From NCBI GenBank assembly GCA_028283625.1, contig JAPWKG010000026.1, positions 1 through 64,000 of the forward strand: a DNA stretch of 64,000 bases. The letters are read 5' to 3'. Source of the DNA: Acidobacteriaceae bacterium. Its GTDB lineage: Bacteria; Acidobacteriota; Terriglobia; Terriglobales; Acidobacteriaceae. The notes under the pieces are model-generated. The model was given only the letters and a program-made list of their open reading frames with translations. It ran no database searches and was not told the origin of the DNA. A program made the position numbers and the translations under genes. Of this stretch, positions 1 through 64,000 are shown in pieces (within the stretch, counting starts at the first letter, position 1; each line of letters opens with the position of its first letter).

Positions 1-1032
1 CAGGAGATTCCTGCGATGTACCGCATTCACGAGATGCCGGATGCGAAGCGTGTGCTGGAGTTCGAAGAGACGGCTGCAAGCTTTGGGCAGACGCTGGGGG
101 TGGGAGCGCTGCCGGTAAAGCGGATGACGATGAAGACGGATCGCCGGGCGGCGCAGCGCAGCAGCGCGCGCGGACGTGGCGGACGTGAGGCGCAGGCGCA
201 GGTGGTGCCGGAGTCGATTCCGGTGGCGCCGCAGATGTATCAGAAGCTGATTCGCAGAATCAGCGGCCATCCTGAAGAGCGGATTCTGAGCTACCTGATG
301 TTGCGCTCCCTTAAGCAGGCACGGTATGCGGAGCAGAATGAAGGGCATTTTGCGCTGGCGGCGCCGCGCTATACGCACTTCACCTCGCCGATTCGCCGGT
401 ATCCGGACCTGATTGTGCACCGGTTGTTGCGCGCGATGCTGCGCGATGGCGCGGAGCCGGTGGGTGGGCCGATTCGTTCCACGGATAAGCAGCCGTGGAT
501 GAACGAGGGAGTTTTGACGAGGCCGGATGGCGAAGGGCCGATGGAGGCCGCAGAGCTGATCGATATCGCTCAGGAGTGCTCGCAGACGGAACGCCGTGCC
601 GCGGAGGCGGAGCGCGAGCTGGTGGAGTGGAAGAAGATGAAGTTCATGGCCGATAAAGTCGGCGATGACTTTAGCGGCATGATTCTTTCGGTGACGAAGT
701 ATGGCTTCTTTGTGGAGCTTGACGAGTTGTTTCTGGAAGGGATGGTGCCGATCGGCTCGCTGCCGGGTGACCGGTGGAGCTTCCGCGATACGGATCGAGC
801 GATTGTAGGGGCGAGCTCGGGATACAGCTTTCATCCGGGGCAGCGGGTGCAGGTGGTGCTGGATCGCATTGACCGGCAGCAACGGCGGCTGCAGTTTGCT
901 CTGTTGCCGGGAACTGAGCCCGCAGGCGGTGGACGGGTGCGGCCTGCGCGCGAGGAGAGCAGGAAACCAAAACGCAGCGCGAAGGCTCTCAAACGAGAGA
1001 AGAAGCAAAAGAAGCGGGATGGAAGACGCTGA
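1..1032 (+). CDS. rnr: Ribonuclease R, C-terminal part (5' end outside window)
   Basis: Processive 3'-to-5' exoribonuclease of RNA decay, cytoplasmic. The frame is open from base 1 ([11 protein letters not shown]), so the first ATG at 16 is internal and the catalytic N-terminal half of the RNB domain lies upstream. Seen here: the end of the RNB domain with its signature [18 protein letters not shown], an S1 RNA-binding domain (about residues 215-300 from base 16, [15 protein letters not shown]), and a very basic Lys/Arg tail typical of RNase R. Two stretches look longer than in enterobacterial RNase R: an Arg-rich insert after [10 protein letters not shown] and about 25 residues after LLRAMLRDG. 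Followed after 9 bases by the AI-2E permease gene. Confidence 0.93.
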
Positions 1033-1041
1033 GGTTGGGCG

Positions 1042-2100
1042 TTGCGTGAGCGGACAAGAACGGTGAGTGAGCAGACAACAGCGGTGGAGAAGGGACGGCA
1101 GCTCGCGTTCACGGTTCTGGTAGCGACGTGCATTGTGGTGTGCCTGCTGTTTCTGCACTCGCTGATGCTGCCGTTGACGGGAGCGTTGGCGCTGACGGCG
1201 GTGATGGGCGGCGTGCGCGCGCGTTTGCTGCGCCGGGGCTGGGGCACGACGAAGACGGCGGTGGTGCTGGTGACGGCAACCGCTCTGCTGTTGGTGGTGC
1301 CGCTGATCTTTGTGATTCGCGGTGTGACGCATGAGGTCGCGCATGGCGTGAAGGCTGTGAGCAACGGCAGCGCGCGGGACAGGATCGATGCCTGGACGGA
1401 CCGGCACGAGAAGTTCGGCAAGGTGCTGGACAAAGCGCGTGCCCAGTGGGAAGACGAAGATACGGCGTCGAAGATAAGCGGCACGATGGTGACGCTGGTG
1501 GGCAAGGGCGTTCGCGGCGTGGGCGAGACCGTTGTGTCGATGGTGCTGATGCTGTTTCTGCTGTTCTTCACGCTGCGCGATCGCGAGGGGCTGGTGATCA
1601 AGGCGCAGGAGTGGATGCCGCTGCCGGAGCCGCAGGCGGTGAAGCTGCTGCATCGCTTGAGCGATGTGACGTATGCGATTCTGGCGGGGCGTTTTGCAAT
1701 CGCCGGTTTGCAGGGGCTGTGCTCAGGGCTGGCGTACTGGCTGTTCGATATTCCGGCGGCGTTGCTGTGGGCGATCGTAACGGCGCTGCTGTGCCTTGTG
1801 CCGGCGTTCGGTGCCTTCTGCGCGTGGGTGCCGCTGTGTCTGTACGTGGGCTTTACCGGGCATTGGGGCAGAGCGCTGATTCTGGCGACGTGGTGCGGCC
1901 TGGTGATCGGCAACATGGACAACTTCTTGTACCCGGTACTGGTGGGCAAACGGGCGAAGCTGTCAGCGCCGCTGATCTTCGTTTCTGTTTACGGCGGGTT
2001 GGCGGTCTTTGGCTTTTCCGGCTTCGTGCTGGGGCCGGTGATTCTGGCAACCACGTTGTTTCTGCTGGATATGCGCAATGACGAGCTGTTGGTGGAGTGA
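1042..2100 (+). CDS. AI-2E family transporter (membrane permease)
   Basis: Polytopic inner-membrane protein of the AI-2E transporter/PerM family, whose members have been linked to autoinducer-2 export or ion/proton antiport; the substrate cannot be read from sequence. At 352 residues it has the usual length. It shows an N-terminal pair of hydrophobic helices, a charged extramembrane region (about 90-150), and a C-terminal bundle with the family-type stretch ending GFVLGPVILATTLFLL. I chose the TTG at 1042 because GAGG lies 7 bases upstream; GTG at 1063 is an alternative. It is probably co-transcribed with rnr and ends before a strong terminator. Confidence 0.85.
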   Translation: MRERTRTVSEQTTAVEKGRQLAFTVLVATCIVVCLLFLHSLMLPLTGALALTAVMGGVRARLLRRGWGTTKTAVVLVTATALLLVVPLIFVIRGVTHEVAHGVKAVSNGSARDRIDAWTDRHEKFGKVLDKARAQWEDEDTASKISGTMVTLVGKGVRGVGETVVSMVLMLFLLFFTLRDREGLVIKAQEWMPLPEPQAVKLLHRLSDVTYAILAGRFAIAGLQGLCSGLAYWLFDIPAALLWAIVTALLCLVPAFGAFCAWVPLCLYVGFTGHWGRALILATWCGLVIGNMDNFLYPVLVGKRAKLSAPLIFVSVYGGLAVFGFSGFVLGPVILATTLFLLDMRNDELLVE

Positions 2101-2133
2101 GGCGCGGCGGAGCTTTTGCAGCGTGATGCAGGT

Positions 2134-2168
2134 AAGGCGAGGCTTTGAGGGCCTCGCCTTGTTGTTTG
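2134..2168 (+). terminator. Intrinsic terminator after the AI-2E permease gene
   Basis: A 10-bp perfect stem, AAGGCGAGGC with GCCTCGCCTT, and a 7-base loop, followed by a T-rich run. It ends the rnr/permease transcript. Confidence 0.75.
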
Positions 2169-2216
2169 CATGCCTGCTGTTTGCTCGCCTGCTGTTTGTT
2201 CAGGGCTGAGGTTTGA

Positions 2217-3617
2217 CTACTCCTTGCCGATGATGAGCAGCTGCTCGATCTTGCCCTCCGGGGTGAGGTAGGTGGTGAGGGTGAGAGTGCCGTTGGCGAA
2301 GGCTGCTTTGTAGAGGCCGAAGGTCATGCCGCCGCGGAGGCCGGAGCGGGTGCGGGTGACCTCTTTGAGCGCGCCGAGCGGTGCGAGGGTGCTCTTGAAG
2401 TCCGCCAGGGTCTCGGGCGAGAAGTAGGCGATGGTGTCGGGCGTGAGACTGGTGGTGTCAATGGTGCCGTTCTGTAGCTGGGGCAGAAGGGTCTTGAGCG
2501 TTGGTGCGAGGGTGTCGGCGGTCTCGGCGGGAGGGGTTTTGCGCAGCGTGGGGATGAGCTCGAGCGAGATCTGGTGGCCGATTTCGCTGGCGGCCTCAGA
2601 GGCGACCTGGTTGGTCAGCACGGTGATGGCGATCTTGTCGTCGGGGAAGAGCATGTTTTCCGCGACGTAGCCGCCGACCTCTCCACTGTGCTCCAGCATG
2701 GGGTGCCCGTTGGCTTGGTGGACGAAGACGCCGAGGCCATAGGTGGAGGGCTTGCCGTTGGTGTAGACGAAGGGCGTCTCAAACTGCTTGTAGCTGGCTG
2801 GAGAGAGCAGCTTCTGGTTGAGAATGCCGAGGTCCCAGGTGATGAGTGTGGAGGCGGTCATGGCGAGGTCGCCGTCTCCGAAGTACCAGCCGTTGGCTTC
2901 GAGCGGCTGGACGCGGACCGGGGCGAGCGCGTTGGAGACGTAGCCGGTGACCTGCAGCTTCTGGCGGTCCGTGTAGGTGTTGAAGACCTGATCGCTAATG
3001 CCGAGGGGGGCGAGCACGCGCTCGTGCACGAGCTTGGAGAGCGGTTCGCCGGAGACCTTCTCCAGAATGAGGCCGAGGAGTACGTAGTTGGTGTTGGAGT
3101 ACTGCCACTCGGAGCCGGGCTCGAAGTCCAGCGGTTTGGTGGCCCACTCCTGGACGATGGCGAGCGGGGTGGTGGGCTTGAGCCAGGCGGGGATGATGTA
3201 GTCCTGCGGCGCGAAGTCCTGGTAGCCGGAGGTCATGGTCATGAGGTTGCGCAGGGTGACGTCTTTGGCGCGGGTGAGGTTGGGGAAGTACTTGGCGACG
3301 GGGTCGTCGATGGAGAGCTTGCCGTCCTGTGCGAGCAGAAGCGCGGCCTGCGCGGTGAACTGCTTGGAGATGGAGCCGATGGGGTAGGCCATCTGGGCCG
3401 TGGCCGGGCGCGCCGGAGCGACGTTGGCCAGACCGAAGGCGTGAGCGTAGACCAGCTTGCCGTTCTGCGCGATGGCGACAGACGCCGAGGGGACGCCGGT
3501 ATCGTGCAGCGTCTTCTCCGCGAGGGCGTTGATTTTGGCTTCGGCTTCCGGAGAGAGCTGTGCCTGGGCGGAGAGAGTGGCGGCGGCAAGGAAAAGGGCA
3601 ACGAGTGGCGTACGCAT
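2217..3617 (-). CDS. Secreted serine hydrolase, class C beta-lactamase/PBP-like
   Basis: Exported serine hydrolase of the beta-lactamase/transpeptidase-like fold (Pfam Beta-lactamase type). In the 466-residue form, residues 1-19 form a signal peptide ending SAQA. The catalytic SxxK is S82-I-S-K85, the second motif is Y173-S-N175, and HSGEVGG is the third-motif equivalent; a separate C-terminal domain follows. Such proteins are often esterases or D-amino-acid peptidases, so antibiotic hydrolysis should not be assumed. The ATG at 3617 is chosen because it puts the signal peptide at the N-terminus; an in-frame start at 3662 would add 15 residues in front. Monocistronic, with a minus-strand terminator upstream separating it from the lipoprotein gene. 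Confidence 0.87.
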   Translation of the reverse strand: MRTPLVALFLAAATLSAQAQLSPEAEAKINALAEKTLHDTGVPSASVAIAQNGKLVYAHAFGLANVAPARPATAQMAYPIGSISKQFTAQAALLLAQDGKLSIDDPVAKYFPNLTRAKDVTLRNLMTMTSGYQDFAPQDYIIPAWLKPTTPLAIVQEWATKPLDFEPGSEWQYSNTNYVLLGLILEKVSGEPLSKLVHERVLAPLGISDQVFNTYTDRQKLQVTGYVSNALAPVRVQPLEANGWYFGDGDLAMTASTLITWDLGILNQKLLSPASYKQFETPFVYTNGKPSTYGLGVFVHQANGHPMLEHSGEVGGYVAENMLFPDDKIAITVLTNQVASEAASEIGHQISLELIPTLRKTPPAETADTLAPTLKTLLPQLQNGTIDTTSLTPDTIAYFSPETLADFKSTLAPLGALKEVTRTRSGLRGGMTFGLYKAAFANGTLTLTTYLTPEGKIEQLLIIGKE

Positions 3618-3660
3618 GTTGTGCCGAGGATACCAGTGCGTTCCGTGTGGTCGCGTGCAC

Positions 3661-3692
3661 AAAAAACGACGCCGGAGGAAGTTCCGGCGTCG
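3661..3692 (-). terminator. Intrinsic terminator after the glycine-zipper lipoprotein gene
   Basis: Read on the minus strand, a stem of CGACGCCGGA paired with TCCGGCGTCG is followed by six T residues (the A run at 3661-3666). Confidence 0.75.
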
Positions 3693-3739
3693 CGCGTGAG
3701 AGTGGATCTGTTTGAGAGAAGACGACGCGAAGAAGACGA

Positions 3740-4636
3740 TTAGTGCTGCACGACGAGATCGTCGGCGAGGCGGAAGCGCTGAACGGACTCGGCGGGGATG
3801 ACGATGTCTTTGTTGCCGGTGGTTCCGGCGATGAGGGTACCAGCGCCTGCGCCCGAGGCTGCTCCGATGGCTAGACCGACGCCGCCGGTGGCGATGCCGC
3901 CGATGAGGGCTCCGGCTCCGGTCATGCCGCCGATCCAGCCGGCGGTGCGTTTGCCCTTGCCCTTCTTGGTGTGCACGTTGTCGTGGGTGTCGATGAGGTA
4001 CTCGTTGCCGTTGAGGGCCATGGAGGTGAGGCTGAGCTCAAGCACGGAGGCGCCTTTGAAGTGGCCGCGCTTGTGGGCGGCATCGACACGGCCGCGCACA
4101 GGGGTGCCGGCAGGGATGACGGTGGCGCCGTTGAGAACGACGGGCTGCGCAAACTCCCCGGTAAAGTGGGAGCCGGCTACGGTGTGTTTGACGTCGATGC
4201 GCTCGTTGATGCGGATGGCAAGGCTGGTGCCCGCGGGCACCCGGATGTTGACCACAGCCGGGGTGACAGGAGCGGGCGCAGGTTGTGCGGCCGAGGCAAC
4301 GGTGTTCTCCGGAGCGACGGGTGCGGGTGCCGGCGCGATTGCCGAGGGATAAGGCGCGATGACGGGCTCGGTTGCATGGGGCGCGGTGCCGGGTTGCGCC
4401 GGGGTGCGCGTGGTGGTGACCTGCGGTGTCTGGCCGGGAGCCGGAGGCTGCACGACGCTGGCGACGGTGTCACCGTTGCGGTCTACATAGACCACCTGCT
4501 GCGGTGTGTTGGTCGCGGTGGCCTGAATCTTGGCCTGCTCCAGAGCTTTTTCTTCCGCGCTCTTGCAGCCAATGGCGAGGCCGAGCGAGAGCAGGGCAAT
4601 GGCTGCGAGGATCTGGATACGGGTACTGGCTTTCAT
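3740..4636 (-). CDS. Putative lipoprotein with glycine-zipper segment
   Basis: No specific function recognised. The 298-residue product starts with a lipoprotein signal (lipobox around LAIGC, Cys24), then a Pro/Ala/Thr-rich linker (about 50-130). Next is a folded region beginning RVPAGTSLAIRINERIDV and containing a PAGTPVRGRV repeat-like strand, then a glycine-zipper stretch (about 230-275, GGMTGAGALIGG and GGVGLAIGAASGAG) of the kind that inserts in or packs against membranes. The layout suggests an envelope-anchored structural protein with a beta-rich domain. Monocistronic. Confidence 0.7.
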   Translation of the reverse strand: MKASTRIQILAAIALLSLGLAIGCKSAEEKALEQAKIQATATNTPQQVVYVDRNGDTVASVVQPPAPGQTPQVTTTRTPAQPGTAPHATEPVIAPYPSAIAPAPAPVAPENTVASAAQPAPAPVTPAVVNIRVPAGTSLAIRINERIDVKHTVAGSHFTGEFAQPVVLNGATVIPAGTPVRGRVDAAHKRGHFKGASVLELSLTSMALNGNEYLIDTHDNVHTKKGKGKRTAGWIGGMTGAGALIGGIATGGVGLAIGAASGAGAGTLIAGTTGNKDIVIPAESVQRFRLADDLVVQH

Positions 4637-4965
4637 TTTGGACGTTCTCCCTCTTCGAGCAGGGCGCTTTTCTTGTGCGGCAAGAGTATCTTCCGATCGA
4701 TCTTTGTCTATCTTCCGGTCAGGTTGCCGGTCTGGAGGTGCGCTTCTCCCAGACGAAAAGTACGATGCGGAGAAGGCCTGCGCTGCTGCCTTGCGGACGC
4801 TGGAAAAGCAACGAAAGGCAGGTAGTTAGCGGCTGGAGAAAGGTTGCCTGCGCGGCTGAAGTTTCTGCCTGTTCTAAGTCCCGTGGGATCACTGCGGCGG
4901 GCTTGTGGTTGCGACAAATTTGTTACATGGCGTTGGTGCGCTTTGTGGCATACTCTTCGCTAACG
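4637..4965. other. Intergenic region without recognised features
   Basis: 329 bases between two divergently transcribed genes. It must contain both promoters, but I see no clear -35/-10 pair, hairpin or repeat that I would call. Long frames crossing it on the plus strand are antisense shadows of the lipoprotein gene. Confidence 0.4.
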
Positions 4966-5367
4966 ATGCGCACGCCTCGCCATCTCGGACGCTCGCTGGT
5001 GCTGACAGGCCTCATTCTGGGTCTGTGCGCGCTGGGGGTTCTGCGGCATCATGAGCAGGCGCATCCTGCGGCACAGCTGGCGTCGTCGCATCATTCGCTG
5101 CCGGTGCATGCTCCTTCACGGCGTTCATCGCAGGGGCGCTCCGGCGCGCATTCGACGACGGTGGTGGATCACTTCGACCGGGTGCATGCGCACGCGCACA
5201 GCCGTGGCAGTGACGATCCTGGCTACGATCTGGCGGAGCCGATTGTTGTCCCGGCGATTCTGTTCGATGAAGACGCGGCTCCTGTGTTCCGTCGCAGGAA
5301 TATTCTTGCGTACCGCGGTGCTGCGCGCGCTCCCGGGCGGGTGCGCGGACCGCCCCAACTCTCCTAA
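4966..5367 (+). CDS. Small His/Ser-rich exported protein of unknown function
   Basis: 133 residues. A hydrophobic N-terminal segment (about 10-25, SLVLTGLILGLCALGVL) looks like a signal anchor or signal peptide. The middle is rich in His, Ser and Arg (HHEQAH, SSHHSLPVH, RVHAHAHSRG), which could bind metal. The C-terminus is basic and ends RGPPQLS. I do not recognise a named family. ATG at 4966 is chosen for the signal-like N-terminus; ATG at 4927 would add 13 residues. It precedes the carbonic anhydrase gene on the same strand by about 200 bases. Confidence 0.5.
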   Translation: MRTPRHLGRSLVLTGLILGLCALGVLRHHEQAHPAAQLASSHHSLPVHAPSRRSSQGRSGAHSTTVVDHFDRVHAHAHSRGSDDPGYDLAEPIVVPAILFDEDAAPVFRRRNILAYRGAARAPGRVRGPPQLS

Positions 5368-5569
5368 ACTGCCAAACCTGTAGCGAGGTGCGGGTAGAGC
5401 TGTGCGCATGAAGCGTGCAGGCCTTCCCCAGCCAAGGCTGTACCGGCGATGTCGTTGCCCGGAGACGCCGTTCGCTCTTCCCCCTGAGGCTGTTTGCTGC
5501 CGCAACTCCGCTGTTGCCGGATCCCCCGGTACGACCGGCGTGCGTGTGCGGCGTTTGGAGAGAAACATC

Positions 5570-6223
5570 ATGAATCGCCTTCGCGCGGGCTATGCCCGTT
5601 TTCGTACCTCAGTCTTTCCCGGTGTTGCCCCTGCTTTGCAGAAGCTGGCCCATGGCCAGGCACCGGAAGCGCTTTTGATTACCTGCTCGGATTCGCGTGT
5701 GATGCCGGAGATGATTCTGCAGGCAGAGCCGGGACAGATCTTTCCGATCCGCCTGGCGGGCAATCTTGTGCCGCGCCCTGGCGTGGACCCGAGCGGCATT
5801 GCGGCGACGGTGGAGTATGCCGTGCGTGCGTTGAAGGTGGCGGACATCATCGTCTGCGGCCACTCAGGCTGCGGCGCGATGAAGGAGCTGATGGAGCGCG
5901 CGCATACGCATGATCTGCCGGATGTGACGAGCTGGCTGGAGTATGCGGGGCCTTCGGCACGATGGCTGCGCAGCTCGCTCGAAGAGGCGAAGAACCTCTC
6001 CGATGCAGAGCGTCTGCAGTTGATCAGCGAAGCCAATGTGCTGGCGCAGCTGGATCACCTGCAGCAGCACCAGGCGGTGCGCGATGGGCTGGCGGCAGGC
6101 ACGCTGGCGCTGCATGGCTGGATGTTCGATATTCCGAACGGCGAGCTGCGCGAGTTCAACGAGAAGACAGGCGTCTTTGAGCCGATGGTGGTTGAACTCG
6201 AAAACGAAAGGCTGGTGGCGTAG
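5570..6223 (+). CDS. Beta-class carbonic anhydrase
   Basis: Zinc enzyme interconverting CO2 and bicarbonate, cytoplasmic. The 217-residue product has the beta-class signatures CSDSRV (zinc Cys plus the Asp-Arg dyad) and CGHSGCGAM (zinc His and Cys). The ATG at 5570 is preceded by GGAGAG and gives the usual family length; the frame is open further upstream, but that extension has no family character. The stop lies two bases before the SulP start, so the two genes form a translationally close pair, as in known SulP-carbonic anhydrase bicarbonate systems. Confidence 0.92.
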   Translation: MNRLRAGYARFRTSVFPGVAPALQKLAHGQAPEALLITCSDSRVMPEMILQAEPGQIFPIRLAGNLVPRPGVDPSGIAATVEYAVRALKVADIIVCGHSGCGAMKELMERAHTHDLPDVTSWLEYAGPSARWLRSSLEEAKNLSDAERLQLISEANVLAQLDHLQQHQAVRDGLAAGTLALHGWMFDIPNGELREFNEKTGVFEPMVVELENERLVA

Positions 6224-6225
6224 CC

Positions 6226-7797
6226 ATGGCCAGGCTCAAGGTGTTTCCGCAAAGGGCGCAGGAACGGGAGAGCGGAAAGAGCCATAAGACTTCGTGGGGC
6301 AAGGATGTTTCGGCCTCGCTGGTGGTCTTTCTGGTAGCGCTGCCGCTGTGCATGGGCATTGCGATCGCCTCCGGTGTTTCGCCGGTGAAGGGCCTGGTGA
6401 CGGGCGTGATCGGCGGGCTCGTGGTGGGTGCGCTCTCGGGTTCTCCGCTGCAGGTCTCCGGACCTGCGGCGGGGCTCGCGGTGATCATCTTTGAGCTGGT
6501 GCGTGAGCACGGTATGGCTGCATTGGCGCCGGTGTTGATGCTGGCCGGCGTGATGCAGCTTGTGGCCGGGATGCTGAAGACGGGCCGCTTCTTCCGGGCG
6601 ATCTCTCCGGAGGTGATCCATGGCATGCTGGCCGGCATCGGCGTGCTGATTGTGATTCAGCAGTTCCATGTGGTGCTGGACAGGACGCCGAAGGCAAGCG
6701 GGCCGAAGAACATTGTCGCGATGGGTGAAGCGGTTTTTGGCGGATTGTTTCCGCTCAATGGCTCGGCGGAGGAGTGGGCTGCTCTGGTGGGCGTGACCAC
6801 GATTGCCGTGATGCTGCTGTGGGAGAAGCTGAGGCCCGCTTCGATGAAGCTGATTCCCGGTGCACTGCTCGGTATCGCCGCAGGCACGGCGCTGGCGCAG
6901 GGAATGCATCTGGGGGTGAAGCGTGTGAGTGTGCCGTCGAACCTGGGGGAGATGGTGACGCTACCGACGTGGAGCAGCTTCAGCATGCATGGCTTCGGTG
7001 AGATGAGCTGGAGCGCGATGCTGACGGCTGCGCTTGCGCTTGCATTCATCGCCAGTGCGGAGACGCTGCTTTCCGCCGCGGCGGTGGAGGCGATGCAGAC
7101 GCGTGTGCGCACGGACTACGACAAGGAGCTGGCGGCGCAGGGAGTGGGGAACCTGTTGTGCGGCGTACTTGGAGCGCTGCCGATGACGGGGGTGATTGTG
7201 CGCTCCTCCGCCAATGTTCATGCGGGCGCGGAGTCACGCCGTTCGACGATGCTGCATGGTGTGTGGATTGTGCTGACGCTGAGCGCGCTGCCGTTTGTTC
7301 TGCGCATGGTGCCGATGGCCTCGCTGGCCGGGGTGCTGCTGGTGGTCGGGGTGAAGCTGGTGAAGCCTTCTGACGTGCTGCGTCTGAAGCGCTTTGGCTG
7401 GGCGCCGGTGGCGGTGTATCTCGCCTCACTGATCACCATTGTTGCGACGAATCTTTTGACGGGCGTGATGGTGGGTGTCGGGCTCTCGCTGTTGTCGCTG
7501 CTCTGGCGCGTGACGCATGTGGAGGCGCGGCTGGAAGAGCAGGAGGGGGAGGCGCAGGTGCATCTGGCCGGTGTCGGCACCTTCTTCTCGATTCCGAAGA
7601 TTGCAAGTGTGCTGGATGCGATTGATGCGGCGGCGCCGGTGCGGATTCACACCGCAGAGCTGCGCTTCATTGACCACTCCGTGCTGGAACTGATTGAAAG
7701 CTGGGTGGAGCGCCGGCAGCAGAATGGCGGCGTGGTGGTGGTGGAGATGGAGCAACTCCACCGGCGCTTTGTCACACCGGTTTCGCGCGTGGCCTGA
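6226..7797 (+). CDS. SulP family anion (probably bicarbonate) transporter
   Basis: Inner-membrane SLC26/SulP permease of 523 residues. It has the family start (SASLVVFLVALPLCMGIAIASG), the central glycine-rich segments (SGSPLQVSGPAAGLAV) and about 12-14 membrane segments. The C-terminal region from about residue 435 is a shortened STAS-like domain (FSIPKIASVLDAI, HSVLELIE). Because it follows the carbonic anhydrase gene by two bases, bicarbonate is a more likely substrate than sulfate, but this is inference. A terminator follows. Confidence 0.88.
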   Translation: MARLKVFPQRAQERESGKSHKTSWGKDVSASLVVFLVALPLCMGIAIASGVSPVKGLVTGVIGGLVVGALSGSPLQVSGPAAGLAVIIFELVREHGMAALAPVLMLAGVMQLVAGMLKTGRFFRAISPEVIHGMLAGIGVLIVIQQFHVVLDRTPKASGPKNIVAMGEAVFGGLFPLNGSAEEWAALVGVTTIAVMLLWEKLRPASMKLIPGALLGIAAGTALAQGMHLGVKRVSVPSNLGEMVTLPTWSSFSMHGFGEMSWSAMLTAALALAFIASAETLLSAAAVEAMQTRVRTDYDKELAAQGVGNLLCGVLGALPMTGVIVRSSANVHAGAESRRSTMLHGVWIVLTLSALPFVLRMVPMASLAGVLLVVGVKLVKPSDVLRLKRFGWAPVAVYLASLITIVATNLLTGVMVGVGLSLLSLLWRVTHVEARLEEQEGEAQVHLAGVGTFFSIPKIASVLDAIDAAAPVRIHTAELRFIDHSVLELIESWVERRQQNGGVVVVEMEQLHRRFVTPVSRVA

Positions 7798-7821
7798 CGC
7801 GCGCAGGGTTGTCCCTCCTTT

Positions 7822-7857
7822 GCCACTGCCTCGGCCACGGGCAGTGGCTTTTTTTTG
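7822..7857 (+). terminator. Intrinsic terminator after the SulP gene
   Basis: GCCACTGCC pairs with GGCAGTGGC and is followed by a run of about eight T residues. Confidence 0.88.
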
Positions 7858-7870
7858 TCTGTGGGGGGCT

Positions 7871-10315
7871 TTAGATCTTCTGGATGCGGAGTACTTCGCG
7901 GACGCCGGGCACCTTGCGGAGGTTCTGTGTGAGGCGCGTGAGGTGACGAACGTCGACGGTCTCGATGACGAACTCGACGTTGACGACGCCGTCCACGGGG
8001 GGCTGCGAATCAACGGAGCGGATGTTGGTATTGTCGTCGGAGATGATGGCCGTGAACTCTTTGAGCAGGCCGGCGCGGTCGTCACAGATGATGACCAGCT
8101 TGACGGGATAGGTGGTGGGCCGGGGAGAGCCTGCGGTCTCCGGTGCGGCGGCCCATTCGACCTCGATGCGGCGGTCAGCCTCATACAGCAGGTTCTGTAC
8201 GTTGCTACAGCTTCTTGCGTGGACCGCGACGCCTTTGCCGCGGGTGACGTAGCCGATGATCTCTTCCCCGCGAATGGGATTACAACAACGTGCGCGGTAG
8301 ACGAGCAGATCGTCGTGTCCCTCAACCTGCAGCGACTCAGAACCCTTGCCGAAGAAGACGCGTTTGACGGCGTCGGACATGTGCGAGAGCGAGTTGGTGG
8401 CGGTGGCTTCGGTGGGGGTCGGCTCGGGCGCGATGGTCGAGCCGGGCTCGAGCTTGTTCAGCGCCTGCCGGGCAGAGTACTTTCCGAAACCGATGCCGGC
8501 GAGCAGGTCTTCGTGGCGCGCAAGGCCGTACTCGTTGGCTACGCGGTCGAAGTCGGCGGAGTGGAAGTGCGAGAGCGCGACCTTATACTTGCGGGCTTCG
8601 CGTTCGAGCAGTTTCTGTCCGATTTCGATGGCGCGGACGCGCTGGTTCTCGTTGAGCCAGTGCTTGATCTTGTTCCGCGCGCGGGAGCTCTTGGTGAAGC
8701 TGAGCCAGTCGCGTGAGGGCGCGTGGCCCTGCTGCGTGTTGATCTCGACGATGTCGCCGTTCCGCAGGCGCGAGCGCAGTGGAACGATGCGTCCGTTGAC
8801 TTTGGCCCCGACGGTGGCGTGGCCGACGTCGGTGTGGATGGCGTAGGCAAAGTCGATGGGCGAGGCGTCCTTCGGCAGGACGATGACCTTGCCCTTGGGG
8901 GTGAAGGTGTAGACCTCTTCGGGATACATGTCCATCTTGAGGGTGGACATGAACTCGTTGGGGTCAGCCATCTCCCGCTGCCACTCGATGAGCTGGCGCA
9001 GCCAGGCGAGCCGCTCTTCATCGCGCGCGGAGACGTTGTCGGTGGCCTTGTACTTCCAGTGCGCGGCGATGCCCTCTTCGGCGACACGGTGCATGTCTTC
9101 GGTGCGGATCTGCACCTCGAACTGATGGCCGCCTTCGGCGATGAGCGTGGTGTGCAGCGACTGATAGAGGTTCGGCCGCGGCATGGCGATGAAGTCTTTG
9201 AAGCGGCCGGGCACCGGACGCCAGGTGGCGTGCAGAAGGCCGAGCGCGGCGTAGCAGTCCTGCTCGCTCTGCGTGATGACGCGCACGGCGAAGAGGTCGA
9301 AGACCTGATCGATCGGCACGTTGTGGCGCGTGAGCTTCTGCTGGATGGAGTAAAGGCGCTTGATGCGGCTCTCGACGCGGGCATCAATGTGCGCGGTCTG
9401 GAGCTTGCCTTCCAGCGTGGTGACGATGCGCTGAAGAAACTGCTGGCCTTCGCCGCGCAGCGCATCGACCTCGCTGGAGAGCTGCGTGTAGGTGAAGGAG
9501 TCGGTGTAGCGGAAGGCCAGGTCTTCGAGTTCACCGCGGAGCTTACCCATGCCAAGACGATGCGCGAGCGGAGCGTAGACCTCCAGGGTCTCGCGCGCGA
9601 TGCGCTCCTGCTTTTCCGGCTTCAGGTGCTCGAGCGTGCGCATGTTGTGCAGGCGGTCGGCGAGCTTGATGATGACGACGCGCACGTCGGTGACCATGGC
9701 GAGAAGCATCTTGCGGATGTTCTCTGCCTGATGGTCTTCGCGGTTGGCGAACTTGATCTTGTCGAGCTTGGTGACGCCTTCGACGATGTGGGCGACCTGC
9801 TCGCCGAAGCGCTCGGCGATGTCGGCCGGAGTCACGTCGGTGTCCTCGACGGCATCGTGCAGCAGCCCTGCGGCGATGGCGGTGGAGTCCATCTTGAGCT
9901 CGGCCAGGACCTGCGCCACCTCCAGCGGGTGGATGACGTAGGGTTCTCCGGAAGCGCGCTTTTGCCCGGCGTGGTGCTGGAGGCAGAAGACCCATGCCCA
10001 GCGGATGAGGTTCAGGTCGTCATTCGGACGGTTGACCTGCACGGTGGCCAGAAGATGCGCGAACTTGGTTTCGAGCTCGTCGGCCTCAGGCAGGTGCAGA
10101 AGCGAGGCTTCGGGAAGCGGGGGATGGGGGTGCGATGTTTCGGCCGCAAAGGCGCCGGAGGGCTCATCGAGCGCGACGTTCGATGTGTGCACAGCAGGAA
10201 CCGGTGCGACGGCCGGGAGCGCTGCTTCGAGCTCAAGACCGGTGTCGCTGAGGGGAATGCCGGACGTCCTGTTCGCTTCGCCGGAGGGTTGAAGCTCCGG
10301 CTCAGGGATGGCCAT
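7871..10315 (-). CDS. rel: Bifunctional (p)ppGpp synthetase/hydrolase
   Basis: Stringent-response enzyme making and degrading (p)ppGpp, 814 residues. It has an HD hydrolase domain with HD at 153-154 and ED at 157-158 (LLHDAVEDT). The synthetase domain has RFKD, the RxKD form of bifunctional Rel/SpoT enzymes rather than the ExDD of RelA. It is followed by a TGS domain (VYTFTPKGKVIVLP), a conserved CC-type zinc-finger region (RARCCNPIRGEEIIGYVTRG) and a C-terminal ACT domain. An unusual Pro/Ala-rich N-terminal extension of about 75 residues precedes the family start; the ATG at 10315 is kept because the frame stays open, but a later start cannot be excluded. Confidence 0.95.
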   Translation of the reverse strand: MAIPEPELQPSGEANRTSGIPLSDTGLELEAALPAVAPVPAVHTSNVALDEPSGAFAAETSHPHPPLPEASLLHLPEADELETKFAHLLATVQVNRPNDDLNLIRWAWVFCLQHHAGQKRASGEPYVIHPLEVAQVLAELKMDSTAIAAGLLHDAVEDTDVTPADIAERFGEQVAHIVEGVTKLDKIKFANREDHQAENIRKMLLAMVTDVRVVIIKLADRLHNMRTLEHLKPEKQERIARETLEVYAPLAHRLGMGKLRGELEDLAFRYTDSFTYTQLSSEVDALRGEGQQFLQRIVTTLEGKLQTAHIDARVESRIKRLYSIQQKLTRHNVPIDQVFDLFAVRVITQSEQDCYAALGLLHATWRPVPGRFKDFIAMPRPNLYQSLHTTLIAEGGHQFEVQIRTEDMHRVAEEGIAAHWKYKATDNVSARDEERLAWLRQLIEWQREMADPNEFMSTLKMDMYPEEVYTFTPKGKVIVLPKDASPIDFAYAIHTDVGHATVGAKVNGRIVPLRSRLRNGDIVEINTQQGHAPSRDWLSFTKSSRARNKIKHWLNENQRVRAIEIGQKLLEREARKYKVALSHFHSADFDRVANEYGLARHEDLLAGIGFGKYSARQALNKLEPGSTIAPEPTPTEATATNSLSHMSDAVKRVFFGKGSESLQVEGHDDLLVYRARCCNPIRGEEIIGYVTRGKGVAVHARSCSNVQNLLYEADRRIEVEWAAAPETAGSPRPTTYPVKLVIICDDRAGLLKEFTAIISDDNTNIRSVDSQPPVDGVVNVEFVIETVDVRHLTRLTQNLRKVPGVREVLRIQKI

Positions 10316-10393
10316 AGGTCATTATATGCCGCATGGTTGGCTGAGATGTGAGCCGTTTGAAGCGGGTAACGGGTTGAGAACGAGGGGCCAGTG

Positions 10394-11656
10394 TCAGGGA
10401 CGCGGGTGCAGGGCCGGGCGCTCGAAGCGGGCGAGCGTGGCGGCAGGTTTGTCGGCCGGAGCGGCTTTGTCCTGCTTCTCGGGCTTTTCCGCGCCGCGCA
10501 GCGGGCCGGGTTCGGGGCGGGAGCCGCCGTGGGTCCAGTCCACAAGCTCGTCGAAGGCATGGAGAATTTCGTCGGGCGAGATGGCACAGTGGCCTTCGTG
10601 CTTGACGTACTGCTGAACGAGGTTTTCGCCAAAGCCCGCGGCCTGAACGAGGTGGTCGTACTGGGCCAGAGAGCCGGGCTGGACGATGGGGTCGTAGAGC
10701 GTGTGGACGGCGAGCATGGGCTTTTGCAGGCGGCCGCTGGGGGTGTAGTGCCGCACGAGATACTGCCGGGCTTTGGGCTGGGCGGCGTAGCGGCGCACCC
10801 CGTCGTTCAGGGCGAAGTCGCTTTTGCTGTCGGCGGGGTTGGAGCCGGTGTAGAGCAGGTTGCGGTTATCAAAGGGGTTGCCGCCGGCGCGGCGGGTCAT
10901 GTCGCCGATGACGTAGGTGAAGTAGGCGATGTCGGAGGCGACGCCCGCGTCGCTGTGCAGGCCCATGAGGTTGCGCATGGCTTCGGCCCCGGCGGGGTTG
11001 CGGCGCAGAGCGGCTGCGATCTTTTCGCGCTCGGCTTCATTGGCCAGGTAATCGGGAGGGACCTGCAGGATGGGAGGTGCGACGTTGGGGAAGTAGTAGT
11101 CGAAGGCCGCGCGCAGGGAGAAACGCCGCTCGAAGCTCTCGATCGTGGGGCCGACGGCTCCGCAGAGGTCGAGCCCGCCGAGGTAGGGCCGTGGGTTCAG
11201 CTCCAGCGTGACCATGACCAGCGCGCCGCCCATCGAGGAGCCTACGACATAGGTTTCCTTGGGCGGGCCGTACTTGTGTACGAAGTATTTGCGCAGCGAC
11301 TCGGTTTCCGGGTAGGCCTGCGGAAGCGCCCAGCCGGGAAGGGAGTAGGAGCTCTGCGCGATCGCGTAGTGGCGTTCCAGCAGCGGAGCGGGATGACCGG
11401 CGATCTTTTCCTGAATGTGGAAGGTGCCGACGGTCTGCGCGTAGCCGTGGTAGTACATCACAAGCCCGCCGTTCCAGCCTCCTGGAATGTCGATGCGGTA
11501 GGCCGCGCCGTCGAGCACGCCGGTTTCCACGAGGCCTTGCGCGGTGTGGAGGACCTGCGAGGTGGTGGGTTTCTGGGCCTGTGAGTAGAGGCCTGGAAGC
11601 AGGAGGGCGCAGAGAAGGAGCGCTCGAAGGCCGGCGATGGGAGAAGCAGAAGGCAT
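10394..11656 (-). CDS. Secreted alpha/beta hydrolase
   Basis: 420-residue exported hydrolase. The signal peptide ends around residue 27 (LYSQA). The nucleophile elbow is GSSMGG, the likely acid is in HTLYDPI and the likely catalytic His in KHEGHCA. MYYHGYAQT looks like the oxyanion-hole strand. The C-terminus is a Pro/Lys/Ala-rich tail of about 40 residues. Substrate unknown (esterase or peptidase-like). The next upstream gene on the same strand starts about 1.5 kb away, with only 48 bases between the two reading frames, so they may be co-transcribed. Confidence 0.75.
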   Translation of the reverse strand: MPSASPIAGLRALLLCALLLPGLYSQAQKPTTSQVLHTAQGLVETGVLDGAAYRIDIPGGWNGGLVMYYHGYAQTVGTFHIQEKIAGHPAPLLERHYAIAQSSYSLPGWALPQAYPETESLRKYFVHKYGPPKETYVVGSSMGGALVMVTLELNPRPYLGGLDLCGAVGPTIESFERRFSLRAAFDYYFPNVAPPILQVPPDYLANEAEREKIAAALRRNPAGAEAMRNLMGLHSDAGVASDIAYFTYVIGDMTRRAGGNPFDNRNLLYTGSNPADSKSDFALNDGVRRYAAQPKARQYLVRHYTPSGRLQKPMLAVHTLYDPIVQPGSLAQYDHLVQAAGFGENLVQQYVKHEGHCAISPDEILHAFDELVDWTHGGSRPEPGPLRGAEKPEKQDKAAPADKPAATLARFERPALHPRP

Positions 11657-11704
11657 GATAGCTGTTAGCCCATTTTACGGGCGAGGTGCTGTGCGGCAAA
11701 GCCT

Positions 11705-13144
11705 CTAGATGCTGTCGTGCTGCCCGAAGTGAAAGGCCCAGGCAACGCCGATGGTGAGGATCGGGTAGAAGCGCAGGGGGCTGATGCTGTTGTTGATGTT
11801 GCGCTGCTCCTGCTGGAGCTGCTGCTGGGCGGTGGGGTCGGAGCCGATCGGGCCGCAGCCGGAGTTGCCGGCGTCCGTGGAGCAGACGGAGCCTTCGAGC
11901 TCGAGCGCCATGTGAAGGCGGTCGACGTACTGGATGCCGGCCTCAAAGGGGATGCTGAGGTGGCCGTTGTGACGCGGGATCATGTTGCCGGTGCCGAGGG
12001 TGAGGCTGGGGGCGGCGCGCCATCCGAAGTCGAGCACCGCCGAGCCGTGGACCGGATCTGTGGCCGAGGAGATGTAGGAGCCGTCGTCGATGTCGAAGCT
12101 GCCGCCGGCGGGCACGGCGAGGTTCATGTGGAGCTTATTGCCGTTGTAGAAGGTGACCCCGGGGGAGATGCGAAAGCGGTTGTTGAAGGGGAAGATGTCC
12201 AGCGCGAGGTTGCCGGAGCGTAAGTGCGCGGTGCCCGAGGCGGTCACGCCGCTGTCGAGATAGGAGCCCGTGTACTGGAAGAACGAGCCGCCGACGCGGA
12301 GGTTCAGCCTCTGGGCGAGAGGCGTGGCGAGGTCGCCTCCGATGCCGCCTGCGCCGACTTTGAGCTGCACGGCGAGGGCGTGGAAGGGGCGGACGGGTGG
12401 GTTCTGCACGCGGTGCGGCTCAGAAACCTCGTCCGCCAGAGGGCGAGCCTGCGGAGGCAGAGAGGGCTGCACGCTGGCCTGAAGCGGCGCCTCCGGGGCC
12501 TGAATCTGCGAGGCTGCGGCCGGCGCGGGAGGCTCCGGCGCGGAGGGCACGTTGACCGGTGCCGGGAGATCGGTCGTGGGCTGGTCGTCGTGCCCGGGCT
12601 GCGGGTAATGAACGGCGAAGCCGGAGGAGACGGGCGGGGTAGCCGGGGCGCGCCGCACGGGCGTGGTGAGGGTGGTGACAGGCGCCGCGGGAGCGATGAT
12701 GTCGCTGCCCATGGACGGGATGCTGCCGTCGTCTGCTGCGGATGTGGCGGGAGCCTGGTTGGCGACAGGAGCAGCGGGGCTGTAGCGATACGGAGTGGCG
12801 TCGGTCACGGCGTCCGCCGCGGCGGGGCGTGCGGTGTAGCTTCCGTCGGGCAAAGGAAGCGAGCGGATGGGATGAACGTCGCCGCCGGTCGTGTCGAGGA
12901 GGCTGTCGCTGGTTGTACTCTGCCCGGTCAGGCTATGGGAGCTGGTGGCGCGAACGCTCCGCTTGCGATAGCTGCGGTAGTGCGGCCGGGGTGCGGTTCC
13001 TGTGGTCTGGGTCTGCGCGGTGCCGATTCCAGAGCCCGGGATAAGCACCGGCGAAGAGCTTTGGGCCAGAAGAGACGGACTGAGCGTTGCGGCGGTGATG
13101 AGGGCAAGCAGAGAGCGTAGCGCTGCGGTGCTGGTGTGAGCCAT
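11705..13144 (-). CDS. Putative outer-membrane beta-barrel protein with long Pro/Ala-rich linker
   Basis: 479 residues. A signal peptide (about 1-28, ending SLLAQ) is followed by about 230 residues of low-complexity Pro/Ala/Thr sequence and then a C-terminal domain from about 260. That domain has alternating strands (LNLRVGGSFFQYTG, FRISPGVTFYNGN, LHMALELEG) ending in ILTIGVAWAFHFG, which resembles an outer-membrane barrel. No function recognised. Divergent from the ribonucleotide reductase operon. Confidence 0.65.
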   Translation of the reverse strand: MAHTSTAALRSLLALITAATLSPSLLAQSSSPVLIPGSGIGTAQTQTTGTAPRPHYRSYRKRSVRATSSHSLTGQSTTSDSLLDTTGGDVHPIRSLPLPDGSYTARPAAADAVTDATPYRYSPAAPVANQAPATSAADDGSIPSMGSDIIAPAAPVTTLTTPVRRAPATPPVSSGFAVHYPQPGHDDQPTTDLPAPVNVPSAPEPPAPAAASQIQAPEAPLQASVQPSLPPQARPLADEVSEPHRVQNPPVRPFHALAVQLKVGAGGIGGDLATPLAQRLNLRVGGSFFQYTGSYLDSGVTASGTAHLRSGNLALDIFPFNNRFRISPGVTFYNGNKLHMNLAVPAGGSFDIDDGSYISSATDPVHGSAVLDFGWRAAPSLTLGTGNMIPRHNGHLSIPFEAGIQYVDRLHMALELEGSVCSTDAGNSGCGPIGSDPTAQQQLQQEQRNINNSISPLRFYPILTIGVAWAFHFGQHDSI

Positions 13145-13342
13145 GCCATTTCCTCCGTCGGCGGGGGTGAGTGTGTTTTCTGGGGAGCCCGGAGGCTAAG
13201 TCTTAACTTTAGGCAGAAAAACCTGTGTGTGCGGGAGAAAGAAGCGCATAGAGCGTGTTTTCTTCTGGAGAAAGGGGCATTGTGGCGGAAAACCGGGAGA
13301 GAAAATTTGTTCTGCGCACTGGGCGTGGCTAGATCCCGTTAT

Positions 13343-13389
13343 CCACAATCTCTTGTATTGCTCCTGGTCTCGAACCCAAGCTAGAGTAT
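13343..13389 (+). promoter_or_regulatory. Candidate tandem NrdR boxes
   Basis: Two sites resemble the NrdR consensus ACACWATATWTWGTGT: CCACAATCTCTTGTAT at 13343-13358 (12 of 16 positions by my count) and ACCCAAGCTAGAGTAT at 13374-13389 (11 of 16). Their starts are exactly 31 bases apart, the spacing known for NrdR box pairs (three helix turns). The second overlaps the candidate -10 element, as expected for repression. Individually weak matches; the spacing and location carry the call. Confidence 0.5.
13358..13387 (+). promoter_or_regulatory. Candidate promoter of the nrdA-nrdB operon
   Basis: TTGCTC at 13358-13363, an 18-base spacer and TAGAGT at 13382-13387. A start near 13394 would begin the transcript just before the riboswitch. 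Confidence 0.4.
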
Positions 13390-13400
13390 GAAAACAATTT

Positions 13401-13564
13401 CTGAGGTTCTCCCGATCGTCGGGGGATGAAAAGGGAATCCGGTGAAAATCCGGAGCTGCCCCGCAGCGGTAATCAGGTACGAACGCCAGAACAACACTGA
13501 GTCCGAAGAGCGGCTTGGGAAGTCAGGCAAGTAGGTTTGAACCTGTGAGTCCGAAGACCTGCCT
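13401..13564 (+). promoter_or_regulatory. Cobalamin (B12) riboswitch
   Basis: The conserved core is easy to read: GGTGAAAATCCGGAGC, then CTGCCCCGCAGCGGTAA, and the B12 box AGTCCGAAGACCTGCC closing at 13564. It binds adenosylcobalamin in the nascent mRNA and normally switches the downstream gene off. It lies about 110 bases before nrdA on the same strand. Its target here is a B12-independent class I reductase, the arrangement known for Streptomyces nrdABS. Confidence 0.95.
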
Positions 13565-13579
13565 TGGAACTAACGCTGA

Positions 13580-13595
13580 GCCTCCGAGGGGAGGC
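13580..13595 (+). promoter_or_regulatory. Hairpin below the riboswitch, possible expression platform
   Basis: GCCTCC, loop gagg, GGAGGC, only 16 bases after the B12 box. There is no T run, so it is not a simple intrinsic terminator; it may compete with aptamer folding. Confidence 0.35.
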
Positions 13596-13676
13596 GAGGT
13601 GGCAGAGTGCTGATGCCTGCGTCTGGGGCATGGCTCTGTTTCTTCGCATCGCTTTCCGAGGCCAAGGAGATGCTCC

Positions 13677-16541
13677 ATGGCCGCACATACTTCCGCAAGC
13701 TATTCACCCGTTCCTGTTCCTCCGTCGGGAGAGCTACCGTCGAAGGGCACGCCTGTCGCTTCTTCGCCCAACGCGCTGAACGTGGTCAAGCGCGATGGTT
13801 CTCTTTCCCCGTTCGATCCGGCAAAGATTTCGGTAGCGATTTCCAAGGCGTTTGTCGCTGTGGAAGGCTCGACCGCTGCGGCCTCGCATCGTGTGCATGA
13901 CCTGGTGGAACGGCTGACCGGTCAGATTGTTGCCGCACTGCTGCGCCGCGTGGGTCCTTCGCGCGCGCTGAACATTGAAGAGATTCAGGATCAGGTTGAG
14001 CTGGCGCTGATGCGCTCGGAAGAGCATCGCGTGGCCCGTGCCTATGTGCTGTATCGCGAAGAGCATGCGCAGAAGCGCCGCGAAGAAGAAGCTCCGGTAA
14101 GCGAGGCGGCTCGTCCGCAGTGGAAGGTGAAGCTGCCGGATGGCCGTGTGGAGCCGCTCGATGAGCAGCGTCTGGAGTCGCAGTTGGCTGCGGCGTGCGC
14201 AGGGCTCGACGGTGTTTCCTCCACGGCGGTGCTCGCTGAGCTGCGTCGCAATCTGTACGACAACATTCTGCTGCATGAGGTGGGGCTGGCGCAGGTGATG
14301 GCGGCTCGCACGCTGGTGGAGCAGGAGCCGAACTATGCCTATGTGAGCGCACGGTTGCTGATGAACAACCTGCGCGATGAAGCGCTGAACTTTGTGCTGC
14401 CGACGAAGACGGCTGTGTCGCAGGGGCATCACGAGGCAAGCTACGGGGAGTACTTCCCGGAGTTTGTGCGCAAGGGTATTGCGCTGAACATGCTGGACAA
14501 GGAGCTGGCCGCCTTCGATCTGCAACGTCTGTCCGCTGCCCTGAAGCCGGAACGCGATGGCAACTTCCAGTTCCTTGGTCTGCAGACGCTGTATGACCGC
14601 TACTTCCTGCACTCGGGCGGCGTGCGTTATGAGCTGCCGCAGGCGTTCTTCATGCGCGTTTCGATGGGCCTGGCGATTCGCGAGATCGATCGCGATGCAC
14701 GCGCGATTGAGTTTTATGAGCTGCTGAGCTCGTTCGACTTCATGTGCTCGACGCCGACGCTGTTCAACGCAGGCACGCAGCGGCCTCAGCTTTCCTCCTG
14801 CTTCCTGACGACGATTGCGGATGACCTGGATGGGATCTTCAAGGCGATCAAGGACAATGCGCTGCTTTCGAAGTATGCCGGCGGGTTGGGCAATGACTGG
14901 ACGCCGGTGCGCGGCCTTGGATCGCATATCGCCGGAACGAACGGACAGTCGCAGGGCGTGGTGCCGTTTCTGAAGGTCGCCAACGATACGGCGATTGCGG
15001 TGAACCAGGGCGGCAAGCGCAAGGGCGCGGTGTGCGGCTATCTGGAGACGTGGCACATCGATGTGGAAGAGTTTCTGGATTTGCGTAAGAACACGGGCGA
15101 TGACCGTCGCCGTACGCATGACATGAATACGGCGAACTGGGTGCCGGATCTGTTCCTGGAGCGTGTGGAGGCGGATGCGTCGTGGACGCTGTTCTCGCCG
15201 GATGAGACCCCGGATCTGCATGATCTATACGGCAAGAAGTTTGCCGAGCGCTATGCGTACTACGAAGCCAAGGCACAGCGCGGCGAGATGAAGGTGACCC
15301 GCACGCTGCGTGCGCTGGATCTGTGGCGCAAGATGCTGACGATGCTCTTTGAAACCGGGCATCCGTGGATTACGTTCAAGGACCCGTGCAATCTGCGCTC
15401 GCCGCAGCAGCATGTCGGTGTGGTGCACTCCTCGAACCTGTGCACGGAAATTACGCTGAACACCAACGCGCATGAGATTGCCGTGTGCAACCTGGGCTCT
15501 GTGAACCTGGCCAACCACGTTACCAAGGATGGTCTGGACGAGGTTCGTTTGAAGAAGACGGTTACGACGGCCATGCGCATGCTGGACAACGTGATCGACA
15601 TCAACTTCTACACGGTGCCGGAGGCACGCAACTCGAACCTGCGTCATCGCCCGGTGGGCATGGGCCTGATGGGCTATCAGGATGCGCTGTACGTGCAGGG
15701 TATTCCGTTCGCCTCTGAGACTGCGGTGAAGTTTGCCGACACGAGCATGGAGCTGATCAGCTATCACGCGATCTCGGCTTCAGTGGATCTGGCGGCGGAG
15801 CGTGGACGCTATGCGACCTTCGAAGGCTCGTTGTGGAGCAAGGGCATTCTGCCGCATGACTCGGTGGAGTTGCTGGCGGAGAATCGCACGCATGCGCTGG
15901 AGCTGGACCGCTCCTCGACGCTTGACTGGAGCAGCCTGCGGGAGCGAGTGAAGACGATCGGTATGCGTAACTCGAATACGCTGGCGATTGCACCGACGGC
16001 AACCATCTCCAACATCTGTGGCGTGACGCAGTCGATTGAACCGACGTACCAGAACCTGTTTGTGAAGTCGAACATGAGCGGCGACTTCACAGTGGTGAAT
16101 GCGTATCTGGTGCATGACCTGAAGGCGCGCGGTTTGTGGGATGAGGTGATGGTCTCGGATCTGAAGTACTTCGATGGCTCGCTGGGCGCGATTGATCGTG
16201 TGCCGGAAGACCTGAAGCAGATCTACGCGACGAGCTTCGAGATTGCGGCGACGTGGTTGATTCAGGCTGCGGCGCGCCGTCAGAAGTGGATCGACCAGGC
16301 GCAGTCGCTGAACCTGTACATTGCAGAGCCGAGCGGCAAGAAGCTGGATGCGTTGTATCGCGAGGCATGGCATGCGGGGTTGAAGACGACGTACTACCTG
16401 CGTTCGCGTTCGGCCACGCATGTGGAGAAGAGCACGCTGAAGCGCACGGACGGCAAGCTGAATGCGGTCTCCGCAGCCGCGGCGGTTGCACAGGCCAAGC
16501 AATGCTCGATTGATGACCCGACCTGCGAAGCCTGCCAGTAG
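13677..16541 (+). CDS. nrdA: Class I ribonucleoside-diphosphate reductase, large subunit
   Basis: Catalytic subunit reducing ribonucleoside diphosphates to deoxy forms, 954 residues. The N-terminus holds one clear ATP-cone (about 34-131, [16 protein letters not shown]) and a second cone-like region (about 149-240), longer than E. coli NrdA (761). Active-site residues are C375 (SSCFL), the radical cysteine C589 with N587 and E591 (SSNLCTEI), and C604 (VCNLGSVNL). The C-terminal CxxC (C950, C953) is the thioredoxin-reducible pair. ATG at 13677 has AAGGAG eight bases upstream. Controlled by the B12 riboswitch and probably NrdR; nrdB follows after 22 bases. Confidence 0.97.
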
Positions 16542-16563
16542 TCACAACACGAAAGGAAGAACG

Positions 16564-17700
<1,137 letters not shown>

Positions 17701-17713
17701 GCAGGAGAGAGAC

Positions 17714-17749
17714 AAGCAGAAGGCCCGCCGTGTGGCGGGCCTTCTGCTT
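17714..17749. terminator. Perfect hairpin between convergent nrdB and glycosyltransferase genes
   Basis: AAGCAGAAGGCCCGCC pairs perfectly with GGCGGGCCTTCTGCTT around a 4-base loop. Only short T stretches flank it, but its position suggests two-way termination. Confidence 0.65.
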
Positions 17750-17763
17750 GTACGTGGAACGGC

Positions 17764-19413
17764 TTAGATGCCGACGGGGTAGGGCTTCTCATGCATCTCG
17801 TCCCCACGGTTCCCCTTGCGCTCGAAGAGGCCCTGGAAGAGGCTGAGGAGGCCGGTGTACCAGTAGCCAAGTACAAAGAGGAAGAGGAACGGCACGGTGA
17901 AGTAATTTTCTGTGGAGATGGCGTACCAGATGGTAGCGGCGAAGTAGCAGCCGATGGCCAGCTCGATCCAGGGAATGATGCCGAGGCGCTTGCGATACTT
18001 CTTGGCCTGCGACTTCTCCCCCTTCTTGGCGACGTTGTACTTGGGGGTGCGGGCAAAGGCGCTCTTGATGCCGAAGAGCGCTTCGAGCACGGCCTTGGTG
18101 TTGGTGATGGTAAGACCGACACCAAGCGACATGAGGAAGGGAACGTAGAGGAAGGTTTTGTACCAGGTCTTGGGGTACAGCTCCTTCTGGCTGACGAGGT
18201 AGAAGGTGGAGACCGAGGCCGTGGAGGCGAGGAAGAGCGGCAGATCGATGAGCAGCATCTGCAGCGGTCCCTGCCAGGAACGGATGATCATGGCAGGCAT
18301 CAGCAGCACGGAGAGGATGATCATCAGCGGATAGCTGATGTTGGCCGTGAGGTGGTACCAGGCCTCCAGCTTCTGGTGCCAGGAGATGTTTGAGCGCAGG
18401 ATGCGGGGCAGGGACTTCTTGCCGACCTGGATGAGGCCCTTGGCCCAGCGAGCCTGCTGGGTCTTGAAGGCGGTCATTTCGATGGGCAGCTCGGCCGGGC
18501 ACTCGACGTCCTGCAGGTACTTGAACTTCCAGCCCTTGAGCTGGGCGCGGTAGCTGAGGTCGGTGTCTTCGGTGAGGGTGTCGTGCTCCCAGCCGCCCGC
18601 CTCGTCGATGGCTTTGCGGTTCCACATGCCTGCGGTGCCGTTGAAGTTGAAGAAGACGCCGGCGCGGGAGCGTCCACCGTGCTCGAGCACAAAGTGCCCG
18701 TCGAGCAGGATGGCCTCAACCTGTGTGAGGAAGCTGTAATCGCGGTTCAGGTGCGTCCAGCGGGTCTGGACGAGGCCGACCCTGGGCTCTGCGAAGTGGT
18801 GGACGGTGTCCATGAGCCAGGTGGTGGGTGGAACGAAGTCGGCATCGAAGATGGCAACGAGCTCGCCCTTGGCGGTTTTGAGGCCGTTTTCAAGGGCCCC
18901 GGCCTTGAAGCCGTAGCGGTTGGTGCGATGGATGTGCACGATGGGCTGCGGCTCGAGGCCGTTGGTGCCGGTGGCATAGCGCTGCACGATGGCGGCGGCG
19001 ACGTCCTTGGTCTCGTCGGTGGAGTCGTCGAGCACCTGGATGTCGAAGCGGTCGCGCGGATAGTCCAGCCGGCAGCAGGCGTCAATGAGACGGTCGATGA
19101 CGAACTGCTCGTTGTAGATGGGCAGCTGGATGGTGATGGACGGCAGTTCGCCTTCGGGATACCGCATGGGCGGCTCGGCGGATTTGGCCTCGTTGCGCTT
19201 GTTGCGGTAGTAGAGCCAGACGAGCTGGTAGCGGTGGATGCCGTAGAAGGCAAGGATCACCATCACGATGAAGTAGGGCACCAGCAACGCGACGTCAAAG
19301 GCGTTCCAGCGGTACTCGCCGTGGAAGTTATAGATCTGGCTGGTGTAGTGGGTCTTCCAGTAATACTTCAGACCATGGGGGTTGGCCAGCAGCACTGCCA
19401 GGGATGAAAACAA
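17764..19413 (-). CDS. Processive GT2 glycosyltransferase, cellulose synthase/glucomannan synthase-like
   Basis: Inner-membrane family 2 glycosyltransferase of about 549 residues. Two N-terminal hydrophobic segments are followed by a cytoplasmic catalytic domain with the ordered motifs DDSTDET, DADF, TEDTDLSYR and QQARW (D, DxD, TED, QxxRW), and then four or more C-terminal membrane segments. These are the marks of processive beta-glycan synthases; homologues are often named glucomannan 4-beta-mannosyltransferase-like, but the sugar is not readable. The first usable start is TTG at 19413; no ATG or better start exists near the N-terminus. Monocistronic. Confidence 0.85.
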   Translation of the reverse strand: MFSSLAVLLANPHGLKYYWKTHYTSQIYNFHGEYRWNAFDVALLVPYFIVMVILAFYGIHRYQLVWLYYRNKRNEAKSAEPPMRYPEGELPSITIQLPIYNEQFVIDRLIDACCRLDYPRDRFDIQVLDDSTDETKDVAAAIVQRYATGTNGLEPQPIVHIHRTNRYGFKAGALENGLKTAKGELVAIFDADFVPPTTWLMDTVHHFAEPRVGLVQTRWTHLNRDYSFLTQVEAILLDGHFVLEHGGRSRAGVFFNFNGTAGMWNRKAIDEAGGWEHDTLTEDTDLSYRAQLKGWKFKYLQDVECPAELPIEMTAFKTQQARWAKGLIQVGKKSLPRILRSNISWHQKLEAWYHLTANISYPLMIILSVLLMPAMIIRSWQGPLQMLLIDLPLFLASTASVSTFYLVSQKELYPKTWYKTFLYVPFLMSLGVGLTITNTKAVLEALFGIKSAFARTPKYNVAKKGEKSQAKKYRKRLGIIPWIELAIGCYFAATIWYAISTENYFTVPFLFLFVLGYWYTGLLSLFQGLFERKGNRGDEMHEKPYPVGI

Positions 19414-19554
19414 AGTGTTCAGAATGGGCTCCGCGGCGTGGTGCCGATCCTCAGTATTTTACGGGAGAGGGCGTCTGGACGGAGCGCTTTGTCTACAGGG
19501 TGGCAGTGCGATCTTCCTGCGGGAACCCGGGAAGACAGGGCCGCGACAAGCCAG

Positions 19555-19586
19555 AAGCGGCGAAGACCGAGAAGTCTTCGCCGCTT
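19555..19586 (-). terminator. Hairpin, probable terminator of the RcnB-like gene
   Basis: AAGCGGCGAAGAC pairs perfectly (13 bp) with GTCTTCGCCGCTT around a six-base loop. T-rich only weakly on the minus-strand side. Confidence 0.55.
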
Positions 19587-19606
19587 GCCGGGGAGGTGGA
19601 GACGGT

Positions 19607-20086
19607 TTAGCGCGTAGCGAGATCGAGTACGTCCGCGATGATGCGGGTCACCGGGTTGTAGCTGACCACGTAGCCGTCATAGTAGCCATAGGAGTAGCCC
19701 GGGGGCAGGGCAGCGTAGCCGTTATAGTAGCCCGGAGGCACGGGCTGGATGCTGTAGCTGCGGGGGATGCGGTAACCGCTATAAAAACGGGGGCGTCCGC
19801 GGCGGCCTGCCCAGCGCATCGCGTCGTTGCGATAGTAGTTGTTCCAGTGGGCTCGGTCGTCGTGCCAGTTGCCGCGCGGCCCGCCGTTCGGTCCGCCGGG
19901 GCCACCGTGATTGCCACCGGGACCGCCGTGGTTTCCGCCGCCGGGGCCACCGTGATTGTCTCCGCCGCGGTAGCCTCCCTGGTTTCCGCCGCCCTGCTGC
20001 GGACCTTGTTGAGCGTGTGCGACTACTGGCGCGGCCATCAGAACCGGAGCCAAAAGCAATGCGAAGAGTTTATTGTGAGTGTTCAT
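19607..20086 (-). CDS. Exported Gly-rich RcnB-like protein
   Basis: 159-residue periplasmic protein. The signal peptide ends at HAQ (about residue 26). A Gly/Asn/His-rich repeat region (units like GGNHGGPGG) follows, then a C-terminal module with a Tyr/Pro pattern (FYSGYRIPRSYSI, LPPGYSYGYYDGYVV, ending DVLDLATR) resembling the RcnB family linked to Ni/Co homeostasis. Function in metal handling is inference. ATG at 20086 is chosen because it starts the signal peptide; six codons upstream are also open. Confidence 0.65.
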   Translation of the reverse strand: MNTHNKLFALLLAPVLMAAPVVAHAQQGPQQGGGNQGGYRGGDNHGGPGGGNHGGPGGNHGGPGGPNGGPRGNWHDDRAHWNNYYRNDAMRWAGRRGRPRFYSGYRIPRSYSIQPVPPGYYNGYAALPPGYSYGYYDGYVVSYNPVTRIIADVLDLATR

Positions 20087-20111
20087 CGGGATCGTTCTCC
20101 TCATGCGACCG

Positions 20112-20507
20112 TTAGATGCGGTTCACATTCTGAACGGAATACGTTGCCACTTCGACAAGGTTTCCGTCGGGATCACGAAAGTACACACTGGTCATGGGGC
20201 CGAGGGCCCCGATGCGCGTTACGGGGCCTTCTTCGATGAGGATGCCGCGGCTTTCGAGATGCTCGATGATCTCCTCCTCCGACATGCGGGTGATGAGGCA
20301 GAAATCCGACGATCCGGGCTGGGGGAAGCGCGCTTTCGGCTCGAAGGGTTTCTCGGCTGGATGCAGATTGAGCTTCTGGGTGCCGAAGTGCAGGGACCAG
20401 CGGCCGTTTTGCTCCTGGGCCTCCAGGGAAAGGACTCTCCGGTAAAACTCGATGGTTGCGGGTACAGAGGCAACGGTGAGCACCAGATGGTCGACGCGAT
20501 CAATCAT
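20112..20507 (-). CDS. VOC superfamily (glyoxalase/dioxygenase-like) protein
   Basis: 131-residue single VOC domain. It has IDRVDHLVLTV at the N-terminus (metal His), a central HFGTQKLNLH strand and a C-terminal VYFRDPDGNLVEVATY with the metal Glu. Such proteins include glyoxalases, extradiol dioxygenases and thiol transferases; the activity is not identifiable here. ATG at 20507 gives the standard domain length, although the frame is open 24 codons further. Divergent from the TRIC gene with 65 bases between. Confidence 0.85.
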   Translation of the reverse strand: MIDRVDHLVLTVASVPATIEFYRRVLSLEAQEQNGRWSLHFGTQKLNLHPAEKPFEPKARFPQPGSSDFCLITRMSEEEIIEHLESRGILIEEGPVTRIGALGPMTSVYFRDPDGNLVEVATYSVQNVNRI

Positions 20508-20572
20508 GCCAATAGGATGCAGCAGGGCATAGGATGGAGGAAACCCCAAATGATGGAAACCGGAGAGGCCGT

Positions 20573-21205
20573 ATGCCACAAGTAAAGACGAGCCTCGGCA
20601 CGACGGTACTGCTTGTCTTCGATCTTCTGGCTACGCTGCTGGTGGCGCTTGAAGGCGGTTCGGCGGGGGTATTGAGCCATCTGGACTTTTTTGGGGTGCT
20701 GGTTGTGGCGTTTGTCTCAGCACTGGGTGGCGGTATTGTGCGCGATCTGCTGATTGGCGCGACGCCGCCGAACGCGATTCGCGACTGGCGCTATGGTACG
20801 ACGGCACTGGCGGGGGGCGGGTTGACGATTCTCAGCTTCCAAAGCTTTCAGGCCGTGCCGCACGAGCTGCTCCTTACGCTCGATGCCGCCGGGCTGGCGT
20901 TGTTTGCTGTGGCCGGAGCGGATAAAGCGGTGGAGTTCGGCGTGCCTCCGCTGATTGCCTGCCTGATGGGCGCGGTGACCGGCAGCGGAGGCGGCGTGAT
21001 TCGCGACTTGCTGCTGAACCGGGTGCCCGCGATTCTGCACTCCGACATCTATGCCACGGCTGCGTTGAGCGGCGCGGTGGTGACGGTGGCGCTGTTGCGC
21101 CGCGGAGCAAACCGCGGAGGCTCGATGGGTGCTGGGGCCGTGATCTGCTTTACGCTGCGGATGCTGGCGGTGCATTACGGCTGGAGCCTGCCGCACGTGC
21201 GCTGA
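20573..21205 (+). CDS. TRIC-type trimeric cation channel (UPF0126/YicG family)
   Basis: 210-residue inner-membrane protein with two homologous three-helix repeats, each marked by a glycine-rich kink: SALGGGIVRDLL near residue 43 and TGSGGGVIRDLL near residue 130. Bacterial members form homotrimeric monovalent cation channels. ATG at 20573 follows GGAGAGG. Ends in front of a long hairpin shared with the convergent mqnC. Confidence 0.85.
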   Translation: MPQVKTSLGTTVLLVFDLLATLLVALEGGSAGVLSHLDFFGVLVVAFVSALGGGIVRDLLIGATPPNAIRDWRYGTTALAGGGLTILSFQSFQAVPHELLLTLDAAGLALFAVAGADKAVEFGVPPLIACLMGAVTGSGGGVIRDLLLNRVPAILHSDIYATAALSGAVVTVALLRRGANRGGSMGAGAVICFTLRMLAVHYGWSLPHVR

Positions 21206-21228
21206 ACGCGCGCCGGGAGAGCAAGGAA

Positions 21229-21277
21229 AAAAGCAGGGGAATCAGCGCGATGATGCGGCTGACTCCCCTGCTTTCTT
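21229..21277. terminator. Long hairpin between convergent TRIC gene and mqnC
   Basis: AAAGCAGGGGA(A)TCAGC pairs with GCTGACTCCCCTGCTTT, with a T-rich tail on the plus strand and an A-rich stretch in front of the stem (T-rich tail on the minus strand). Confidence 0.75.
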
Positions 21278-21292
21278 TACGAAACGATTGGT

Positions 21293-22339
21293 TTAGTTGA
21301 GGAAGAGGGTGCGGTAGAGCGTATCGCGCTGCACGGGCTTGAAGCCGGCGTCGCGGATGATGCGGCGGAGCTCCTCTTCCGTGGTGCAGTTGGAGGTGCC
21401 TGCGGCTTTGACGACGTTCTCTTCGAGCATGACGGAGCCAACATCGTTGCCGCCGAAGCGGAGGCCCATCTGCAGGACCTTGAGGCCCTGGGTGACCCAG
21501 CTGGCCTGCACGTTCTCGATGTTGTCGAGGTACATGCGGGAGATGGCGAGGGTCTTGAGGTACTCGACCGAGGTGGCTTCGTCCCAGCCGCGGCCGCCGA
21601 GCGCGGTGTGGTTGGGCTGGAAGCTCCAGGGAATGAAGGCGGTGAAGCCACCGGTCTCTTCCTGAAGCTGACGGACGACCTCGAAGTGGTTGATACGCTG
21701 CTCCATGGTTTCGCCGACGCCGAACATCATGGTGGCGGTGGTGCGCATGCCGAGCTGATGTGCGGTGCGATGCACGCTGAGCCAGTCTTCGGTGCGGCAC
21801 TTGAGGCGCGCGATGCGAGCACGGACCTCGTCGTCGAGAATCTCTGCGCCGCCGCCGGGGATGGAGTCGAGTCCGGCGTCGCGCAGGCGAGCGATGGTGG
21901 TGCGGAGGTCGAGCTCGGAGTACTCGGCGATGGCGAGGATCTCGCTGGCCGAGAGGCAGTGCAGCCAGATTTCCGGAAAGCGCTGCTTGATGCCGGTAAA
22001 GAGGCGTTCAAACCAGTCGATCTTCAGGTCGGGGTGAATGCCGCCCTGCATGAGTACGCCGGTGCCGCCCATCTCGACGGTCTCGCGGATCTTGTCGTAG
22101 ATGGTGTCGAAGTCGAGGATGTAGCCTTCGGCGGCGAGCTTGCCCTTGAGCGGCCGGTAGAAGGCGCAGAAGGTGCAGTACTCGGTGCAGAAGTTCGTGT
22201 AGTTGATGTTGCGATCGATGATGTAGCTGACGACGCCTTCCGGGTGCAGCTTGCGGCGGATGGCGTCGGCCTCCATGCCGATGCCGATCAGATCGTCGGA
22301 GGCGAAGCAATCGAGAGCCTGCTGGCGTGTGATGCCCAT
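21293..22339 (-). CDS. mqnC: Cyclic dehypoxanthine futalosine synthase (radical SAM)
   Basis: Radical SAM enzyme of the futalosine route to menaquinone, cyclising dehypoxanthinyl futalosine. 348 residues with the CxxxCxxC cluster motif C51-TEY-C55-TF-C58 after IDRNINYTNF. GGGAEIL and AFIPWSFQPNHT are characteristic of MqnC rather than MqnE. No other mqn genes lie in the window. It points to menaquinone as respiratory quinone, consistent with the NDH-2 and bc-caa3 genes at 40-50 kb. Confidence 0.93.
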   Translation of the reverse strand: MGITRQQALDCFASDDLIGIGMEADAIRRKLHPEGVVSYIIDRNINYTNFCTEYCTFCAFYRPLKGKLAAEGYILDFDTIYDKIRETVEMGGTGVLMQGGIHPDLKIDWFERLFTGIKQRFPEIWLHCLSASEILAIAEYSELDLRTTIARLRDAGLDSIPGGGAEILDDEVRARIARLKCRTEDWLSVHRTAHQLGMRTTATMMFGVGETMEQRINHFEVVRQLQEETGGFTAFIPWSFQPNHTALGGRGWDEATSVEYLKTLAISRMYLDNIENVQASWVTQGLKVLQMGLRFGGNDVGSVMLEENVVKAAGTSNCTTEEELRRIIRDAGFKPVQRDTLYRTLFLN

Positions 22340-22362
22340 GGTTTTAGTTTACGCCGAGGGCG

Positions 22363-23040
22363 CTACTTCTGGCAGAGCATGGGGTGGTCGTCGCAGAGCT
22401 TGTGCCACTTGGGGTCGTCTTTGTCGACGGTCTGTTTGGGGTGGGAGTGGGGGTTGAGGGTGAAGCGGCGTGTGATGCCGAGCGAGAAGGCGTGAGCCTC
22501 GGCGTGGTCAGAGGCCAGCACGGGCACGCTCCACTGCTGGAGCTGGTAGTCGGCCTTGAAGGACCAGCTGTGGGTGAGCCGGAGATCGAGCCCGCCGCCG
22601 TAGGCGTGCATGGGGTCGTTGGTGCGGACGAAGACGTAGCCGTTGTACTCGTAGGTGCCGGGGTAGGTGATGCTGCCGCCGCCGTAGAAGTAGTCCACGT
22701 AAGGGCTGATGCGGCCGATGGGGCGGCGGAGCAGAACGCCGCCCAGGAAGCTGCGCTCGGTTGCGGCCGCGCTGTTGGCGTGCACGCTGGTGGAGCCACG
22801 CAGCTCCACGGCGGGTTCAAAGCCGTAGAAGCGCCGCAGGGAGAGGTTGATGCCTGCTGTGATCGCTCCGTTTTTTCCCATAAAGCCGGTGTGGGTGTCT
22901 GTTCCGGCGAGGAAGACGCCAACGGTGGGAGGCGGGACTTCACGGCCGGCCGGGATGGCCTGCGAGAACGCGGGCAGGGCTGTAAGGCCCAGAATTGCGG
23001 GAACGAGGCGGCGGAGGAGGCGGGGAAGAAGGGAAAGCAT
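22363..23040 (-). CDS. Exported outer-membrane beta-barrel protein (paralogue of 28279-29085)
   Basis: 225 residues with a signal peptide (about 1-26, LTALPAFS) followed by an eight-strand-like barrel pattern: FEPAVELRGST, SPYVDYFYGGGSITY, MHAYGGGLDLRLTHSWSFKADYQLQQWS, SLGITRRF. It shares order and motifs (YGGGLDL/V, SW-S-F, QQWS/QHWS, SLG-RF) with the protein at 28279-29085. No enzymatic motif. Role unknown. Confidence 0.7.
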   Translation of the reverse strand: MLSLLPRLLRRLVPAILGLTALPAFSQAIPAGREVPPPTVGVFLAGTDTHTGFMGKNGAITAGINLSLRRFYGFEPAVELRGSTSVHANSAAATERSFLGGVLLRRPIGRISPYVDYFYGGGSITYPGTYEYNGYVFVRTNDPMHAYGGGLDLRLTHSWSFKADYQLQQWSVPVLASDHAEAHAFSLGITRRFTLNPHSHPKQTVDKDDPKWHKLCDDHPMLCQK

Positions 23041-23222
23041 CGTGCCGGGAGTGAGCCTTTGCGGTGGGGCGGGCTTGCAGCGTGTGGCGGTGCCCGGCGT
23101 TATTTCTGAGACAAGTGTATGCGCCCGGCCCTTCCGGAGCGGAAGCGAGCGGGGACGCGGATGCTGCTTAGGATGGACGAGGATGTGCGCTGTTCGGAGT
23201 ACAGGCTGCCGCAGAGCCGCGC

Positions 23223-24569
23223 TCAGCCTGGCCGGGGAACGGCGCGTACCTCCAGGAGGATCGGGCGTCGCGGGCGGAGGGTGATCCAGGCGCTGGGTTC
23301 GGCCGGCAGCGGTGAGACCGGGTGAAGCGTGAAGCGGGAGAGCATGGAGGCTATGCCGAGCACGGTTTCCATGGTGGCAAAGTGCTGGCCGATGCAGACG
23401 CGGGGGCCGATGCCGAAGGGCACGTACGTGTAGGGCCGCGGCGCGGGTTGGTCGATCCAGCGCTCGGGCAGAAAGGCTTCGGGCTGGGCAAACCAGCGCG
23501 GGTCGCGGTGCAGCTTGTGGATGCAGAGCCAGACATCGGTCCCCGGGGCGATGGGTTCGCCGCCGAGTACGGTCTGGCGGGTCGCTTCGCGGCCCATGCT
23601 CCAGACGGGCGGGTAGAGGCGCAGCGACTCCTTGATCACGGCGGCGCTCCAGCGGAGCCTGGGGTAGTCGGCGGGAGAGAGCGGACGGGTGCCGCCGGTA
23701 AGCGCGGTGACCTCTTCGCGGATGCGCTCCTGGGCTTCGGGGTGCTGCGCGAGCAGGGCGGTCGTCCAGGTGAGGGTCAGGGCGGCGGTTTCATGCCCGG
23801 CGAGGAAGAAGGTGAGGATCTCGTCGTGGATTTGGGCATCACTCATGGCCTCTCCGGCGGGCCCACGGGCGCGCAGCAGGGCGCCAAGCAGATCGGGGTG
23901 GTCATGACCGCTGCTGCGGCGTTCGGCTACCTGCTGGGCCACGGAGCGGTTGAGCAGAGCGACAGCCTGGTTCCAGGCGCGGCTGCGGCGCAGGGGGAGA
24001 CGCCGCCAGAGAGGAAGGTAGAGCAGCTCACTGCGCAGGCCGGTGAAGACGGTGGTGACAGCCTCCGCAACCCCGGTGTGCTCGGTGAGAAAGCGCTCGC
24101 CGAAGAGGACGGCGCAGATGACCTCGCGGGTGTAGCGCATCATGTCGGCGTGGAGATCGCGGTGCTGAACCGGTTGCCAGGAGTCGATGTGCTCCTGCAG
24201 CGTCCGGAGCATGAGCGCGGCGTACTGCAGCAGCGCATCGTGCTGAAAGCTGGGCTGGAGAAGCGAGCGCTGGCGGCGCCAGAGCTCGCCTTCGCTGGAG
24301 AGAAGGCCGTCGCCGAAGATGGGGCGAAGCTTGCGCAGTTCGGCTGAGCGGCCGTAGGCCTCGCGGTCGCGCACGAGGACCTGTTCGAGGTCTTCCGGGT
24401 GCGCGAGCAGCAGAACGTTGCGGCCGGGCAGGCGTAGGCGGACGCGGTCGCCATGCTGCGTGAGCAAGGCGGTGAAGTGCGCGAGCGCGTTGCGGCTGAT
24501 GGGCAACAGCGAGCCGAGCAAGGGGGTACCGGGTGCGTCGACGAAGCGGGTGGGCGAGGAGTCAGCCAT
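23223..24569 (-). CDS. Cytochrome P450
   Basis: 448-residue soluble P450 monooxygenase. It has the I-helix oxygen-activating motif AGHETAA, the ExxR of helix K (KESLRLYP), a PERW segment (FLPERW) and the haem-thiolate loop FGIGPRVCIGQHFA. Substrate unknown. It starts 18 bases after the hemY stop on the same strand, so it is probably the last gene of the haem operon. No ferredoxin or reductase partner lies next to it. Confidence 0.93.
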   Translation of the reverse strand: MADSSPTRFVDAPGTPLLGSLLPISRNALAHFTALLTQHGDRVRLRLPGRNVLLLAHPEDLEQVLVRDREAYGRSAELRKLRPIFGDGLLSSEGELWRRQRSLLQPSFQHDALLQYAALMLRTLQEHIDSWQPVQHRDLHADMMRYTREVICAVLFGERFLTEHTGVAEAVTTVFTGLRSELLYLPLWRRLPLRRSRAWNQAVALLNRSVAQQVAERRSSGHDHPDLLGALLRARGPAGEAMSDAQIHDEILTFFLAGHETAALTLTWTTALLAQHPEAQERIREEVTALTGGTRPLSPADYPRLRWSAAVIKESLRLYPPVWSMGREATRQTVLGGEPIAPGTDVWLCIHKLHRDPRWFAQPEAFLPERWIDQPAPRPYTYVPFGIGPRVCIGQHFATMETVLGIASMLSRFTLHPVSPLPAEPSAWITLRPRRPILLEVRAVPRPG

Positions 24570-24587
24570 CCCTTCTATCGTGGCACG

Positions 24588-25952
24588 TTAGCTTGGCTCC
24601 TGCGCCAGACGGCGCGCGGTGGCGCGTGCAGCGTGGATGAGGTCAGGCAGTCCGACGCCCCGGTAGCTGTTGCCGAGGAGGTGAAGGCCGGGCAGGGTGG
24701 CGACGAGCTGATCGAGCTGCGCCATGCGGTTCAGGTGGCCGACCTCGTACTGCGGCAGCGAACGGGGCCAGCGACGAACGGTTGTGTGGGTGGGCTCGGG
24801 CAGGGGGCCGAGCGTGTGGCGGAGCTGCTCGAGTGCGTCGTGGGCGATGGTTTCGTCGGTGGCGTTGCGCAGGCGCGCGGCGGCGGCACCCCCGTAGAAG
24901 GCGCGCAGAATACGGCCGCCCTGCTCGGGGGTGCGGTGCGGGAACTTCTGGTCGACGAAGGTGCAGGCGAGCAGATGCTCGGCGCTGCCGGTGGGAGGGA
25001 CGAGGTAGCCGAAGCCGGGAGGCACTGAGAAGTCCTGCGCGAGCGCGCCCGGCCAGACGAAGGCAATCAGCAGAGCGCTGCTGGCTTCAGCAGGCAGAAG
25101 GGGCGCGGCGGCAGGCAGAAGGCGGCAGGTGGTGTCGAGCGAGGTGGCGAGCAGCGTGGCGTCGGTATCTGCCGGCAGAGCGTTGAGGCGGATGCCGAGA
25201 TGCAGGCGGTCCGCGGGCAGAGCCTCAACCAGCGCCTGCACCAGCGAGCCCATGCCGCGGCGAAGGCTGGTGAAGATGGGCTGTGCGGAGGTGCTGCCGG
25301 TGCGCTCCAGCGCGGCACGGCGTTGCTGCAGGCCGATGATGAGCGAGCCGTGCTCGCGCTCCATGGCGACGAACTGCGGCATGACGGCGCGCACGCTGAG
25401 GCGGTGAACGTCGCCGCCGAAGACGCCGCTGAGCAGAGGCGCGGCGAGGGTGTCGAGCACCTCCTGACCGAAGTGCCGGGCAACGAAGCTGGCTACGGAT
25501 TCGTCTTCTCGCGGTGCGGTGTCTTTGAGCTCGCGGGCGCGTCCGGCCTCGGCGGCGTAGGCGCGTTTGGCCTCGCGGCTGAAGAGGGGAGAGGTCTCAA
25601 GCGCGGCGAGATCCATGGGCACCATCATGCGCATGGAGGCGGGGATCTCTTCGAGCTGGTGGTCGCGCAGGATGTAGGTTTTGCGCGTGGCGTCGTTGGA
25701 GAAGATGAGCTCCTGCTCGAGGCCGAGCTCGATGGCGAGCTCACGCGCGGCAGGCTTTTCACTGACCCATCCATCCGGGCCGCCTTCGAGTACGAAGCCC
25801 TGATGGTGGCTGGTTTCGACGATGCCGCCGAAGCGGTTGCTGGCTTCATAGAGATGCCAGTCGAGCTCAACGCCTCGGCGGCGTGCCTGCTCGAGTTCGT
25901 AGGCCGCGGTCAGTCCGCTGATGCCTCCGCCGATGATGGCAATGTGCTTCAT
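24588..25952 (-). CDS. hemY: Protoporphyrinogen oxidase (HemY/HemG type, FAD-dependent)
   Basis: Oxidises protoporphyrinogen IX to protoporphyrin IX (the same class in some bacteria yields coproporphyrin III). 454 residues with an N-terminal FAD site (IAIIGGGISGLTAAYEL and the Glu of the second strand, HLYEASNRFGG), the oxidase substrate-domain stretch LLSGVFGGDVHRLSVRA, and a C-terminal FAD-binding GNSYRGVGLPD. Whether the route is protoporphyrin- or coproporphyrin-dependent cannot be settled from this gene alone. Sits 68 bases downstream of hemH. Confidence 0.92.
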   Translation of the reverse strand: MKHIAIIGGGISGLTAAYELEQARRRGVELDWHLYEASNRFGGIVETSHHQGFVLEGGPDGWVSEKPAARELAIELGLEQELIFSNDATRKTYILRDHQLEEIPASMRMMVPMDLAALETSPLFSREAKRAYAAEAGRARELKDTAPREDESVASFVARHFGQEVLDTLAAPLLSGVFGGDVHRLSVRAVMPQFVAMEREHGSLIIGLQQRRAALERTGSTSAQPIFTSLRRGMGSLVQALVEALPADRLHLGIRLNALPADTDATLLATSLDTTCRLLPAAAPLLPAEASSALLIAFVWPGALAQDFSVPPGFGYLVPPTGSAEHLLACTFVDQKFPHRTPEQGGRILRAFYGGAAAARLRNATDETIAHDALEQLRHTLGPLPEPTHTTVRRWPRSLPQYEVGHLNRMAQLDQLVATLPGLHLLGNSYRGVGLPDLIHAARATARRLAQEPS

Positions 25953-26020
25953 GGATTCCAGTCTAGGAGGGTGCGGCCGCGCTGGCTGTGATGACCGGCA
26001 CAGCGCGGCATGAAGCAGGC

Positions 26021-27034
26021 TCAGGCGTTGCGTGCGAGAACGTCGGCGATGGCTTCGATCAGCAGCGGTGAGGCGTTGAGGCTTTCGGGGCGTGAGATTT
26101 CGAGCCCGTGCTCTTTGCCGAAGTCGCGGAAGTTGATGTCGATGTCGTAGAGGATCTCGACGTGGTCGCAGAGGAAGCCGATGGGTTGGATGACGACGGC
26201 TTTGTGGCCTTCTTCTGCGAGCGCTGTAAGGGTGTCTTCAACGGAAGGGCCGATCCACGGAGCACCGGCGACACCCTGCGACTGGAAGGCAAAGAACCAA
26301 TCGGCGGACTCCATGCCGGCCGGAACAAGCTGTTGGGCGACGAGCGCGGCGGTGCGTTTGCACTCGCTCGGATAGGGGTCGCCCTCCGCGGCTGCGCCGT
26401 AATTCTGCAGGCCTTCTGCGGGGGTGTGCTGCCCGGGCCGGTTCGAGCCTTCCGCGGCTTGTTGTTCGGTAGCGGGGCGAAGGGTGCGGCAAGGAACGGA
26501 GTGCGCGGTAAAAAGCACGGGAACCTTGCGTCCCTGACGTGCGTTCGCTGCGAGCCAGGCTGGTTCGAGCTTTTGCGCGAAGGCTTTGGCCAGCAGGGGG
26601 TGCTCGGCCCAGCCTGCGATAAAGGTGTAGGGGAAGGCGCCCTCCAGGGCTTTGTCGAGCGCACGGCGGTAAAGGCCGGTGGAGGTGCGCGAGTTCTGCG
26701 GTGCCAGGCAAAGCACGGTGGCACGGGTGATGCCGTCCTGCTTCATCTGCGCGACGACGTCGGCGAGGAAGGGATGCCAGTTGCGCATGCCGACGTAGAC
26801 CTTCTGGCCGAGCTTCTCGCTGAGAAGGCGTCCCTGCTCGAGCGTCCAGTGCGTGAGCGGCGGACCTTCGGGGAGCGGCTCGTTGCGGAGGCCGATTTCG
26901 GCGTAGCGGTGCTGCAGCTCTTCGACGATGTGCTGCGGCATGGGGCGGCCGTTGGTGACGTAGGAGAGGTACTCGGCCATCTGGTCGAGCGTGTCGGGTG
27001 TGCCGTGGGCGAGAAGAAGAATGGCGTGAGACAT
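26021..27034 (-). CDS. hemH: Ferrochelatase
   Basis: Inserts ferrous iron into the porphyrin ring, final or near-final haem step. In 337 residues: AILLLAHGTPDTLDQ at the N-terminus, the central VLFTAHSVP (catalytic His) and the C-terminal QPIGFLCDHVEILYDID (metal-side Glu). ATG at 27034 is chosen because family homology starts there; the open frame extends 29 codons upstream. There is an extra loop of about 30 residues (RPATEQQAAEGSNRPGQ region) after the SVP motif. Lies between hemE and hemY in one minus-strand cluster. Confidence 0.94.
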   Translation of the reverse strand: MSHAILLLAHGTPDTLDQMAEYLSYVTNGRPMPQHIVEELQHRYAEIGLRNEPLPEGPPLTHWTLEQGRLLSEKLGQKVYVGMRNWHPFLADVVAQMKQDGITRATVLCLAPQNSRTSTGLYRRALDKALEGAFPYTFIAGWAEHPLLAKAFAQKLEPAWLAANARQGRKVPVLFTAHSVPCRTLRPATEQQAAEGSNRPGQHTPAEGLQNYGAAAEGDPYPSECKRTAALVAQQLVPAGMESADWFFAFQSQGVAGAPWIGPSVEDTLTALAEEGHKAVVIQPIGFLCDHVEILYDIDINFRDFGKEHGLEISRPESLNASPLLIEAIADVLARNA

Positions 27035-27089
27035 CGCTGCTTCTATCGTAGCCCTTTGCGTGCTGCAGGGCTCTCGGCGTGTTTCTGCG

Positions 27090-28151
27090 TTATCCGAGGC
27101 GCTTGATGAGCTCACCAACAAAGATCACATTCTCAACCGGCGTGTTGGGGACGATGCCGTGGCCGAGGTTGAAGATGTGGCCCGGCTGCTTTGCGTTCTG
27201 CGCGAGGATCTCTTTGACGCGGCTCTCGATGACTTCCTGCGGAGCGAAGAGCGTGATGGGGTCGAGGTTGCCCTGCACGGCGAGGTTGGGGCCGAGGCTC
27301 TTGCGGGCTTCGTCAAGCGGAGTGCGCCAGTCGAGGCCGAGAACGTCTGCGCCGGTCTGCTTCATGGTGGGAAGAAGCGAGGCGGTATCCACGCCGAAGT
27401 AGATGACGGGCACGCCCATGGCCTGGACGCGGCGGACGAGCTCAGTTGTTGCGGCGAGGCAGTAGTCGCGGTAGTCGCTGATGGAGAGCGCGCCCGCCCA
27501 GGAGTCGAAGATCTGGATGACGTCGGCACCGGCGTCGACCTGCTGCTGCGCGTACTCGGTGAGGACGGTGAGGAGCTTCTCCATGAGGAGCTGCCAGGAG
27601 CCGTCGGTGGAGTACATGAGCTTCTTGGCTTCGATGTAGTTGCGCGAGCCGCCGCCTTCGATCATGTAGCTGGCGAGGGTGAAGGGAGCGCCGATGAAGC
27701 CGATGATGCCGAGCTGGTCTTGATTGTCTATGCCGCGGGCGCCGTCGGGGCGCGGCGCGGCAAAGTGCTTCGCGACCTTCTCGATAGCCTGCGCGACGTA
27801 GGTGAGTTCGGCGGCGCGGGTGGTGTCGAGTTTTTCGATCTGCTCGCGGGTGCGAATGGGCTGGTGCACGACGGGACCTTCGCCGTTGACGAACTCGAAG
27901 TCGAGCCCCATGGGGGTGAGCGGCAGAAGGAGGTCGGCAAAGATGATGGCCGCATCCACGCCAAGGCGTTCAGCTGCGGTGATGGTGACCTCTGCGGCGA
28001 TCTCCGGAGTACGGCAGATTTCGAGCAGCGAGTGATGCTTACGCACCGCCATGTACTCGGGCATGTAGCGGCCAGCCTGGCGAAGGAACCAGAAGGGCGT
28101 ACGGTCAACAGGCTGATGCAGGCAGGCGCGAACGAAACGGGAAGAAGACAT
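27090..28151 (-). CDS. hemE: Uroporphyrinogen decarboxylase
   Basis: Converts uroporphyrinogen III to coproporphyrinogen III. 353 residues with the signature PFWFLRQAGRYMPEY, the catalytic Asp in IIFADLLLP, and the second signature GFIGAPFTLASYMIEGG. ATG at 28151 matches the family start; 24 further codons are open. First gene of the haem cluster hemE-hemH-hemY-P450, with spacings of 55, 68 and 18 bases. Confidence 0.95.
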   Translation of the reverse strand: MSSSRFVRACLHQPVDRTPFWFLRQAGRYMPEYMAVRKHHSLLEICRTPEIAAEVTITAAERLGVDAAIIFADLLLPLTPMGLDFEFVNGEGPVVHQPIRTREQIEKLDTTRAAELTYVAQAIEKVAKHFAAPRPDGARGIDNQDQLGIIGFIGAPFTLASYMIEGGGSRNYIEAKKLMYSTDGSWQLLMEKLLTVLTEYAQQQVDAGADVIQIFDSWAGALSISDYRDYCLAATTELVRRVQAMGVPVIYFGVDTASLLPTMKQTGADVLGLDWRTPLDEARKSLGPNLAVQGNLDPITLFAPQEVIESRVKEILAQNAKQPGHIFNLGHGIVPNTPVENVIFVGELIKRLG

Positions 28152-28278
28152 GCTGGCTTTCACAAAGGGCGGCTGCGTGGGGGGAGACAACAGAGTTGCG
28201 TTGCTCCGCACTGCAGGCAGCACGCCGTCTTTGTAAGGCTAGCAGGTATGGTCAGGCGCTGTGAGCCTGGCGCGTCGA

Positions 28279-29085
28279 TTACTGTGGCGGGGTTGCGGTG
28301 CCGGAGGTGTCTGCGGGCGCGCTGCTGCTGGAGCCAGAGGGTGTCTCCGGAGAAGCAGGCTCCGGGGCGGGGGCCGGTTGGGCCGAGGGCGGCGGCGGGG
28401 GCGGCTGTGGGCTATTGCGTGGCTTATGCTCCTTCGGCTCCCGGGGGTAACCGCTGTGGGCTGCGCCGACCTCGGAGTGGAAGGGGATGCGGAAGCGCAC
28501 GCCAACGCTGACGGTGTAGGGAGAAAGCGTGTAGTTGCTGCCATCGGGCTTGATGACGCTGTTTTCTCCCAGGCTCCAGTGCTGCATCTGGAGATCGCCG
28601 AAGACGGACCAGTTGCGCAGGAAGTCGACGTTGAGGCCGCCGCCATAGGAGAGCATAAGGCCGTGATCCGGCGGGTAGTCCGGGATCGGCGGAACGACGT
28701 AGCGGATGGTGCCGCGTCCGATGAGGAAGTCCGCGTAGGGCTGGTAGCGGCTGCGGAAGGTGCGACCGACACGGATGCCGCCGGAGAGAGTGCTCTGGTC
28801 CACAATATCGCCGGAGACATGGGTGTAACGGAATTCAAGGGAAGGTTCGTAGCGCGCGTGGCCGATGTAACGGGTGAAGAGGCCGCCGAGCAGATAGCCG
28901 GTATCGTGCGGCTGGCCGTAGTCCGGCGCTACGCGAGAGTAGCCGCCGAAGGCGAAGATGTCCGCGCCTTTCTCTGCGGTGAAGCCCGCCTGAGCTCTTG
29001 CCTGCGGTGCGATGCAGAGCAGAAGAGGGATGACGGCTCCGAGCGCGCGAAAAAGAGCGGGACGGATGGGCAGATGTGAGGGCAT
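28279..29085 (-). CDS. Exported outer-membrane beta-barrel protein with Pro-rich tail
   Basis: 268 residues: signal peptide (about 1-32, IAPQARA), a barrel of about 190 residues (IFAFGGYSRVAPDYG, YEPSLEFRYTHVSGD, LSYGGGLNVDFLRNWSVFGDLQMQHWS, TVSVGVRFRIPF) and a Pro/Ala/Ser-rich C-terminal tail of about 60 residues. Clearly related in layout to the protein at 22363-23040, which lacks the tail. Function unknown. Located just upstream of hemE on the same strand. Confidence 0.7.
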   Translation of the reverse strand: MPSHLPIRPALFRALGAVIPLLLCIAPQARAQAGFTAEKGADIFAFGGYSRVAPDYGQPHDTGYLLGGLFTRYIGHARYEPSLEFRYTHVSGDIVDQSTLSGGIRVGRTFRSRYQPYADFLIGRGTIRYVVPPIPDYPPDHGLMLSYGGGLNVDFLRNWSVFGDLQMQHWSLGENSVIKPDGSNYTLSPYTVSVGVRFRIPFHSEVGAAHSGYPREPKEHKPRNSPQPPPPPPSAQPAPAPEPASPETPSGSSSSAPADTSGTATPPQ

Positions 29086-29145
29086 GGAAAACCTTTCGAA
29101 GTTGGGAGGTGCGAGCGTGCCACTCAGTCTGCTCTTGCGTGGGTT

Positions 29146-29181
29146 GGATTCAGGTGGGAGCCCTTCTGGCTGCCTGAATCC
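29146..29181. other. Imperfect hairpin between divergent barrel and pyrophosphatase genes
   Basis: GGATTCAGG pairs with CCTGAATCC, with an inner AGCC/GGCT helix. No T run. It could be an RNA structure in either leader or a protein site; no known riboswitch class is recognisable. Confidence 0.3.
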
Positions 29182-29367
29182 TCTGATGCTCCTTGTATCA
29201 GGCGGAAGTGCTTTCTCCTTATCCCCGATCCGGTGGATTTCAGCCGCCGGGCATGTAGACTATGCTCGTTGCTCTCCGCGCGCTTGGACGAGGTGGCTTG
29301 TTTTGGGCTGGAACGGGCGGTAACGTAGTGACTGAATTTTTTGACAAGGAACGGAACACTTTCCGCT

Positions 29368-29898
29368 ATGCCGAATTACCTTGAGTTGCCCGTAGGATCG
29401 AAGGCGCCTGAGTTGGTCAATGCCGTGATCGAAATTCCTGCCGATGGCGTAACGAAGTACGAGTACGACAAGGAACTGCACGTCTTCAAGCTGGACCGCA
29501 ACCTGTTCTCGCCGGTGCACTATCCGGGCGATTACGGCTTTATCCCGTCGACGCTGGGCGACGATGGCGATCCGCTGGATGTTCTGGTGCTGGTGGACCG
29601 TCCGAGCTTTCCGGGATGCCTGCAGGAGGTTCGTCCGATCGGTGCGCTGGAGATGATTGACGGCGGCGAGGGCGATGAGAAGATTCTCTGCGTGGGCGCT
29701 GGCAATCCGCGCTACAAGGATGTGTATGACTATTCGGATATCTATCCGCACATTCTGAAAGAGATCACGCACTTCTTCTCGGTCTACAAAGACCTGGAGG
29801 GCAAGACGGTGGAAGTGAAGGGATGGCGCGATGCGCAGTTTGCGCGCGAGCTGGTGATCAAGAGCCAGAATGCCTTCCTGGAGAAGAACAAGAAGTAA
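29368..29898 (+). CDS. ppa: Inorganic pyrophosphatase (family I)
   Basis: Hydrolyses pyrophosphate to drive biosynthesis. 176 residues, usual prokaryotic length, with EIPADGVTKYEYDKE near the N-terminus, DYGFIPSTLGDDGDPLDVLVL (the metal-binding Asp triad) and KDLEGKTVEVKGW near the C-terminus. ATG at 29368 matches the family start; nine upstream codons are open from a TTG. Followed by an 18-bp perfect terminator stem. Confidence 0.95.
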   Translation: MPNYLELPVGSKAPELVNAVIEIPADGVTKYEYDKELHVFKLDRNLFSPVHYPGDYGFIPSTLGDDGDPLDVLVLVDRPSFPGCLQEVRPIGALEMIDGGEGDEKILCVGAGNPRYKDVYDYSDIYPHILKEITHFFSVYKDLEGKTVEVKGWRDAQFARELVIKSQNAFLEKNKK

Positions 29899-29920
29899 CG
29901 CTTCTGCATACTTTTTAAAG

Positions 29921-29963
29921 CAGCAACGCCTGCGAGAGCACCTCTCGCAGGCGTTGCTGTTTT
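29921..29963. terminator. Strong terminator between convergent ppa and permease genes
   Basis: CAGCAACGCCTGCGAGAG pairs perfectly over 18 bp with its complement around a 3-base loop, followed by TTTT on the plus strand. Confidence 0.88.
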
Positions 29964-31395
29964 AGGTTCGGCGCGGCCGCTCGAAGAGCGCGTAGGTGAG
30001 CATGCCGGCAAGAGCAACGAGTACGGCGAAGAACAGAGCCGGGATGCTGCCCACTTTTTCATCGCGGGCTGAGTAAAGCGCGAAGAGGATGAGCGCGAGT
30101 GGGCCAAGACCGAGCAGCGTGGCCACGGCATCTCCGCCGGGGACGCGGAAGGGCCGGGGAAGAGCTGGCTCTTTGCGACGCAGGGCGATGAGTGCGGCGA
30201 ACTCCAGCAGCAGAGCAGCGCCGTAGAGCACGAGATCGAGCGTGATCAAGCGCTCAAAGGTGAGCCCGAGCGCGAGCGCCCAGCCGGTGGCGCAAGCCAG
30301 CACGCTGACCCAGGGCACGCCGTTGCGCAGGCGCCGGGTGAGCAGGCGGGGCAGCAGACCGTCTTCTGCCATTGCGTATGGCAGGCGCGTGAGTGTGAGC
30401 GTCAGCGCGTTGAAGGTGCCGAGGCCGTCGAGCGAACCGGCGATGACGACGGCGAGCGCCAGGGCCGGGCCCGCGAGCAGCTCCGCAGCGTCTGTCCACG
30501 CGCCGGTGGAGAAGCGTTCGGCCGGAATGCCGGCGGCCCAGACGGCGGCGAGCGGCAGCATGTAGACGAACATGACGGCGATGGCGGAGCGGAACATGGC
30601 GCGCGGGTAGTTGCGCTGCGGATCTTCCACCTCCTGCGCGATGGTGGAGGCGTTGTCCCAGCCCATGTAATTCCAGAGCGTGATGGGGATGGCGGCGAGC
30701 AGATCATGACGCAGCGCAGGCTGCGCTGCGTGGGTCAGGTGCAGACCGCCGTGCAGGGCTTTCCAGAAGCCGGCGAGGACCAAAAGAACGAAGGGCGAGA
30801 GCGAGACGCACATCATGCCGATGGAGCCTTCGCCTACGGCTACAGCGCCGCGGAGGTTCCAGAGCGTGGCCAGGGTAACGATCGCGAGCTTGAGCGCGAG
30901 GCCGCGATGGCCTGCGGTGAGCGCGGGGTATAGATGGCCGAGGTAAAGGGTAAACGTGGTCGGGTAGATGGCCATATCGAAGACGCTGGCGGAGAGGGAG
31001 AGCCAGGCTTCCTGAAAGCCCCAGAAGCGTCCGAGACCGCGCGTGACCCAGATGTAAAAGCCGCCTTCGGTAGGGATGGCCGAGGCCAGTTCGCCGACCA
31101 TGAGCGCGGTGGGCAGGCTCCAGAACAGCGGCACGAGCGCGAGCAGCAAAAGCGCCCAGTGGAAACCGGCGAGGCCGATGATGTCTTCTAGGCCGTAGGG
31201 GCCGCCGGAAACCATAAAGTAGGTGGCAGCGACGAGGGGGAGAAGGCGGAGCTTGCGAGGGGAGCGGCGGGGCTGGGTTATTTTAGGTAACCTCCTTGTG
31301 TTGTGGCGCGTGTCGATGGGGGAAGAGCTGTGTTTTGCAACGCGCGATTGTTGAATGTATCGGATACGGCACGGGCTCTGAGAAAAAATCTGCAA
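29962..31395 (-). CDS. APC family amino acid permease (start unresolved)
   Basis: Inner-membrane amino acid/polyamine/organocation permease with about 12 helices. The first helix carries the family glycine motif (YFMVSGGPYGLEDIIG), followed by GGFYIWVTRGLGRFWGF and a central WNYMGWDNASTIAQEVEDP loop. Substrate unknown. The start is odd: no in-frame ATG or GTG exists before residue 61. TTG at 31395 is conventional but lacks a ribosome site and adds an atypical 38-residue basic leader. A perfect AAGGAGG (31291-31297) sits 9 bases before an ATA codon (31279-31281), where family-like sequence begins. Confidence 0.82.
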   Translation of the reverse strand: MQIFSQSPCRIRYIQQSRVAKHSSSPIDTRHNTRRLPKITQPRRSPRKLRLLPLVAATYFMVSGGPYGLEDIIGLAGFHWALLLLALVPLFWSLPTALMVGELASAIPTEGGFYIWVTRGLGRFWGFQEAWLSLSASVFDMAIYPTTFTLYLGHLYPALTAGHRGLALKLAIVTLATLWNLRGAVAVGEGSIGMMCVSLSPFVLLVLAGFWKALHGGLHLTHAAQPALRHDLLAAIPITLWNYMGWDNASTIAQEVEDPQRNYPRAMFRSAIAVMFVYMLPLAAVWAAGIPAERFSTGAWTDAAELLAGPALALAVVIAGSLDGLGTFNALTLTLTRLPYAMAEDGLLPRLLTRRLRNGVPWVSVLACATGWALALGLTFERLITLDLVLYGAALLLEFAALIALRRKEPALPRPFRVPGGDAVATLLGLGPLALILFALYSARDEKVGSIPALFFAVLVALAGMLTYALFERPRRT

Positions 31396-31448
31396 GGAAA
31401 GTTCTGGCGCGCGGCGCGCACGCGCCTTCCGGGTATAATTCAGGGTAC

Positions 31449-31541
31449 GGACAGTTGGCCGAGAGGCTGAAGGCGGCGGTTTGCTAAACCGTTATAGGAC
31501 CAAAAGTTCTATCGGGGGTTCGAATCCCCCACTGTCCGCCA
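31449..31541 (+). tRNA. tRNA-Ser(GCU)
   Basis: Acceptor GGACAGT pairs with ACTGTCC; discriminator G; encoded CCA. D-arm GGCCGAGAGGCTGAAGGC, anticodon loop TTGCTAA (anticodon GCT), long variable arm TATAGGACCAAAAGTTCTATC and T-arm GGGGGTTCGAATCCCCC. The long variable arm and D-loop are typical of serine tRNA. Confidence 0.96.
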
Positions 31542-31580
31542 GATTGAACTCGACATTCAGCAAATGTTGAAGAAGCAAAG

Positions 31581-31617
31581 CAAAGTCCCCGCCAACTGCC
31601 GGGGACTTTGACGTTTT
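31581..31617 (+). terminator. Terminator after tRNA-Ser
   Basis: CAAAGTCCCCG pairs with CGGGGACTTTG, loop of 8, then a T-rich tail. Confidence 0.75.
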
Positions 31618-31788
31618 GGTATGAAAAAATTCCCTCAGGAGAATGCACACGGGAGGCAGCGACTCGTAGAACCTTCTCCCTGAAGCCAGGCTGGAGATCT
31701 CTCCGTAGAGGTTGGTGAGTACATTGGCGATTTCGCGTTCAACTGAAGATCCCCACGGACGATAACCGCGTTTCTCAGGAGCGATCCG

Positions 31789-32757
31789 TCATCGCAGATT
31801 GCGCACCGTTATGCGGTGGCCGTCAGTGGTCGCTAGTCGGTCACCGTCTGGACGAATCGTTGCGCCTCGGTCGGCGGTACGCACAATGTCTTCCTCGCGA
31901 TACAGCTCGACTCCTGTCTCAAGGTCGAAAACTTGGAGCCGGAAATATGGGAATAGTCCGGCTGCATCGGTAACAGGAAACACGGAACCATTCGAGTAAA
32001 TCAGTACCCTTCGTCTCTTGCCTGTCGAGACCTGCATATGTGCTCCTGCTCCGTAGGCTTGGCAATACATGTACCGTCCGCATGGAGGCAGCACCCAATT
32101 CAAACTGGCGATTTTTTTGACGGAACTTTTCTCGCTTTCGAGGTTCAGAGCCTCGCCATCCTGAACAACCGTTTGACCATTCAGGAAGCGGAAAAATATC
32201 TTGTTCGAGCCGTGTTGGCTCGAATGCTCCCGATCTAAGAGCGCAAGTGGTGTCCCGCCAAAGGTGAAGTTTATCCCGTCCATTGAGACGGTCACTTTGC
32301 CCTCTTGATTTACGTTTTGTGTGGACGGCGTGAATCGATGCGGTGGTAATTTCAGCGACTGAATCGGGGTCAGGCTTCTATCATCTACCTCAAGATCATT
32401 TGAACGCGCGAGTACAAGTCGTTCATCATCGATCACGACACCTGGGTCGGTAGATGGCCAAGGCTTGCGAGCCAGCACATGCCCGTCAATGGAAATCACA
32501 TTCAAAGCGATTTGGTTTACGGACCGATAGCAGTCGCCCGGTGGACCTGAGAGTAGGAGCAGGCTTGTCTCCGAGAAGAACTGAATCCTTTGCTGGAAAG
32601 TTCGGCAAGGAGTAGCAGGCTTGAGAACGTGATTCAAGTCGATCAAAGATATCTGTGCCAAATCAATGCCGGGCTGCTGAGGCGCGTCAACTTGTGCGAG
32701 GACAAAAGCGGGCATAGCGAACAGAAGCAGAAAGACGTGATGACGAAGGCGGTACAC
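31789..32757 (-). CDS. Exported hypothetical protein with WD40/quinoprotein-like strands
   Basis: 322 residues beginning with GTG at 32757. A signal peptide (about 1-21, FAMPAFVLA) is followed by repeated beta-strand segments (RIQFFSETSLLLLSG, IDDERLVLARS, RLQVFDLETGVELYREE, RLATTDGHRITVRNL) that look like blades of a propeller. Three or four Cys are present (PCRTF, GDCYR, PPCGRYMYC), so disulfides are possible. No catalytic motif. Codon use and GC are lower than in the flanking core genes. Monocistronic. Confidence 0.6.
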   Translation of the reverse strand: MYRLRHHVFLLLFAMPAFVLAQVDAPQQPGIDLAQISLIDLNHVLKPATPCRTFQQRIQFFSETSLLLLSGPPGDCYRSVNQIALNVISIDGHVLARKPWPSTDPGVVIDDERLVLARSNDLEVDDRSLTPIQSLKLPPHRFTPSTQNVNQEGKVTVSMDGINFTFGGTPLALLDREHSSQHGSNKIFFRFLNGQTVVQDGEALNLESEKSSVKKIASLNWVLPPCGRYMYCQAYGAGAHMQVSTGKRRRVLIYSNGSVFPVTDAAGLFPYFRLQVFDLETGVELYREEDIVRTADRGATIRPDGDRLATTDGHRITVRNLR

Positions 32758-33280
32758 GATTTAGCTGGACCTCTCGCAGTGAGTCTAAGCTTCCCGGAAC
32801 GCTCATATCCACATTAGTACCGACAAGTCGGCTTGTCAGAAGTAATCTCAATTGGTAATAACAGCTCGCTTAGCTCTCAGCGAGTGCATCGGCGATTTCT
32901 CACAACCGAGTCCGAGAAAGCCAAGCTTCCTACAACCGCGTTTCCCGTTACCAATCCCGCATACACCGTTTGCGGGAGACTCAATGAGTGCATTGGCCTG
33001 TTGTCACCAGTTGAGGATTCTCCCCACGCTCGTGATTCGTGTGGACGGCTCGCGTACTGAGAAGAGTCCCGGGGGTATGCCAAGGGCCTGTTTCAAGCTG
33101 ATCGATGCAAGATAAAGGACATTATCATGCGTGAAAGGCGATAAGTTCTAACGAACTGACGGCCTTATCAACGTTGGTAGTGTTCGACGATAGAAAAGGG
33201 ATCGTAGAAATGCAATTAGCTTGCTTTAATATATGGCTGCAACGCTTTACCCATGACCTGATACGCGACCGGAAAAAAAG
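32758..33280. other. Non-coding stretch in accessory region
   Basis: 523 bases without a convincing gene. A small hairpin, GACAAG tcgg CTTGTC, lies at 32822-32837. The last 60 bases before the DUF5946 gene are AT-rich and probably hold its promoter. Confidence 0.4.
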
Positions 33281-33802
33281 ATGGCAGTAACTTATTCATC
33301 AGAACCCTGTCCACGTTGCGGCATATCGTACTCTGCCGTGGAAATTATGCCTCCGACGACAGTGTTGGCATCGCAGGGCTGCTGGGGTGGTTTCAACCAA
33401 ATCCTGGCGAATGAATACTCAGATCCAGCACGTATGGCAATTCATCACCTCACGGTCGATGCCTATATGGCGCAACATCCCGGGGACATCAGGGACCGCT
33501 TCACCCTGTCGGCATTTAATTCCCATTTGCTGGCACTGTATTTCAATCGAGAATTTGGCGTCGGCCAGGTCGAGCTGCGTAAGATTCGTGCCGAAATCGC
33601 CGCAAAATCTGCGCAGCATGGCGCTTGGCTTTCGCCACCGGCAAGCTTACTCGGCATATCGTTCGAATCATTGTTGGCAGCAGAAAACAGCGATGAACAC
33701 AGGGCAGCGGTGGTAGTCTGGGCGGACTGCATATGGCATTGCTGGGAACCGCGAAAGATGGAGTTAGCCAAGCTTGCTGCCGCCTATGGTTTAGAGCGCT
33801 AG
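33281..33802 (+). CDS. DUF5946 family protein
   Basis: 173 residues. It resembles the uncharacterised DUF5946 family: an N-terminal zinc-finger-like CPRCG, an early conserved Cys (SQGCWGGF), the block HHLTVDAYMAQHPG, and SHLLALYF. No enzymatic role is known to me. ATG at 33281 follows a purine-rich GAAAAAAAG. Isolated gene in a gene-poor stretch; possible accessory or transferred gene. Confidence 0.65.
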   Translation: MAVTYSSEPCPRCGISYSAVEIMPPTTVLASQGCWGGFNQILANEYSDPARMAIHHLTVDAYMAQHPGDIRDRFTLSAFNSHLLALYFNREFGVGQVELRKIRAEIAAKSAQHGAWLSPPASLLGISFESLLAAENSDEHRAAVVVWADCIWHCWEPRKMELAKLAAAYGLER

Positions 33803-33829
33803 AAATCGACGACTAAACAGCGTATGAGG

Positions 33830-34240
33830 TCCACAGGCGAATTCGAGCGGATCACGTGCAAATCGGACTCACTTCTCGATTTGTACGAATAGACAGATGC
33901 ACTAATTGAAAGTCGGGCAGGAGGATGTTTGCAGGTCGGAGTGGTCCGTCGGTCGATGCGAAAGAACGAGTGGGCAGCTCGCCCTGCCTCGTTGGGTTCA
34001 TAACCCAAAGAGGAGAACAGACGCCCATTGAAGGAGTTGTCTGCTCAGATTTCAACGAGCGCAAAATCGCCGATGCGCTCATCGACCCATCCCAGTTCTG
34101 AAAACGCGCATTGGACCGAAGTCGCAATTCCAGAACAAACGATCCGGGGGCGCGGTCACCGCCGTCGTTCAGATCGATTTCCAGATGTAGTGTTTTGGCT
34201 GTCCTATCATCTCTGGCACCTTAGAGCGATGTATCCAGGT
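33830..34240 (-). pseudogene. Possible decayed gene, frameshifted
   Basis: On the minus strand, protein-like text switches frame: LHLEIDLNDGGDRAPGSF in one, then SELGWVDERIGDFALVEI followed by a TGA and ADNSFNGRLFSSLGYEP in another. The last pieces recall GNAT or similar domains, but I cannot assign a family. It is either a relic or chance; no intact start or ribosome site is seen. Confidence 0.25.
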
Positions 34241-34415
34241 CAAGTTAGATCAATTCCAAGGTCATAGGATTTGTAAACGTCTCGACAGGCAGCCTGGGTA
34301 CCTGTAGCCTTGACCTGTTCAGCCTCCTTTTCCGAAGCGATGCTTTGTCTCTATGGTGTCGTGACCAGTTCAATAGTGGCCGACCCATATGTGTTTGGCT
34401 TAGCAGGAGTGTGCG

Positions 34416-36080
34416 GTGTTGAAACGTTCTCGAATCCTTACTTTAGGTTGGCTCTTAGCTTCTGCCATTCTGACGCCATTGATGGCGCAGGCAACCGAGC
34501 TGACGGTTGCCGCTGACGCCCACGTGAGCTTAGCTCATAGTTCGACTAACTACGGCTATATGTCGAATCTGTATGTGGGCAACGGAAACACCACGTTCGT
34601 CAAATTCGATCTGGGTGCGCTACCGGCAGGCATAACCTCCGCTCAGATTTCCAGTGCGAAAGCGACATTTTTTATCAATCGAATCTTCACACCTGGCTCG
34701 ATCATCGTGGCCCCTGTGACTTCGGGTTGGACTGAGGCGGACGTCACGGCAGCTGGTACACCCACTGTGGGTGCATCGGTCGTTTCGTTCACCCCTACGA
34801 TCGCTGGCGAGTATGTGACAGTTGATATCACGTCTCTCGTACAAGGCTGGGTGACCAGTCCGGCGACGAACTTCGGCATCGCACTTAGCTCTACGAGCGG
34901 TAGTTTTGCGTTGGATTCAAAAGAGAATGACCAGACAGCTCATGTTTCTGGAGTCAGCGTTACGGTGACTTCCATGGGCGCCACTGGGGCTACGGGAGCG
35001 ACGGGGGTACAAGGTATCCAAGGCATTCCAGGTGTGGCAGGACCTACCGGAGCTCAGGGTGCCACTGGAGCGGCGGGTGCTACAGGGGCTGCCGGTGCTA
35101 TCGGCGCCACAGGTGCCGCGGGGGCCGTAGGTGCGACCGGAGCACAAGGTGTGGCTGGCGCCACAGGTGCGCGAGGAGCCACCGGGGCGACTGGCTCCGC
35201 GGGAGCCACTGGAGCAACGGGGAGCCAAGGAGCGACGGGAGTACAAGGTGTGGCCGGCGCCACAGGTGCGCAAGGAGCCACCGGGGCGACTGGCTCCGCG
35301 GGAGCCACTGGAGCAACGGGGAGCCAAGGAGCTACAGGAGCTACAGGAGCTACAGGAGCTACAGGAGCTACAGGAGCTACAGGAACGATTGGAGCTATCA
35401 CAAACTTCTCTGCCAATGTGATGTATTCGCTGGGGCAGGTGGTCTTCTGTCCGCGGGGAGGAGCATGCAGCACCAATGCACAAGGAAGCAGCTATATCTA
35501 CATTAACTCCACCGCAAGCGAAGGGAACGCTCCTTTAGCATCGAATGGCTATTGGCAGCAGATTACTGCAGTGGGTCTGAATGGAATAGACGGCGCCACG
35601 GGGGCAACTGGACCGGTCGGTAATACCGGAGCTACAGGAGCTACAGGAGCCACTGGCGCAGGTGGTGGCCTAAGCTATACCGGGAACTCGTTTTCTAACG
35701 GTATTCCTTATACCGTGAGCAGCCACGGGCAGGGCACAGCCGCGCAGGTCTATCATTCCCCGATAAGTTCGGGTGTCGGAACGACTGACAGTACGGCAAA
35801 CGTAGCCCTTCCCATCCCGGCATCCTGCATAGCCAATGTTGCCTTCTATTCCCCGGGTAACAATTTGAGCTTTCAGTTGATGTTTTCGCCATATGCCGGT
35901 GGTGCTTCACCCATAGGTGGCATTCCTGTCGCAGGTTGTTCGGTATCTGCGGCGAGTAATTACCAATGCTCCCTGACAGGTGTTCTGCTGACCGCAGGGA
36001 CTGTCGTTTGGATCAGCACTACCCCGAACACGGCGAGTGTCCAGTTCACGACAGCATTCTCTTGTCAGCCTCTGACCTAA
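34416..36080 (+). CDS. Exported DNRLRE-domain protein with collagen-like repeats
   Basis: 554 residues, probable surface protein. GTG start at 34416 preceded by CAGGAGT, then a signal peptide ending MAQA (about 26). Residues 28-185 form a DNRLRE/carbohydrate-binding-like domain ([39 protein letters not shown]). From about 188 to 328 come Gly-X-Y repeats mostly GAT/GAQ/GPT (collagen-like), then a non-repetitive insert (about 330-392), a second short Gly-X-Y block, and a C-terminal beta-rich domain of about 130 residues. Internal DNA repeats suggest length variation. May form trimeric fibres; host or substrate contact is speculative. Confidence 0.82.
35140..35337 (+). repeat. 99-bp tandem duplication in the collagen-like region
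   Basis: Two nearly identical units (35140-35238 and 35239-35337) differ at only a few bases. 99 bp is 33 codons, so whole Gly-X-Y triplets are duplicated in frame. Confidence 0.85.
35331..35384 (+). repeat. Six tandem copies of a 9-bp unit (GCTACAGGA)
   Basis: Exact repeats encoding Gly-Ala-Thr. Gain or loss of units would keep the frame and only alter fibre length. Confidence 0.9.
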
Positions 36081-36309
36081 ATGTTTTGCAAGATCCTCCT
36101 TGGTCGCCACCCTATAAAACAGGGGTATCGTGTCACCGGCACCAGAGGCATGGCTTACATCAACCTTGCGGCGGGCGGAGGGGGGAGGGCAGGCTCCCGG
36201 GCCGCAAAGTGCAACTCCTGTGAAGACTCCAACTCTAACGAAGCTGACCCCAGCGCAATGTAAAGCGGCAAGAACTGTTCTTGCGCATGAAGCACAATAT
36301 GGAACGCCG

Positions 36310-36335
36310 AAAGCCCGCGAAAGCGGGCTTTTCTG
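36310..36335 (+). terminator. Intrinsic terminator
   Basis: AAAGCCCGC gaaa GCGGGCTTT followed by TCTGTGTTT; likely ends the collagen-like gene transcript. Confidence 0.75.
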
Positions 36336-36480
36336 TGTTTCAAGTTCTGGCTTGAGAGGCGCGCGCGTACCTGAAGCGAGCGCGAAAACCCTGCCAGGTT
36401 CGCGCTAAGGCAAAACGGCACAAAATGCAGCACTTGGATTGAACGTATTTCTATGAATCTTGTACATCGCTTGGAGAACC

Positions 36481-36511
36481 TATAAAAGCCCGCCGGTAGC
36501 GGACTTTTATA
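36481..36511. terminator. Bidirectional hairpin near the adh stop
   Basis: TATAAAAGcCCGC pairs with GCGGaCTTTTATA; A-rich on one flank and T-rich on the other. Probable terminator of the minus-strand alcohol dehydrogenase gene. Confidence 0.7.
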
Positions 36512-36536
36512 GGTTGGTTGCGCTGCTGAAAGGGAC

Positions 36537-37571
36537 TTAGGCTTTGGCCAGTTCCATGACGATACGGCCGTCGATCTTGCCTGCCTTCATGCGATCGAAG
36601 ATAGCGTTGACGTCTTCGAGGCGCGCGGTCTCATAGGTGACCTTGACTTTGCCTTCGGCTGCGAAGCTGAGGCACTCGGCCAGGTCAATGCGGGTGCCGA
36701 CGATGGAGCCGCGAAGGGTCTTGCGGCTGAGAACCATGTCGAAGATCGAGAGCGGGAAGTCTCCCGGAGGAAGGCCGCAGAGCGCCATGGTGCCCTTGCG
36801 GCGCAGCAGGTTGGCGGCCAGAGCGAACGCCTTGGGGGAAACCGCGGTGACGAGAACGCCGTGCGCTCCGCCGCCGGTGGCCTTGAGGGTCTGTGCGGTG
36901 GCGTCAGGATCCAGTGCGTTGATTGCGATCTCTGCGCCGAGCTTCTTGGCCAGCTCCAGCTTCTCCGGAGCGATATCGACCGCTACGACGTGCAGGCCCA
37001 TCGCTTTGGCGTACTGCACGGCGAGGTGACCGAGGCCGCCGATGCCGGAGATGACGACCCACTGGCCGGGACGAGCTTCGGTCTCCTTAAGGCCTTTGTA
37101 AACGGTGACGCCGGCGCAGAGGATGGGAGCGACGGGTGTGAAGTCGACGTTGGCCGGAAGGTGGCCGACGTAATCAGGATCGACGAGGCAGTACTCGGCG
37201 AAGCTGCCGTTGACGGAGTAGCCGGCGTTCTTCTGGTCCTTACAGAGAGTCTCCCAACCGCTGAGGCAGTACTCGCAGGTGCCGCAGGCGCTGTAAAGCC
37301 AGGGCACGCCAACGCGGTCGCCTTCTTTTACGGTTTTGACGCCTGCGCCGACGGCGGTGATGTAGCCGACGCCTTCATGGCCAGGGATGAAAGGCGGGTT
37401 CGGCTTGATTGGCCAGTCGCCGTCCACGGCGTGCAGATCGGTGTGGCAGACACCGGTGGAGATAACCTTCATGAGCGCCTGGCCGGGACCCACCTCGGGA
37501 ATAGGAACTTCCTCGAGGACGAGGGGCTTTCCAAATTCGTGAACTACCGCTGCTTTCATCAACTTCGACAT
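36537..37571 (-). CDS. adhP: Zinc-dependent alcohol dehydrogenase (AdhP-like)
   Basis: NAD-dependent medium-chain alcohol dehydrogenase, 344 residues. Catalytic zinc site: Cys in [11 protein letters not shown] and the GHEGVG His. Structural zinc Cys cluster: [15 protein letters not shown]. Rossmann motif: [17 protein letters not shown], with D at the end of the second strand (VVAVD) favouring NAD. It resembles propanol-preferring AdhP. ATG at 37571 matches the family start. Divergent from an aldehyde dehydrogenase gene 824 bases away; the pair would oxidise an alcohol to a carboxylic acid. Confidence 0.92.
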
Positions 37572-37919
37572 TGTTTTCAGTACCTTTCGATCGACGTTTG
37601 TGCGCTCTTGCAAGGAGCGCCGCCACCACTGTGTGGAGGAGAGAGGTAAGGCAGAGAAATCTGCGTGGGTAATGCCTGGTTACTAACGATACGCCGCGTC
37701 TTTGCAGAGGAGCCGAGGGGTGGAAGGCGCGGGGTATGCCAAGGAGGAGAGAGAGAAAACCTGAAAAGAGACGTGCCGCGGAGGCCGGGGGAGAGGGAGG
37801 CGGGCGATGCTCGCAGGGAGGTGTTTGCGGGTGTCGTCCTCGTGGCTCGTTGGGGTCGTCGTCATCGTGCGCGTTCCAGATCGCAGGTCATGCTGCCTGT
37901 TGGACGAAACGATAACCAA

Positions 37920-37951
37920 GCGACAGGTGTCGCGTCGTCGCAATTTGCGAC
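37920..37951. promoter_or_regulatory. Two adjacent palindromes upstream of adhP
   Basis: GCGACA GG TGTCGC at 37920-37933 and the perfect 15-mer GTCGCAATTTGCGAC at 37937-37951. The second is one member of a motif also found at 38318 and 41651. Probable repressor or activator sites for the divergent adhP/aldehyde dehydrogenase region. Confidence 0.5.
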
Positions 37952-38122
37952 AGAACGGCGCAGGGAAGCTTGGACTGCGGCACGAATCGGCCTTTGAGGT
38001 GCGGGGTTCAAATGGTTTTATTTCATGTGTTTATGGAGTTATGGCTGCGCAGGAGGCTGCGGCAGAAAATTTTTGGCAAAGGGTGTGAGGAGAGGTACAG
38101 GATTGCGAGAAAACGCTCTCTG

Positions 38123-38140
38123 GTGCGACACGTGTCGCAC
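38123..38140. promoter_or_regulatory. 18-bp perfect palindrome
   Basis: GTGCGACACGTGTCGCAC. It shares the GCGACA-NN-TGTCGC core with the site at 37920-37933. Confidence 0.5.
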
Positions 38141-38317
38141 TGGTGTAGCACTGCGATCGCGCTGTGGCCGTTTTCGACCGTTGACCGTTTTTGACTAAGG
38201 GCATGCAGCATGGGCGCGCTTTTCGGGCATCCCATAACCGTGACTTCGCCGTTCGGAGAAATTCGTATTGTTTCTGCAGGGAAACCGCTGTCGTTCGTCG
38301 TGGATCGAACGGCCGAC

Positions 38318-38332
38318 GTTGCAATTTGCAAC
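38318..38332. promoter_or_regulatory. 15-bp perfect palindrome overlapping the aldehyde dehydrogenase promoter
   Basis: GTTGCAATTTGCAAC, same layout as 37937-37951. Its TTGCAA could serve as a -35 element for a TATAGA -10 at 38340-38345 (15-base spacer), 50 bases before the gene start. Confidence 0.5.
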
Positions 38333-38395
38333 ACTGCAATATAGAATTTTCGGCCGCGTGGCTATAGTTATCTCGAAGGGACCTTGAGACACACC

Positions 38396-39763
38396 ATGGC
38401 ATACCAAACAATCAATCCTGAAAACGGCAAGCTTGTTAAAACCTTTCCCGACCACAACGACGCGCAGCTGGCAGAGATCGTTGATCGGGCCTCAACCACG
38501 TATGAGAAGGACTGGCGTCGCCGCAGCCTTGAAGACCGTAAGGTCATCGTTAAGCGTGCTGCAACGATCATGCGTGAGAAGCGCGACGAGCTCGCTACGC
38601 TCGTGACCCTGGAAATGGGTAAGTTGTTCGCGGAGTCGCAGGGCGAAGTGGACCTGAGCGCGGACATTCTGGATTACTACGCGGACAATGCTGCAGCGTT
38701 CCTGGCACCGGAGAAGCTGGTGGTCGAGGAAGGCGAGGCGTATGTCGAGAACGACCCGATGGGCGTGATCTTCTGTATCGAGCCCTGGAACTTCCCGTAC
38801 TATCAGCTGGCTCGTGTTGCCGGTCCGCACCTGATGGTGGGCAATACGCTGATCGTCAAGCACGCACCGAACGTTCCGCAGTGCGCGGAAGCGTTTGAGA
38901 AGGTGTTCCTGGAGGCAGGTGCTCCTGCCGGTGTTTATGCCAACGTATTTATCTCCAACGATCAGTCTGCGACCGTGATTGCTGACCCGCGCGTGATGGG
39001 CGTGGCTCTGACGGGCAGCGAGCGCGCTGGCTCGGCCGTTGCCGCTGAGGCGGGCAAGGCTCTGAAGAAGAGCACCATGGAGCTGGGCGGCAGCGATGCG
39101 TTCATCGTGCTGGACGACGCCGATATGGATGTGGCGATCAAGTGGGGCGTGTGGGGCCGTATGAACAACACGGGCCAGTGCTGCGTTGCGGCAAAGCGCT
39201 TCATCCTGCACGAGTCGATTGCAGACCAGTTCCTGTCGCGCTTCAAGGCTGAGCTGGAAAAGCTGACGCCGGGCGATCCGATGGACACGGCCACGACGCT
39301 GGGCCCGCTGTGCACCGAGGGCGCACTGACGCTGGTACTTCGCCAGATCGACACGGCCGTCAAGGGCGGTGCGAAGGTGGAGCTCGGCGGCGGACAGCTG
39401 GAGCGTCCTGGCTTCTATCTGAAGCCGACGATTCTGACCGAGATCAAGAAGGGCAACCCGGCCTACTACCAGGAGTTCTTCGCTCCTGTGGCCATGATCT
39501 TCCGCGTCAAGAGCGACGAAGAGGCGATCAAGCTGGCGAACGACTCGCCGTACGGTCTTGGCGGCAGCATCATGACCAAAAATATTGAGCGTGGCAAGAA
39601 AATGGCTCGCCTCATCGATACGGGCATGGTCTTCATCAACCGCGCGACCTGGACGGCACCTGATTTGCCCTTCGGCGGCGTGAAAAACTCCGGTTATGGC
39701 CGCGAATTGTCGGATCTCGGCATCAGCGAGTTCGTCAACAAGAAGCTGATTCGCGTCTCCTAA
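38396..39763 (+). CDS. NAD(P)-dependent aldehyde dehydrogenase, succinate-semialdehyde type
   Basis: 455 residues, aldehyde dehydrogenase superfamily. Catalytic Cys in NNTGQCCVAAKRF, general-base Glu in MELGGSDAF, and cofactor-binding EPWNFPYYQ and GSERAGSAVAAEAG. Overall closest in look to GabD/Sad-type semialdehyde dehydrogenases, but the substrate could be a broader aliphatic aldehyde given the neighbouring AdhP. ATG at 38396 is preceded by GAAGGGA. Followed by an inverted repeat. Confidence 0.93.
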   Translation: MAYQTINPENGKLVKTFPDHNDAQLAEIVDRASTTYEKDWRRRSLEDRKVIVKRAATIMREKRDELATLVTLEMGKLFAESQGEVDLSADILDYYADNAAAFLAPEKLVVEEGEAYVENDPMGVIFCIEPWNFPYYQLARVAGPHLMVGNTLIVKHAPNVPQCAEAFEKVFLEAGAPAGVYANVFISNDQSATVIADPRVMGVALTGSERAGSAVAAEAGKALKKSTMELGGSDAFIVLDDADMDVAIKWGVWGRMNNTGQCCVAAKRFILHESIADQFLSRFKAELEKLTPGDPMDTATTLGPLCTEGALTLVLRQIDTAVKGGAKVELGGGQLERPGFYLKPTILTEIKKGNPAYYQEFFAPVAMIFRVKSDEEAIKLANDSPYGLGGSIMTKNIERGKKMARLIDTGMVFINRATWTAPDLPFGGVKNSGYGRELSDLGISEFVNKKLIRVS

Positions 39764-39793
39764 ACGCCGGCTTTTGGGAGTTCACGGCTGGAC

Positions 39794-39844
39794 TTCACAC
39801 AAACAACTGCGGCAGACATTAGGAGTAAGCCGCAGTTGTGTGAA
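39794..39844 (+). terminator. Inverted repeat after the aldehyde dehydrogenase gene
   Basis: CAACTGCGGC pairs with GCCGCAGTTG, extended by TTCACA/TGTGAA. Weak T run, so termination is likely but not certain. Confidence 0.55.
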
Positions 39845-40033
39845 ATTCTTAATCACGAATCAATGCATCGCGGCTTCCCCCTTGGTAGGTGTTGCCACGA
39901 TGCATTGCGTCCGTTCCTGAACCAGCCGGGTGGAATTTTCCTGTTCCAGAATGCAGCTGTGATGGACACGCGAACGTAGTTGGGCTCGCGGGCACGGTGC
40001 TACCTGGCCGCAACAAACGCTGGAGATTGGTTG

Positions 40034-41374
40034 ATGGAGAAAAAGCGAATAGTAATCATTGGCGCGGGATTCGCAGGGCTGAATGCAGCTCGCGAACTCG
40101 CGAAGTTAGATGTCAACGTGACCTTGATCGACCGGCGAAACCATCACACGTTTCAGCCCCTGCTGTATCAGGTTGCGTTGTCGGTTTTGAACCCCGCTGA
40201 TATTGCAGAACCGATTCGTTCTGTGTTCCGTGGCGTGCAGAACGTAGAAGTGCTGCTGGACGAGGCTGTGAGCTTCAACCTCGATCAGCGTACTGTGATG
40301 CTCGGCTCTGGTACCGAGTTGCAATATGACTACCTGGTGGTTGCTACGGGCGCAACGCACTCGTACTTCGGCAAGGATGAATGGGCTTCTCTGGCCCCGG
40401 GCCTGAAGACGATTGAAGACGCTCTGGTCATTCGCCGTCGCGTGCTGGAGGCCTTTGAGCTGGCCGAGCGCGAGATGGTGGAGAAGGGAACGCATCCTCA
40501 GCTGACGTTTGTCGTCATCGGCGGCGGTCCTACCGGCGTGGAGCTGGCGGGTGCTATTTCGGATATCGCCAAGCTATATATGCGTCATGACTTCCGCCAC
40601 ATTGTTCCGTCGCAGGCTAAGGTGATGATCCTGGAAGGTTCGCCGAACATTCTGGGACCGTACCCGGACGACCTGAAGCAGAAGGCCCGTGAGCAGCTCG
40701 GCGCGCTGAAGGTGGAGGTGCATACTTCGACGACGGTGACCGATATTCAGCCGGATCGCGTGATCGTGAAGGATAGCGAAGGTGTCTCGCGCAGCATTGA
40801 GGCGACGGTAACGCTTTGGGCCGCTGGCGTTCAGGCTTCACCGCTCGGCCGCAAGCTGGGACTCCCGCTGAACCGCCGTGGCCAGGTTACGGTCGATCAG
40901 TTCCTGAACCCGGAAGGCTATCCTGAACTTTTTGTGTGTGGCGATCTCGCACACTTCGAGCAGGACGGACGCCAGGTTCCCGGTGTGGCGCAGCCCGCAA
41001 TGCAGATGGGCACGCACGTCGCCAAGCTGATCAATGCGGATCTGAAAAACCAGCCACGCAAGCCGTTCCGCTACTTTGACAAGGGCGATATGGCTACGAT
41101 CGGCCGCAAGGCTGCCATTGCCAAGGTGGTATGGCCGTTCCGCGCCCATCTTTCGGGTGTGCCGGCGTGGCTGACCTGGTTGCTGATCCACGTCGCCTTC
41201 CTGATCAACTTCAGGAGCCGCCTGTCGGTGCTGCGCCAGTGGGTGCACACGTATCTGTTCTTCAAGAACGGTGCACGCCTGATTCTGGGCCTGCAGGATA
41301 CGCCGAACGGTGGCGATCCTCTTGCGCAGAACAAGGCTAATCTGAACTCAAAGGCAATGCCCGCAGGAGATTAA
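40034..41374 (+). CDS. ndh: Type II NADH:quinone oxidoreductase
   Basis: Single-subunit, non-proton-pumping NADH dehydrogenase, 446 residues. N-terminal FAD site (RIVIIGAGFAGLNAARELAKL), the quinone-side QPLLYQVA, a second Rossmann site for NADH (VVIGGGPTGVELAGAI), FVCGDLAHFEQDG for FAD, VPGVAQPAMQMG, and an amphipathic C-terminal membrane-binding region (LTWLLIHVAFLINF). ATG at 40034 follows GGAGATTGG. It delivers electrons to menaquinone for the downstream bc-caa3 operon, but a terminator separates the two transcripts. Confidence 0.95.
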   Translation: MEKKRIVIIGAGFAGLNAARELAKLDVNVTLIDRRNHHTFQPLLYQVALSVLNPADIAEPIRSVFRGVQNVEVLLDEAVSFNLDQRTVMLGSGTELQYDYLVVATGATHSYFGKDEWASLAPGLKTIEDALVIRRRVLEAFELAEREMVEKGTHPQLTFVVIGGGPTGVELAGAISDIAKLYMRHDFRHIVPSQAKVMILEGSPNILGPYPDDLKQKAREQLGALKVEVHTSTTVTDIQPDRVIVKDSEGVSRSIEATVTLWAAGVQASPLGRKLGLPLNRRGQVTVDQFLNPEGYPELFVCGDLAHFEQDGRQVPGVAQPAMQMGTHVAKLINADLKNQPRKPFRYFDKGDMATIGRKAAIAKVVWPFRAHLSGVPAWLTWLLIHVAFLINFRSRLSVLRQWVHTYLFFKNGARLILGLQDTPNGGDPLAQNKANLNSKAMPAGD

Positions 41375-41400
41375 CTACGCTTGCTGCGGCGAGGGCAGAA

Positions 41401-41438
41401 GCGCCCGTTCAGAGTGAGAGCTCTGGCGGGCGTTTTTG
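41401..41438 (+). terminator. Intrinsic terminator after ndh
   Basis: GCGCCCGttCAGAG pairs with CTCTGgCGGGCG, followed by TTTTT. Confidence 0.8.
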
Positions 41439-41650
41439 TTCCTGCCCGAAAAAAGGACTCGAACCTTGCTTGTGGTGGATGCTATAAACACTGCAAAGGC
41501 AGTCGCAATTTTTTTATCTGTCTGTGCTCGCGGACACTGAAACGCTGCTCATTCATGATGTATTCCCTTGTAATCACGGGAAACAAGATGGGGAAGCATA
41601 ATCGCACAACTTGTTTGCTTCGCCCCACGATGAAGGCATATTCTAAGGAC

Positions 41651-41665
41651 GTTGCAATCTGCGAC
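41651..41665. promoter_or_regulatory. Palindromic site upstream of the oxidase operon
   Basis: GTTGCAATCTGCGAC, 40 bases before the ctaC start. It combines the half-sites of the palindromes at 37937 and 38318 (GTYGCAA-N-YTGCRAC), suggesting the same regulator. The surrounding 331-base gap holds no gene. Confidence 0.5.
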
Positions 41666-41705
41666 ACGGCTTTTCAGTTTGACATGACAGTGAACGGCAT
41701 TGTCA

Positions 41706-42866
41706 ATGACAATCACAAAGAAGCGTAAGGCTACGCAAGGAAATTTCCTCACCTCAACGCAGGAACTCAATTGTGCGACGATTGCAGCACATAGGAATAC
41801 ACGGCCGGTGAAATCAAGCACGTCAATTCGTGGATCTTTGGCTGGACTAGCTCTTCTGGTGGGACATCAGGCAGTTGCCCTGGCGGAATCACCAACGTCC
41901 ATCTTCTCTACTCTTTCGACGCCCGCACATGAGACCAATAGCATTGGTCTCTTCGTGGTGATCATCTGTACCGCGATCTTCGCGGTGGTCGCTGCGTTGC
42001 TGGGCTACGCGTTCTGGCGCTTCCGGGCCGGAAACTCTGACGAGCATGAGCCGGCGCAGGTCTTCGGTTCGATGCAGATCGAGCTTTCCTGGACGATCAT
42101 CCCTGTGCTGATTGTCGTGGTGCTCTTCCTGGCCACGGCTCGTACGTTGTTCAGCATTCAGGATGCTCCCAAGCCCGCCAACGCTCTGAACATTACGGCA
42201 GTAGGTCATCAGTACTGGTGGGAGTATCACTACCCCGAGTACGGCATCGTTACGGCCAACGAGCTGCACATCCCCGTGGCTACCGGAAACGGCGGTCGCG
42301 TCACTTACATCAAGTTGACGAGTGCGGATGTGATCCACAGCTTCTGGGTTCCCCAGCTTGGCGGTAAGACCGATATGCTGCCCAACCGGGTGAACGAGAT
42401 GTGGTGGGATCCGCAGAAGGCAGGCGTTTACGTCGGCCAGTGCGGGCAATACTGCGGCGCACAGCACGCGAAGATGCTGCTGCGGGTGTACGTGGACACT
42501 CCCGAACAGTTTGCGGCGTGGGTAGCCGGTCAGCGCAAGCAGCAGACCGAGCTGGTGGCCGATGTGGTCGATTCGACCAGTGAAGCGGTCAATCCCAGCG
42601 TTGGGCAAAAGGTTTTCGAGCAGCAGTCCTGCATCAATTGCCATGCCGTGCAGGGAACCGTTGCCAACGGCCGTTTTGGACCGGATCTGACCCACCTGAT
42701 GAGCCGCGATACGCTCGGGGCGGGCGCGATTCAGAATACGCCTGAAAACCTGAAAGCCTGGGTTGAGGATCCGCAGCAGTTCAAGCCCGGATGCCTTATG
42801 CCTGCAATGCATTTGACGAATAAGCAGAATCTCCAGATCACTGCTTATCTCCAGACACTTAAGTAA
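41706..42866 (+). CDS. ctaC: caa3-type cytochrome c oxidase subunit II with fused cytochrome c
   Basis: Carries electrons into the oxidase. 386 residues: long N-terminal leader, signal-like segment (about 43-60), two membrane helices (about 80-103 and 128-147), and a periplasmic cupredoxin domain with the CuA ligands H211, C246, C250, H254 and M257 (QCGQYCGAQHAKM). The C-terminal cytochrome c domain has C309-IN-C-H313 and a distal Met (CLMPAMHL), so haem c is covalently fused. ATG at 41706 is used; GTG at 41808 would start directly at the signal peptide and is a fair alternative. First gene of an eight-gene operon. Confidence 0.94.
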   Translation: MTITKKRKATQGNFLTSTQELNCATIAAHRNTRPVKSSTSIRGSLAGLALLVGHQAVALAESPTSIFSTLSTPAHETNSIGLFVVIICTAIFAVVAALLGYAFWRFRAGNSDEHEPAQVFGSMQIELSWTIIPVLIVVVLFLATARTLFSIQDAPKPANALNITAVGHQYWWEYHYPEYGIVTANELHIPVATGNGGRVTYIKLTSADVIHSFWVPQLGGKTDMLPNRVNEMWWDPQKAGVYVGQCGQYCGAQHAKMLLRVYVDTPEQFAAWVAGQRKQQTELVADVVDSTSEAVNPSVGQKVFEQQSCINCHAVQGTVANGRFGPDLTHLMSRDTLGAGAIQNTPENLKAWVEDPQQFKPGCLMPAMHLTNKQNLQITAYLQTLK

Positions 42867-42880
42867 GGCGGTGACTTGCG

Positions 42881-44569
42881 ATGGGAAGTCAGACATATCC
42901 GGTTGCGGGTGGGCTCCAGACAGAGACCGCGCCTAGCCGTCATGGATATCTTGAAGAGATTCACAGCTGGATTGTGACGGTTGATCACAAGAAGCTTGGA
43001 ATCATGTACATCGTCTATGCCCTTCTGTTCCTCGTGATCGGTGGGCTTGAGGCGATCCTGATGCGAATCCAGTTGGCTGCTCCGGGGCTTCACTTCCTCG
43101 AACCGCAGACCTTCAATCGCATGTTCACCATGCATGGAACGACGATGGTGTTCCTCGTCGGCATGATGATCCTCTTCGGCTTTGGTAACTATCTTGTGCC
43201 CCTGATGATCGGTGCGCGCGATATGGCGTTCCCCAGACTAAATGCGTTCAGCTTCTGGATGAGTGCCCTGGCCGGCATCCTGCTTTACTTCAGCTTCATC
43301 GGTGGTAACGGCCTGGCCGGTACGGGAACCGCTCCTGATATGGGATGGTTCGCGTATGCTCCGCTGACGGAGAAGGCGTTCTCGCCGGGTCACACGACCG
43401 ACTACTGGACGATTGCGCTTCTGGCCAACGGTATCGGTTCGATCGGCACCTCGATCAACATTCTGGCTACAGTCTTCTGCATGCGCACCAAGGGCATGAC
43501 GCTGATGCGGATGCCGATGTTGCCGTGGCTGTATGCGACGATGTCGTTCCTGACGCTGCTTGCGATCAGCCCGTTGACCGCTGCACAGGCGATGCTGATG
43601 ATCGACCGCTACCTCGGTGGTCACTTCTTCGACACGCAGGCTGGCGGCTCGGCGATTCTCTGGGCACACTTCTTCTGGATCTTCGGACACCCGGAAGTGT
43701 ACGTTCTGGTTCTGCCGGCCTTCGGTATGGCCAGCGAGATCATCCCGGTCTTTTCGCGCAAGGCAATCTTTGGTTACCCCGCGATGGTCGCGGCCAGCGT
43801 CAGCATCGGCTTCATCAGCCTTGGCGTGTGGGCCCACCATATGTTCACCATCGGCCTGACCTCGTATGGCAACGCGTTCTTCACGCTGTCGACGATGCTG
43901 GTCGGTGTACCGACGGGTATCAAGCTCTTCAATTGGCTTGCAACACTCTGGGGCGGCAAGATTCAGTACCGTCCGCCCATGATGTTTGCGGCCGCGTACC
44001 TGATCCAGTTCCTGATCGCAGGTCTGACGGGTATCATGCTGAGCGTTTCGGCCTGGGACTGGCAGCTGCATAACAGCTACTTCGTTGTTGCTCACTTCCA
44101 CTATGTTCTGGTGGGTGCCATCGTCTTCATGCTGTTCTCGGCTCTCTATTACTGGTATCCGAAGATGACCGGTCGCATGTTGGACGAGAAGCTGGCCAAG
44201 TGGCACTTCTGGTTGTTCCTGATCGGTTTCCACCTGACCTTCGATCTCATGCACATCCCCGGTCTGCTGGGTATGCCGCGCTGGATCTATACCTATGAAG
44301 CTGATCGCGGCTGGGGCACGCTGAACCTGCTGATCTCGATCGGTGGTGTGATTCAGGGAATCGCGGTTCTGATCTTCGTGTACAACATGGTTCACTCCTA
44401 CTTCAAGGGTGAGCTTGCCGGACCTGATCCCTGGGATGCCTGGACGTTGGAGTGGGCCACCGCCTCGCCGCCTCCTTCCTACAACTTTGCTACTGATCCG
44501 GTAGTCGGAAGCCGTCGTCCGCTGTGGGATCTCAAACATCCAGATGACCCGGATTCGGCGTTTGAGTAG
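42881..44569 (+). CDS. ctaD: Cytochrome c oxidase subunit I
   Basis: Haem-copper oxidase catalytic subunit, 562 residues, about 12 helices. Ligand motifs: FTMHGTTMVF (low-spin haem His), WIFGHPEVYVLVLPAFG (CuB His cross-linked to Tyr, with the proton-channel Glu), HHMF (CuB His pair) and the final VVAHFHYVL (haem a3 and haem a His). The Glu in GHPEVY and the NYLVPLMIGARDMAFPRLNAFSFW D-channel stretch mark an A1-type, proton-pumping oxidase. Starts 14 bases after ctaC. Confidence 0.96.
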   Translation: MGSQTYPVAGGLQTETAPSRHGYLEEIHSWIVTVDHKKLGIMYIVYALLFLVIGGLEAILMRIQLAAPGLHFLEPQTFNRMFTMHGTTMVFLVGMMILFGFGNYLVPLMIGARDMAFPRLNAFSFWMSALAGILLYFSFIGGNGLAGTGTAPDMGWFAYAPLTEKAFSPGHTTDYWTIALLANGIGSIGTSINILATVFCMRTKGMTLMRMPMLPWLYATMSFLTLLAISPLTAAQAMLMIDRYLGGHFFDTQAGGSAILWAHFFWIFGHPEVYVLVLPAFGMASEIIPVFSRKAIFGYPAMVAASVSIGFISLGVWAHHMFTIGLTSYGNAFFTLSTMLVGVPTGIKLFNWLATLWGGKIQYRPPMMFAAAYLIQFLIAGLTGIMLSVSAWDWQLHNSYFVVAHFHYVLVGAIVFMLFSALYYWYPKMTGRMLDEKLAKWHFWLFLIGFHLTFDLMHIPGLLGMPRWIYTYEADRGWGTLNLLISIGGVIQGIAVLIFVYNMVHSYFKGELAGPDPWDAWTLEWATASPPPSYNFATDPVVGSRRPLWDLKHPDDPDSAFE

Positions 44570-44582
44570 GAGAGATTAAGGA

Positions 44583-45176
44583 ATGAGCACGGTAACACTC
44601 CAGCACGAAACCGACACTGAGTGGCGGCAACCGGCGAAGGGCACTGTAGCGATGATTACCCTCATCATCGCCGAGAGCGCAATCTTCACGATCTTCGTCG
44701 TTGCCTATCTCTACTACATTGGCCGTGATGTTCACGGTCCTACCCCGAAGCAGGTCCTGGAGATTCCCTGGGCCAACTCGGTTTGCCTGCTCTCGAGCAG
44801 CTTGTTCATCATGCTGGCCGAACACGCGATTGCGCACGGCAAGATGGCTGCGTTCAAGCTCTGGTGGGCGGTTACCTTCCTGCTCGGTCTGATCTTTCTG
44901 GTCGGAACGGGTGTGGAGTGGAAGAAGCTGATCTTTGAAGATCATCTGACGATCAGCACCAACCTGTTCGGAACGACGTACTACTCCCTGGTCGGTCTGC
45001 ACGCCTTCCACGTCATCGTGGGCCTGCTGCTGATGCTGGTTGTTCTGGTACTGGCGCTTCTCGGCTTTGTTGAGAAGAAGCATGCAGAGCGCGTCAAGAC
45101 GCTTGCGCTGTACTGGCACTTTGTCGACGTCGTCTGGATCGTTGTTTTTACCGTTGTTTATGTGGTGGGCCGATGA
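44583..45176 (+). CDS. ctaE: Cytochrome c oxidase subunit III
   Basis: Integral membrane subunit stabilising subunit I, 197 residues, five helices. The conserved Glu segment MITLIIAESAIFTIF is at helix 1, TTYYSLVGLHAFHVIVG (conserved His) in the middle, and LYWHFVDVVWIVVFTVVYV at the C-terminus is a family signature. The stop overlaps the next start as ATGA, indicating translational coupling. Confidence 0.94.
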   Translation: MSTVTLQHETDTEWRQPAKGTVAMITLIIAESAIFTIFVVAYLYYIGRDVHGPTPKQVLEIPWANSVCLLSSSLFIMLAEHAIAHGKMAAFKLWWAVTFLLGLIFLVGTGVEWKKLIFEDHLTISTNLFGTTYYSLVGLHAFHVIVGLLLMLVVLVLALLGFVEKKHAERVKTLALYWHFVDVVWIVVFTVVYVVGR

Positions 45177-46042
45177 ACGAGAGTGTACATAACGTCTCAG
45201 TGGAGCCGGGGGCAGAGCATGCGCCGCATGCGGTGCATCTGCCAGCGCCGACAGCGTGGCCGATCCTGCTGGCTCTGGGTCTCATGCTGGTGTTTGCCTC
45301 ACTGCTAATGAACCCGATGCTTGGGGTTCTGGGTGGTGTGTTGTCGCTCGTATCTGCAGTGGGCTGGTTCCGTGATGTTCTGCCGGCGGAAAAGCATGTC
45401 GACATTCCGACGACAGAGGAAGAGATTGCCCACGTTCCGCAGTATGATCGCGTGGCCAAGTTCGCCATCACCGAAGAGCATCGCGCGCTTCTTCCGCAGC
45501 ACTCGTTCTCGATAGCAAGCGGCGTGCTGGGCGGCATCATCGGTGGTATCGCGATGGTGATCCCTGCGGAGATCTACGGCGTCATGCGGTATCACAGCAT
45601 CTGGTATGTGGTGAACCTGCTGGGCGGCGCCGGTATCGGCGATTGGATTAATCCGACGCCTGAGCAGCTCACGCACTTCCGGCTTGGCGCCTTTGTCATT
45701 GCCAACATGATTCAGGGCGTGACCACGCTGCTGGTTGGCGTACTGTATGGCGCTCTGCTGCCCGCGTTCCCGAAGCGTCCGATTCTGCTCGGAGGCATTC
45801 TTGCTCCGGCGCTCTGGACGGGTCTGCTGTACTCGGTGATCGGGTTGGTGAATCCGTTCCTGCAGGCGCGGATCGACTGGCTGAGCTTTGCGGCTTCGCA
45901 GGTGGTCTTCGGTGTTGTCGCGGGATATGTGGTCATGAAGCATGGCCAAATCAAGGAACTGTCAACAATGCCGCTCGCGGTTCGAATGGGCGTTGAGGCC
46001 TCTGGCCTTCATCACCATGACTCTGACGGGGGCAACCATTAA
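45173..46042 (+). CDS. Uncharacterised membrane protein of the oxidase operon
   Basis: 289 residues. The N-terminal region (about 25-65, TAWPILLALGLMLVFASLLMNPMLGVLGGVLSL) resembles the two-helix, subunit IV-like (CtaF) proteins of bacterial oxidases. The rest is extra: a hydrophilic link, then about five helices (IASGVLGGIIGGIAMVIPAEI to VVFGVVAGYVVMKHG), ending in a His-rich tail. No redox motif is seen. ATGA overlap with ctaE and one-base stop/start overlap with the cytochrome gene place it tightly in the operon, so an assembly or accessory subunit role is likely. No named family recognised for the long C-terminal part. Confidence 0.7.
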   Translation: MNESVHNVSVEPGAEHAPHAVHLPAPTAWPILLALGLMLVFASLLMNPMLGVLGGVLSLVSAVGWFRDVLPAEKHVDIPTTEEEIAHVPQYDRVAKFAITEEHRALLPQHSFSIASGVLGGIIGGIAMVIPAEIYGVMRYHSIWYVVNLLGGAGIGDWINPTPEQLTHFRLGAFVIANMIQGVTTLLVGVLYGALLPAFPKRPILLGGILAPALWTGLLYSVIGLVNPFLQARIDWLSFAASQVVFGVVAGYVVMKHGQIKELSTMPLAVRMGVEASGLHHHDSDGGNH

Positions 46043-46836
46043 TGAGAATGCAAATGCAGTCTGAAGTTTCATCCCGTGCAAAGAACGTAACGCGCTATGG
46101 ATGCCTTCTGCTGGCCGTATCTTTTCTCGCCGGATGCAAGCTGCCCGGCAAGCCGAAGGACGGTCCGGAAGTTCCCCGGCCTGAGCAGGTCCTGAGCTTC
46201 GATGAACTGTACGCGGCAAACTGTTCCGGTTGCCACGGCGCACATGGGGAAAAGGGTCCGGCGATGAACCTTGCCAACCCGGAGTACCAAGCGCTGGTTG
46301 ACGATGCTTCGCTGCGCGACATCATCGTCAATGGGGAAAAGGGAACGCTGATGCCGGCCTTCGGAGAAAAGCAGGGCGGCGAGCTGACCGACGCGCAGGT
46401 CAATGTCCTGGTAAAGGGTCTGCGCGCAAAGTGGGGCAAGGGCGATGTGTTGTCCGGTTTGAACGCTCCGACGTGGAAGGCTACGCATGCCGGCGACCCG
46501 GCAGCAGGCAAGCTGGTGTATGAAGCTGCTTGCGCTCGTTGCCACAGCGCTTCGGGTTCGCAGCCCAGCAAGGGCGGATCGATCCTCGATGGATCCTTCC
46601 TGGCAGTGGTCAACGAACAGATGATCCGCACCACGGTCATTGCCGGACGCCCTGACCTTGGTATGCCGGATTGGCGATCGCTGAAACAGAGCGGCCCGCT
46701 GACGGACAACGAAGTGACGGATGTGACGGCGTGGTTGATGTCACAGAAGCCTGCTCTCCCAGGACAGCCGTACGGAAGCGCTGCACCGGCTCAGCCCGCT
46801 GCAGCTCCGGCGAACAAGATTTCAGGGAAGGACTAG
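46042..46836 (+). CDS. Dihaem cytochrome c lipoprotein
   Basis: 264-residue periplasmic electron carrier anchored by lipid: lipobox LAGC with the Cys at about 31. Two c-type haem sites, CSGCH (about residue 60) and CARCH (about 165), each in its own cytochrome c domain, with candidate axial Met residues LMPAF and LGMPDW. The C-terminus is Pro/Ala-rich. It begins with the A of the preceding stop (TAATG). Likely carries electrons between the bc module and the caa3 oxidase. Confidence 0.92.
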   Translation: MRMQMQSEVSSRAKNVTRYGCLLLAVSFLAGCKLPGKPKDGPEVPRPEQVLSFDELYAANCSGCHGAHGEKGPAMNLANPEYQALVDDASLRDIIVNGEKGTLMPAFGEKQGGELTDAQVNVLVKGLRAKWGKGDVLSGLNAPTWKATHAGDPAAGKLVYEAACARCHSASGSQPSKGGSILDGSFLAVVNEQMIRTTVIAGRPDLGMPDWRSLKQSGPLTDNEVTDVTAWLMSQKPALPGQPYGSAAPAQPAAAPANKISGKD

Positions 46837-46838
46837 AA

Positions 46839-47477
46839 ATGGAAGGACCAAACAATCCGCTGGAGTCAGAGGCGCAAGTGCGCGACATCTCTCGTCGTAC
46901 GCTCTTGATGAAAATCGGTATCGGTCTCAATGCCCTGGTTGCAGCGGCGATTGCGACCCCGGTCATAGCCTATGTGCTGGGCCCGGTGTTGAAGCGTAAG
47001 GAGTATCTGGACTGGGTCGATCTCGGCTCGCTCTCGAACTTCCCGGTAGGCGAAACGACTCTGGTGAACTACCGGAATCCCTTTACCAACTCCTGGGATG
47101 GCGACACGGCAAATGTTCCTGCGTATGTTCGCCGTACCAGCGATACAGACTTTACGGTGTTCGCAGTGAACTGCGCTCACCTTGGTTGCCCGGTGAAGTG
47201 GTTCAAGGAATCCCAGCTGTTTATGTGCCCCTGCCATGGTGGTGCGTACTACGCGGATGGAAGCCGTGCCTCGGGACCGCCTGAGCGTGGGTTGTTTACC
47301 TACGGCCTGAAGCTGCAAAAAGGCAAGCTTCTCATCAATGCAGGACAGATGCCGACTCTGCAGAATCAAGCCGGCCTTGGCAAGACGCCGTGCTCCGGCG
47401 GCGATGCCTCAGTGAAACCCCAGATTGTTGCGAGGATTGAACCATGCCCTGGTACCGACAAGTCTACGATTGGCTAG
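46839..47477 (+). CDS. qcrA: Rieske iron-sulfur subunit of the bc complex
   Basis: 212 residues. A Tat-type N-terminus (ISRRTLLMK) is followed by a membrane anchor (about 27-50). The 2Fe-2S ligands are C112, H114 (CAHLGC, with C117 as disulfide Cys), C130-P-C132-H133 (CPCHGG, disulfide Cys and ligands). ATG at 46839 is two bases after the cytochrome gene stop. The frame overlaps the start of qcrB by 34 bases. Confidence 0.95.
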   Translation: MEGPNNPLESEAQVRDISRRTLLMKIGIGLNALVAAAIATPVIAYVLGPVLKRKEYLDWVDLGSLSNFPVGETTLVNYRNPFTNSWDGDTANVPAYVRRTSDTDFTVFAVNCAHLGCPVKWFKESQLFMCPCHGGAYYADGSRASGPPERGLFTYGLKLQKGKLLINAGQMPTLQNQAGLGKTPCSGGDASVKPQIVARIEPCPGTDKSTIG

Positions 47478-48928
47478 AGCATCGCCTTCAGCTGGAAGGT
47501 CCGGTCATGGAAGCCATGGTGCATCCGGTACCGAGGAAGACGGCCAGCTGGTGGTATGTATTCGGCTCTGCGAGCTTCGTGCTCCTGATTCTCCAGGTGG
47601 TGACGGGAATCCTGCTTGCTCTGGTGTACGCCCCTTCGGCGGCGCATGCCTGGGACTCGCTTGAGGTTCTGAACCACCAACTTCCGCTCGGTTGGTTCCT
47701 GCGTGCGATGCACGGGTGGGGTTCCAACTTCATGGTCGCCGTGGTGCTGATTCATATGTGCCAGGTGTTCCTGTTCGGTGGTCACAAGTATCCGCGTGAG
47801 TTTACCTGGGTGCTCGGTGTGTGCATGCTGCTCATGACGCTCGGTATGGCGTTTACGGGTCAGGTGCTCCGCTTCGACCAGGATGCGTATTGGGGCCTTG
47901 GTATCGGCGCCTCGATCGCAGGCCGCGTTCCGTTTGTCGGTGGACAGCTGGTGCATCTGATGCTCGGCGGACCGATGATTAACGGCGCGACGCTGACGCG
48001 CTTCTTTGCTCTGCACGTCTTCGTTATTCCTGGTGCGCTGCTGGCCTTTACGGGTCTGCATCTGTGGATGGTGGTCAAGCTCGGTATCAATGAGTGGCCG
48101 ATGCCCGGCCGCATTGTTCGCCGCGAGACCTACATGAAGGAGTACCACGATCTGACGCACACCGATGGCCTGGCCTTTGTGCCGCTGGCGGTGTGGAAGG
48201 ATCTGTTCTTCTCGGCAGCCATCCTGCTTGCAGTTGCAGCCTGCGCTGCGTACTTTGGGCCGTTTGGTCCGAAGGGCGCTCCGGATCCAACGATCATCAA
48301 CACGGTTCCGAAGCCGGACTTCTTCTTCCTCTGGCTCTATACGGTGCTGTCGTACCTGCCGCCGAACCTTGAAACACCGTTCCTTCTTATCGTTCCGCCG
48401 ATCGCCATCGCGTTCCTTATTGCGATTCCGTTCGTGGCTGGTATCGGTGAAAAGAGCTGGTGGCGCCGTCCGGTCGCAGTGTTCGCTGTCTTCTTCATCG
48501 CGGTTTGCTGGGGTGCGTTCACGCAGCTTGGAACGTATACGCCCTGGAGCCCGCAGATGCATGCATGGAGCGGTGCACCGGTTCCTGAGAAGCTTCTGGT
48601 CAACAGAACGCCTCTTGAGCGCCAGGGTGCTGTGGTCCTGCAGCAGAAGCAGTGCCGTAACTGCCATGAACTCGGTGGCATGGGCGGCCAGCGTGGACCT
48701 GCACTTGATGATGTCGCCGGTCACATGACCGAGGATCAGCTCTACAGGCAGGTGCTGCAGGGCGGCGGTAACATGCCGGCCTACGGTGCAGCGTTGTCTC
48801 CTGCGGAGACCACGGCGCTTGTAAAGTTCCTGACCACCCTGAAGGTGAATTACGCACCTGCGGCCTCTGACGCTTCGCGCCAGGTTGCCGATGCGGATAC
48901 AGGGACGGCGGCTACGGGGGCAAGATGA
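47444..48928 (+). CDS. qcrB: Cytochrome b with fused C-terminal cytochrome c domain
   Basis: Quinol-oxidising core of a bc-type complex, 494 residues. Haem b ligands H90, H104, H191 and H205; the pairs are 101 residues apart as in all cytochromes b. The subunit IV-like half follows (about 250-385). The Qo motif, PEWY in most complexes, reads P291-D-F-F294. A periplasmic cytochrome c domain with C404-RN-C-H408 and NMPAYG is fused at the end, replacing a separate c1. This is consistent with low-potential menaquinol as donor. Confidence 0.93.
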   Translation: MPWYRQVYDWLEHRLQLEGPVMEAMVHPVPRKTASWWYVFGSASFVLLILQVVTGILLALVYAPSAAHAWDSLEVLNHQLPLGWFLRAMHGWGSNFMVAVVLIHMCQVFLFGGHKYPREFTWVLGVCMLLMTLGMAFTGQVLRFDQDAYWGLGIGASIAGRVPFVGGQLVHLMLGGPMINGATLTRFFALHVFVIPGALLAFTGLHLWMVVKLGINEWPMPGRIVRRETYMKEYHDLTHTDGLAFVPLAVWKDLFFSAAILLAVAACAAYFGPFGPKGAPDPTIINTVPKPDFFFLWLYTVLSYLPPNLETPFLLIVPPIAIAFLIAIPFVAGIGEKSWWRRPVAVFAVFFIAVCWGAFTQLGTYTPWSPQMHAWSGAPVPEKLLVNRTPLERQGAVVLQQKQCRNCHELGGMGGQRGPALDDVAGHMTEDQLYRQVLQGGGNMPAYGAALSPAETTALVKFLTTLKVNYAPAASDASRQVADADTGTAATGAR

Positions 48929-49860
48929 TCCTACTGGCCCTCCTTGATGCTGATGCGGAAGTGCATTCGCTGGATGACGCAGCAGTTCATGGTTGGTCGT
49001 TACCGCTTGTACCTTTTGTCGGTCTTACCGTTTTGCTGCTGCTCTACTGGCGTGGTCTGCTGGCGGCAAGAAAGACAAGAGAACTAGAACTGCCATGGTG
49101 GCGCGCCGGTGCTTTTACAGCCGGTTGCGCCACCATGTGGCTTGCACTGGCCTCTCCGATTGATGCGCTGGACGATGTGCTGCTTGTGGCGCATATGACA
49201 CAGCACTTTATCCTGATGTCGATCGCTCCGCCGTTGATGATTCTGGGAGCGCCGGTGGTTCCGCTGTTGCGTGGTCTGCCCCGGTGGCTGGTGCGGGGTG
49301 TGGTGGGGCCGTTGATGAGCCTCCGTTGGGTGCATGCGGTGTCCCGCTTCGTGACGCATCCTGCGACCATCTGGTTGGCGATGAATCTGTCTTACATCAT
49401 CTGGCATATCCCAGGGATGTTTGAGCTGACGTTCACCTCGGAGCGGATTCATGACTTCGAGCATCTCTGCTTCTTCATCACATCGCTTGGCTTCTGGTGG
49501 GTTGTTCTTGCGCCGTGGCCGGCTGAGCCGCGATGGCCGCGATGGTCGGTGATTCCTTATCTGCTGGTTGCGGATCTTGTGAATACGGCGCTTTCGGGTA
49601 CGCTGATGTTTTCCGGGAAGGTGCTTTATCCCAGCTATGCTGCTGCAGAGCGCGTGTCGAGCCTGACGCCGCTGCAGGATCAGATTGCGGCTGGCGGTGG
49701 CATGTGGGTCTTCAACTCCATTGTGATGTTGATCCCGGCCTTCTTCCTGACGATTCGTATGCTCTCTCCGCGGCGCTATGCCAAGAAGAAGCCTGTTGCG
49801 GGAAAGCCTGCTCAGCGGTTTGTGGTGATACCGGAAAAGGGTGATCAGCCCGCCCGTTAA
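48925..49860 (+). CDS. ctaG: CtaG-type cytochrome c oxidase assembly protein
   Basis: 311-residue membrane protein of the caa3 CtaG family (Bacillus CtaG type, not the Cox11 type), needed for active caa3 oxidase, probably in copper insertion. About seven helices with the family His residues: VAHMTQHFILM, IIWHIPG and FEHLCFF. ATGA overlap with qcrB. Last gene of the operon; terminator follows after 17 bases. Confidence 0.9.
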   Translation: MILLALLDADAEVHSLDDAAVHGWSLPLVPFVGLTVLLLLYWRGLLAARKTRELELPWWRAGAFTAGCATMWLALASPIDALDDVLLVAHMTQHFILMSIAPPLMILGAPVVPLLRGLPRWLVRGVVGPLMSLRWVHAVSRFVTHPATIWLAMNLSYIIWHIPGMFELTFTSERIHDFEHLCFFITSLGFWWVVLAPWPAEPRWPRWSVIPYLLVADLVNTALSGTLMFSGKVLYPSYAAAERVSSLTPLQDQIAAGGGMWVFNSIVMLIPAFFLTIRMLSPRRYAKKKPVAGKPAQRFVVIPEKGDQPAR

Positions 49861-49877
49861 ATTGCTCTGTTTCTATA

Positions 49878-49917
49878 GAAGACCCGCGAGAACGATGCTC
49901 GCGGGTCTTCTTTTTTC
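49878..49917 (+). terminator. Terminator of the respiratory operon
   Basis: GAAGACCCGCGAG pairs perfectly (13 bp) with CTCGCGGGTCTTC, followed by seven T. Confidence 0.9.
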
Positions 49918-50057
49918 GCTGTGAGGTTGGATCTCTTCGCTCTCTCCGCGGATGTGGCGGGGTGTGCTGCAATAAGATCTTTCCATGCTGCAGGCAGGCG
50001 TTCGACCCCGCCAGGGATTGGGCGAGCTGAAGCAAGCAAGTGTGAGGGAGTCTGAGG

Positions 50058-51002
50058 ATGCAGAGGCGCCGCAAAGTGATCTTCGATACCGACCCGTCGC
50101 CGGATGATGCGGTGGCTTTTCTTTCTGCCATCGCTTCGCGTGAAGAGCTGGAGGTGCTGGCGATTACGACGGTGGCGGGCAATGTTCCTGTCGAGTTGAC
50201 GACGTGCAACGCGCTGAAGGCGCTGGAGCTTGCAGGCGTAACAGAGGTGCCCGTGTATGCCGGCGCCTCTGAGCCGCTGGTGCGGCGGCTGGTGACGGCC
50301 GAGCATGTGCACGGCAGAACCGGCTTTGATGGCTATGATCTTCCGACTCCGAAGAGGCAGGCAGGAACGAAGTTTGCTCCGGATGCGATCGTGGAACTGG
50401 TGATGGCGCAGCCGGCCGGGAGTGTCACATTGTGCTGCCTTGCTCCGTTGACCAATGTTGCGCTGGCGCTGGCAAGAGAGCCGAAGCTGGCTGAGCATCT
50501 TGAAGAGATCGTGCTGATGGGAGGCTCGTGCTTTGAGGGCGGCAACATTACGGCGGCAGCGGAGTTCAATTTCTTCGTCGACCCGGAGGCTGCGGCGCGT
50601 GTCTTCCGAAGCGGCGTTCCGATCACCATGATCCCACTGGATTGCACGCATCAGGCGCTGCTGACCGAGGAGCGTTTGCGTGTGCTGCGCGAGGCGGGAA
50701 CACCGGTCGGCACGGCGTTCTATCATCTGCTGGAATTCAACAAGCGCTTCGACCGAGGCAAATATGGCTGGGAGGGCGGGCCGCTGCACGATGCAACGGT
50801 GACGGCGTTTCTGTTGCAGCCGGAGTTGTTTGCCGGCAGGCGCGTGCATGTGGGGATTGAGTGCGCCAGTACGCTGACGCTTGGAGCCAGTGTGGTGGAT
50901 TGGTGGAGCGTGAGCGGGCAGCAGGCGAATGCGACGGTGCTGCGTTCGGTCGACGGTGAAGGGTACATTCAGCTTATCTTTGAGCGTTTACTACGTCTTT
51001 GA
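50058..51002 (+). CDS. Nucleoside hydrolase (IunH/RihA-like)
   Basis: Splits N-glycosidic bonds of nucleosides, 314 residues, cytoplasmic. The calcium-binding N-terminal motif reads FDTDPSPDDAVAF; the usual Gly after Pro is Ser and the next residue Pro, a small deviation. AITTVAGNV, LGPLTN-like LAPLTNVALAL, the VLMGG strand, AEFNFFVDPEAA and the final LHDATV (catalytic His, metal Asp) are all in place. ATG at 50058 follows GTCTGAGG. Monocistronic. Confidence 0.9.
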   Translation: MQRRRKVIFDTDPSPDDAVAFLSAIASREELEVLAITTVAGNVPVELTTCNALKALELAGVTEVPVYAGASEPLVRRLVTAEHVHGRTGFDGYDLPTPKRQAGTKFAPDAIVELVMAQPAGSVTLCCLAPLTNVALALAREPKLAEHLEEIVLMGGSCFEGGNITAAAEFNFFVDPEAAARVFRSGVPITMIPLDCTHQALLTEERLRVLREAGTPVGTAFYHLLEFNKRFDRGKYGWEGGPLHDATVTAFLLQPELFAGRRVHVGIECASTLTLGASVVDWWSVSGQQANATVLRSVDGEGYIQLIFERLLRL

Positions 51003-51212
51003 GAGCTACGTCTTTGACGTGTGATTGTGCTGATGCGGAATCATTCGACGTACTGCTTCTGGCGCTGGTGGAACCGTTGCGAGAGTTTTGGCTAGCAGGG
51101 ACTGTGGCAAGGGCGGCTCTGATATTGGGATCATCGGCGCGGAGGTACTTGTCTTCCCGTGACATAGCATTGGAGATGATGGCTGCCGAACGGCGGCTGG
51201 ATGGGGATGGAA

Positions 51213-52097
51213 ATGGACTGGAAGCTTCTTCGTCGCGCCGCCTGTGGGGCCGTCGCTCTGTTGGTTGTGTTGCCGGTGGTTGCGCAAACGAGCGGCGTGG
51301 GGGCCCAGTATGACTCAGCCCATGTGTATGTTGCCCCGGCCGATGTTGCGGCCTTTGCGCGCTGTTTTCTGGGCACGTTCGGGGGCGTGAGCACGAAGCA
51401 GGTTGTCAGCACGGTCACGCCGACGCCAAGCTCCACGACGTCTCAGATTCTACAAACTCCCTCGGGCATCGTTTCACTCTTCGGATTCACAACGCCGGTC
51501 CCCGCACCCTTTGGCGCGGAGCGAACCGGGTTTCTGGTGCGGGATCTGGATGTCGCGATCGGAGAAGCGCGCGCCGCCGGCGCCGAAGTGGTCGTGGCAG
51601 CTTTTCCCGATCCGGTCGGCCGTGATGCGATTGTGCGCTTTCCCGGTGGTGTGATGACTCAGCTCTATTGGCACACCAAGGCCCCGAGCTACGCCCCTTT
51701 GGCTCATCTGCCGGAGAACCGGGTATATGTCTCTCTTGACGCCGCGGGAGCGTTTGTGAAGAGCTATCTGCAGTTTTCCGGTGGCAGGATCGAGCAGGAG
51801 ACGCTTCATGCGGACGGAGCCACCATCGGCAGAACGGGGTACTTCTTCCGGGAGCTGACGATCCGTTCTGCGTTCGGGCTTCTCAAGGTGCTGGTCACCG
51901 ATGGGGCCCTTCCGTGGCCCTATGGACGGGAGACCACCGGTTATGCCGTTGCGGATCTCAGCGCGGCACTGCAGCAGGCAAGCTCGCTGGGCGCGATCAT
52001 CGAGGTCAAGCCGGATGCTGCGAACGGCCACTCGGCGATGGTTCGTTTCCCCGGCGGTTACCTCGCAGAACTTCATCAAGATTCCGCGGCGCAGTAG
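51213..52097 (+). CDS. Exported two-domain VOC/glyoxalase-like protein
   Basis: 294 residues. Signal peptide (about 1-25, VVLPVVAQ), then two repeats of a VOC-like half: RTGFLVRDLDVAIGEARAAGAEVVVAAF with IVRFPGGVMTQLY, and TGYAVADLSAALQQASSLGAIIEVKP with MVRFPGGYLAELH. The classic metal His/Glu set is not obvious, so a binding or non-glyoxalase role is possible. ATG at 51213 sits behind GGGGATGGAA; ATG at 51201 adds four residues. Confidence 0.75.
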   Translation: MDWKLLRRAACGAVALLVVLPVVAQTSGVGAQYDSAHVYVAPADVAAFARCFLGTFGGVSTKQVVSTVTPTPSSTTSQILQTPSGIVSLFGFTTPVPAPFGAERTGFLVRDLDVAIGEARAAGAEVVVAAFPDPVGRDAIVRFPGGVMTQLYWHTKAPSYAPLAHLPENRVYVSLDAAGAFVKSYLQFSGGRIEQETLHADGATIGRTGYFFRELTIRSAFGLLKVLVTDGALPWPYGRETTGYAVADLSAALQQASSLGAIIEVKPDAANGHSAMVRFPGGYLAELHQDSAAQ

Positions 52098-52280
52098 AAC
52101 GCCTGCCGATCAAGTGGAGCGCTGGGTGGAACGCTCCGGCAGTCCGGCTTCGCAGCAGTGCGCAGGGGAGGCTCAGGTTTTCCGCAAAGGCTCCGGTTCA
52201 GTGCGCCAGTCTCTGCAGCGATCTACCGTTTAATGCGGGATCGGTGCATTTGGCTGTAGAGGGATTTAGCGCCCTTCAAT

Positions 52281-52301
52281 ATAGGACTAGACTGGTCCTA
52301 T
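52281..52301. promoter_or_regulatory. Near-perfect inverted repeat upstream of the TonB receptor gene
   Basis: Arms ATAGGAC and GTCCTAT flank tagactg; the inner AG/CT also pairs, so only one position pair is mismatched over 21 bases. It lies 20 bases before the start codon, so it likely overlaps the promoter or leader; probable operator for a dimeric repressor. Confidence 0.55.
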
Positions 52302-52320
52302 TGGATTGGAGGCTGTTTTC

Positions 52321-54738
52321 GTGCCCACTGTGGTTGCTTTTTGTTTGTCGGCTCTTCTTGGTATTGCTCCTGTTTCTGCTGCGGTGGCGGCTGTACCTGT
52401 ACCGATCCCGGCGTCGGATCATGCGGAGTTGAGCGGCGTTGTTGTCGACGCCTCCGGGGCGGCTGTACCCAATGCGACGGTTTCGCTGGAGACGTTCGGC
52501 GGCAAGGTTGTGGTCACGGCTGTGACCGATGGCACGGGGCATTATCATCTGCGCGTGTCGGGGCTGGGTGAGTCGCGGTTCCGGCAGCGGGTCACGGCCA
52601 AGGGCTTTCGCACTCTGGTGAATGAAAGTCTTGCGCTTCCGGAGGGAAGCAGCCGCGTCAGCGATATTTCGTTGAGTGTGGGCGAGGTCTCGCAGGTGGT
52701 GACGGTGACGCCGTCGGAGTCTACCGGAAATGGCGAGATTGGAACGGTGGCGCAGGCGGGCGTTCTGGGAACCATGCCGGAGGCAGATATGCCGTACTCG
52801 GCCTCAAGCTACACCTCTCAGACAGTGCTCGACCAGCAGGCGCAGACGGTTTCGGATGTGTTGCGTAACGAGCAGGGCATCCAGGAGACCAACGGGCGCT
52901 ACTCGGAGAACCAGTACCTGACGATGCGCGGCTTTGTGCTTGAGGTTGGACAGTCGTTGCTGAACGGTATTCCGGGGTTGGTGGATAGCCGCAGCCCCTC
53001 CATCGAGAATATTGACCGCGTCGAGATCTACAAGGGGCCGAGCTCGTTTCTGAACGGCGCGAGTGCGTACGGCGCGGCGGGCGGCACCATCAACATGGTG
53101 ACCAAGCGCGCTGGAGATGCGCCGTATCTGCGTGTGGATGGAGGCTACTCTTCGGCGACGGAGAAGGAAGGCCACATCGATGCGGGTCGTCGTTTTTTTG
53201 CCAACAAGGCTCTGGGGGTCCGGGTAAACCTGGGAGGTCGCATGGGCGATACGCCGGTGGATCATCAGGAAGAGAACGTAGCCAATGGCGCGGTCAACGT
53301 TGATTATCGCGGGAACCGTTTCCGTGGCAGCGTTGACTTCAGCGATGAGTCTCGCAGCATGCTGGGTTACCGGGATGCGATTGAACTCGATACCGGAGTG
53401 ACTGTTGTTCCGCGCGCTCCCAAGGCAAGCACGAACCTCTTCGATCATTCCTCGACGTACGATCACCATCAGATGACGGTGCTTTCGCAGGGGAGCTATG
53501 ACCTCAGCCAGGCGTTCAGTCTGTACGGCTCTTACGGCTATGCGCATCAGCTGGAGTCTTATGCGGGCCCCGGCGTGACGTACCTGGAAGACAACGCGGG
53601 GGCTGCGCTCGCCACCGATCTTACGGATACCTCGGACACGCATACGAATGTAGGCCGCATGGGAATGCGCGGCAATGTGAAGACCGGCAAGGTGCAGAAT
53701 AACTTCACCCTTGCGGCGGATTATCTGCAGATCTGGGCAGGCTACTTCTACGAGTATGGTGACTCGTACGATACGAACCTCTACAACCCTGTTGCGCTTG
53801 CGCCGCTGGCAAGCCGAACCGCAGGATTGAAGAATCTCCCGAATACCAATCTGAACCGGCTTTCGAGCGTTGTGGTGGCGGATGTGCTGACCGCGCTGGA
53901 CGGCAAGCTGACGGTGATTGGTGGTGTGCGCGGGCAGTGGATCGGAGAGCGGTCCATCGGCACGCTGAATCGCGGATCGAACAATACGCCTGTCTTCGAT
54001 TACTCCAGTGCGACGGTGTACAACAAGGGCATGCCGAGCCCTTCGATTGCGGCGATGTATCACCTGCCCAAGGGCTTTTCGGTGTATGCCAATTACATGC
54101 AGGATCTTCAGCAGGGCCCAACAGCTCCTACCACTGCGTCCAATCCCGGGCAGGTGTTTGCACCGTACGTAGCCAAGCAGCAGGAGGCAGGTGCGAAGTA
54201 TGAGCATGGCACGTTGTTGGCAACGCTGGCGGTTTACCAGATCTCGGAGCCGAACGGAACGCTCAACACGCAGAACACGTTTGTCGTTAACGGAGAACAG
54301 CGTAACCGCGGCCTTGAGTTTGAGCTTTCCGGAAATGTGGCTGCGGGCGTTCGTCTGAACGGTGGCATTACGTTCATGGACGCGCGCCAGGAAAACACAG
54401 GAGAGGCTGGCGTCGATGGACTGCGTGCGCAGGGCATTCCCGGAACGCAGGCAACGGTGAATGCTGAGTGGACGGTGCCGAAGGTGAAGTCGCTGAATCT
54501 TGACGCGCGCGTAACGGCTTCCGGTGGACAATGGGCCGACACGGTTGAGACGATGCATATCCCGGCGTGGGCGCGGCTCGACATCGGAGGACGCTACGAG
54601 CTGAAGACAAAGATGCCGGTCACCTTCCGGGTGAACATCGATAACGTAACAGGCAATAATTATTACGAGTCGAGCTATCTTGGGTTGAACATTGCGGCTC
54701 CGCGCACGCTGCGCCTTTCGAGCGGTATCCGCTTCTAA
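52321..54738 (+). CDS. TonB-dependent siderophore-type receptor
   Basis: Outer-membrane active transporter of about 805 residues. The signal peptide (about 1-22) is followed by a carboxypeptidase-regulatory-like domain (about 35-120, GVVVDASGAAVPNATVSL). The plug domain contains TVSDVLRNEQGIQ and NIDRVEIYKGPSSFLNGASAYGAAGGTINMVTKRA, as in FhuA/FcuA siderophore receptors; a 22-stranded barrel ends in LRLSSGIRF (terminal Phe). GTG at 52321 is chosen because GGAGG lies 8 bases upstream and it begins the signal peptide. The next gene, 23 bases on, is a PepSY protein, which supports an iron role. Confidence 0.93.
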   Translation: MPTVVAFCLSALLGIAPVSAAVAAVPVPIPASDHAELSGVVVDASGAAVPNATVSLETFGGKVVVTAVTDGTGHYHLRVSGLGESRFRQRVTAKGFRTLVNESLALPEGSSRVSDISLSVGEVSQVVTVTPSESTGNGEIGTVAQAGVLGTMPEADMPYSASSYTSQTVLDQQAQTVSDVLRNEQGIQETNGRYSENQYLTMRGFVLEVGQSLLNGIPGLVDSRSPSIENIDRVEIYKGPSSFLNGASAYGAAGGTINMVTKRAGDAPYLRVDGGYSSATEKEGHIDAGRRFFANKALGVRVNLGGRMGDTPVDHQEENVANGAVNVDYRGNRFRGSVDFSDESRSMLGYRDAIELDTGVTVVPRAPKASTNLFDHSSTYDHHQMTVLSQGSYDLSQAFSLYGSYGYAHQLESYAGPGVTYLEDNAGAALATDLTDTSDTHTNVGRMGMRGNVKTGKVQNNFTLAADYLQIWAGYFYEYGDSYDTNLYNPVALAPLASRTAGLKNLPNTNLNRLSSVVVADVLTALDGKLTVIGGVRGQWIGERSIGTLNRGSNNTPVFDYSSATVYNKGMPSPSIAAMYHLPKGFSVYANYMQDLQQGPTAPTTASNPGQVFAPYVAKQQEAGAKYEHGTLLATLAVYQISEPNGTLNTQNTFVVNGEQRNRGLEFELSGNVAAGVRLNGGITFMDARQENTGEAGVDGLRAQGIPGTQATVNAEWTVPKVKSLNLDARVTASGGQWADTVETMHIPAWARLDIGGRYELKTKMPVTFRVNIDNVTGNNYYESSYLGLNIAAPRTLRLSSGIRF

Positions 54739-54761
54739 ACCAGAGAGCAGAAGGCTTCGCC

Positions 54762-55913
54762 ATGGGATTGTTCAAGAACCTACTGCATCATCCGCGCCGT
54801 GTCTGGGCGCGCAGGATGGTCTTTCAGGTTCACCTGTGGTCCGGCGTTCTGCTCTCGTTGTATCTGGTGCTGATTTCGCTCTCGGGTGCGTTGATGGTTT
54901 ACCACGATGCGTTGACGACCAGCACGCTGCCGCAGAATCTCAGACCGTATGACGCGGCAAAGATCGCCTCTGTTCCTTCGGTGATGCAAGCCGCACAGGC
55001 TGCGTTTCCTAACGCAGCGGTCAGCTCGCTTACGCTGCCTTCGGCGCGCTTGCCGGTCTTTCAGGTACAGGTGCAGCGTGAAGATGGAAGCTCGTTTCAG
55101 GCCATAGCGGACCCGCAGAGCGGCGCGGTGCGACGGCTCTCTCGCAGCTGGGTGGATGTCGTGTATGAGTTCCACATCGAGCTGCTGCTGGGAGACGCGC
55201 ATGGGATGCAGTGGAACGGCATTGGCGCTGCAGGCTTGTTGCTGCTGGCGGTGACGGGCGTGCTGCTGTGGTGGCGCGGGATGGCGCGTTGGTGGCGTGG
55301 GCTGGGCGTTTCCTTCCGCACGAACTGGCGGCGCATCAACTACGACCTGCACCATGCTCTCGGGATATGGACCCTGTTCCTGGTTTCCTGGTGGGCGGTT
55401 TCGGGTGTGTACTTTGCGTGGGATAAGCCGTTTACCGCCGTGGTGAACCGGATTTCGCCGCTGGTGGGAATGCGGGAGCCGGAAGCCGCAGCGCTGCGGC
55501 CGGAGGTTGTGGGCGGTACGCTGCAGGCGATGCTGGAGCGTGCGCAGCAGGCCTCACCGCACGGCAGACTGAGCACGCTGACGAATCCGAGTCTGGCTGC
55601 GGGCGAGCCGCTGACGGCGTATATGAACCTTCGTTCGCCGGAGGACTTTGCACATGCCGACATCGTCACGCTGGATCCGCGCAGCGGTGCGGTGCTCAGC
55701 GTGTGGCACTACGGCGAGAATCACAGCGTTGGCGACTGGTTGCTTTGGGCGCTGGAGCCGTTGCACTTCGGAACGCTGTGGGGGCCGTGGATGCGTGCGG
55801 CGTGGTGCGTGTTCGGTGTTGCGCTGGCCGTGCTCACCATCACAGGGCTGCTGATGTACTGGAATCGCTTTCTGCGCTTTCGCTGGCGTGCGCTTACGCA
55901 GCACCCGGCTTGA
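54762..55913 (+). CDS. PepSY-associated membrane protein (iron-uptake linked)
   Basis: 383 residues, PepSY/PiuB-like iron-regulated membrane protein. N-terminal helix (FQVHLWSGVLLSLYLVLISLSGALMVYHD), a periplasmic PepSY-like region, helix pairs around GIGAAGLLLLAVTGVLLWWRG and LHHALGIWTLFLVSWWAVSGVYFAW, and a final helix VFGVALAVLTITGLLMYW. Such proteins pair with TonB siderophore receptors and may act in ferric-siderophore reduction; the conserved His residues (VHLWSG, LHHALG) could bind haem. Same operon as the receptor; terminator follows. Confidence 0.87.
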   Translation: MGLFKNLLHHPRRVWARRMVFQVHLWSGVLLSLYLVLISLSGALMVYHDALTTSTLPQNLRPYDAAKIASVPSVMQAAQAAFPNAAVSSLTLPSARLPVFQVQVQREDGSSFQAIADPQSGAVRRLSRSWVDVVYEFHIELLLGDAHGMQWNGIGAAGLLLLAVTGVLLWWRGMARWWRGLGVSFRTNWRRINYDLHHALGIWTLFLVSWWAVSGVYFAWDKPFTAVVNRISPLVGMREPEAAALRPEVVGGTLQAMLERAQQASPHGRLSTLTNPSLAAGEPLTAYMNLRSPEDFAHADIVTLDPRSGAVLSVWHYGENHSVGDWLLWALEPLHFGTLWGPWMRAAWCVFGVALAVLTITGLLMYWNRFLRFRWRALTQHPA

Positions 55914-55953
55914 TGCAAGCCTTGTCGGTGAAGCGAGCGTAGAACTGTGAGCG

Positions 55954-55979
55954 GACCCAGCTTCGTGCTGGGTCTTTCT
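55954..55979 (+). terminator. Terminator of the receptor/PepSY operon
   Basis: GACCCAGC ttcgt GCTGGGTC followed by TTTCT. Confidence 0.7.
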
Positions 55980-56110
55980 GCGTGCGTTCGTGCCAGAGAA
56001 GACGGTAGCCCAACGCGGTATCGGCGTGCCACCAAGGATCGGGTTGCAGCCGCGATCGCAAGTCCCTGGAAGTGCAACGCCGTTTCTGCGGGTGTGAAGA
56101 AAGTGGTCTG

Positions 56111-57133
56111 CTAACGCGCCCCAAAGGTGAAGATCGTGTGGGAGCGGAAGGTTTCGCCGGGGCGCAGCACGGTCGAGGGGAACTGCGGGTGGTTGGGCGA
56201 GTCCGGAAAGTGCTGCGTTTCCAGGCAGAATCCGGTGCGTGCGCCGTAGTGAACCGGCTCGGCGGCATCAATGTAGTTTCCGCTGTAGAACTGCACGCCG
56301 GGCTGCGTGGTGAGGACGTGGAGGGTGCGGCCTGTGGACGGCTCATAGACCTCGGCGAAGTCTTCGCTGTCGAGCACGTAGTTGTGGTCGTAGCCGCGTG
56401 CCTGCACGAGCTGTACGTCCTGCTGCTCGATGCGTTCTCCGATGGTGTGCGGTGTGCGGAAGTCAAAGGGGGTTCCTTCGACGGAGCGAAGTTCGCCGGT
56501 AGGAATCGAGGTGTCGTCGGTAGGCGTGAAGCGCGAGGCGTTCAGACGTACGACGTGATCGAGCACGCTGCGGGAGAAGTCCCCGCTGAGATTGAAGTAG
56601 GCGTGATTGGTGAGGTTCAGCACGGTCGGTCGCGTAGTGGTCGCGGTGTAGTCCAGGCGCAGGGAGTGGTCCTCAAGCGTGTAGCGGACCTTTGCGGTGA
56701 GCTCGCCGGGGAAGCCCTGGTCGCCATCGGCGGAGAGCATGGTGAACTCGACGGAGTTTGGTGCGAGAACCTCGCCGCGCCATGCGAGCGTGGCGAAGCC
56801 GTGGGCGCCGCCATGCAGCGCGTTGCGGCCGTTGTTGGCGGGGATGCGGAAGTCTTCTCCATCGATGGAGAAGCGTCCGTCGGCAAGCCGGTTGGCATAG
56901 CGTCCGCAGAGCGCACCGAGGAAGGCTTTGTCGGCACGGTAGTCGGCGTAGGAGTCGAGCCCGAGAACGACGTTGGTGATGTGGCCGTTGCGGTCGGCAG
57001 CATCAACACCGGCAAGGCGTGCGCCGAAGTTGGTGACTCGTACGCGGAGCGCCTGATTGGCAAGCTCGTAGAGATGGATGGATTCACCGTCCGGTTGGGT
57101 GCCCCAAAGCGTAGTCTTCAACGGTTCCTGCAT
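56111..57133 (-). CDS. galM: Aldose 1-epimerase (galactose mutarotase)
   Basis: Interconverts alpha and beta anomers of aldoses. 340 residues with NGRNALHGGAHGFATLAW (substrate Asn/Arg and first His), TVLNLTNHAYFNLSG (catalytic His), the RGYDHNYVLD block (binding Asp) and CLETQHFPDSPNHPQFPST (catalytic Glu). No signal peptide. Divergent from the GH1 glucosidase gene with 60 bases between, so both may serve beta-glucoside use. Confidence 0.95.
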   Translation of the reverse strand: MQEPLKTTLWGTQPDGESIHLYELANQALRVRVTNFGARLAGVDAADRNGHITNVVLGLDSYADYRADKAFLGALCGRYANRLADGRFSIDGEDFRIPANNGRNALHGGAHGFATLAWRGEVLAPNSVEFTMLSADGDQGFPGELTAKVRYTLEDHSLRLDYTATTTRPTVLNLTNHAYFNLSGDFSRSVLDHVVRLNASRFTPTDDTSIPTGELRSVEGTPFDFRTPHTIGERIEQQDVQLVQARGYDHNYVLDSEDFAEVYEPSTGRTLHVLTTQPGVQFYSGNYIDAAEPVHYGARTGFCLETQHFPDSPNHPQFPSTVLRPGETFRSHTIFTFGAR

Positions 57134-57193
57134 AGTGATTTCAAGGCTAACAGCAGCGGTTTCGGATAACGTGAAGGAGAGAGGTCATCAACG

Positions 57194-58639
57194 ATGACGA
57201 TTGCGATGTCGCGCCGTGAGTTGGCACGTTTGCTGGGGGGCTCGGCGGCATGCGCTGCGGCTGCTCCCGCAGCGCATGCCGCAGGAACAGAGGTGGTGGG
57301 AGAGAGCTTCCCCGCCGGCTTTTTGTGGGGATCGGCTACCGCCTCCTACCAGGTAGAAGGCGCCGTGCAGCAGGGTGGCCGGGGAAAGACGATCTGGGAT
57401 ACCTTCTCGCACACGCCGGGCAAGACCTACCAGGGGGACACCGGCGACGTGGCCGATGACTTCTACAACCGCTTTCCGCAGGACATCGCGCTAATGAAAG
57501 AGCTGGGGTTGAAGACCTTCCGCTTTTCCATGGCGTGGTCGCGCATCTTTCCCGATGGAGTTGGAACGCCGAACCAGCAGGGACTGGACTTCTATCGCAG
57601 GCTGGCCGATACCTTGCTGGAAGCCGGTATCGAGCCGTATTGCACGCTGTTTCACTGGGATCTGCCGCAGGCCCTGCAGGATAAGGGCGGCTGGCAGAGC
57701 CGGGATACTGCGGAAGCCTTTGCCGCGTATGCAGGCTTTGTGGCCGGGAAGCTGTCGGACCGCATACGGCACTTTATGACGTTGAATGAGATGCGAACCT
57801 TTGTTGAGATGGGGAATCGCGACGGAATCCACGCTCCGGGGCTGAAGCTCGGGCCGAAACCGCTGGCGCAGCTGGCCCACCACATGGTGCTGGGCCATGG
57901 GCTCGGCGTGCAGGCCATACGGGCGGCGGGGCGGCCGGGAACGCGCGTGGGGCTGGCGGAGAATGTGCTGGCGATGGTGCCGGTAATTGAGACGCAGCAG
58001 CATATTGCCGCTGCGCGCACCGCAATGCGCGAGGAGAATGCGATGTTCCTGACGGCGGTGCTCGAAGGCCGCTATACGGAGGGGTATCTGCGCAAACTAG
58101 GAGCCGATGCCCCGGTATTTACCGATGCAGAGATGAAGGCGATTGGCTCGCCGCTGGACTTTGTCGGGACCAATATCTATACCCCGACGTATGTGCAGGC
58201 CGACGATAGCCCGAGTGGGTACCGGCTGACCCCGTTGCCGCAGTCCTACCCGGCCATGTACAGCCGCTGGCTCATTGTTGGGCCGGAGGCGATGTACTGG
58301 GGACCGAAGCTGGTGCATGAGCTGTGGGGCGTGAAGGCGATCTACATTACGGAAAACGGGACATCTTCCGCAGAGGTCGTGCAGCCGGATGGGCAGATCT
58401 GGGATATCGACCGCGTGATGTACCTGCGGAACTATCTGTTGCAGCTGCGGCGCGCTGTGCGTGAAGGTGTGCCGGTAAAGGGCTACTTCCTGTGGAGCCT
58501 GCTCGATAACTTTGAATGGGCGGATGGATACAGCAAGCGCTTCGGCATTGTGTATGTGGACTACGCCACGCAGAAGCGGATTCCGAAGCTGAGCGCGGCT
58601 TTTTACAAAGAGACGATTCGGCGTAACGCGGTGGCGTAG
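57194..58639 (+). CDS. Exported GH1 beta-glucosidase
   Basis: Family 1 glycoside hydrolase, 481 residues. Acid/base Glu in TLNEMRTF (usual TFNEP; Leu and Met are variants), nucleophile Glu in YITENGTSS, and FLWGSATASYQVEGA and NFEWADGYSKRFGI aglycone/sugar-site blocks. The N-terminus is a probable Tat signal (SRRELARLLGG, then Ala-rich to about residue 30), unusual because most GH1 enzymes are cytoplasmic. Substrate class beta-glucosides or galactosides. Ends in front of a perfect hairpin. Confidence 0.93.
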   Translation: MTIAMSRRELARLLGGSAACAAAAPAAHAAGTEVVGESFPAGFLWGSATASYQVEGAVQQGGRGKTIWDTFSHTPGKTYQGDTGDVADDFYNRFPQDIALMKELGLKTFRFSMAWSRIFPDGVGTPNQQGLDFYRRLADTLLEAGIEPYCTLFHWDLPQALQDKGGWQSRDTAEAFAAYAGFVAGKLSDRIRHFMTLNEMRTFVEMGNRDGIHAPGLKLGPKPLAQLAHHMVLGHGLGVQAIRAAGRPGTRVGLAENVLAMVPVIETQQHIAAARTAMREENAMFLTAVLEGRYTEGYLRKLGADAPVFTDAEMKAIGSPLDFVGTNIYTPTYVQADDSPSGYRLTPLPQSYPAMYSRWLIVGPEAMYWGPKLVHELWGVKAIYITENGTSSAEVVQPDGQIWDIDRVMYLRNYLLQLRRAVREGVPVKGYFLWSLLDNFEWADGYSKRFGIVYVDYATQKRIPKLSAAFYKETIRRNAVA

Positions 58640-58663
58640 CTGGACGCGCGCGCGAAAGCCGCA

Positions 58664-58697
58664 AAAAGAGCCCACCCTGAATCGGGTGGGCTCTTTT
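58664..58697. terminator. Bidirectional terminator between GH1 and response regulator genes
   Basis: AAAAGAGCCCACCC pairs perfectly (14 bp) with GGGTGGGCTCTTTT. Confidence 0.88.
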
Positions 58698-58732
58698 GTG
58701 GCTCCTGCAAGCGCGCGCGCCTGAACGCTGGG

Positions 58733-59176
58733 CTAGCTGGCGGCTGCGAGGCTCTGGAACTGCGCTGCGTGGACCTGCACGCTGACCGGCTGCTTCTTGG
58801 GGCCGCGCTTGCGTGCAACAAGAATGCGGATACGGTCGATGAGCTCTGCCGGGGTGCTGGCTCCCTTGGGCAGAAAGGCGTCGGCGGCGGTAGCGCGCTC
58901 AAAGGCGGTAACGGTGCCGGAGATGAGCAGGGTGGGCAGAGCCGGGTGAAGCTGCTTGGCGCGCTGCACCAGCTCGTTGCCATCCATCTGCGGCAGCAGC
59001 AGGTCAGAGAGAAGAAGATCGACCGAACCCTGGGGAGCGTCCTTCAGGTACTCGAGCGCTTCGGCTGCCGAGGCGCTCGACACTACGCGGTACCCACGTG
59101 TTTCCAGAAGGAACTTGCGAACGCTGAGGATCTGCTCATTGTCATCAACACACAGGATGGTCTTACGAGGGCGCAT
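58733..59176 (-). CDS. Single-domain response regulator (receiver only)
   Basis: 147 residues. Receiver domain about 1-120: the acidic pair in ILCVDDNEQ, phospho-acceptor Asp in VDLLLSDLLLPQMDG, Thr/Ser in LLISGT and Lys in AFLPKGAS. The tail of about 25 residues has no output domain, so it likely works by protein contact (CheY-like). ATG at 59176 gives the right domain start; the open frame extends 78 low-complexity codons upstream. No histidine kinase gene is nearby. Confidence 0.87.
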   Translation of the reverse strand: MRPRKTILCVDDNEQILSVRKFLLETRGYRVVSSASAAEALEYLKDAPQGSVDLLLSDLLLPQMDGNELVQRAKQLHPALPTLLISGTVTAFERATAADAFLPKGASTPAELIDRIRILVARKRGPKKQPVSVQVHAAQFQSLAAAS

Positions 59177-59802
59177 GGTCTTTTTCTTTCTCCCCGGTCT
59201 TGGGCGGGGTCGTGCTCTGGCGGCTGTTTGGCTGCCGGGTGGAACAGGTCTCAGGCTGAGGGCGGGTCGCGGAGTGTTTTGGAGCGCACTCCGGCCGCGC
59301 CGCCAGCTCACTCTTTTTTCGAGCTTGCGGTGACCGCGAAAGACAGGTTTGAGGAGAACCGGGGCCGACTGTGGAGGTTGTGGAAAAAGAGCGTAGAGCT
59401 CCTGTCCCACTCCCAGCCAAAATTCGGAGAAGGCGTCCGTTAGACCCTGCTTCCGGACAAGAACAAGCCTGTCCGGAAGCGTGTCGCGGTTGTGACAGAA
59501 CCTTCAAAGCGGGTGGGGGAAACGAGGCCGGAGGAGGAAGGTTGCGTCCTTCTACCAGCTGTTTCCGGCGCCGTGCCGGAAGGTGACTACCACGTTAAAT
59601 TGTGTGAAAAACCACAGAAAATGTGGGAAAGCTGTACGAAATCATTCCGTCGTTCGGTTCATGTGCCGGCTGACGATTTGCTTACTTTAGAGAGATGACA
59701 CGGGCATGACAACGGCGAATATTTAGCGAACATTCGAGGGTTTTTGCCTATCCCTTCCACCGCCCCTTGAAGACCCCGCGTGCCTATTGACGTTTTGGGT
59801 TC
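59177..59802. other. 626-base gene-free stretch with two hairpins
   Basis: A perfect 11-bp stem, GCTTCCGGACA with TGTCCGGAAGC, loop of 10, lies at 59451-59482. A second, TTCCGGC gccgt GCCGGAA, lies at 59563-59581. Both share the CCGGA core. Neither has a T run. The AT-rich part at about 59620-59730 shows no coding pattern. Function unknown; small RNA or protein-binding repeats are possible. Confidence 0.4.
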
Positions 59803-60717
59803 TCAGCCCTGTGCATAAGTGCCGGTGCCAGGCAGGAAATAGCGTCCCATTGCCACGGAAATGGTGCGACCGGCGATATCGATTCCGTAAACGGTATCCG
59901 CCTGTTTCTGCGCCCGGCCCAGCAGAAGGCTTGGCCGGAGCATCTCGACGCCCTGCAAAAAACGGCAGGGAGCGTCTGGGGCGAGCAGACCGTTGGCCAC
60001 CAGCCAGGCGACGGCCGGCCCGGCTGCTGAGCCGGTAGCCGGATCTTCACCGCTGTAGAACTGCATCCGGGTACGGAACTCGCCTTCCTGCCCGGTGGGC
60101 GCCAGGACGTAGAACCAGCGCATGCCGCGCTCGCGCAGCCAGGGGGAGGCAAGTGCCTGAGGAATGGCGAGGCGCTGCAGGCTATCGAGGCTCTTGAGCA
60201 GCACGATACAGAAGGCGTTGCCGGTGGAGACGCTTTGGGGCAGGAAGCGAGCGTCGATCTCTTCGGGGGCAAGGCCGAGGACTGGAGCGACTTCGTCCGG
60301 GCTATAGGTGCCGCCGAAGACGGGATCGTTCTGCCGCATGCTGCCAAAGACGCCATTGCCGTGCTGCTCGTGCGGGGGGAAGTGCACCGGGATAGGGCCG
60401 ACGTTGAGCTGCAGCGTAATCTGCTGGGCACCGCGCAGCGTGGGGTGGTTCTGGTAGAGCCAGCTGGCGGTGCCCAGCGTGGGGTGCCCGGCAAAGGGGA
60501 GCTCTTCTTCGGTGGTGAAGATGCGGACGCGCACTGCGCCGGGCTCGTCGTCTGTGGGTAGGATGAAGGTGGTTTCCGAGAGCCGGGTTTCGCGGGCCAG
60601 GGCCTGCATTTCTTCATCGGAGAGTCCGCGCGCGTCGTGGAAGACGGCCAGGGGATTGCCTTCGAGCGCCTGCTCGGCGAAGACGTCGAGTACGGTGTAT
60701 TCGTAGCTGCGTTGCAT
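59803..60717 (-). CDS. PhzF family isomerase/epimerase-like protein
   Basis: 304 residues with the PhzF two-lobed pattern: VLDVFAEQALEGNPLAVF, the catalytic Glu in RLSETTFIL, EELPFAGHPTLGTAS, and the second-lobe GEDPATGSAAGPAVAWL. PhzF homologues isomerise small cyclic or amino-acid-derived substrates; without other phz genes no phenazine role can be claimed. ATG at 60717 matches the family start; nine upstream codons are open. Divergent from the peroxiredoxin leader region. Confidence 0.9.
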   Translation of the reverse strand: MQRSYEYTVLDVFAEQALEGNPLAVFHDARGLSDEEMQALARETRLSETTFILPTDDEPGAVRVRIFTTEEELPFAGHPTLGTASWLYQNHPTLRGAQQITLQLNVGPIPVHFPPHEQHGNGVFGSMRQNDPVFGGTYSPDEVAPVLGLAPEEIDARFLPQSVSTGNAFCIVLLKSLDSLQRLAIPQALASPWLRERGMRWFYVLAPTGQEGEFRTRMQFYSGEDPATGSAAGPAVAWLVANGLLAPDAPCRFLQGVEMLRPSLLLGRAQKQADTVYGIDIAGRTISVAMGRYFLPGTGTYAQG

Positions 60718-60737
60718 GGCGCGAGTGTACCCGGGAT

Positions 60738-60766
60738 TTGACACGCTCTGCTTCGAGTCGTAGGGT
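60738..60766 (+). promoter_or_regulatory. Sigma-70-like promoter of the peroxiredoxin leader
   Basis: Perfect -35 TTGACA (60738-60743), 17-base spacer and -10 TAGGGT (60761-60766). Predicted start near 60773, giving a leader of about 275 bases before the peroxiredoxin gene. Confidence 0.65.
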
Positions 60767-60839
60767 AGAAATCACCGCAGGTGGGGCACAACCGTTCCCA
60801 CGCTGGTGCGCAGCATCGGCAGCGGTACTTACAAGATTG

Positions 60840-60935
60840 ATGATCCGCTCCTCTTCCATCCCGTCCCTTCGCTGCTGCTGCAACCGCTGCTGCTGTTGCT
60901 GTGGCCCTGCGCGGGTGAGTCGGAGCGAATCGTAG
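60840..60935 (+). CDS. Poly-cysteine leader peptide (31 codons), candidate attenuator
   Basis: ATG at 60840 to TAG at 60933-60935. The peptide centre is RCCCNRCCCCCG: eight Cys codons in twelve (TGC and TGT mixed). The upstream ribosome site is weak. The stop lies 31 bases before the first arm of an intrinsic terminator at 60967-61000, and the whole unit sits between a good promoter and the peroxiredoxin gene. This matches leader-peptide attenuation, here read as sensing charged tRNA-Cys. The overlapping Leu-rich frame (CTG repeats) runs past the terminator and has no ATG, so the Cys frame is preferred. Function is inferred, not known. Confidence 0.5.
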   Translation: MIRSSSIPSLRCCCNRCCCCCGPARVSRSES

Positions 60936-60966
60936 GCGAACTAAAACGTCACGAAGCGAGACAACG

Positions 60967-61000
60967 ACCCACCCAAAGGCAGACCGCCGGGTGGGTTTTT
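60967..61000 (+). terminator. Intrinsic terminator in the peroxiredoxin leader (attenuator)
   Basis: ACCCACCC pairs with GGGTGGGT and is followed by a run of T. It lies 48 bases before the peroxiredoxin start, on the same strand, with no full gene upstream to terminate. An early GGTGGGG (60780-60786) could pair with its first arm as an anti-terminator. Confidence 0.75.
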
Positions 61001-61047
61001 CAGCTTACGGCGCCTGCAAACCAGTAACGAATCTGAAGGAGATTTGA

Positions 61048-61704
61048 ATGTCGCTCCGCATCAATGAGATCGCACCTGACTTTTCCGCCGAGACATCGCA
61101 CGGCCCGATTCACTTCCATGAGTGGATTGGCGACAACTGGGCGATCCTGTTCTCGCACCCGAAGGACTTCACCCCGGTTTGCACCACCGAGCTCGGCGCC
61201 ATGGCGGCGCTTGAGGACCAGTTCGCTGCCCGTGGCGCGAAGGTCATCGGCCTTTCGGTCGACAAGGTAGAGTCGCACAAGGAGTGGGAGAAGGACATCG
61301 AAGAGGTTAGCGGGCACAAGGTGAAGTACCCGATCATCGGTGACCCTGAGCTGAAGATTGCCAAGCTGTACGGCATGCTGGCCGCTGAGGAAGGCGATAG
61401 CTGCGAAGGCCGCACGCCGGCAGACAACGCTCCCGTTCGTACGGTCTTCGTGATCGGCCCGGACAAGCGCATCAAGCTGAACCTGACCTACCCGATGACC
61501 ACGGGCCGCAACTTTGCAGAGATTCTGCGCGTGCTGGACTCCATTCAGCTGACCTCCAAGCACAAGGTCGCGACCCCGGCCAACTGGCAGAAGGGCGATG
61601 ACGTGATCATCACCGCTGCGTTGAACAACGAGGAAGCAGAGAAGGTATTTCCGGGATATAAGACCGTGAAGCCGTATCTGCGTACGACCGCACAGCCAAA
61701 GTAA
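61048..61704 (+). CDS. 1-Cys peroxiredoxin (Prx6 type)
   Basis: Thiol peroxidase for H2O2 and organic peroxides, cytoplasmic, 218 residues. Peroxidatic C45 in FTPVCTTELG with Thr42 and the later Arg. The long C-terminal domain typical of Prx6 is present (TPANWQKGDDVIITAALNNEEA). A further Cys, C119, lies in a region where 1-Cys members usually have no resolving residue, so a 2-Cys-like mechanism is possible. Strong AAGGAGAT upstream of the ATG. Preceded by the leader peptide and terminator. Confidence 0.95.
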   Translation: MSLRINEIAPDFSAETSHGPIHFHEWIGDNWAILFSHPKDFTPVCTTELGAMAALEDQFAARGAKVIGLSVDKVESHKEWEKDIEEVSGHKVKYPIIGDPELKIAKLYGMLAAEEGDSCEGRTPADNAPVRTVFVIGPDKRIKLNLTYPMTTGRNFAEILRVLDSIQLTSKHKVATPANWQKGDDVIITAALNNEEAEKVFPGYKTVKPYLRTTAQPK

Positions 61705-61722
61705 TGTAGGCTGTACAAACGA

Positions 61723-61798
61723 GCACCGGTGGCGAAGTGGCTAACGCGCTGGTCTGCAAAACCAGTATTCGCCGGTTCGATCCCGGCCCGGTGCTCCA
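61723..61798 (+). tRNA. tRNA-Cys(GCA)
   Basis: Acceptor GCACCGG pairs with CCGGTGC; discriminator T; encoded CCA. Anticodon stem CTGGT/ACCAG, loop CTGCAAA (anticodon GCA), T-arm GCCGGTTCGATCCCGGC. It lies 18 bases after the peroxiredoxin stop, so it may be co-transcribed with a gene whose leader is rich in Cys codons. Confidence 0.95.
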
Positions 61799-61805
61799 AA
61801 ACATT

Positions 61806-61842
61806 GCAAGGAAAGCGAGGCAGCAGCTGCCTCGCTTTCTTG
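61806..61842 (+). terminator. Terminator after tRNA-Cys
   Basis: GAAAGCGAGGCAGC pairs with GCTGCCTCGCTTTC, extended by GCAAG/CTTGC. Confidence 0.75.
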
Positions 61843-61860
61843 CGTCTGGTGGGATAGCGG

Positions 61861-62172
61861 ATGGAGCTTGCTGCGGTACTGCGCGCGACAGAGGGTGGAG
61901 TGATGGTTCCTGTGCGGGTGCATCCTGGCGCACGGAAGAATGCGGTGAGTGGACTGCACGATGGTGCGTTGAAGATCTCGCTGACCTCACCGCCGGTCGA
62001 GGGCAAAGCCAATGCAGCGCTCACGGAGTTTCTGGCAGAACTCTTCGGCGTTGCGCGGCGTGAGGTGGTGCTGCTGAGCGGGGAGACGAGTCGCAGCAAA
62101 CGCTTGCTGGTGCGTGGCGTGAGCGTGCAGCACGGGATCGCGTGTTTGGAACGTGTTTTGCAGAGAACCTAG
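61861..62172 (+). CDS. DUF167/UPF0235 (YggU) family protein
   Basis: 103 residues, the whole of a small alpha/beta family of unknown function. Typical blocks: VRVHPGARKNAVSGLHDGALKISLTSPPVEGKANAALTEFLAELFGV and the VVLLSGETSRSKRLLVRG end, partly quoted here as the pattern of the family. No transport or catalytic motif known. ATG at 61861 or the later ATG at 61903 could start it; the first is kept. Confidence 0.9.
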   Translation: MELAAVLRATEGGVMVPVRVHPGARKNAVSGLHDGALKISLTSPPVEGKANAALTEFLAELFGVARREVVLLSGETSRSKRLLVRGVSVQHGIACLERVLQRT

Positions 62173-62322
62173 CGCTCGATATTTTTCTTTCGTGAATAAC
62201 AGGCGGGCACTGTGCGGTTTTCGGGCACGCTGCGACCATGTTTTTCTCCTGTTCGCAGCGTAGTCACATAGCGGTAACACGGCGCGAAGACCCTTGTATC
62301 CAGATCGATATAGGGAGTTTTC

Positions 62323-64000
62323 ATGCATAAACTCTGCCGTAAGGGGTGCCGTCTTTTCTCGACACTCTTTCTGCTGTGCTTTGCCGGTGCTGGTGTTTCA
62401 CTTGCTCAGTTTGACGCTGCATCTGTTCTTGGTACGACACGCGACTCCTCTGGTGCTGCCGTTGCGCACAGCCGCGTTGTTCTCGCAAACGTCACCACGG
62501 GTGTGACGCGAGAGGTTACAAGCGACGACGAGGGTCGCTTCAACTTCGCCAGTGTGCCCATTGGCGAATACAAGCTTTCGGGCGACTCGGCTGGCTTCCG
62601 TCACACGGAAACTCCTGCGTTCGCTCTTACGGTCAATGCGCATCAGCGTTATGACCTGACGATGGCGGTCGGTTCTTCGGACACCTCAGTCGAAGTTGTT
62701 GGTGGGCCGACACTGCTTGAGACCGAAACCAGCTCGCGCGGACAGGTGATCGGTCAGCGCCAGGTGGAGAACCTGCCGCTGAATGGCCGTTCTTATGCTG
62801 ACCTTGCGTTGCTCTCTCCCGGTGTGCGTCGCTCGACGCTGGAGAATCAGAGCACCTCGAACCGCGAAGGTTCGTTCAACGTGAACGGTCAGCGTTCGGC
62901 GTTCAACAACTTCCTGCTCGACGGTGTGGACAACAACAACTACGGCACCTCGAACCAGGGTTTTGCGAACGAGAACATCTCGCCTTCGCCGGATGCGGTG
63001 GAAGAGTTCCGCGTGGATACCGACAACTACTCGGCTGAGTTTGGTCGCTCGCCGGGTGCGGTGATCAACGTATCGCTGCGCCGCGGTTCGAACAAGTTCC
63101 ACGGCCATGTGTGGGACTACAACCGCAACACGGACTTCAACGCCTCTGGTCCGTTCCTGCCGGTTGGCGGCAATCCGAAGTTCATCCGTAACCAGTTCGG
63201 CGCAACCTTCGGTGGCCCGATCTGGAAGGATCGCACCTTCTTCTTCGCCGACTACGAAGGTGTGCGTCAGATCTTCAACAACACGAACACGAGCTCGACG
63301 CTGCCGACCGCAAATCAGCGTAACGGCCTCTTCTACCTGAACGACGACACCAGCAATCCGGACTTCGCGATTCCGCTGCGTGATCCGATCTCGGGTCAGA
63401 CCTATCTTGGTCAGCTTCCGACCTCGGCGCGTACTTCGTTCGCGCGTGCTGTGATGGCGGCGCTGCCGACCAACACCAGCGGCGGCATGTCGAACAACTA
63501 CTCGTACACACCGCGCGGCGTCATCAACGACGACAAGGGCGATGTTCGCATCGACCATACCTTCAGCCAGAAGACGACGATCTTCGGCCGTTACAGCCAG
63601 CACGCTGGCTACATCTTCGATCCTCCGGGAATTCCGGGACGCGCGGGTGGAAACTCGAACGGCAACACGAACATCACCAACAAGGCCATCGCTGCAGGTC
63701 TGACGTATGCCTTGCGTCCGAACCAGCTGTTTGACGTTCGCTTTGGCTGGTCGTTGAACAAGGGTGGCAAAACTCCGATCGGCTTTGGCGACGAGTCGCT
63801 GCTGACGGAGAACGGCATCACCGACGGTTTGCCGGCGGCCTCGACCCGCGATCTGAATACGCAGGCGATCACTGGCTTCACGCAGCTCGGTGCGCAGAAC
63901 TCCAACCCCCAGTTCCAGAACCCGGAGATCTACAACCCGAAGGTGAACTACACCTGGATTCACGGCCGCAATACGCTGAAGGCCGGCTATGAGTTCCAGG
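62323..64000 (+). CDS. Oar-like TonB-dependent receptor (3' end outside window)
   Basis: Open from ATG 62323 to the window end, at least 559 codons. Signal peptide (about 1-29, AGAGVSLAQ), then a carboxypeptidase-regulatory-like domain (about 31-112, VLGTTRDSSGAAVAHSRVVL) and a plug (GQVIGQRQVENLPLNGRSYADLALLSPGV, FNVNGQRSAFNNFLLDGVDNN, VIGQ and EEFRVDTDNYSAEFGRSPGAVINV) typical of the large Oar/SusC-distant receptors expanded in acidobacteria. The beginning of the barrel follows. Such receptors likely import glycans or other large solutes. Preceded by TAGGGAG eight bases before the ATG. Confidence 0.9.
   Translation, partial: MHKLCRKGCRLFSTLFLLCFAGAGVSLAQFDAASVLGTTRDSSGAAVAHSRVVLANVTTGVTREVTSDDEGRFNFASVPIGEYKLSGDSAGFRHTETPAFALTVNAHQRYDLTMAVGSSDTSVEVVGGPTLLETETSSRGQVIGQRQVENLPLNGRSYADLALLSPGVRRSTLENQSTSNREGSFNVNGQRSAFNNFLLDGVDNNNYGTSNQGFANENISPSPDAVEEFRVDTDNYSAEFGRSPGAVINVSLRRGSNKFHGHVWDYNRNTDFNASGPFLPVGGNPKFIRNQFGATFGGPIWKDRTFFFADYEGVRQIFNNTNTSSTLPTANQRNGLFYLNDDTSNPDFAIPLRDPISGQTYLGQLPTSARTSFARAVMAALPTNTSGGMSNNYSYTPRGVINDDKGDVRIDHTFSQKTTIFGRYSQHAGYIFDPPGIPGRAGGNSNGNTNITNKAIAAGLTYALRPNQLFDVRFGWSLNKGGKTPIGFGDESLLTENGITDGLPAASTRDLNTQAITGFTQLGAQNSNPQFQNPEIYNPKVNYTWIHGRNTLKAGYEFQ

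Follow-up and report, generated by a model that had tools for sequence, protein, structure and literature searches.

Leader-peptide attenuation is a textbook mechanism for biosynthetic operons, such as the proteobacterial trp, his and leu operons. These attenuators combine a run of codons for one amino acid, ribosome stalling and a terminator that competes with an antiterminator, and counterparts of all three are seen or predicted in the acidobacterial leader described here. The latter differs in that the terminator arm has the end of the frame itself as its predicted pairing partner, with no separate protector hairpin established, in that the amino acid is Cys, and in that the predicted transcript includes a tRNA gene. 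In Mycobacterium tuberculosis, loss of tRNA-Cys caused by the toxin VapC4 is said to stall ribosomes at the Cys codons of short frames and to raise oxidative-stress genes; the trigger there is reportedly the toxin, unlike in the acidobacterial leader, and we know of no second tRNA-Cys behind a leader in that response.

Poly-Cys upstream frames are indeed known from mycobacteria, as an earlier note on this DNA had stated: candidates were reported previously (PMC4633059, PMC1262725), and the title of a further study presents them as cysteine-responsive attenuators (Canestrari et al. 2020). The mycobacterial frames resemble the acidobacterial leader in having a Cys run near the stop codon of a short frame located before cysteine and sulfur genes. 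One of the reports found no conserved terminator for them and suggested Rho (PMC1262725), whereas the acidobacterial leader has a conserved intrinsic terminator and a covarying antiterminator; it also belongs to a different phylum, and its predicted targets are a peroxiredoxin and tRNA genes. Leader-peptide attenuation has been inferred for a synthetase gene as well: the uORFC-8-2 motif found upstream of cysS in Rhodobacterales combines an upstream frame carrying tandem Cys codons with an intrinsic terminator, and that report interprets it as ribosome-mediated attenuation sensing charged tRNA-Cys (PMC8632094). As described there, that motif has two tandem Cys codons and occurs exclusively before cysS, whereas the acidobacterial leaders contain 4 to 10 Cys codons and precede peroxiredoxin, tRNA-Cys and sulfur genes, or peroxiredoxin together with tRNA-Sec; in the present locus the gene 3' of the leader is a peroxiredoxin and not cysS. 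A search of open-licence papers retrieved no report of an attenuator acting on a tRNA gene, nor of poly-Cys leaders in acidobacteria or on a peroxiredoxin, in agreement with the claim of the earlier note that the latter arrangement was undescribed. Within that literature, cysteine attenuators are thus already known, and the apparently new elements are the acidobacteria, the peroxiredoxin and a tRNA gene as target.

The analyzed window was a stretch of 64,000 nucleotides from an Acidobacteriaceae bacterium (contig JAPWKG010000026.1), in which the promoter-like site, the Cys-rich frame, the terminator, the peroxiredoxin gene and the tRNA-Cys gene lie on one common strand (Table 1). The promoter with 17-nt spacing, the 31-codon frame, the terminator and the peroxiredoxin with its ribosome-binding site, all of which had been noticed earlier, could be read at the expected positions, and the tRNA-Cys, previously said to lie directly downstream, starts 18 nt past the peroxiredoxin gene. 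The leader frame, with its ATG at 60840 and its TAG at 60933-60935, is predicted to encode MIRSSSIPSLRCCCNRCCCCCGPARVSRSES, and the stem of the terminator begins 30 nt past the stop codon.

Table 1. Position of the leader, its RNA elements and the downstream genes in the window.
Feature	Position	Strand	Basis
Promoter-like site	60738-60766	+	TTGACA 60738-60743, 17 nt, TAGGGT 60761-60766 (sequence)
Three-way-junction RNA element, closing stem ACCGC/GCGGT	60774-60826	+	Fold, alignment
Leader peptide frame, 31 codons, 8 Cys codons	60840-60935	+	Sequence, relatives
Cys codon run CCCNRCCCCC, putative stall site	60873-60902	+	Sequence
Antiterminator 5' strand GGGUG-A-GUCG, within the last codons of the frame	60913-60922	+	Fold of 60908-60985, covariation in relatives
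Antiterminator 3' strand, overlapping the terminator 5' arm	60965-60974	+	Fold, covariation
Intrinsic terminator	60966-61000	+	Stem 60966-60974 with 60989-60997, U tract to 61000
Ribosome-binding site AAGGAGA	61036-61042	+	Sequence
Peroxiredoxin, 1-Cys/Prx6-like	61048-61704	+	AhpC-TSA and 1-cysPrx_C domains
Second (accessory) tRNA-Cys, anticodon GCA, U73	61723-61798	+	tRNA model match
Palindrome 3' of tRNA-Cys, likely transcript end	61806-61843	+	Sequence only

A generic scan of the window for consensus promoters and terminators listed neither the promoter nor the terminator of the leader. The former was missed because TAGGGT agrees with TATAAT at only three of six places, and the latter because the loop region past the stem exceeds the 8-nt limit of the scan, so that support for both elements rests on folding and comparison. 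Among 71 related leader regions, TTGAC opened the best promoter-like site in 68 (a count based on best-site picking, without a shuffled control), and the promoter-like score, taken over longer windows than those used before the tRNAs, was 8.6, compared with 7.0 in shuffled sequences. With regard to the leaderless start that marks the mycobacterial poly-Cys attenuators, the predicted ATG lies approximately 5 to 15 nt past the -10 element in many relatives and 73 nt past it in the window, where the RNA element is located in between.

The predicted leader peptide contains a run of codons for a single amino acid which is conserved in frame. With eight Cys in 12 codons, it showed the highest density across the six frames of the window, while 60 first-order Markov random windows with matching dinucleotide composition reached at most six in 12; another reading frame of this DNA is rich in Leu. 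In order to compare leaders among relatives, the 80 best peroxiredoxin loci were sampled from genomes representing one species each. By rule, a Cys-rich frame and a terminator of the CCCACC..GGTGGGTTT type preceded 17 of the 20 closest loci; in one more (L005) the leader was recognized by eye and the terminator was changed, and two (L010 and L013) had no leader. None of the 60 more distant loci from the same search had a leader under the same rule. With the addition of loci drawn from 200 genomes of the family, 71 of the 101 upstream regions examined carried both frame and terminator by rule (65 non-redundant), and L005, L086, L092, L094, L097, L101, L102, L109, L114 and L143 were added by eye. 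Two leader types were distinguished by eye: in one, a long run extends to near an RVC preceding the stop codon, and the other is short and has the form CCC..PxCG-stop; the division into classes A and B was also a grouping by eye, and in one leader (L284) the Cys run had decayed. The last 32 codons of the 65 leaders included 233 TGC and 172 TGT codons, with 4 to 10 Cys per leader. In the class-A alignment A3 (39 of the 54 non-redundant class-A leaders), the codon column at 40 was Cys in all 39 rows (37 TGC, 2 TGT), and that at 43 in 36 of 39 (30 TGT, 6 TGC). Conservation of Cys codons in orthologous leaders with synonymous exchange, one of the checks proposed in the earlier note, was hence found, as were the mutually exclusive hairpins that it had expected in the leader, the antiterminator showing covariation in relatives. 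A lack of Cys-codon conservation, which the note had named as a refuting result, did not occur.

An intrinsic terminator separates the frame from the gene, with a predicted fold of -21.7 kcal/mol (z = -4.7; 0 of 200 shuffles as good), and is conserved among relatives, its stem hardly varying. The alternative antiterminator fold of 60908-60985 reached -27.8 kcal/mol, an energy again matched by none of 200 shuffles. A segment at the end of the frame is complementary to one overlapping the 5' arm of the terminator; the two structures are mutually exclusive. In the window, the antiterminator has one C-A mismatch, compensated by a GUCG/CGAC extension.

Among the A3 leaders, 77.6% of the antiterminator cells were paired, compared with 29 to 49% when the strands were slid, a figure that is somewhat high since the 15 omitted class-A leaders include poor pairers such as L103, L128, L130, tL157 and uL168. 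The covariation score was matched by 1 of 500 shuffles, and four pairs were changed on both sides, a number reached in 9 of 500. One of the five covariation measures, the number of further pair types, pointed in the opposite direction (5 vs. 6.1 in shuffles; 483 of 500 shuffles equal or higher). One antiterminator position was unpaired in 38 of the 39 leaders, as if kept weak. On a tree built from the 30 A3 rows for which a peroxiredoxin sequence was available, the U-A version of one pair required five changes, at least three of them forced by supported branches. Compensatory cases were also identified by eye in L004 (GCAGGTG/CACCTGC), L092 (ATGCCGG/CCGGCAT), L094 (GCGGGTT/AACCCGC), L114, L141 and tL156, and an automatic consensus fold of 11 class-B leaders detected no pair with both sides changed; the case of L141 sits one column off in the class-B alignment. 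Moreover, the duplexes between each leader and its own terminator were on average stronger than swapped ones over the full set of 65 non-redundant leaders found by rule, leaving out the additions by eye (0 of 10,000 permutations reached the observed mean). The effect persisted after thinning at 80% identity (1 to 9 of 5,000 permutations), was weaker at 75% (2 to 219 of 5,000), and was not detected with six loose clusters, too few units for this comparison. A putative antiterminator that overlaps the frame, excludes the terminator and covaries is therefore present, with weaker evidence at strong thinning.

Between the promoter-like site and the frame, the window contains a putative three-way junction (-27.4 kcal/mol; 2 of 200 shuffles as good), alignable in 19 leaders (the window and 18 others), with changes on both sides in 7 of its 18 pairs. 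Rfam models did not match it in the window, nor in the six relatives scanned. The Rfam scan of the window retrieved a cobalamin riboswitch (RF00174, 111 bits; 13387-13580) and two tRNAs, with no match in the leader, and a T-box or another known riboswitch was rejected there on the basis of these Rfam scans.

Beyond what had been noticed earlier, the downstream tRNA-Cys was found to be a second, divergent isoacceptor. It matched the tRNA model, and is predicted to be charged by CysRS. An ordinary tRNA-Cys, different in sequence throughout, is encoded on contig 6 of the same genome (G000) beside tRNA-Gly, which rules out the accessory gene as the only tRNA-Cys of the genome; both copies have the GCA anticodon and U73. 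In 200 genomes of the family, 58 full-length tRNAs related to the accessory one were found (at least 86% identity), and 51 of them were tabulated as lying behind a leader. A Prx6-type gene preceded 38 of the 58, and 37 of these had a leader (29 by rule and 8 by eye; the exception was G111); in G098, the tRNA was preceded by two peroxiredoxins and a leader. Another five followed a peroxiredoxin of a different type, also with a leader (one protein, from L172, was profiled). In eight cases the tRNA was located directly behind the leader (L155, L156, L157, L159, L161, L162, L165 and G177): seven of these loci were read with leader and terminator, and G177 is a model match only, 53 nt before the tRNA. 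Two further loci, L277 and L295, had a leader directly preceding tRNA-Cys. Because the accessory tRNA directly follows the leader in eight relatives, it is probably also a target of the putative attenuator.

The seven leaderless loci were G111, G020, three in G191, G182 and G026, six of them searched within 1,500 nt. Upstream regions of ordinary tRNA-Cys genes showed no leader by rule in any of 11 cases; for one of these, the available sequence was limited to about 160 nt. The steadiest partners in the sample were the leader and the tRNA, the peroxiredoxin being common but exchangeable. As separate observations, the ordinary tRNA-Cys was often found approximately 2 to 10 kb away from the peroxiredoxin and in the reverse orientation to it (G047, G104, G119, G070, G066, G117, G141, G035, G022, G006 and others), and L175, L181 and L187 matched the ordinary tRNA-Cys pattern and were not called by ARAGORN, possibly representing attachment sites of integrated elements. 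In L009, L011, L012 and others, a GC-rich hairpin with no U tract was seen by eye between peroxiredoxin and tRNA, perhaps a processing site.

A tRNA-Sec gene followed the leader-associated peroxiredoxin in L270, L273 and L281, the leader of L270 being a model match with a terminator only, with no Cys-rich frame passing the filter. In L287 the order was peroxiredoxin, tRNA-Cys and tRNA-Sec, and in L020 a tRNA-Sec was located 1.7 kb downstream. SelB was above the cut-off in G075 (L270), G286 (L281), G154 (L287) and G022 (L020), and below it in G029 (L273), G000, G174, G104, G119 and G128.

Searching with a covariance model of the leader, the best match in this genome was the locus itself, followed by one on contig 20 (E = 0.0066); at E values up to 0.01, at least 256 of 298 genomes of the order had matches, the weak ones including chance matches. 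Forty stretches were chosen by hand, 39 around lower-scoring or second matches and one (L289) before the peroxiredoxin of G067. Downstream genes were cysD-cysN (3), sulfite/nitrite reductase (13; 11 assigned by motif, L262 by its start and L286 by its leader only), cysK (2), YeiH-type transporters (2), an ABC transporter with an NMT1-like binding protein (1), peroxiredoxin and/or tRNA types (16) and others (3, namely two outer-membrane receptors, one of them assigned by eye, and one other gene). CysD, CysN and CysK exceeded the NCBIfam cut-offs, and the reductase of L264 and the YeiH-type protein of L258 were under those cut-offs and over the Pfam ones (NIR_SIR and PF03601). In most reductase leaders, the complementary segments are CTGGCG within the frame and CGCCAG within the terminator (by eye), other letters with the same logic. 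Genes linked to the amino acid that would be sensed are thus found downstream, tRNA-Cys in the window and cysDN, cysK and NIR/SIR in relatives. The match on contig 20 (L276, 31200-32135) is a second poly-Cys leader in this genome. It is followed by a small frame and by another that is truncated at the end of the contig; the truncated frame had no family match, and its resemblance to the YeiH-type transporter of L258 is limited to a short motif. The receptors preceded by a poly-Cys leader in L259 and L278 have a carboxypeptidase-regulatory domain (assigned by Pfam in L259 and by eye in L278).

Based on these comparative checks, the attenuator interpretation of the earlier note is supported at the sequence level: the locus very probably has a leader-peptide attenuator that senses charged tRNA-Cys and controls one transcript comprising the peroxiredoxin and likely the second tRNA-Cys. 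A ribosome at the stop codon is expected, from its size, to cover most of the antiterminator 5' strand. With plentiful Cys-tRNA, the ribosome would reach the stop codon and cover most of this strand, the terminator would form, and transcription would end. When Cys-tRNA is scarce, whether because cysteine is in short supply or oxidized or because the ordinary tRNA-Cys is lost, the ribosome would stall in the Cys run; as the antiterminator starts 11 nt past the end of the last Cys codon, we infer that a ribosome stalled in the run leaves it free or nearly so. The free strand would capture its 3' partner and block the terminator, and peroxiredoxin and tRNA-Cys would be made; more of the sensed tRNA would close a feedback loop, and the peroxiredoxin may protect thiols under the same condition. 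As caveats, the peroxiredoxin is not among the genes of cysteine biosynthesis, and extra tRNA would not help where free cysteine itself is limiting. We lean towards a more specific version, in which the Cys-codon run gates its own reserve tRNA-Cys (and also tRNA-Sec in selenocysteine users), Cys-tRNA demand sets tRNA supply, and the peroxiredoxin is an exchangeable thiol-protecting passenger.

It seems unlikely that the attenuator governs the peroxiredoxin alone, with tRNA-Cys as a bystander that is expressed from a promoter of its own or supplied independently. Such an arrangement would be consistent with L003 and L020, where a leader-bearing peroxiredoxin has no tRNA-Cys nearby, and the GC-rich hairpin seen in several relatives could separate the two RNAs; however, leader and terminator stand immediately before tRNA-Cys in the directly linked loci mentioned above. 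Promoter-like scores in the 70 nt preceding 32 accessory tRNAs (25 behind a peroxiredoxin and 7 directly behind a leader) also argue against it, since nothing promoter-like was found on average (mean best score 6.4 vs. 6.5 in shuffled sequences), although a few regions beat their own shuffles, such as L006, which had the highest single score (8.0). Metal-responsive upstream frames exist, and a nascent poly-Cys peptide could itself sense metal or redox state (copper, zinc or thiol oxidation) instead of the ribosome sensing Cys-tRNA, the peroxiredoxin being a redox gene and the Cys run a plausible metal ligand. This appears very unlikely, given that Cys number and spacing vary among the 65 leaders, that the antiterminator geometry suits plain stalling, and that the leaders also precede cysDN, cysK and sulfite/nitrite reductase genes, which are expected targets for cysteine supply.

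The conserved and covarying three-way junction could alternatively be the true sensor, an undescribed type of riboswitch to which the Cys frame is secondary. We consider this highly improbable: the element was aligned in only 19 leaders, compared with 65 non-redundant ones with Cys run and terminator, and many other leaders have an ATG so close to the -10 element (within about 15 nt); as the sole sensor it was rejected on account of that restricted occurrence. Finally, the run is low-complexity DNA that reads as poly-Leu in another frame, and could in principle be a (CTG)n-like repeat lying by chance ahead of an ordinary terminator. The probability of this is negligible considering the in-frame conservation, the synonymous changes and the covarying antiterminator across dozens of genomes, and a poly-Leu frame was rejected because it is the Cys frame that relatives conserve.

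If the proposed attenuator operates as predicted, one RNA switch would join cysteine supply to peroxide defence, and the cysteine regulon formed by such leaders would be coherent. Should a tRNA gene be confirmed as the target of attenuation, codon demand and tRNA supply would be coupled in a closed loop, and the retention of a second, divergent tRNA-Cys by these bacteria would be accounted for.
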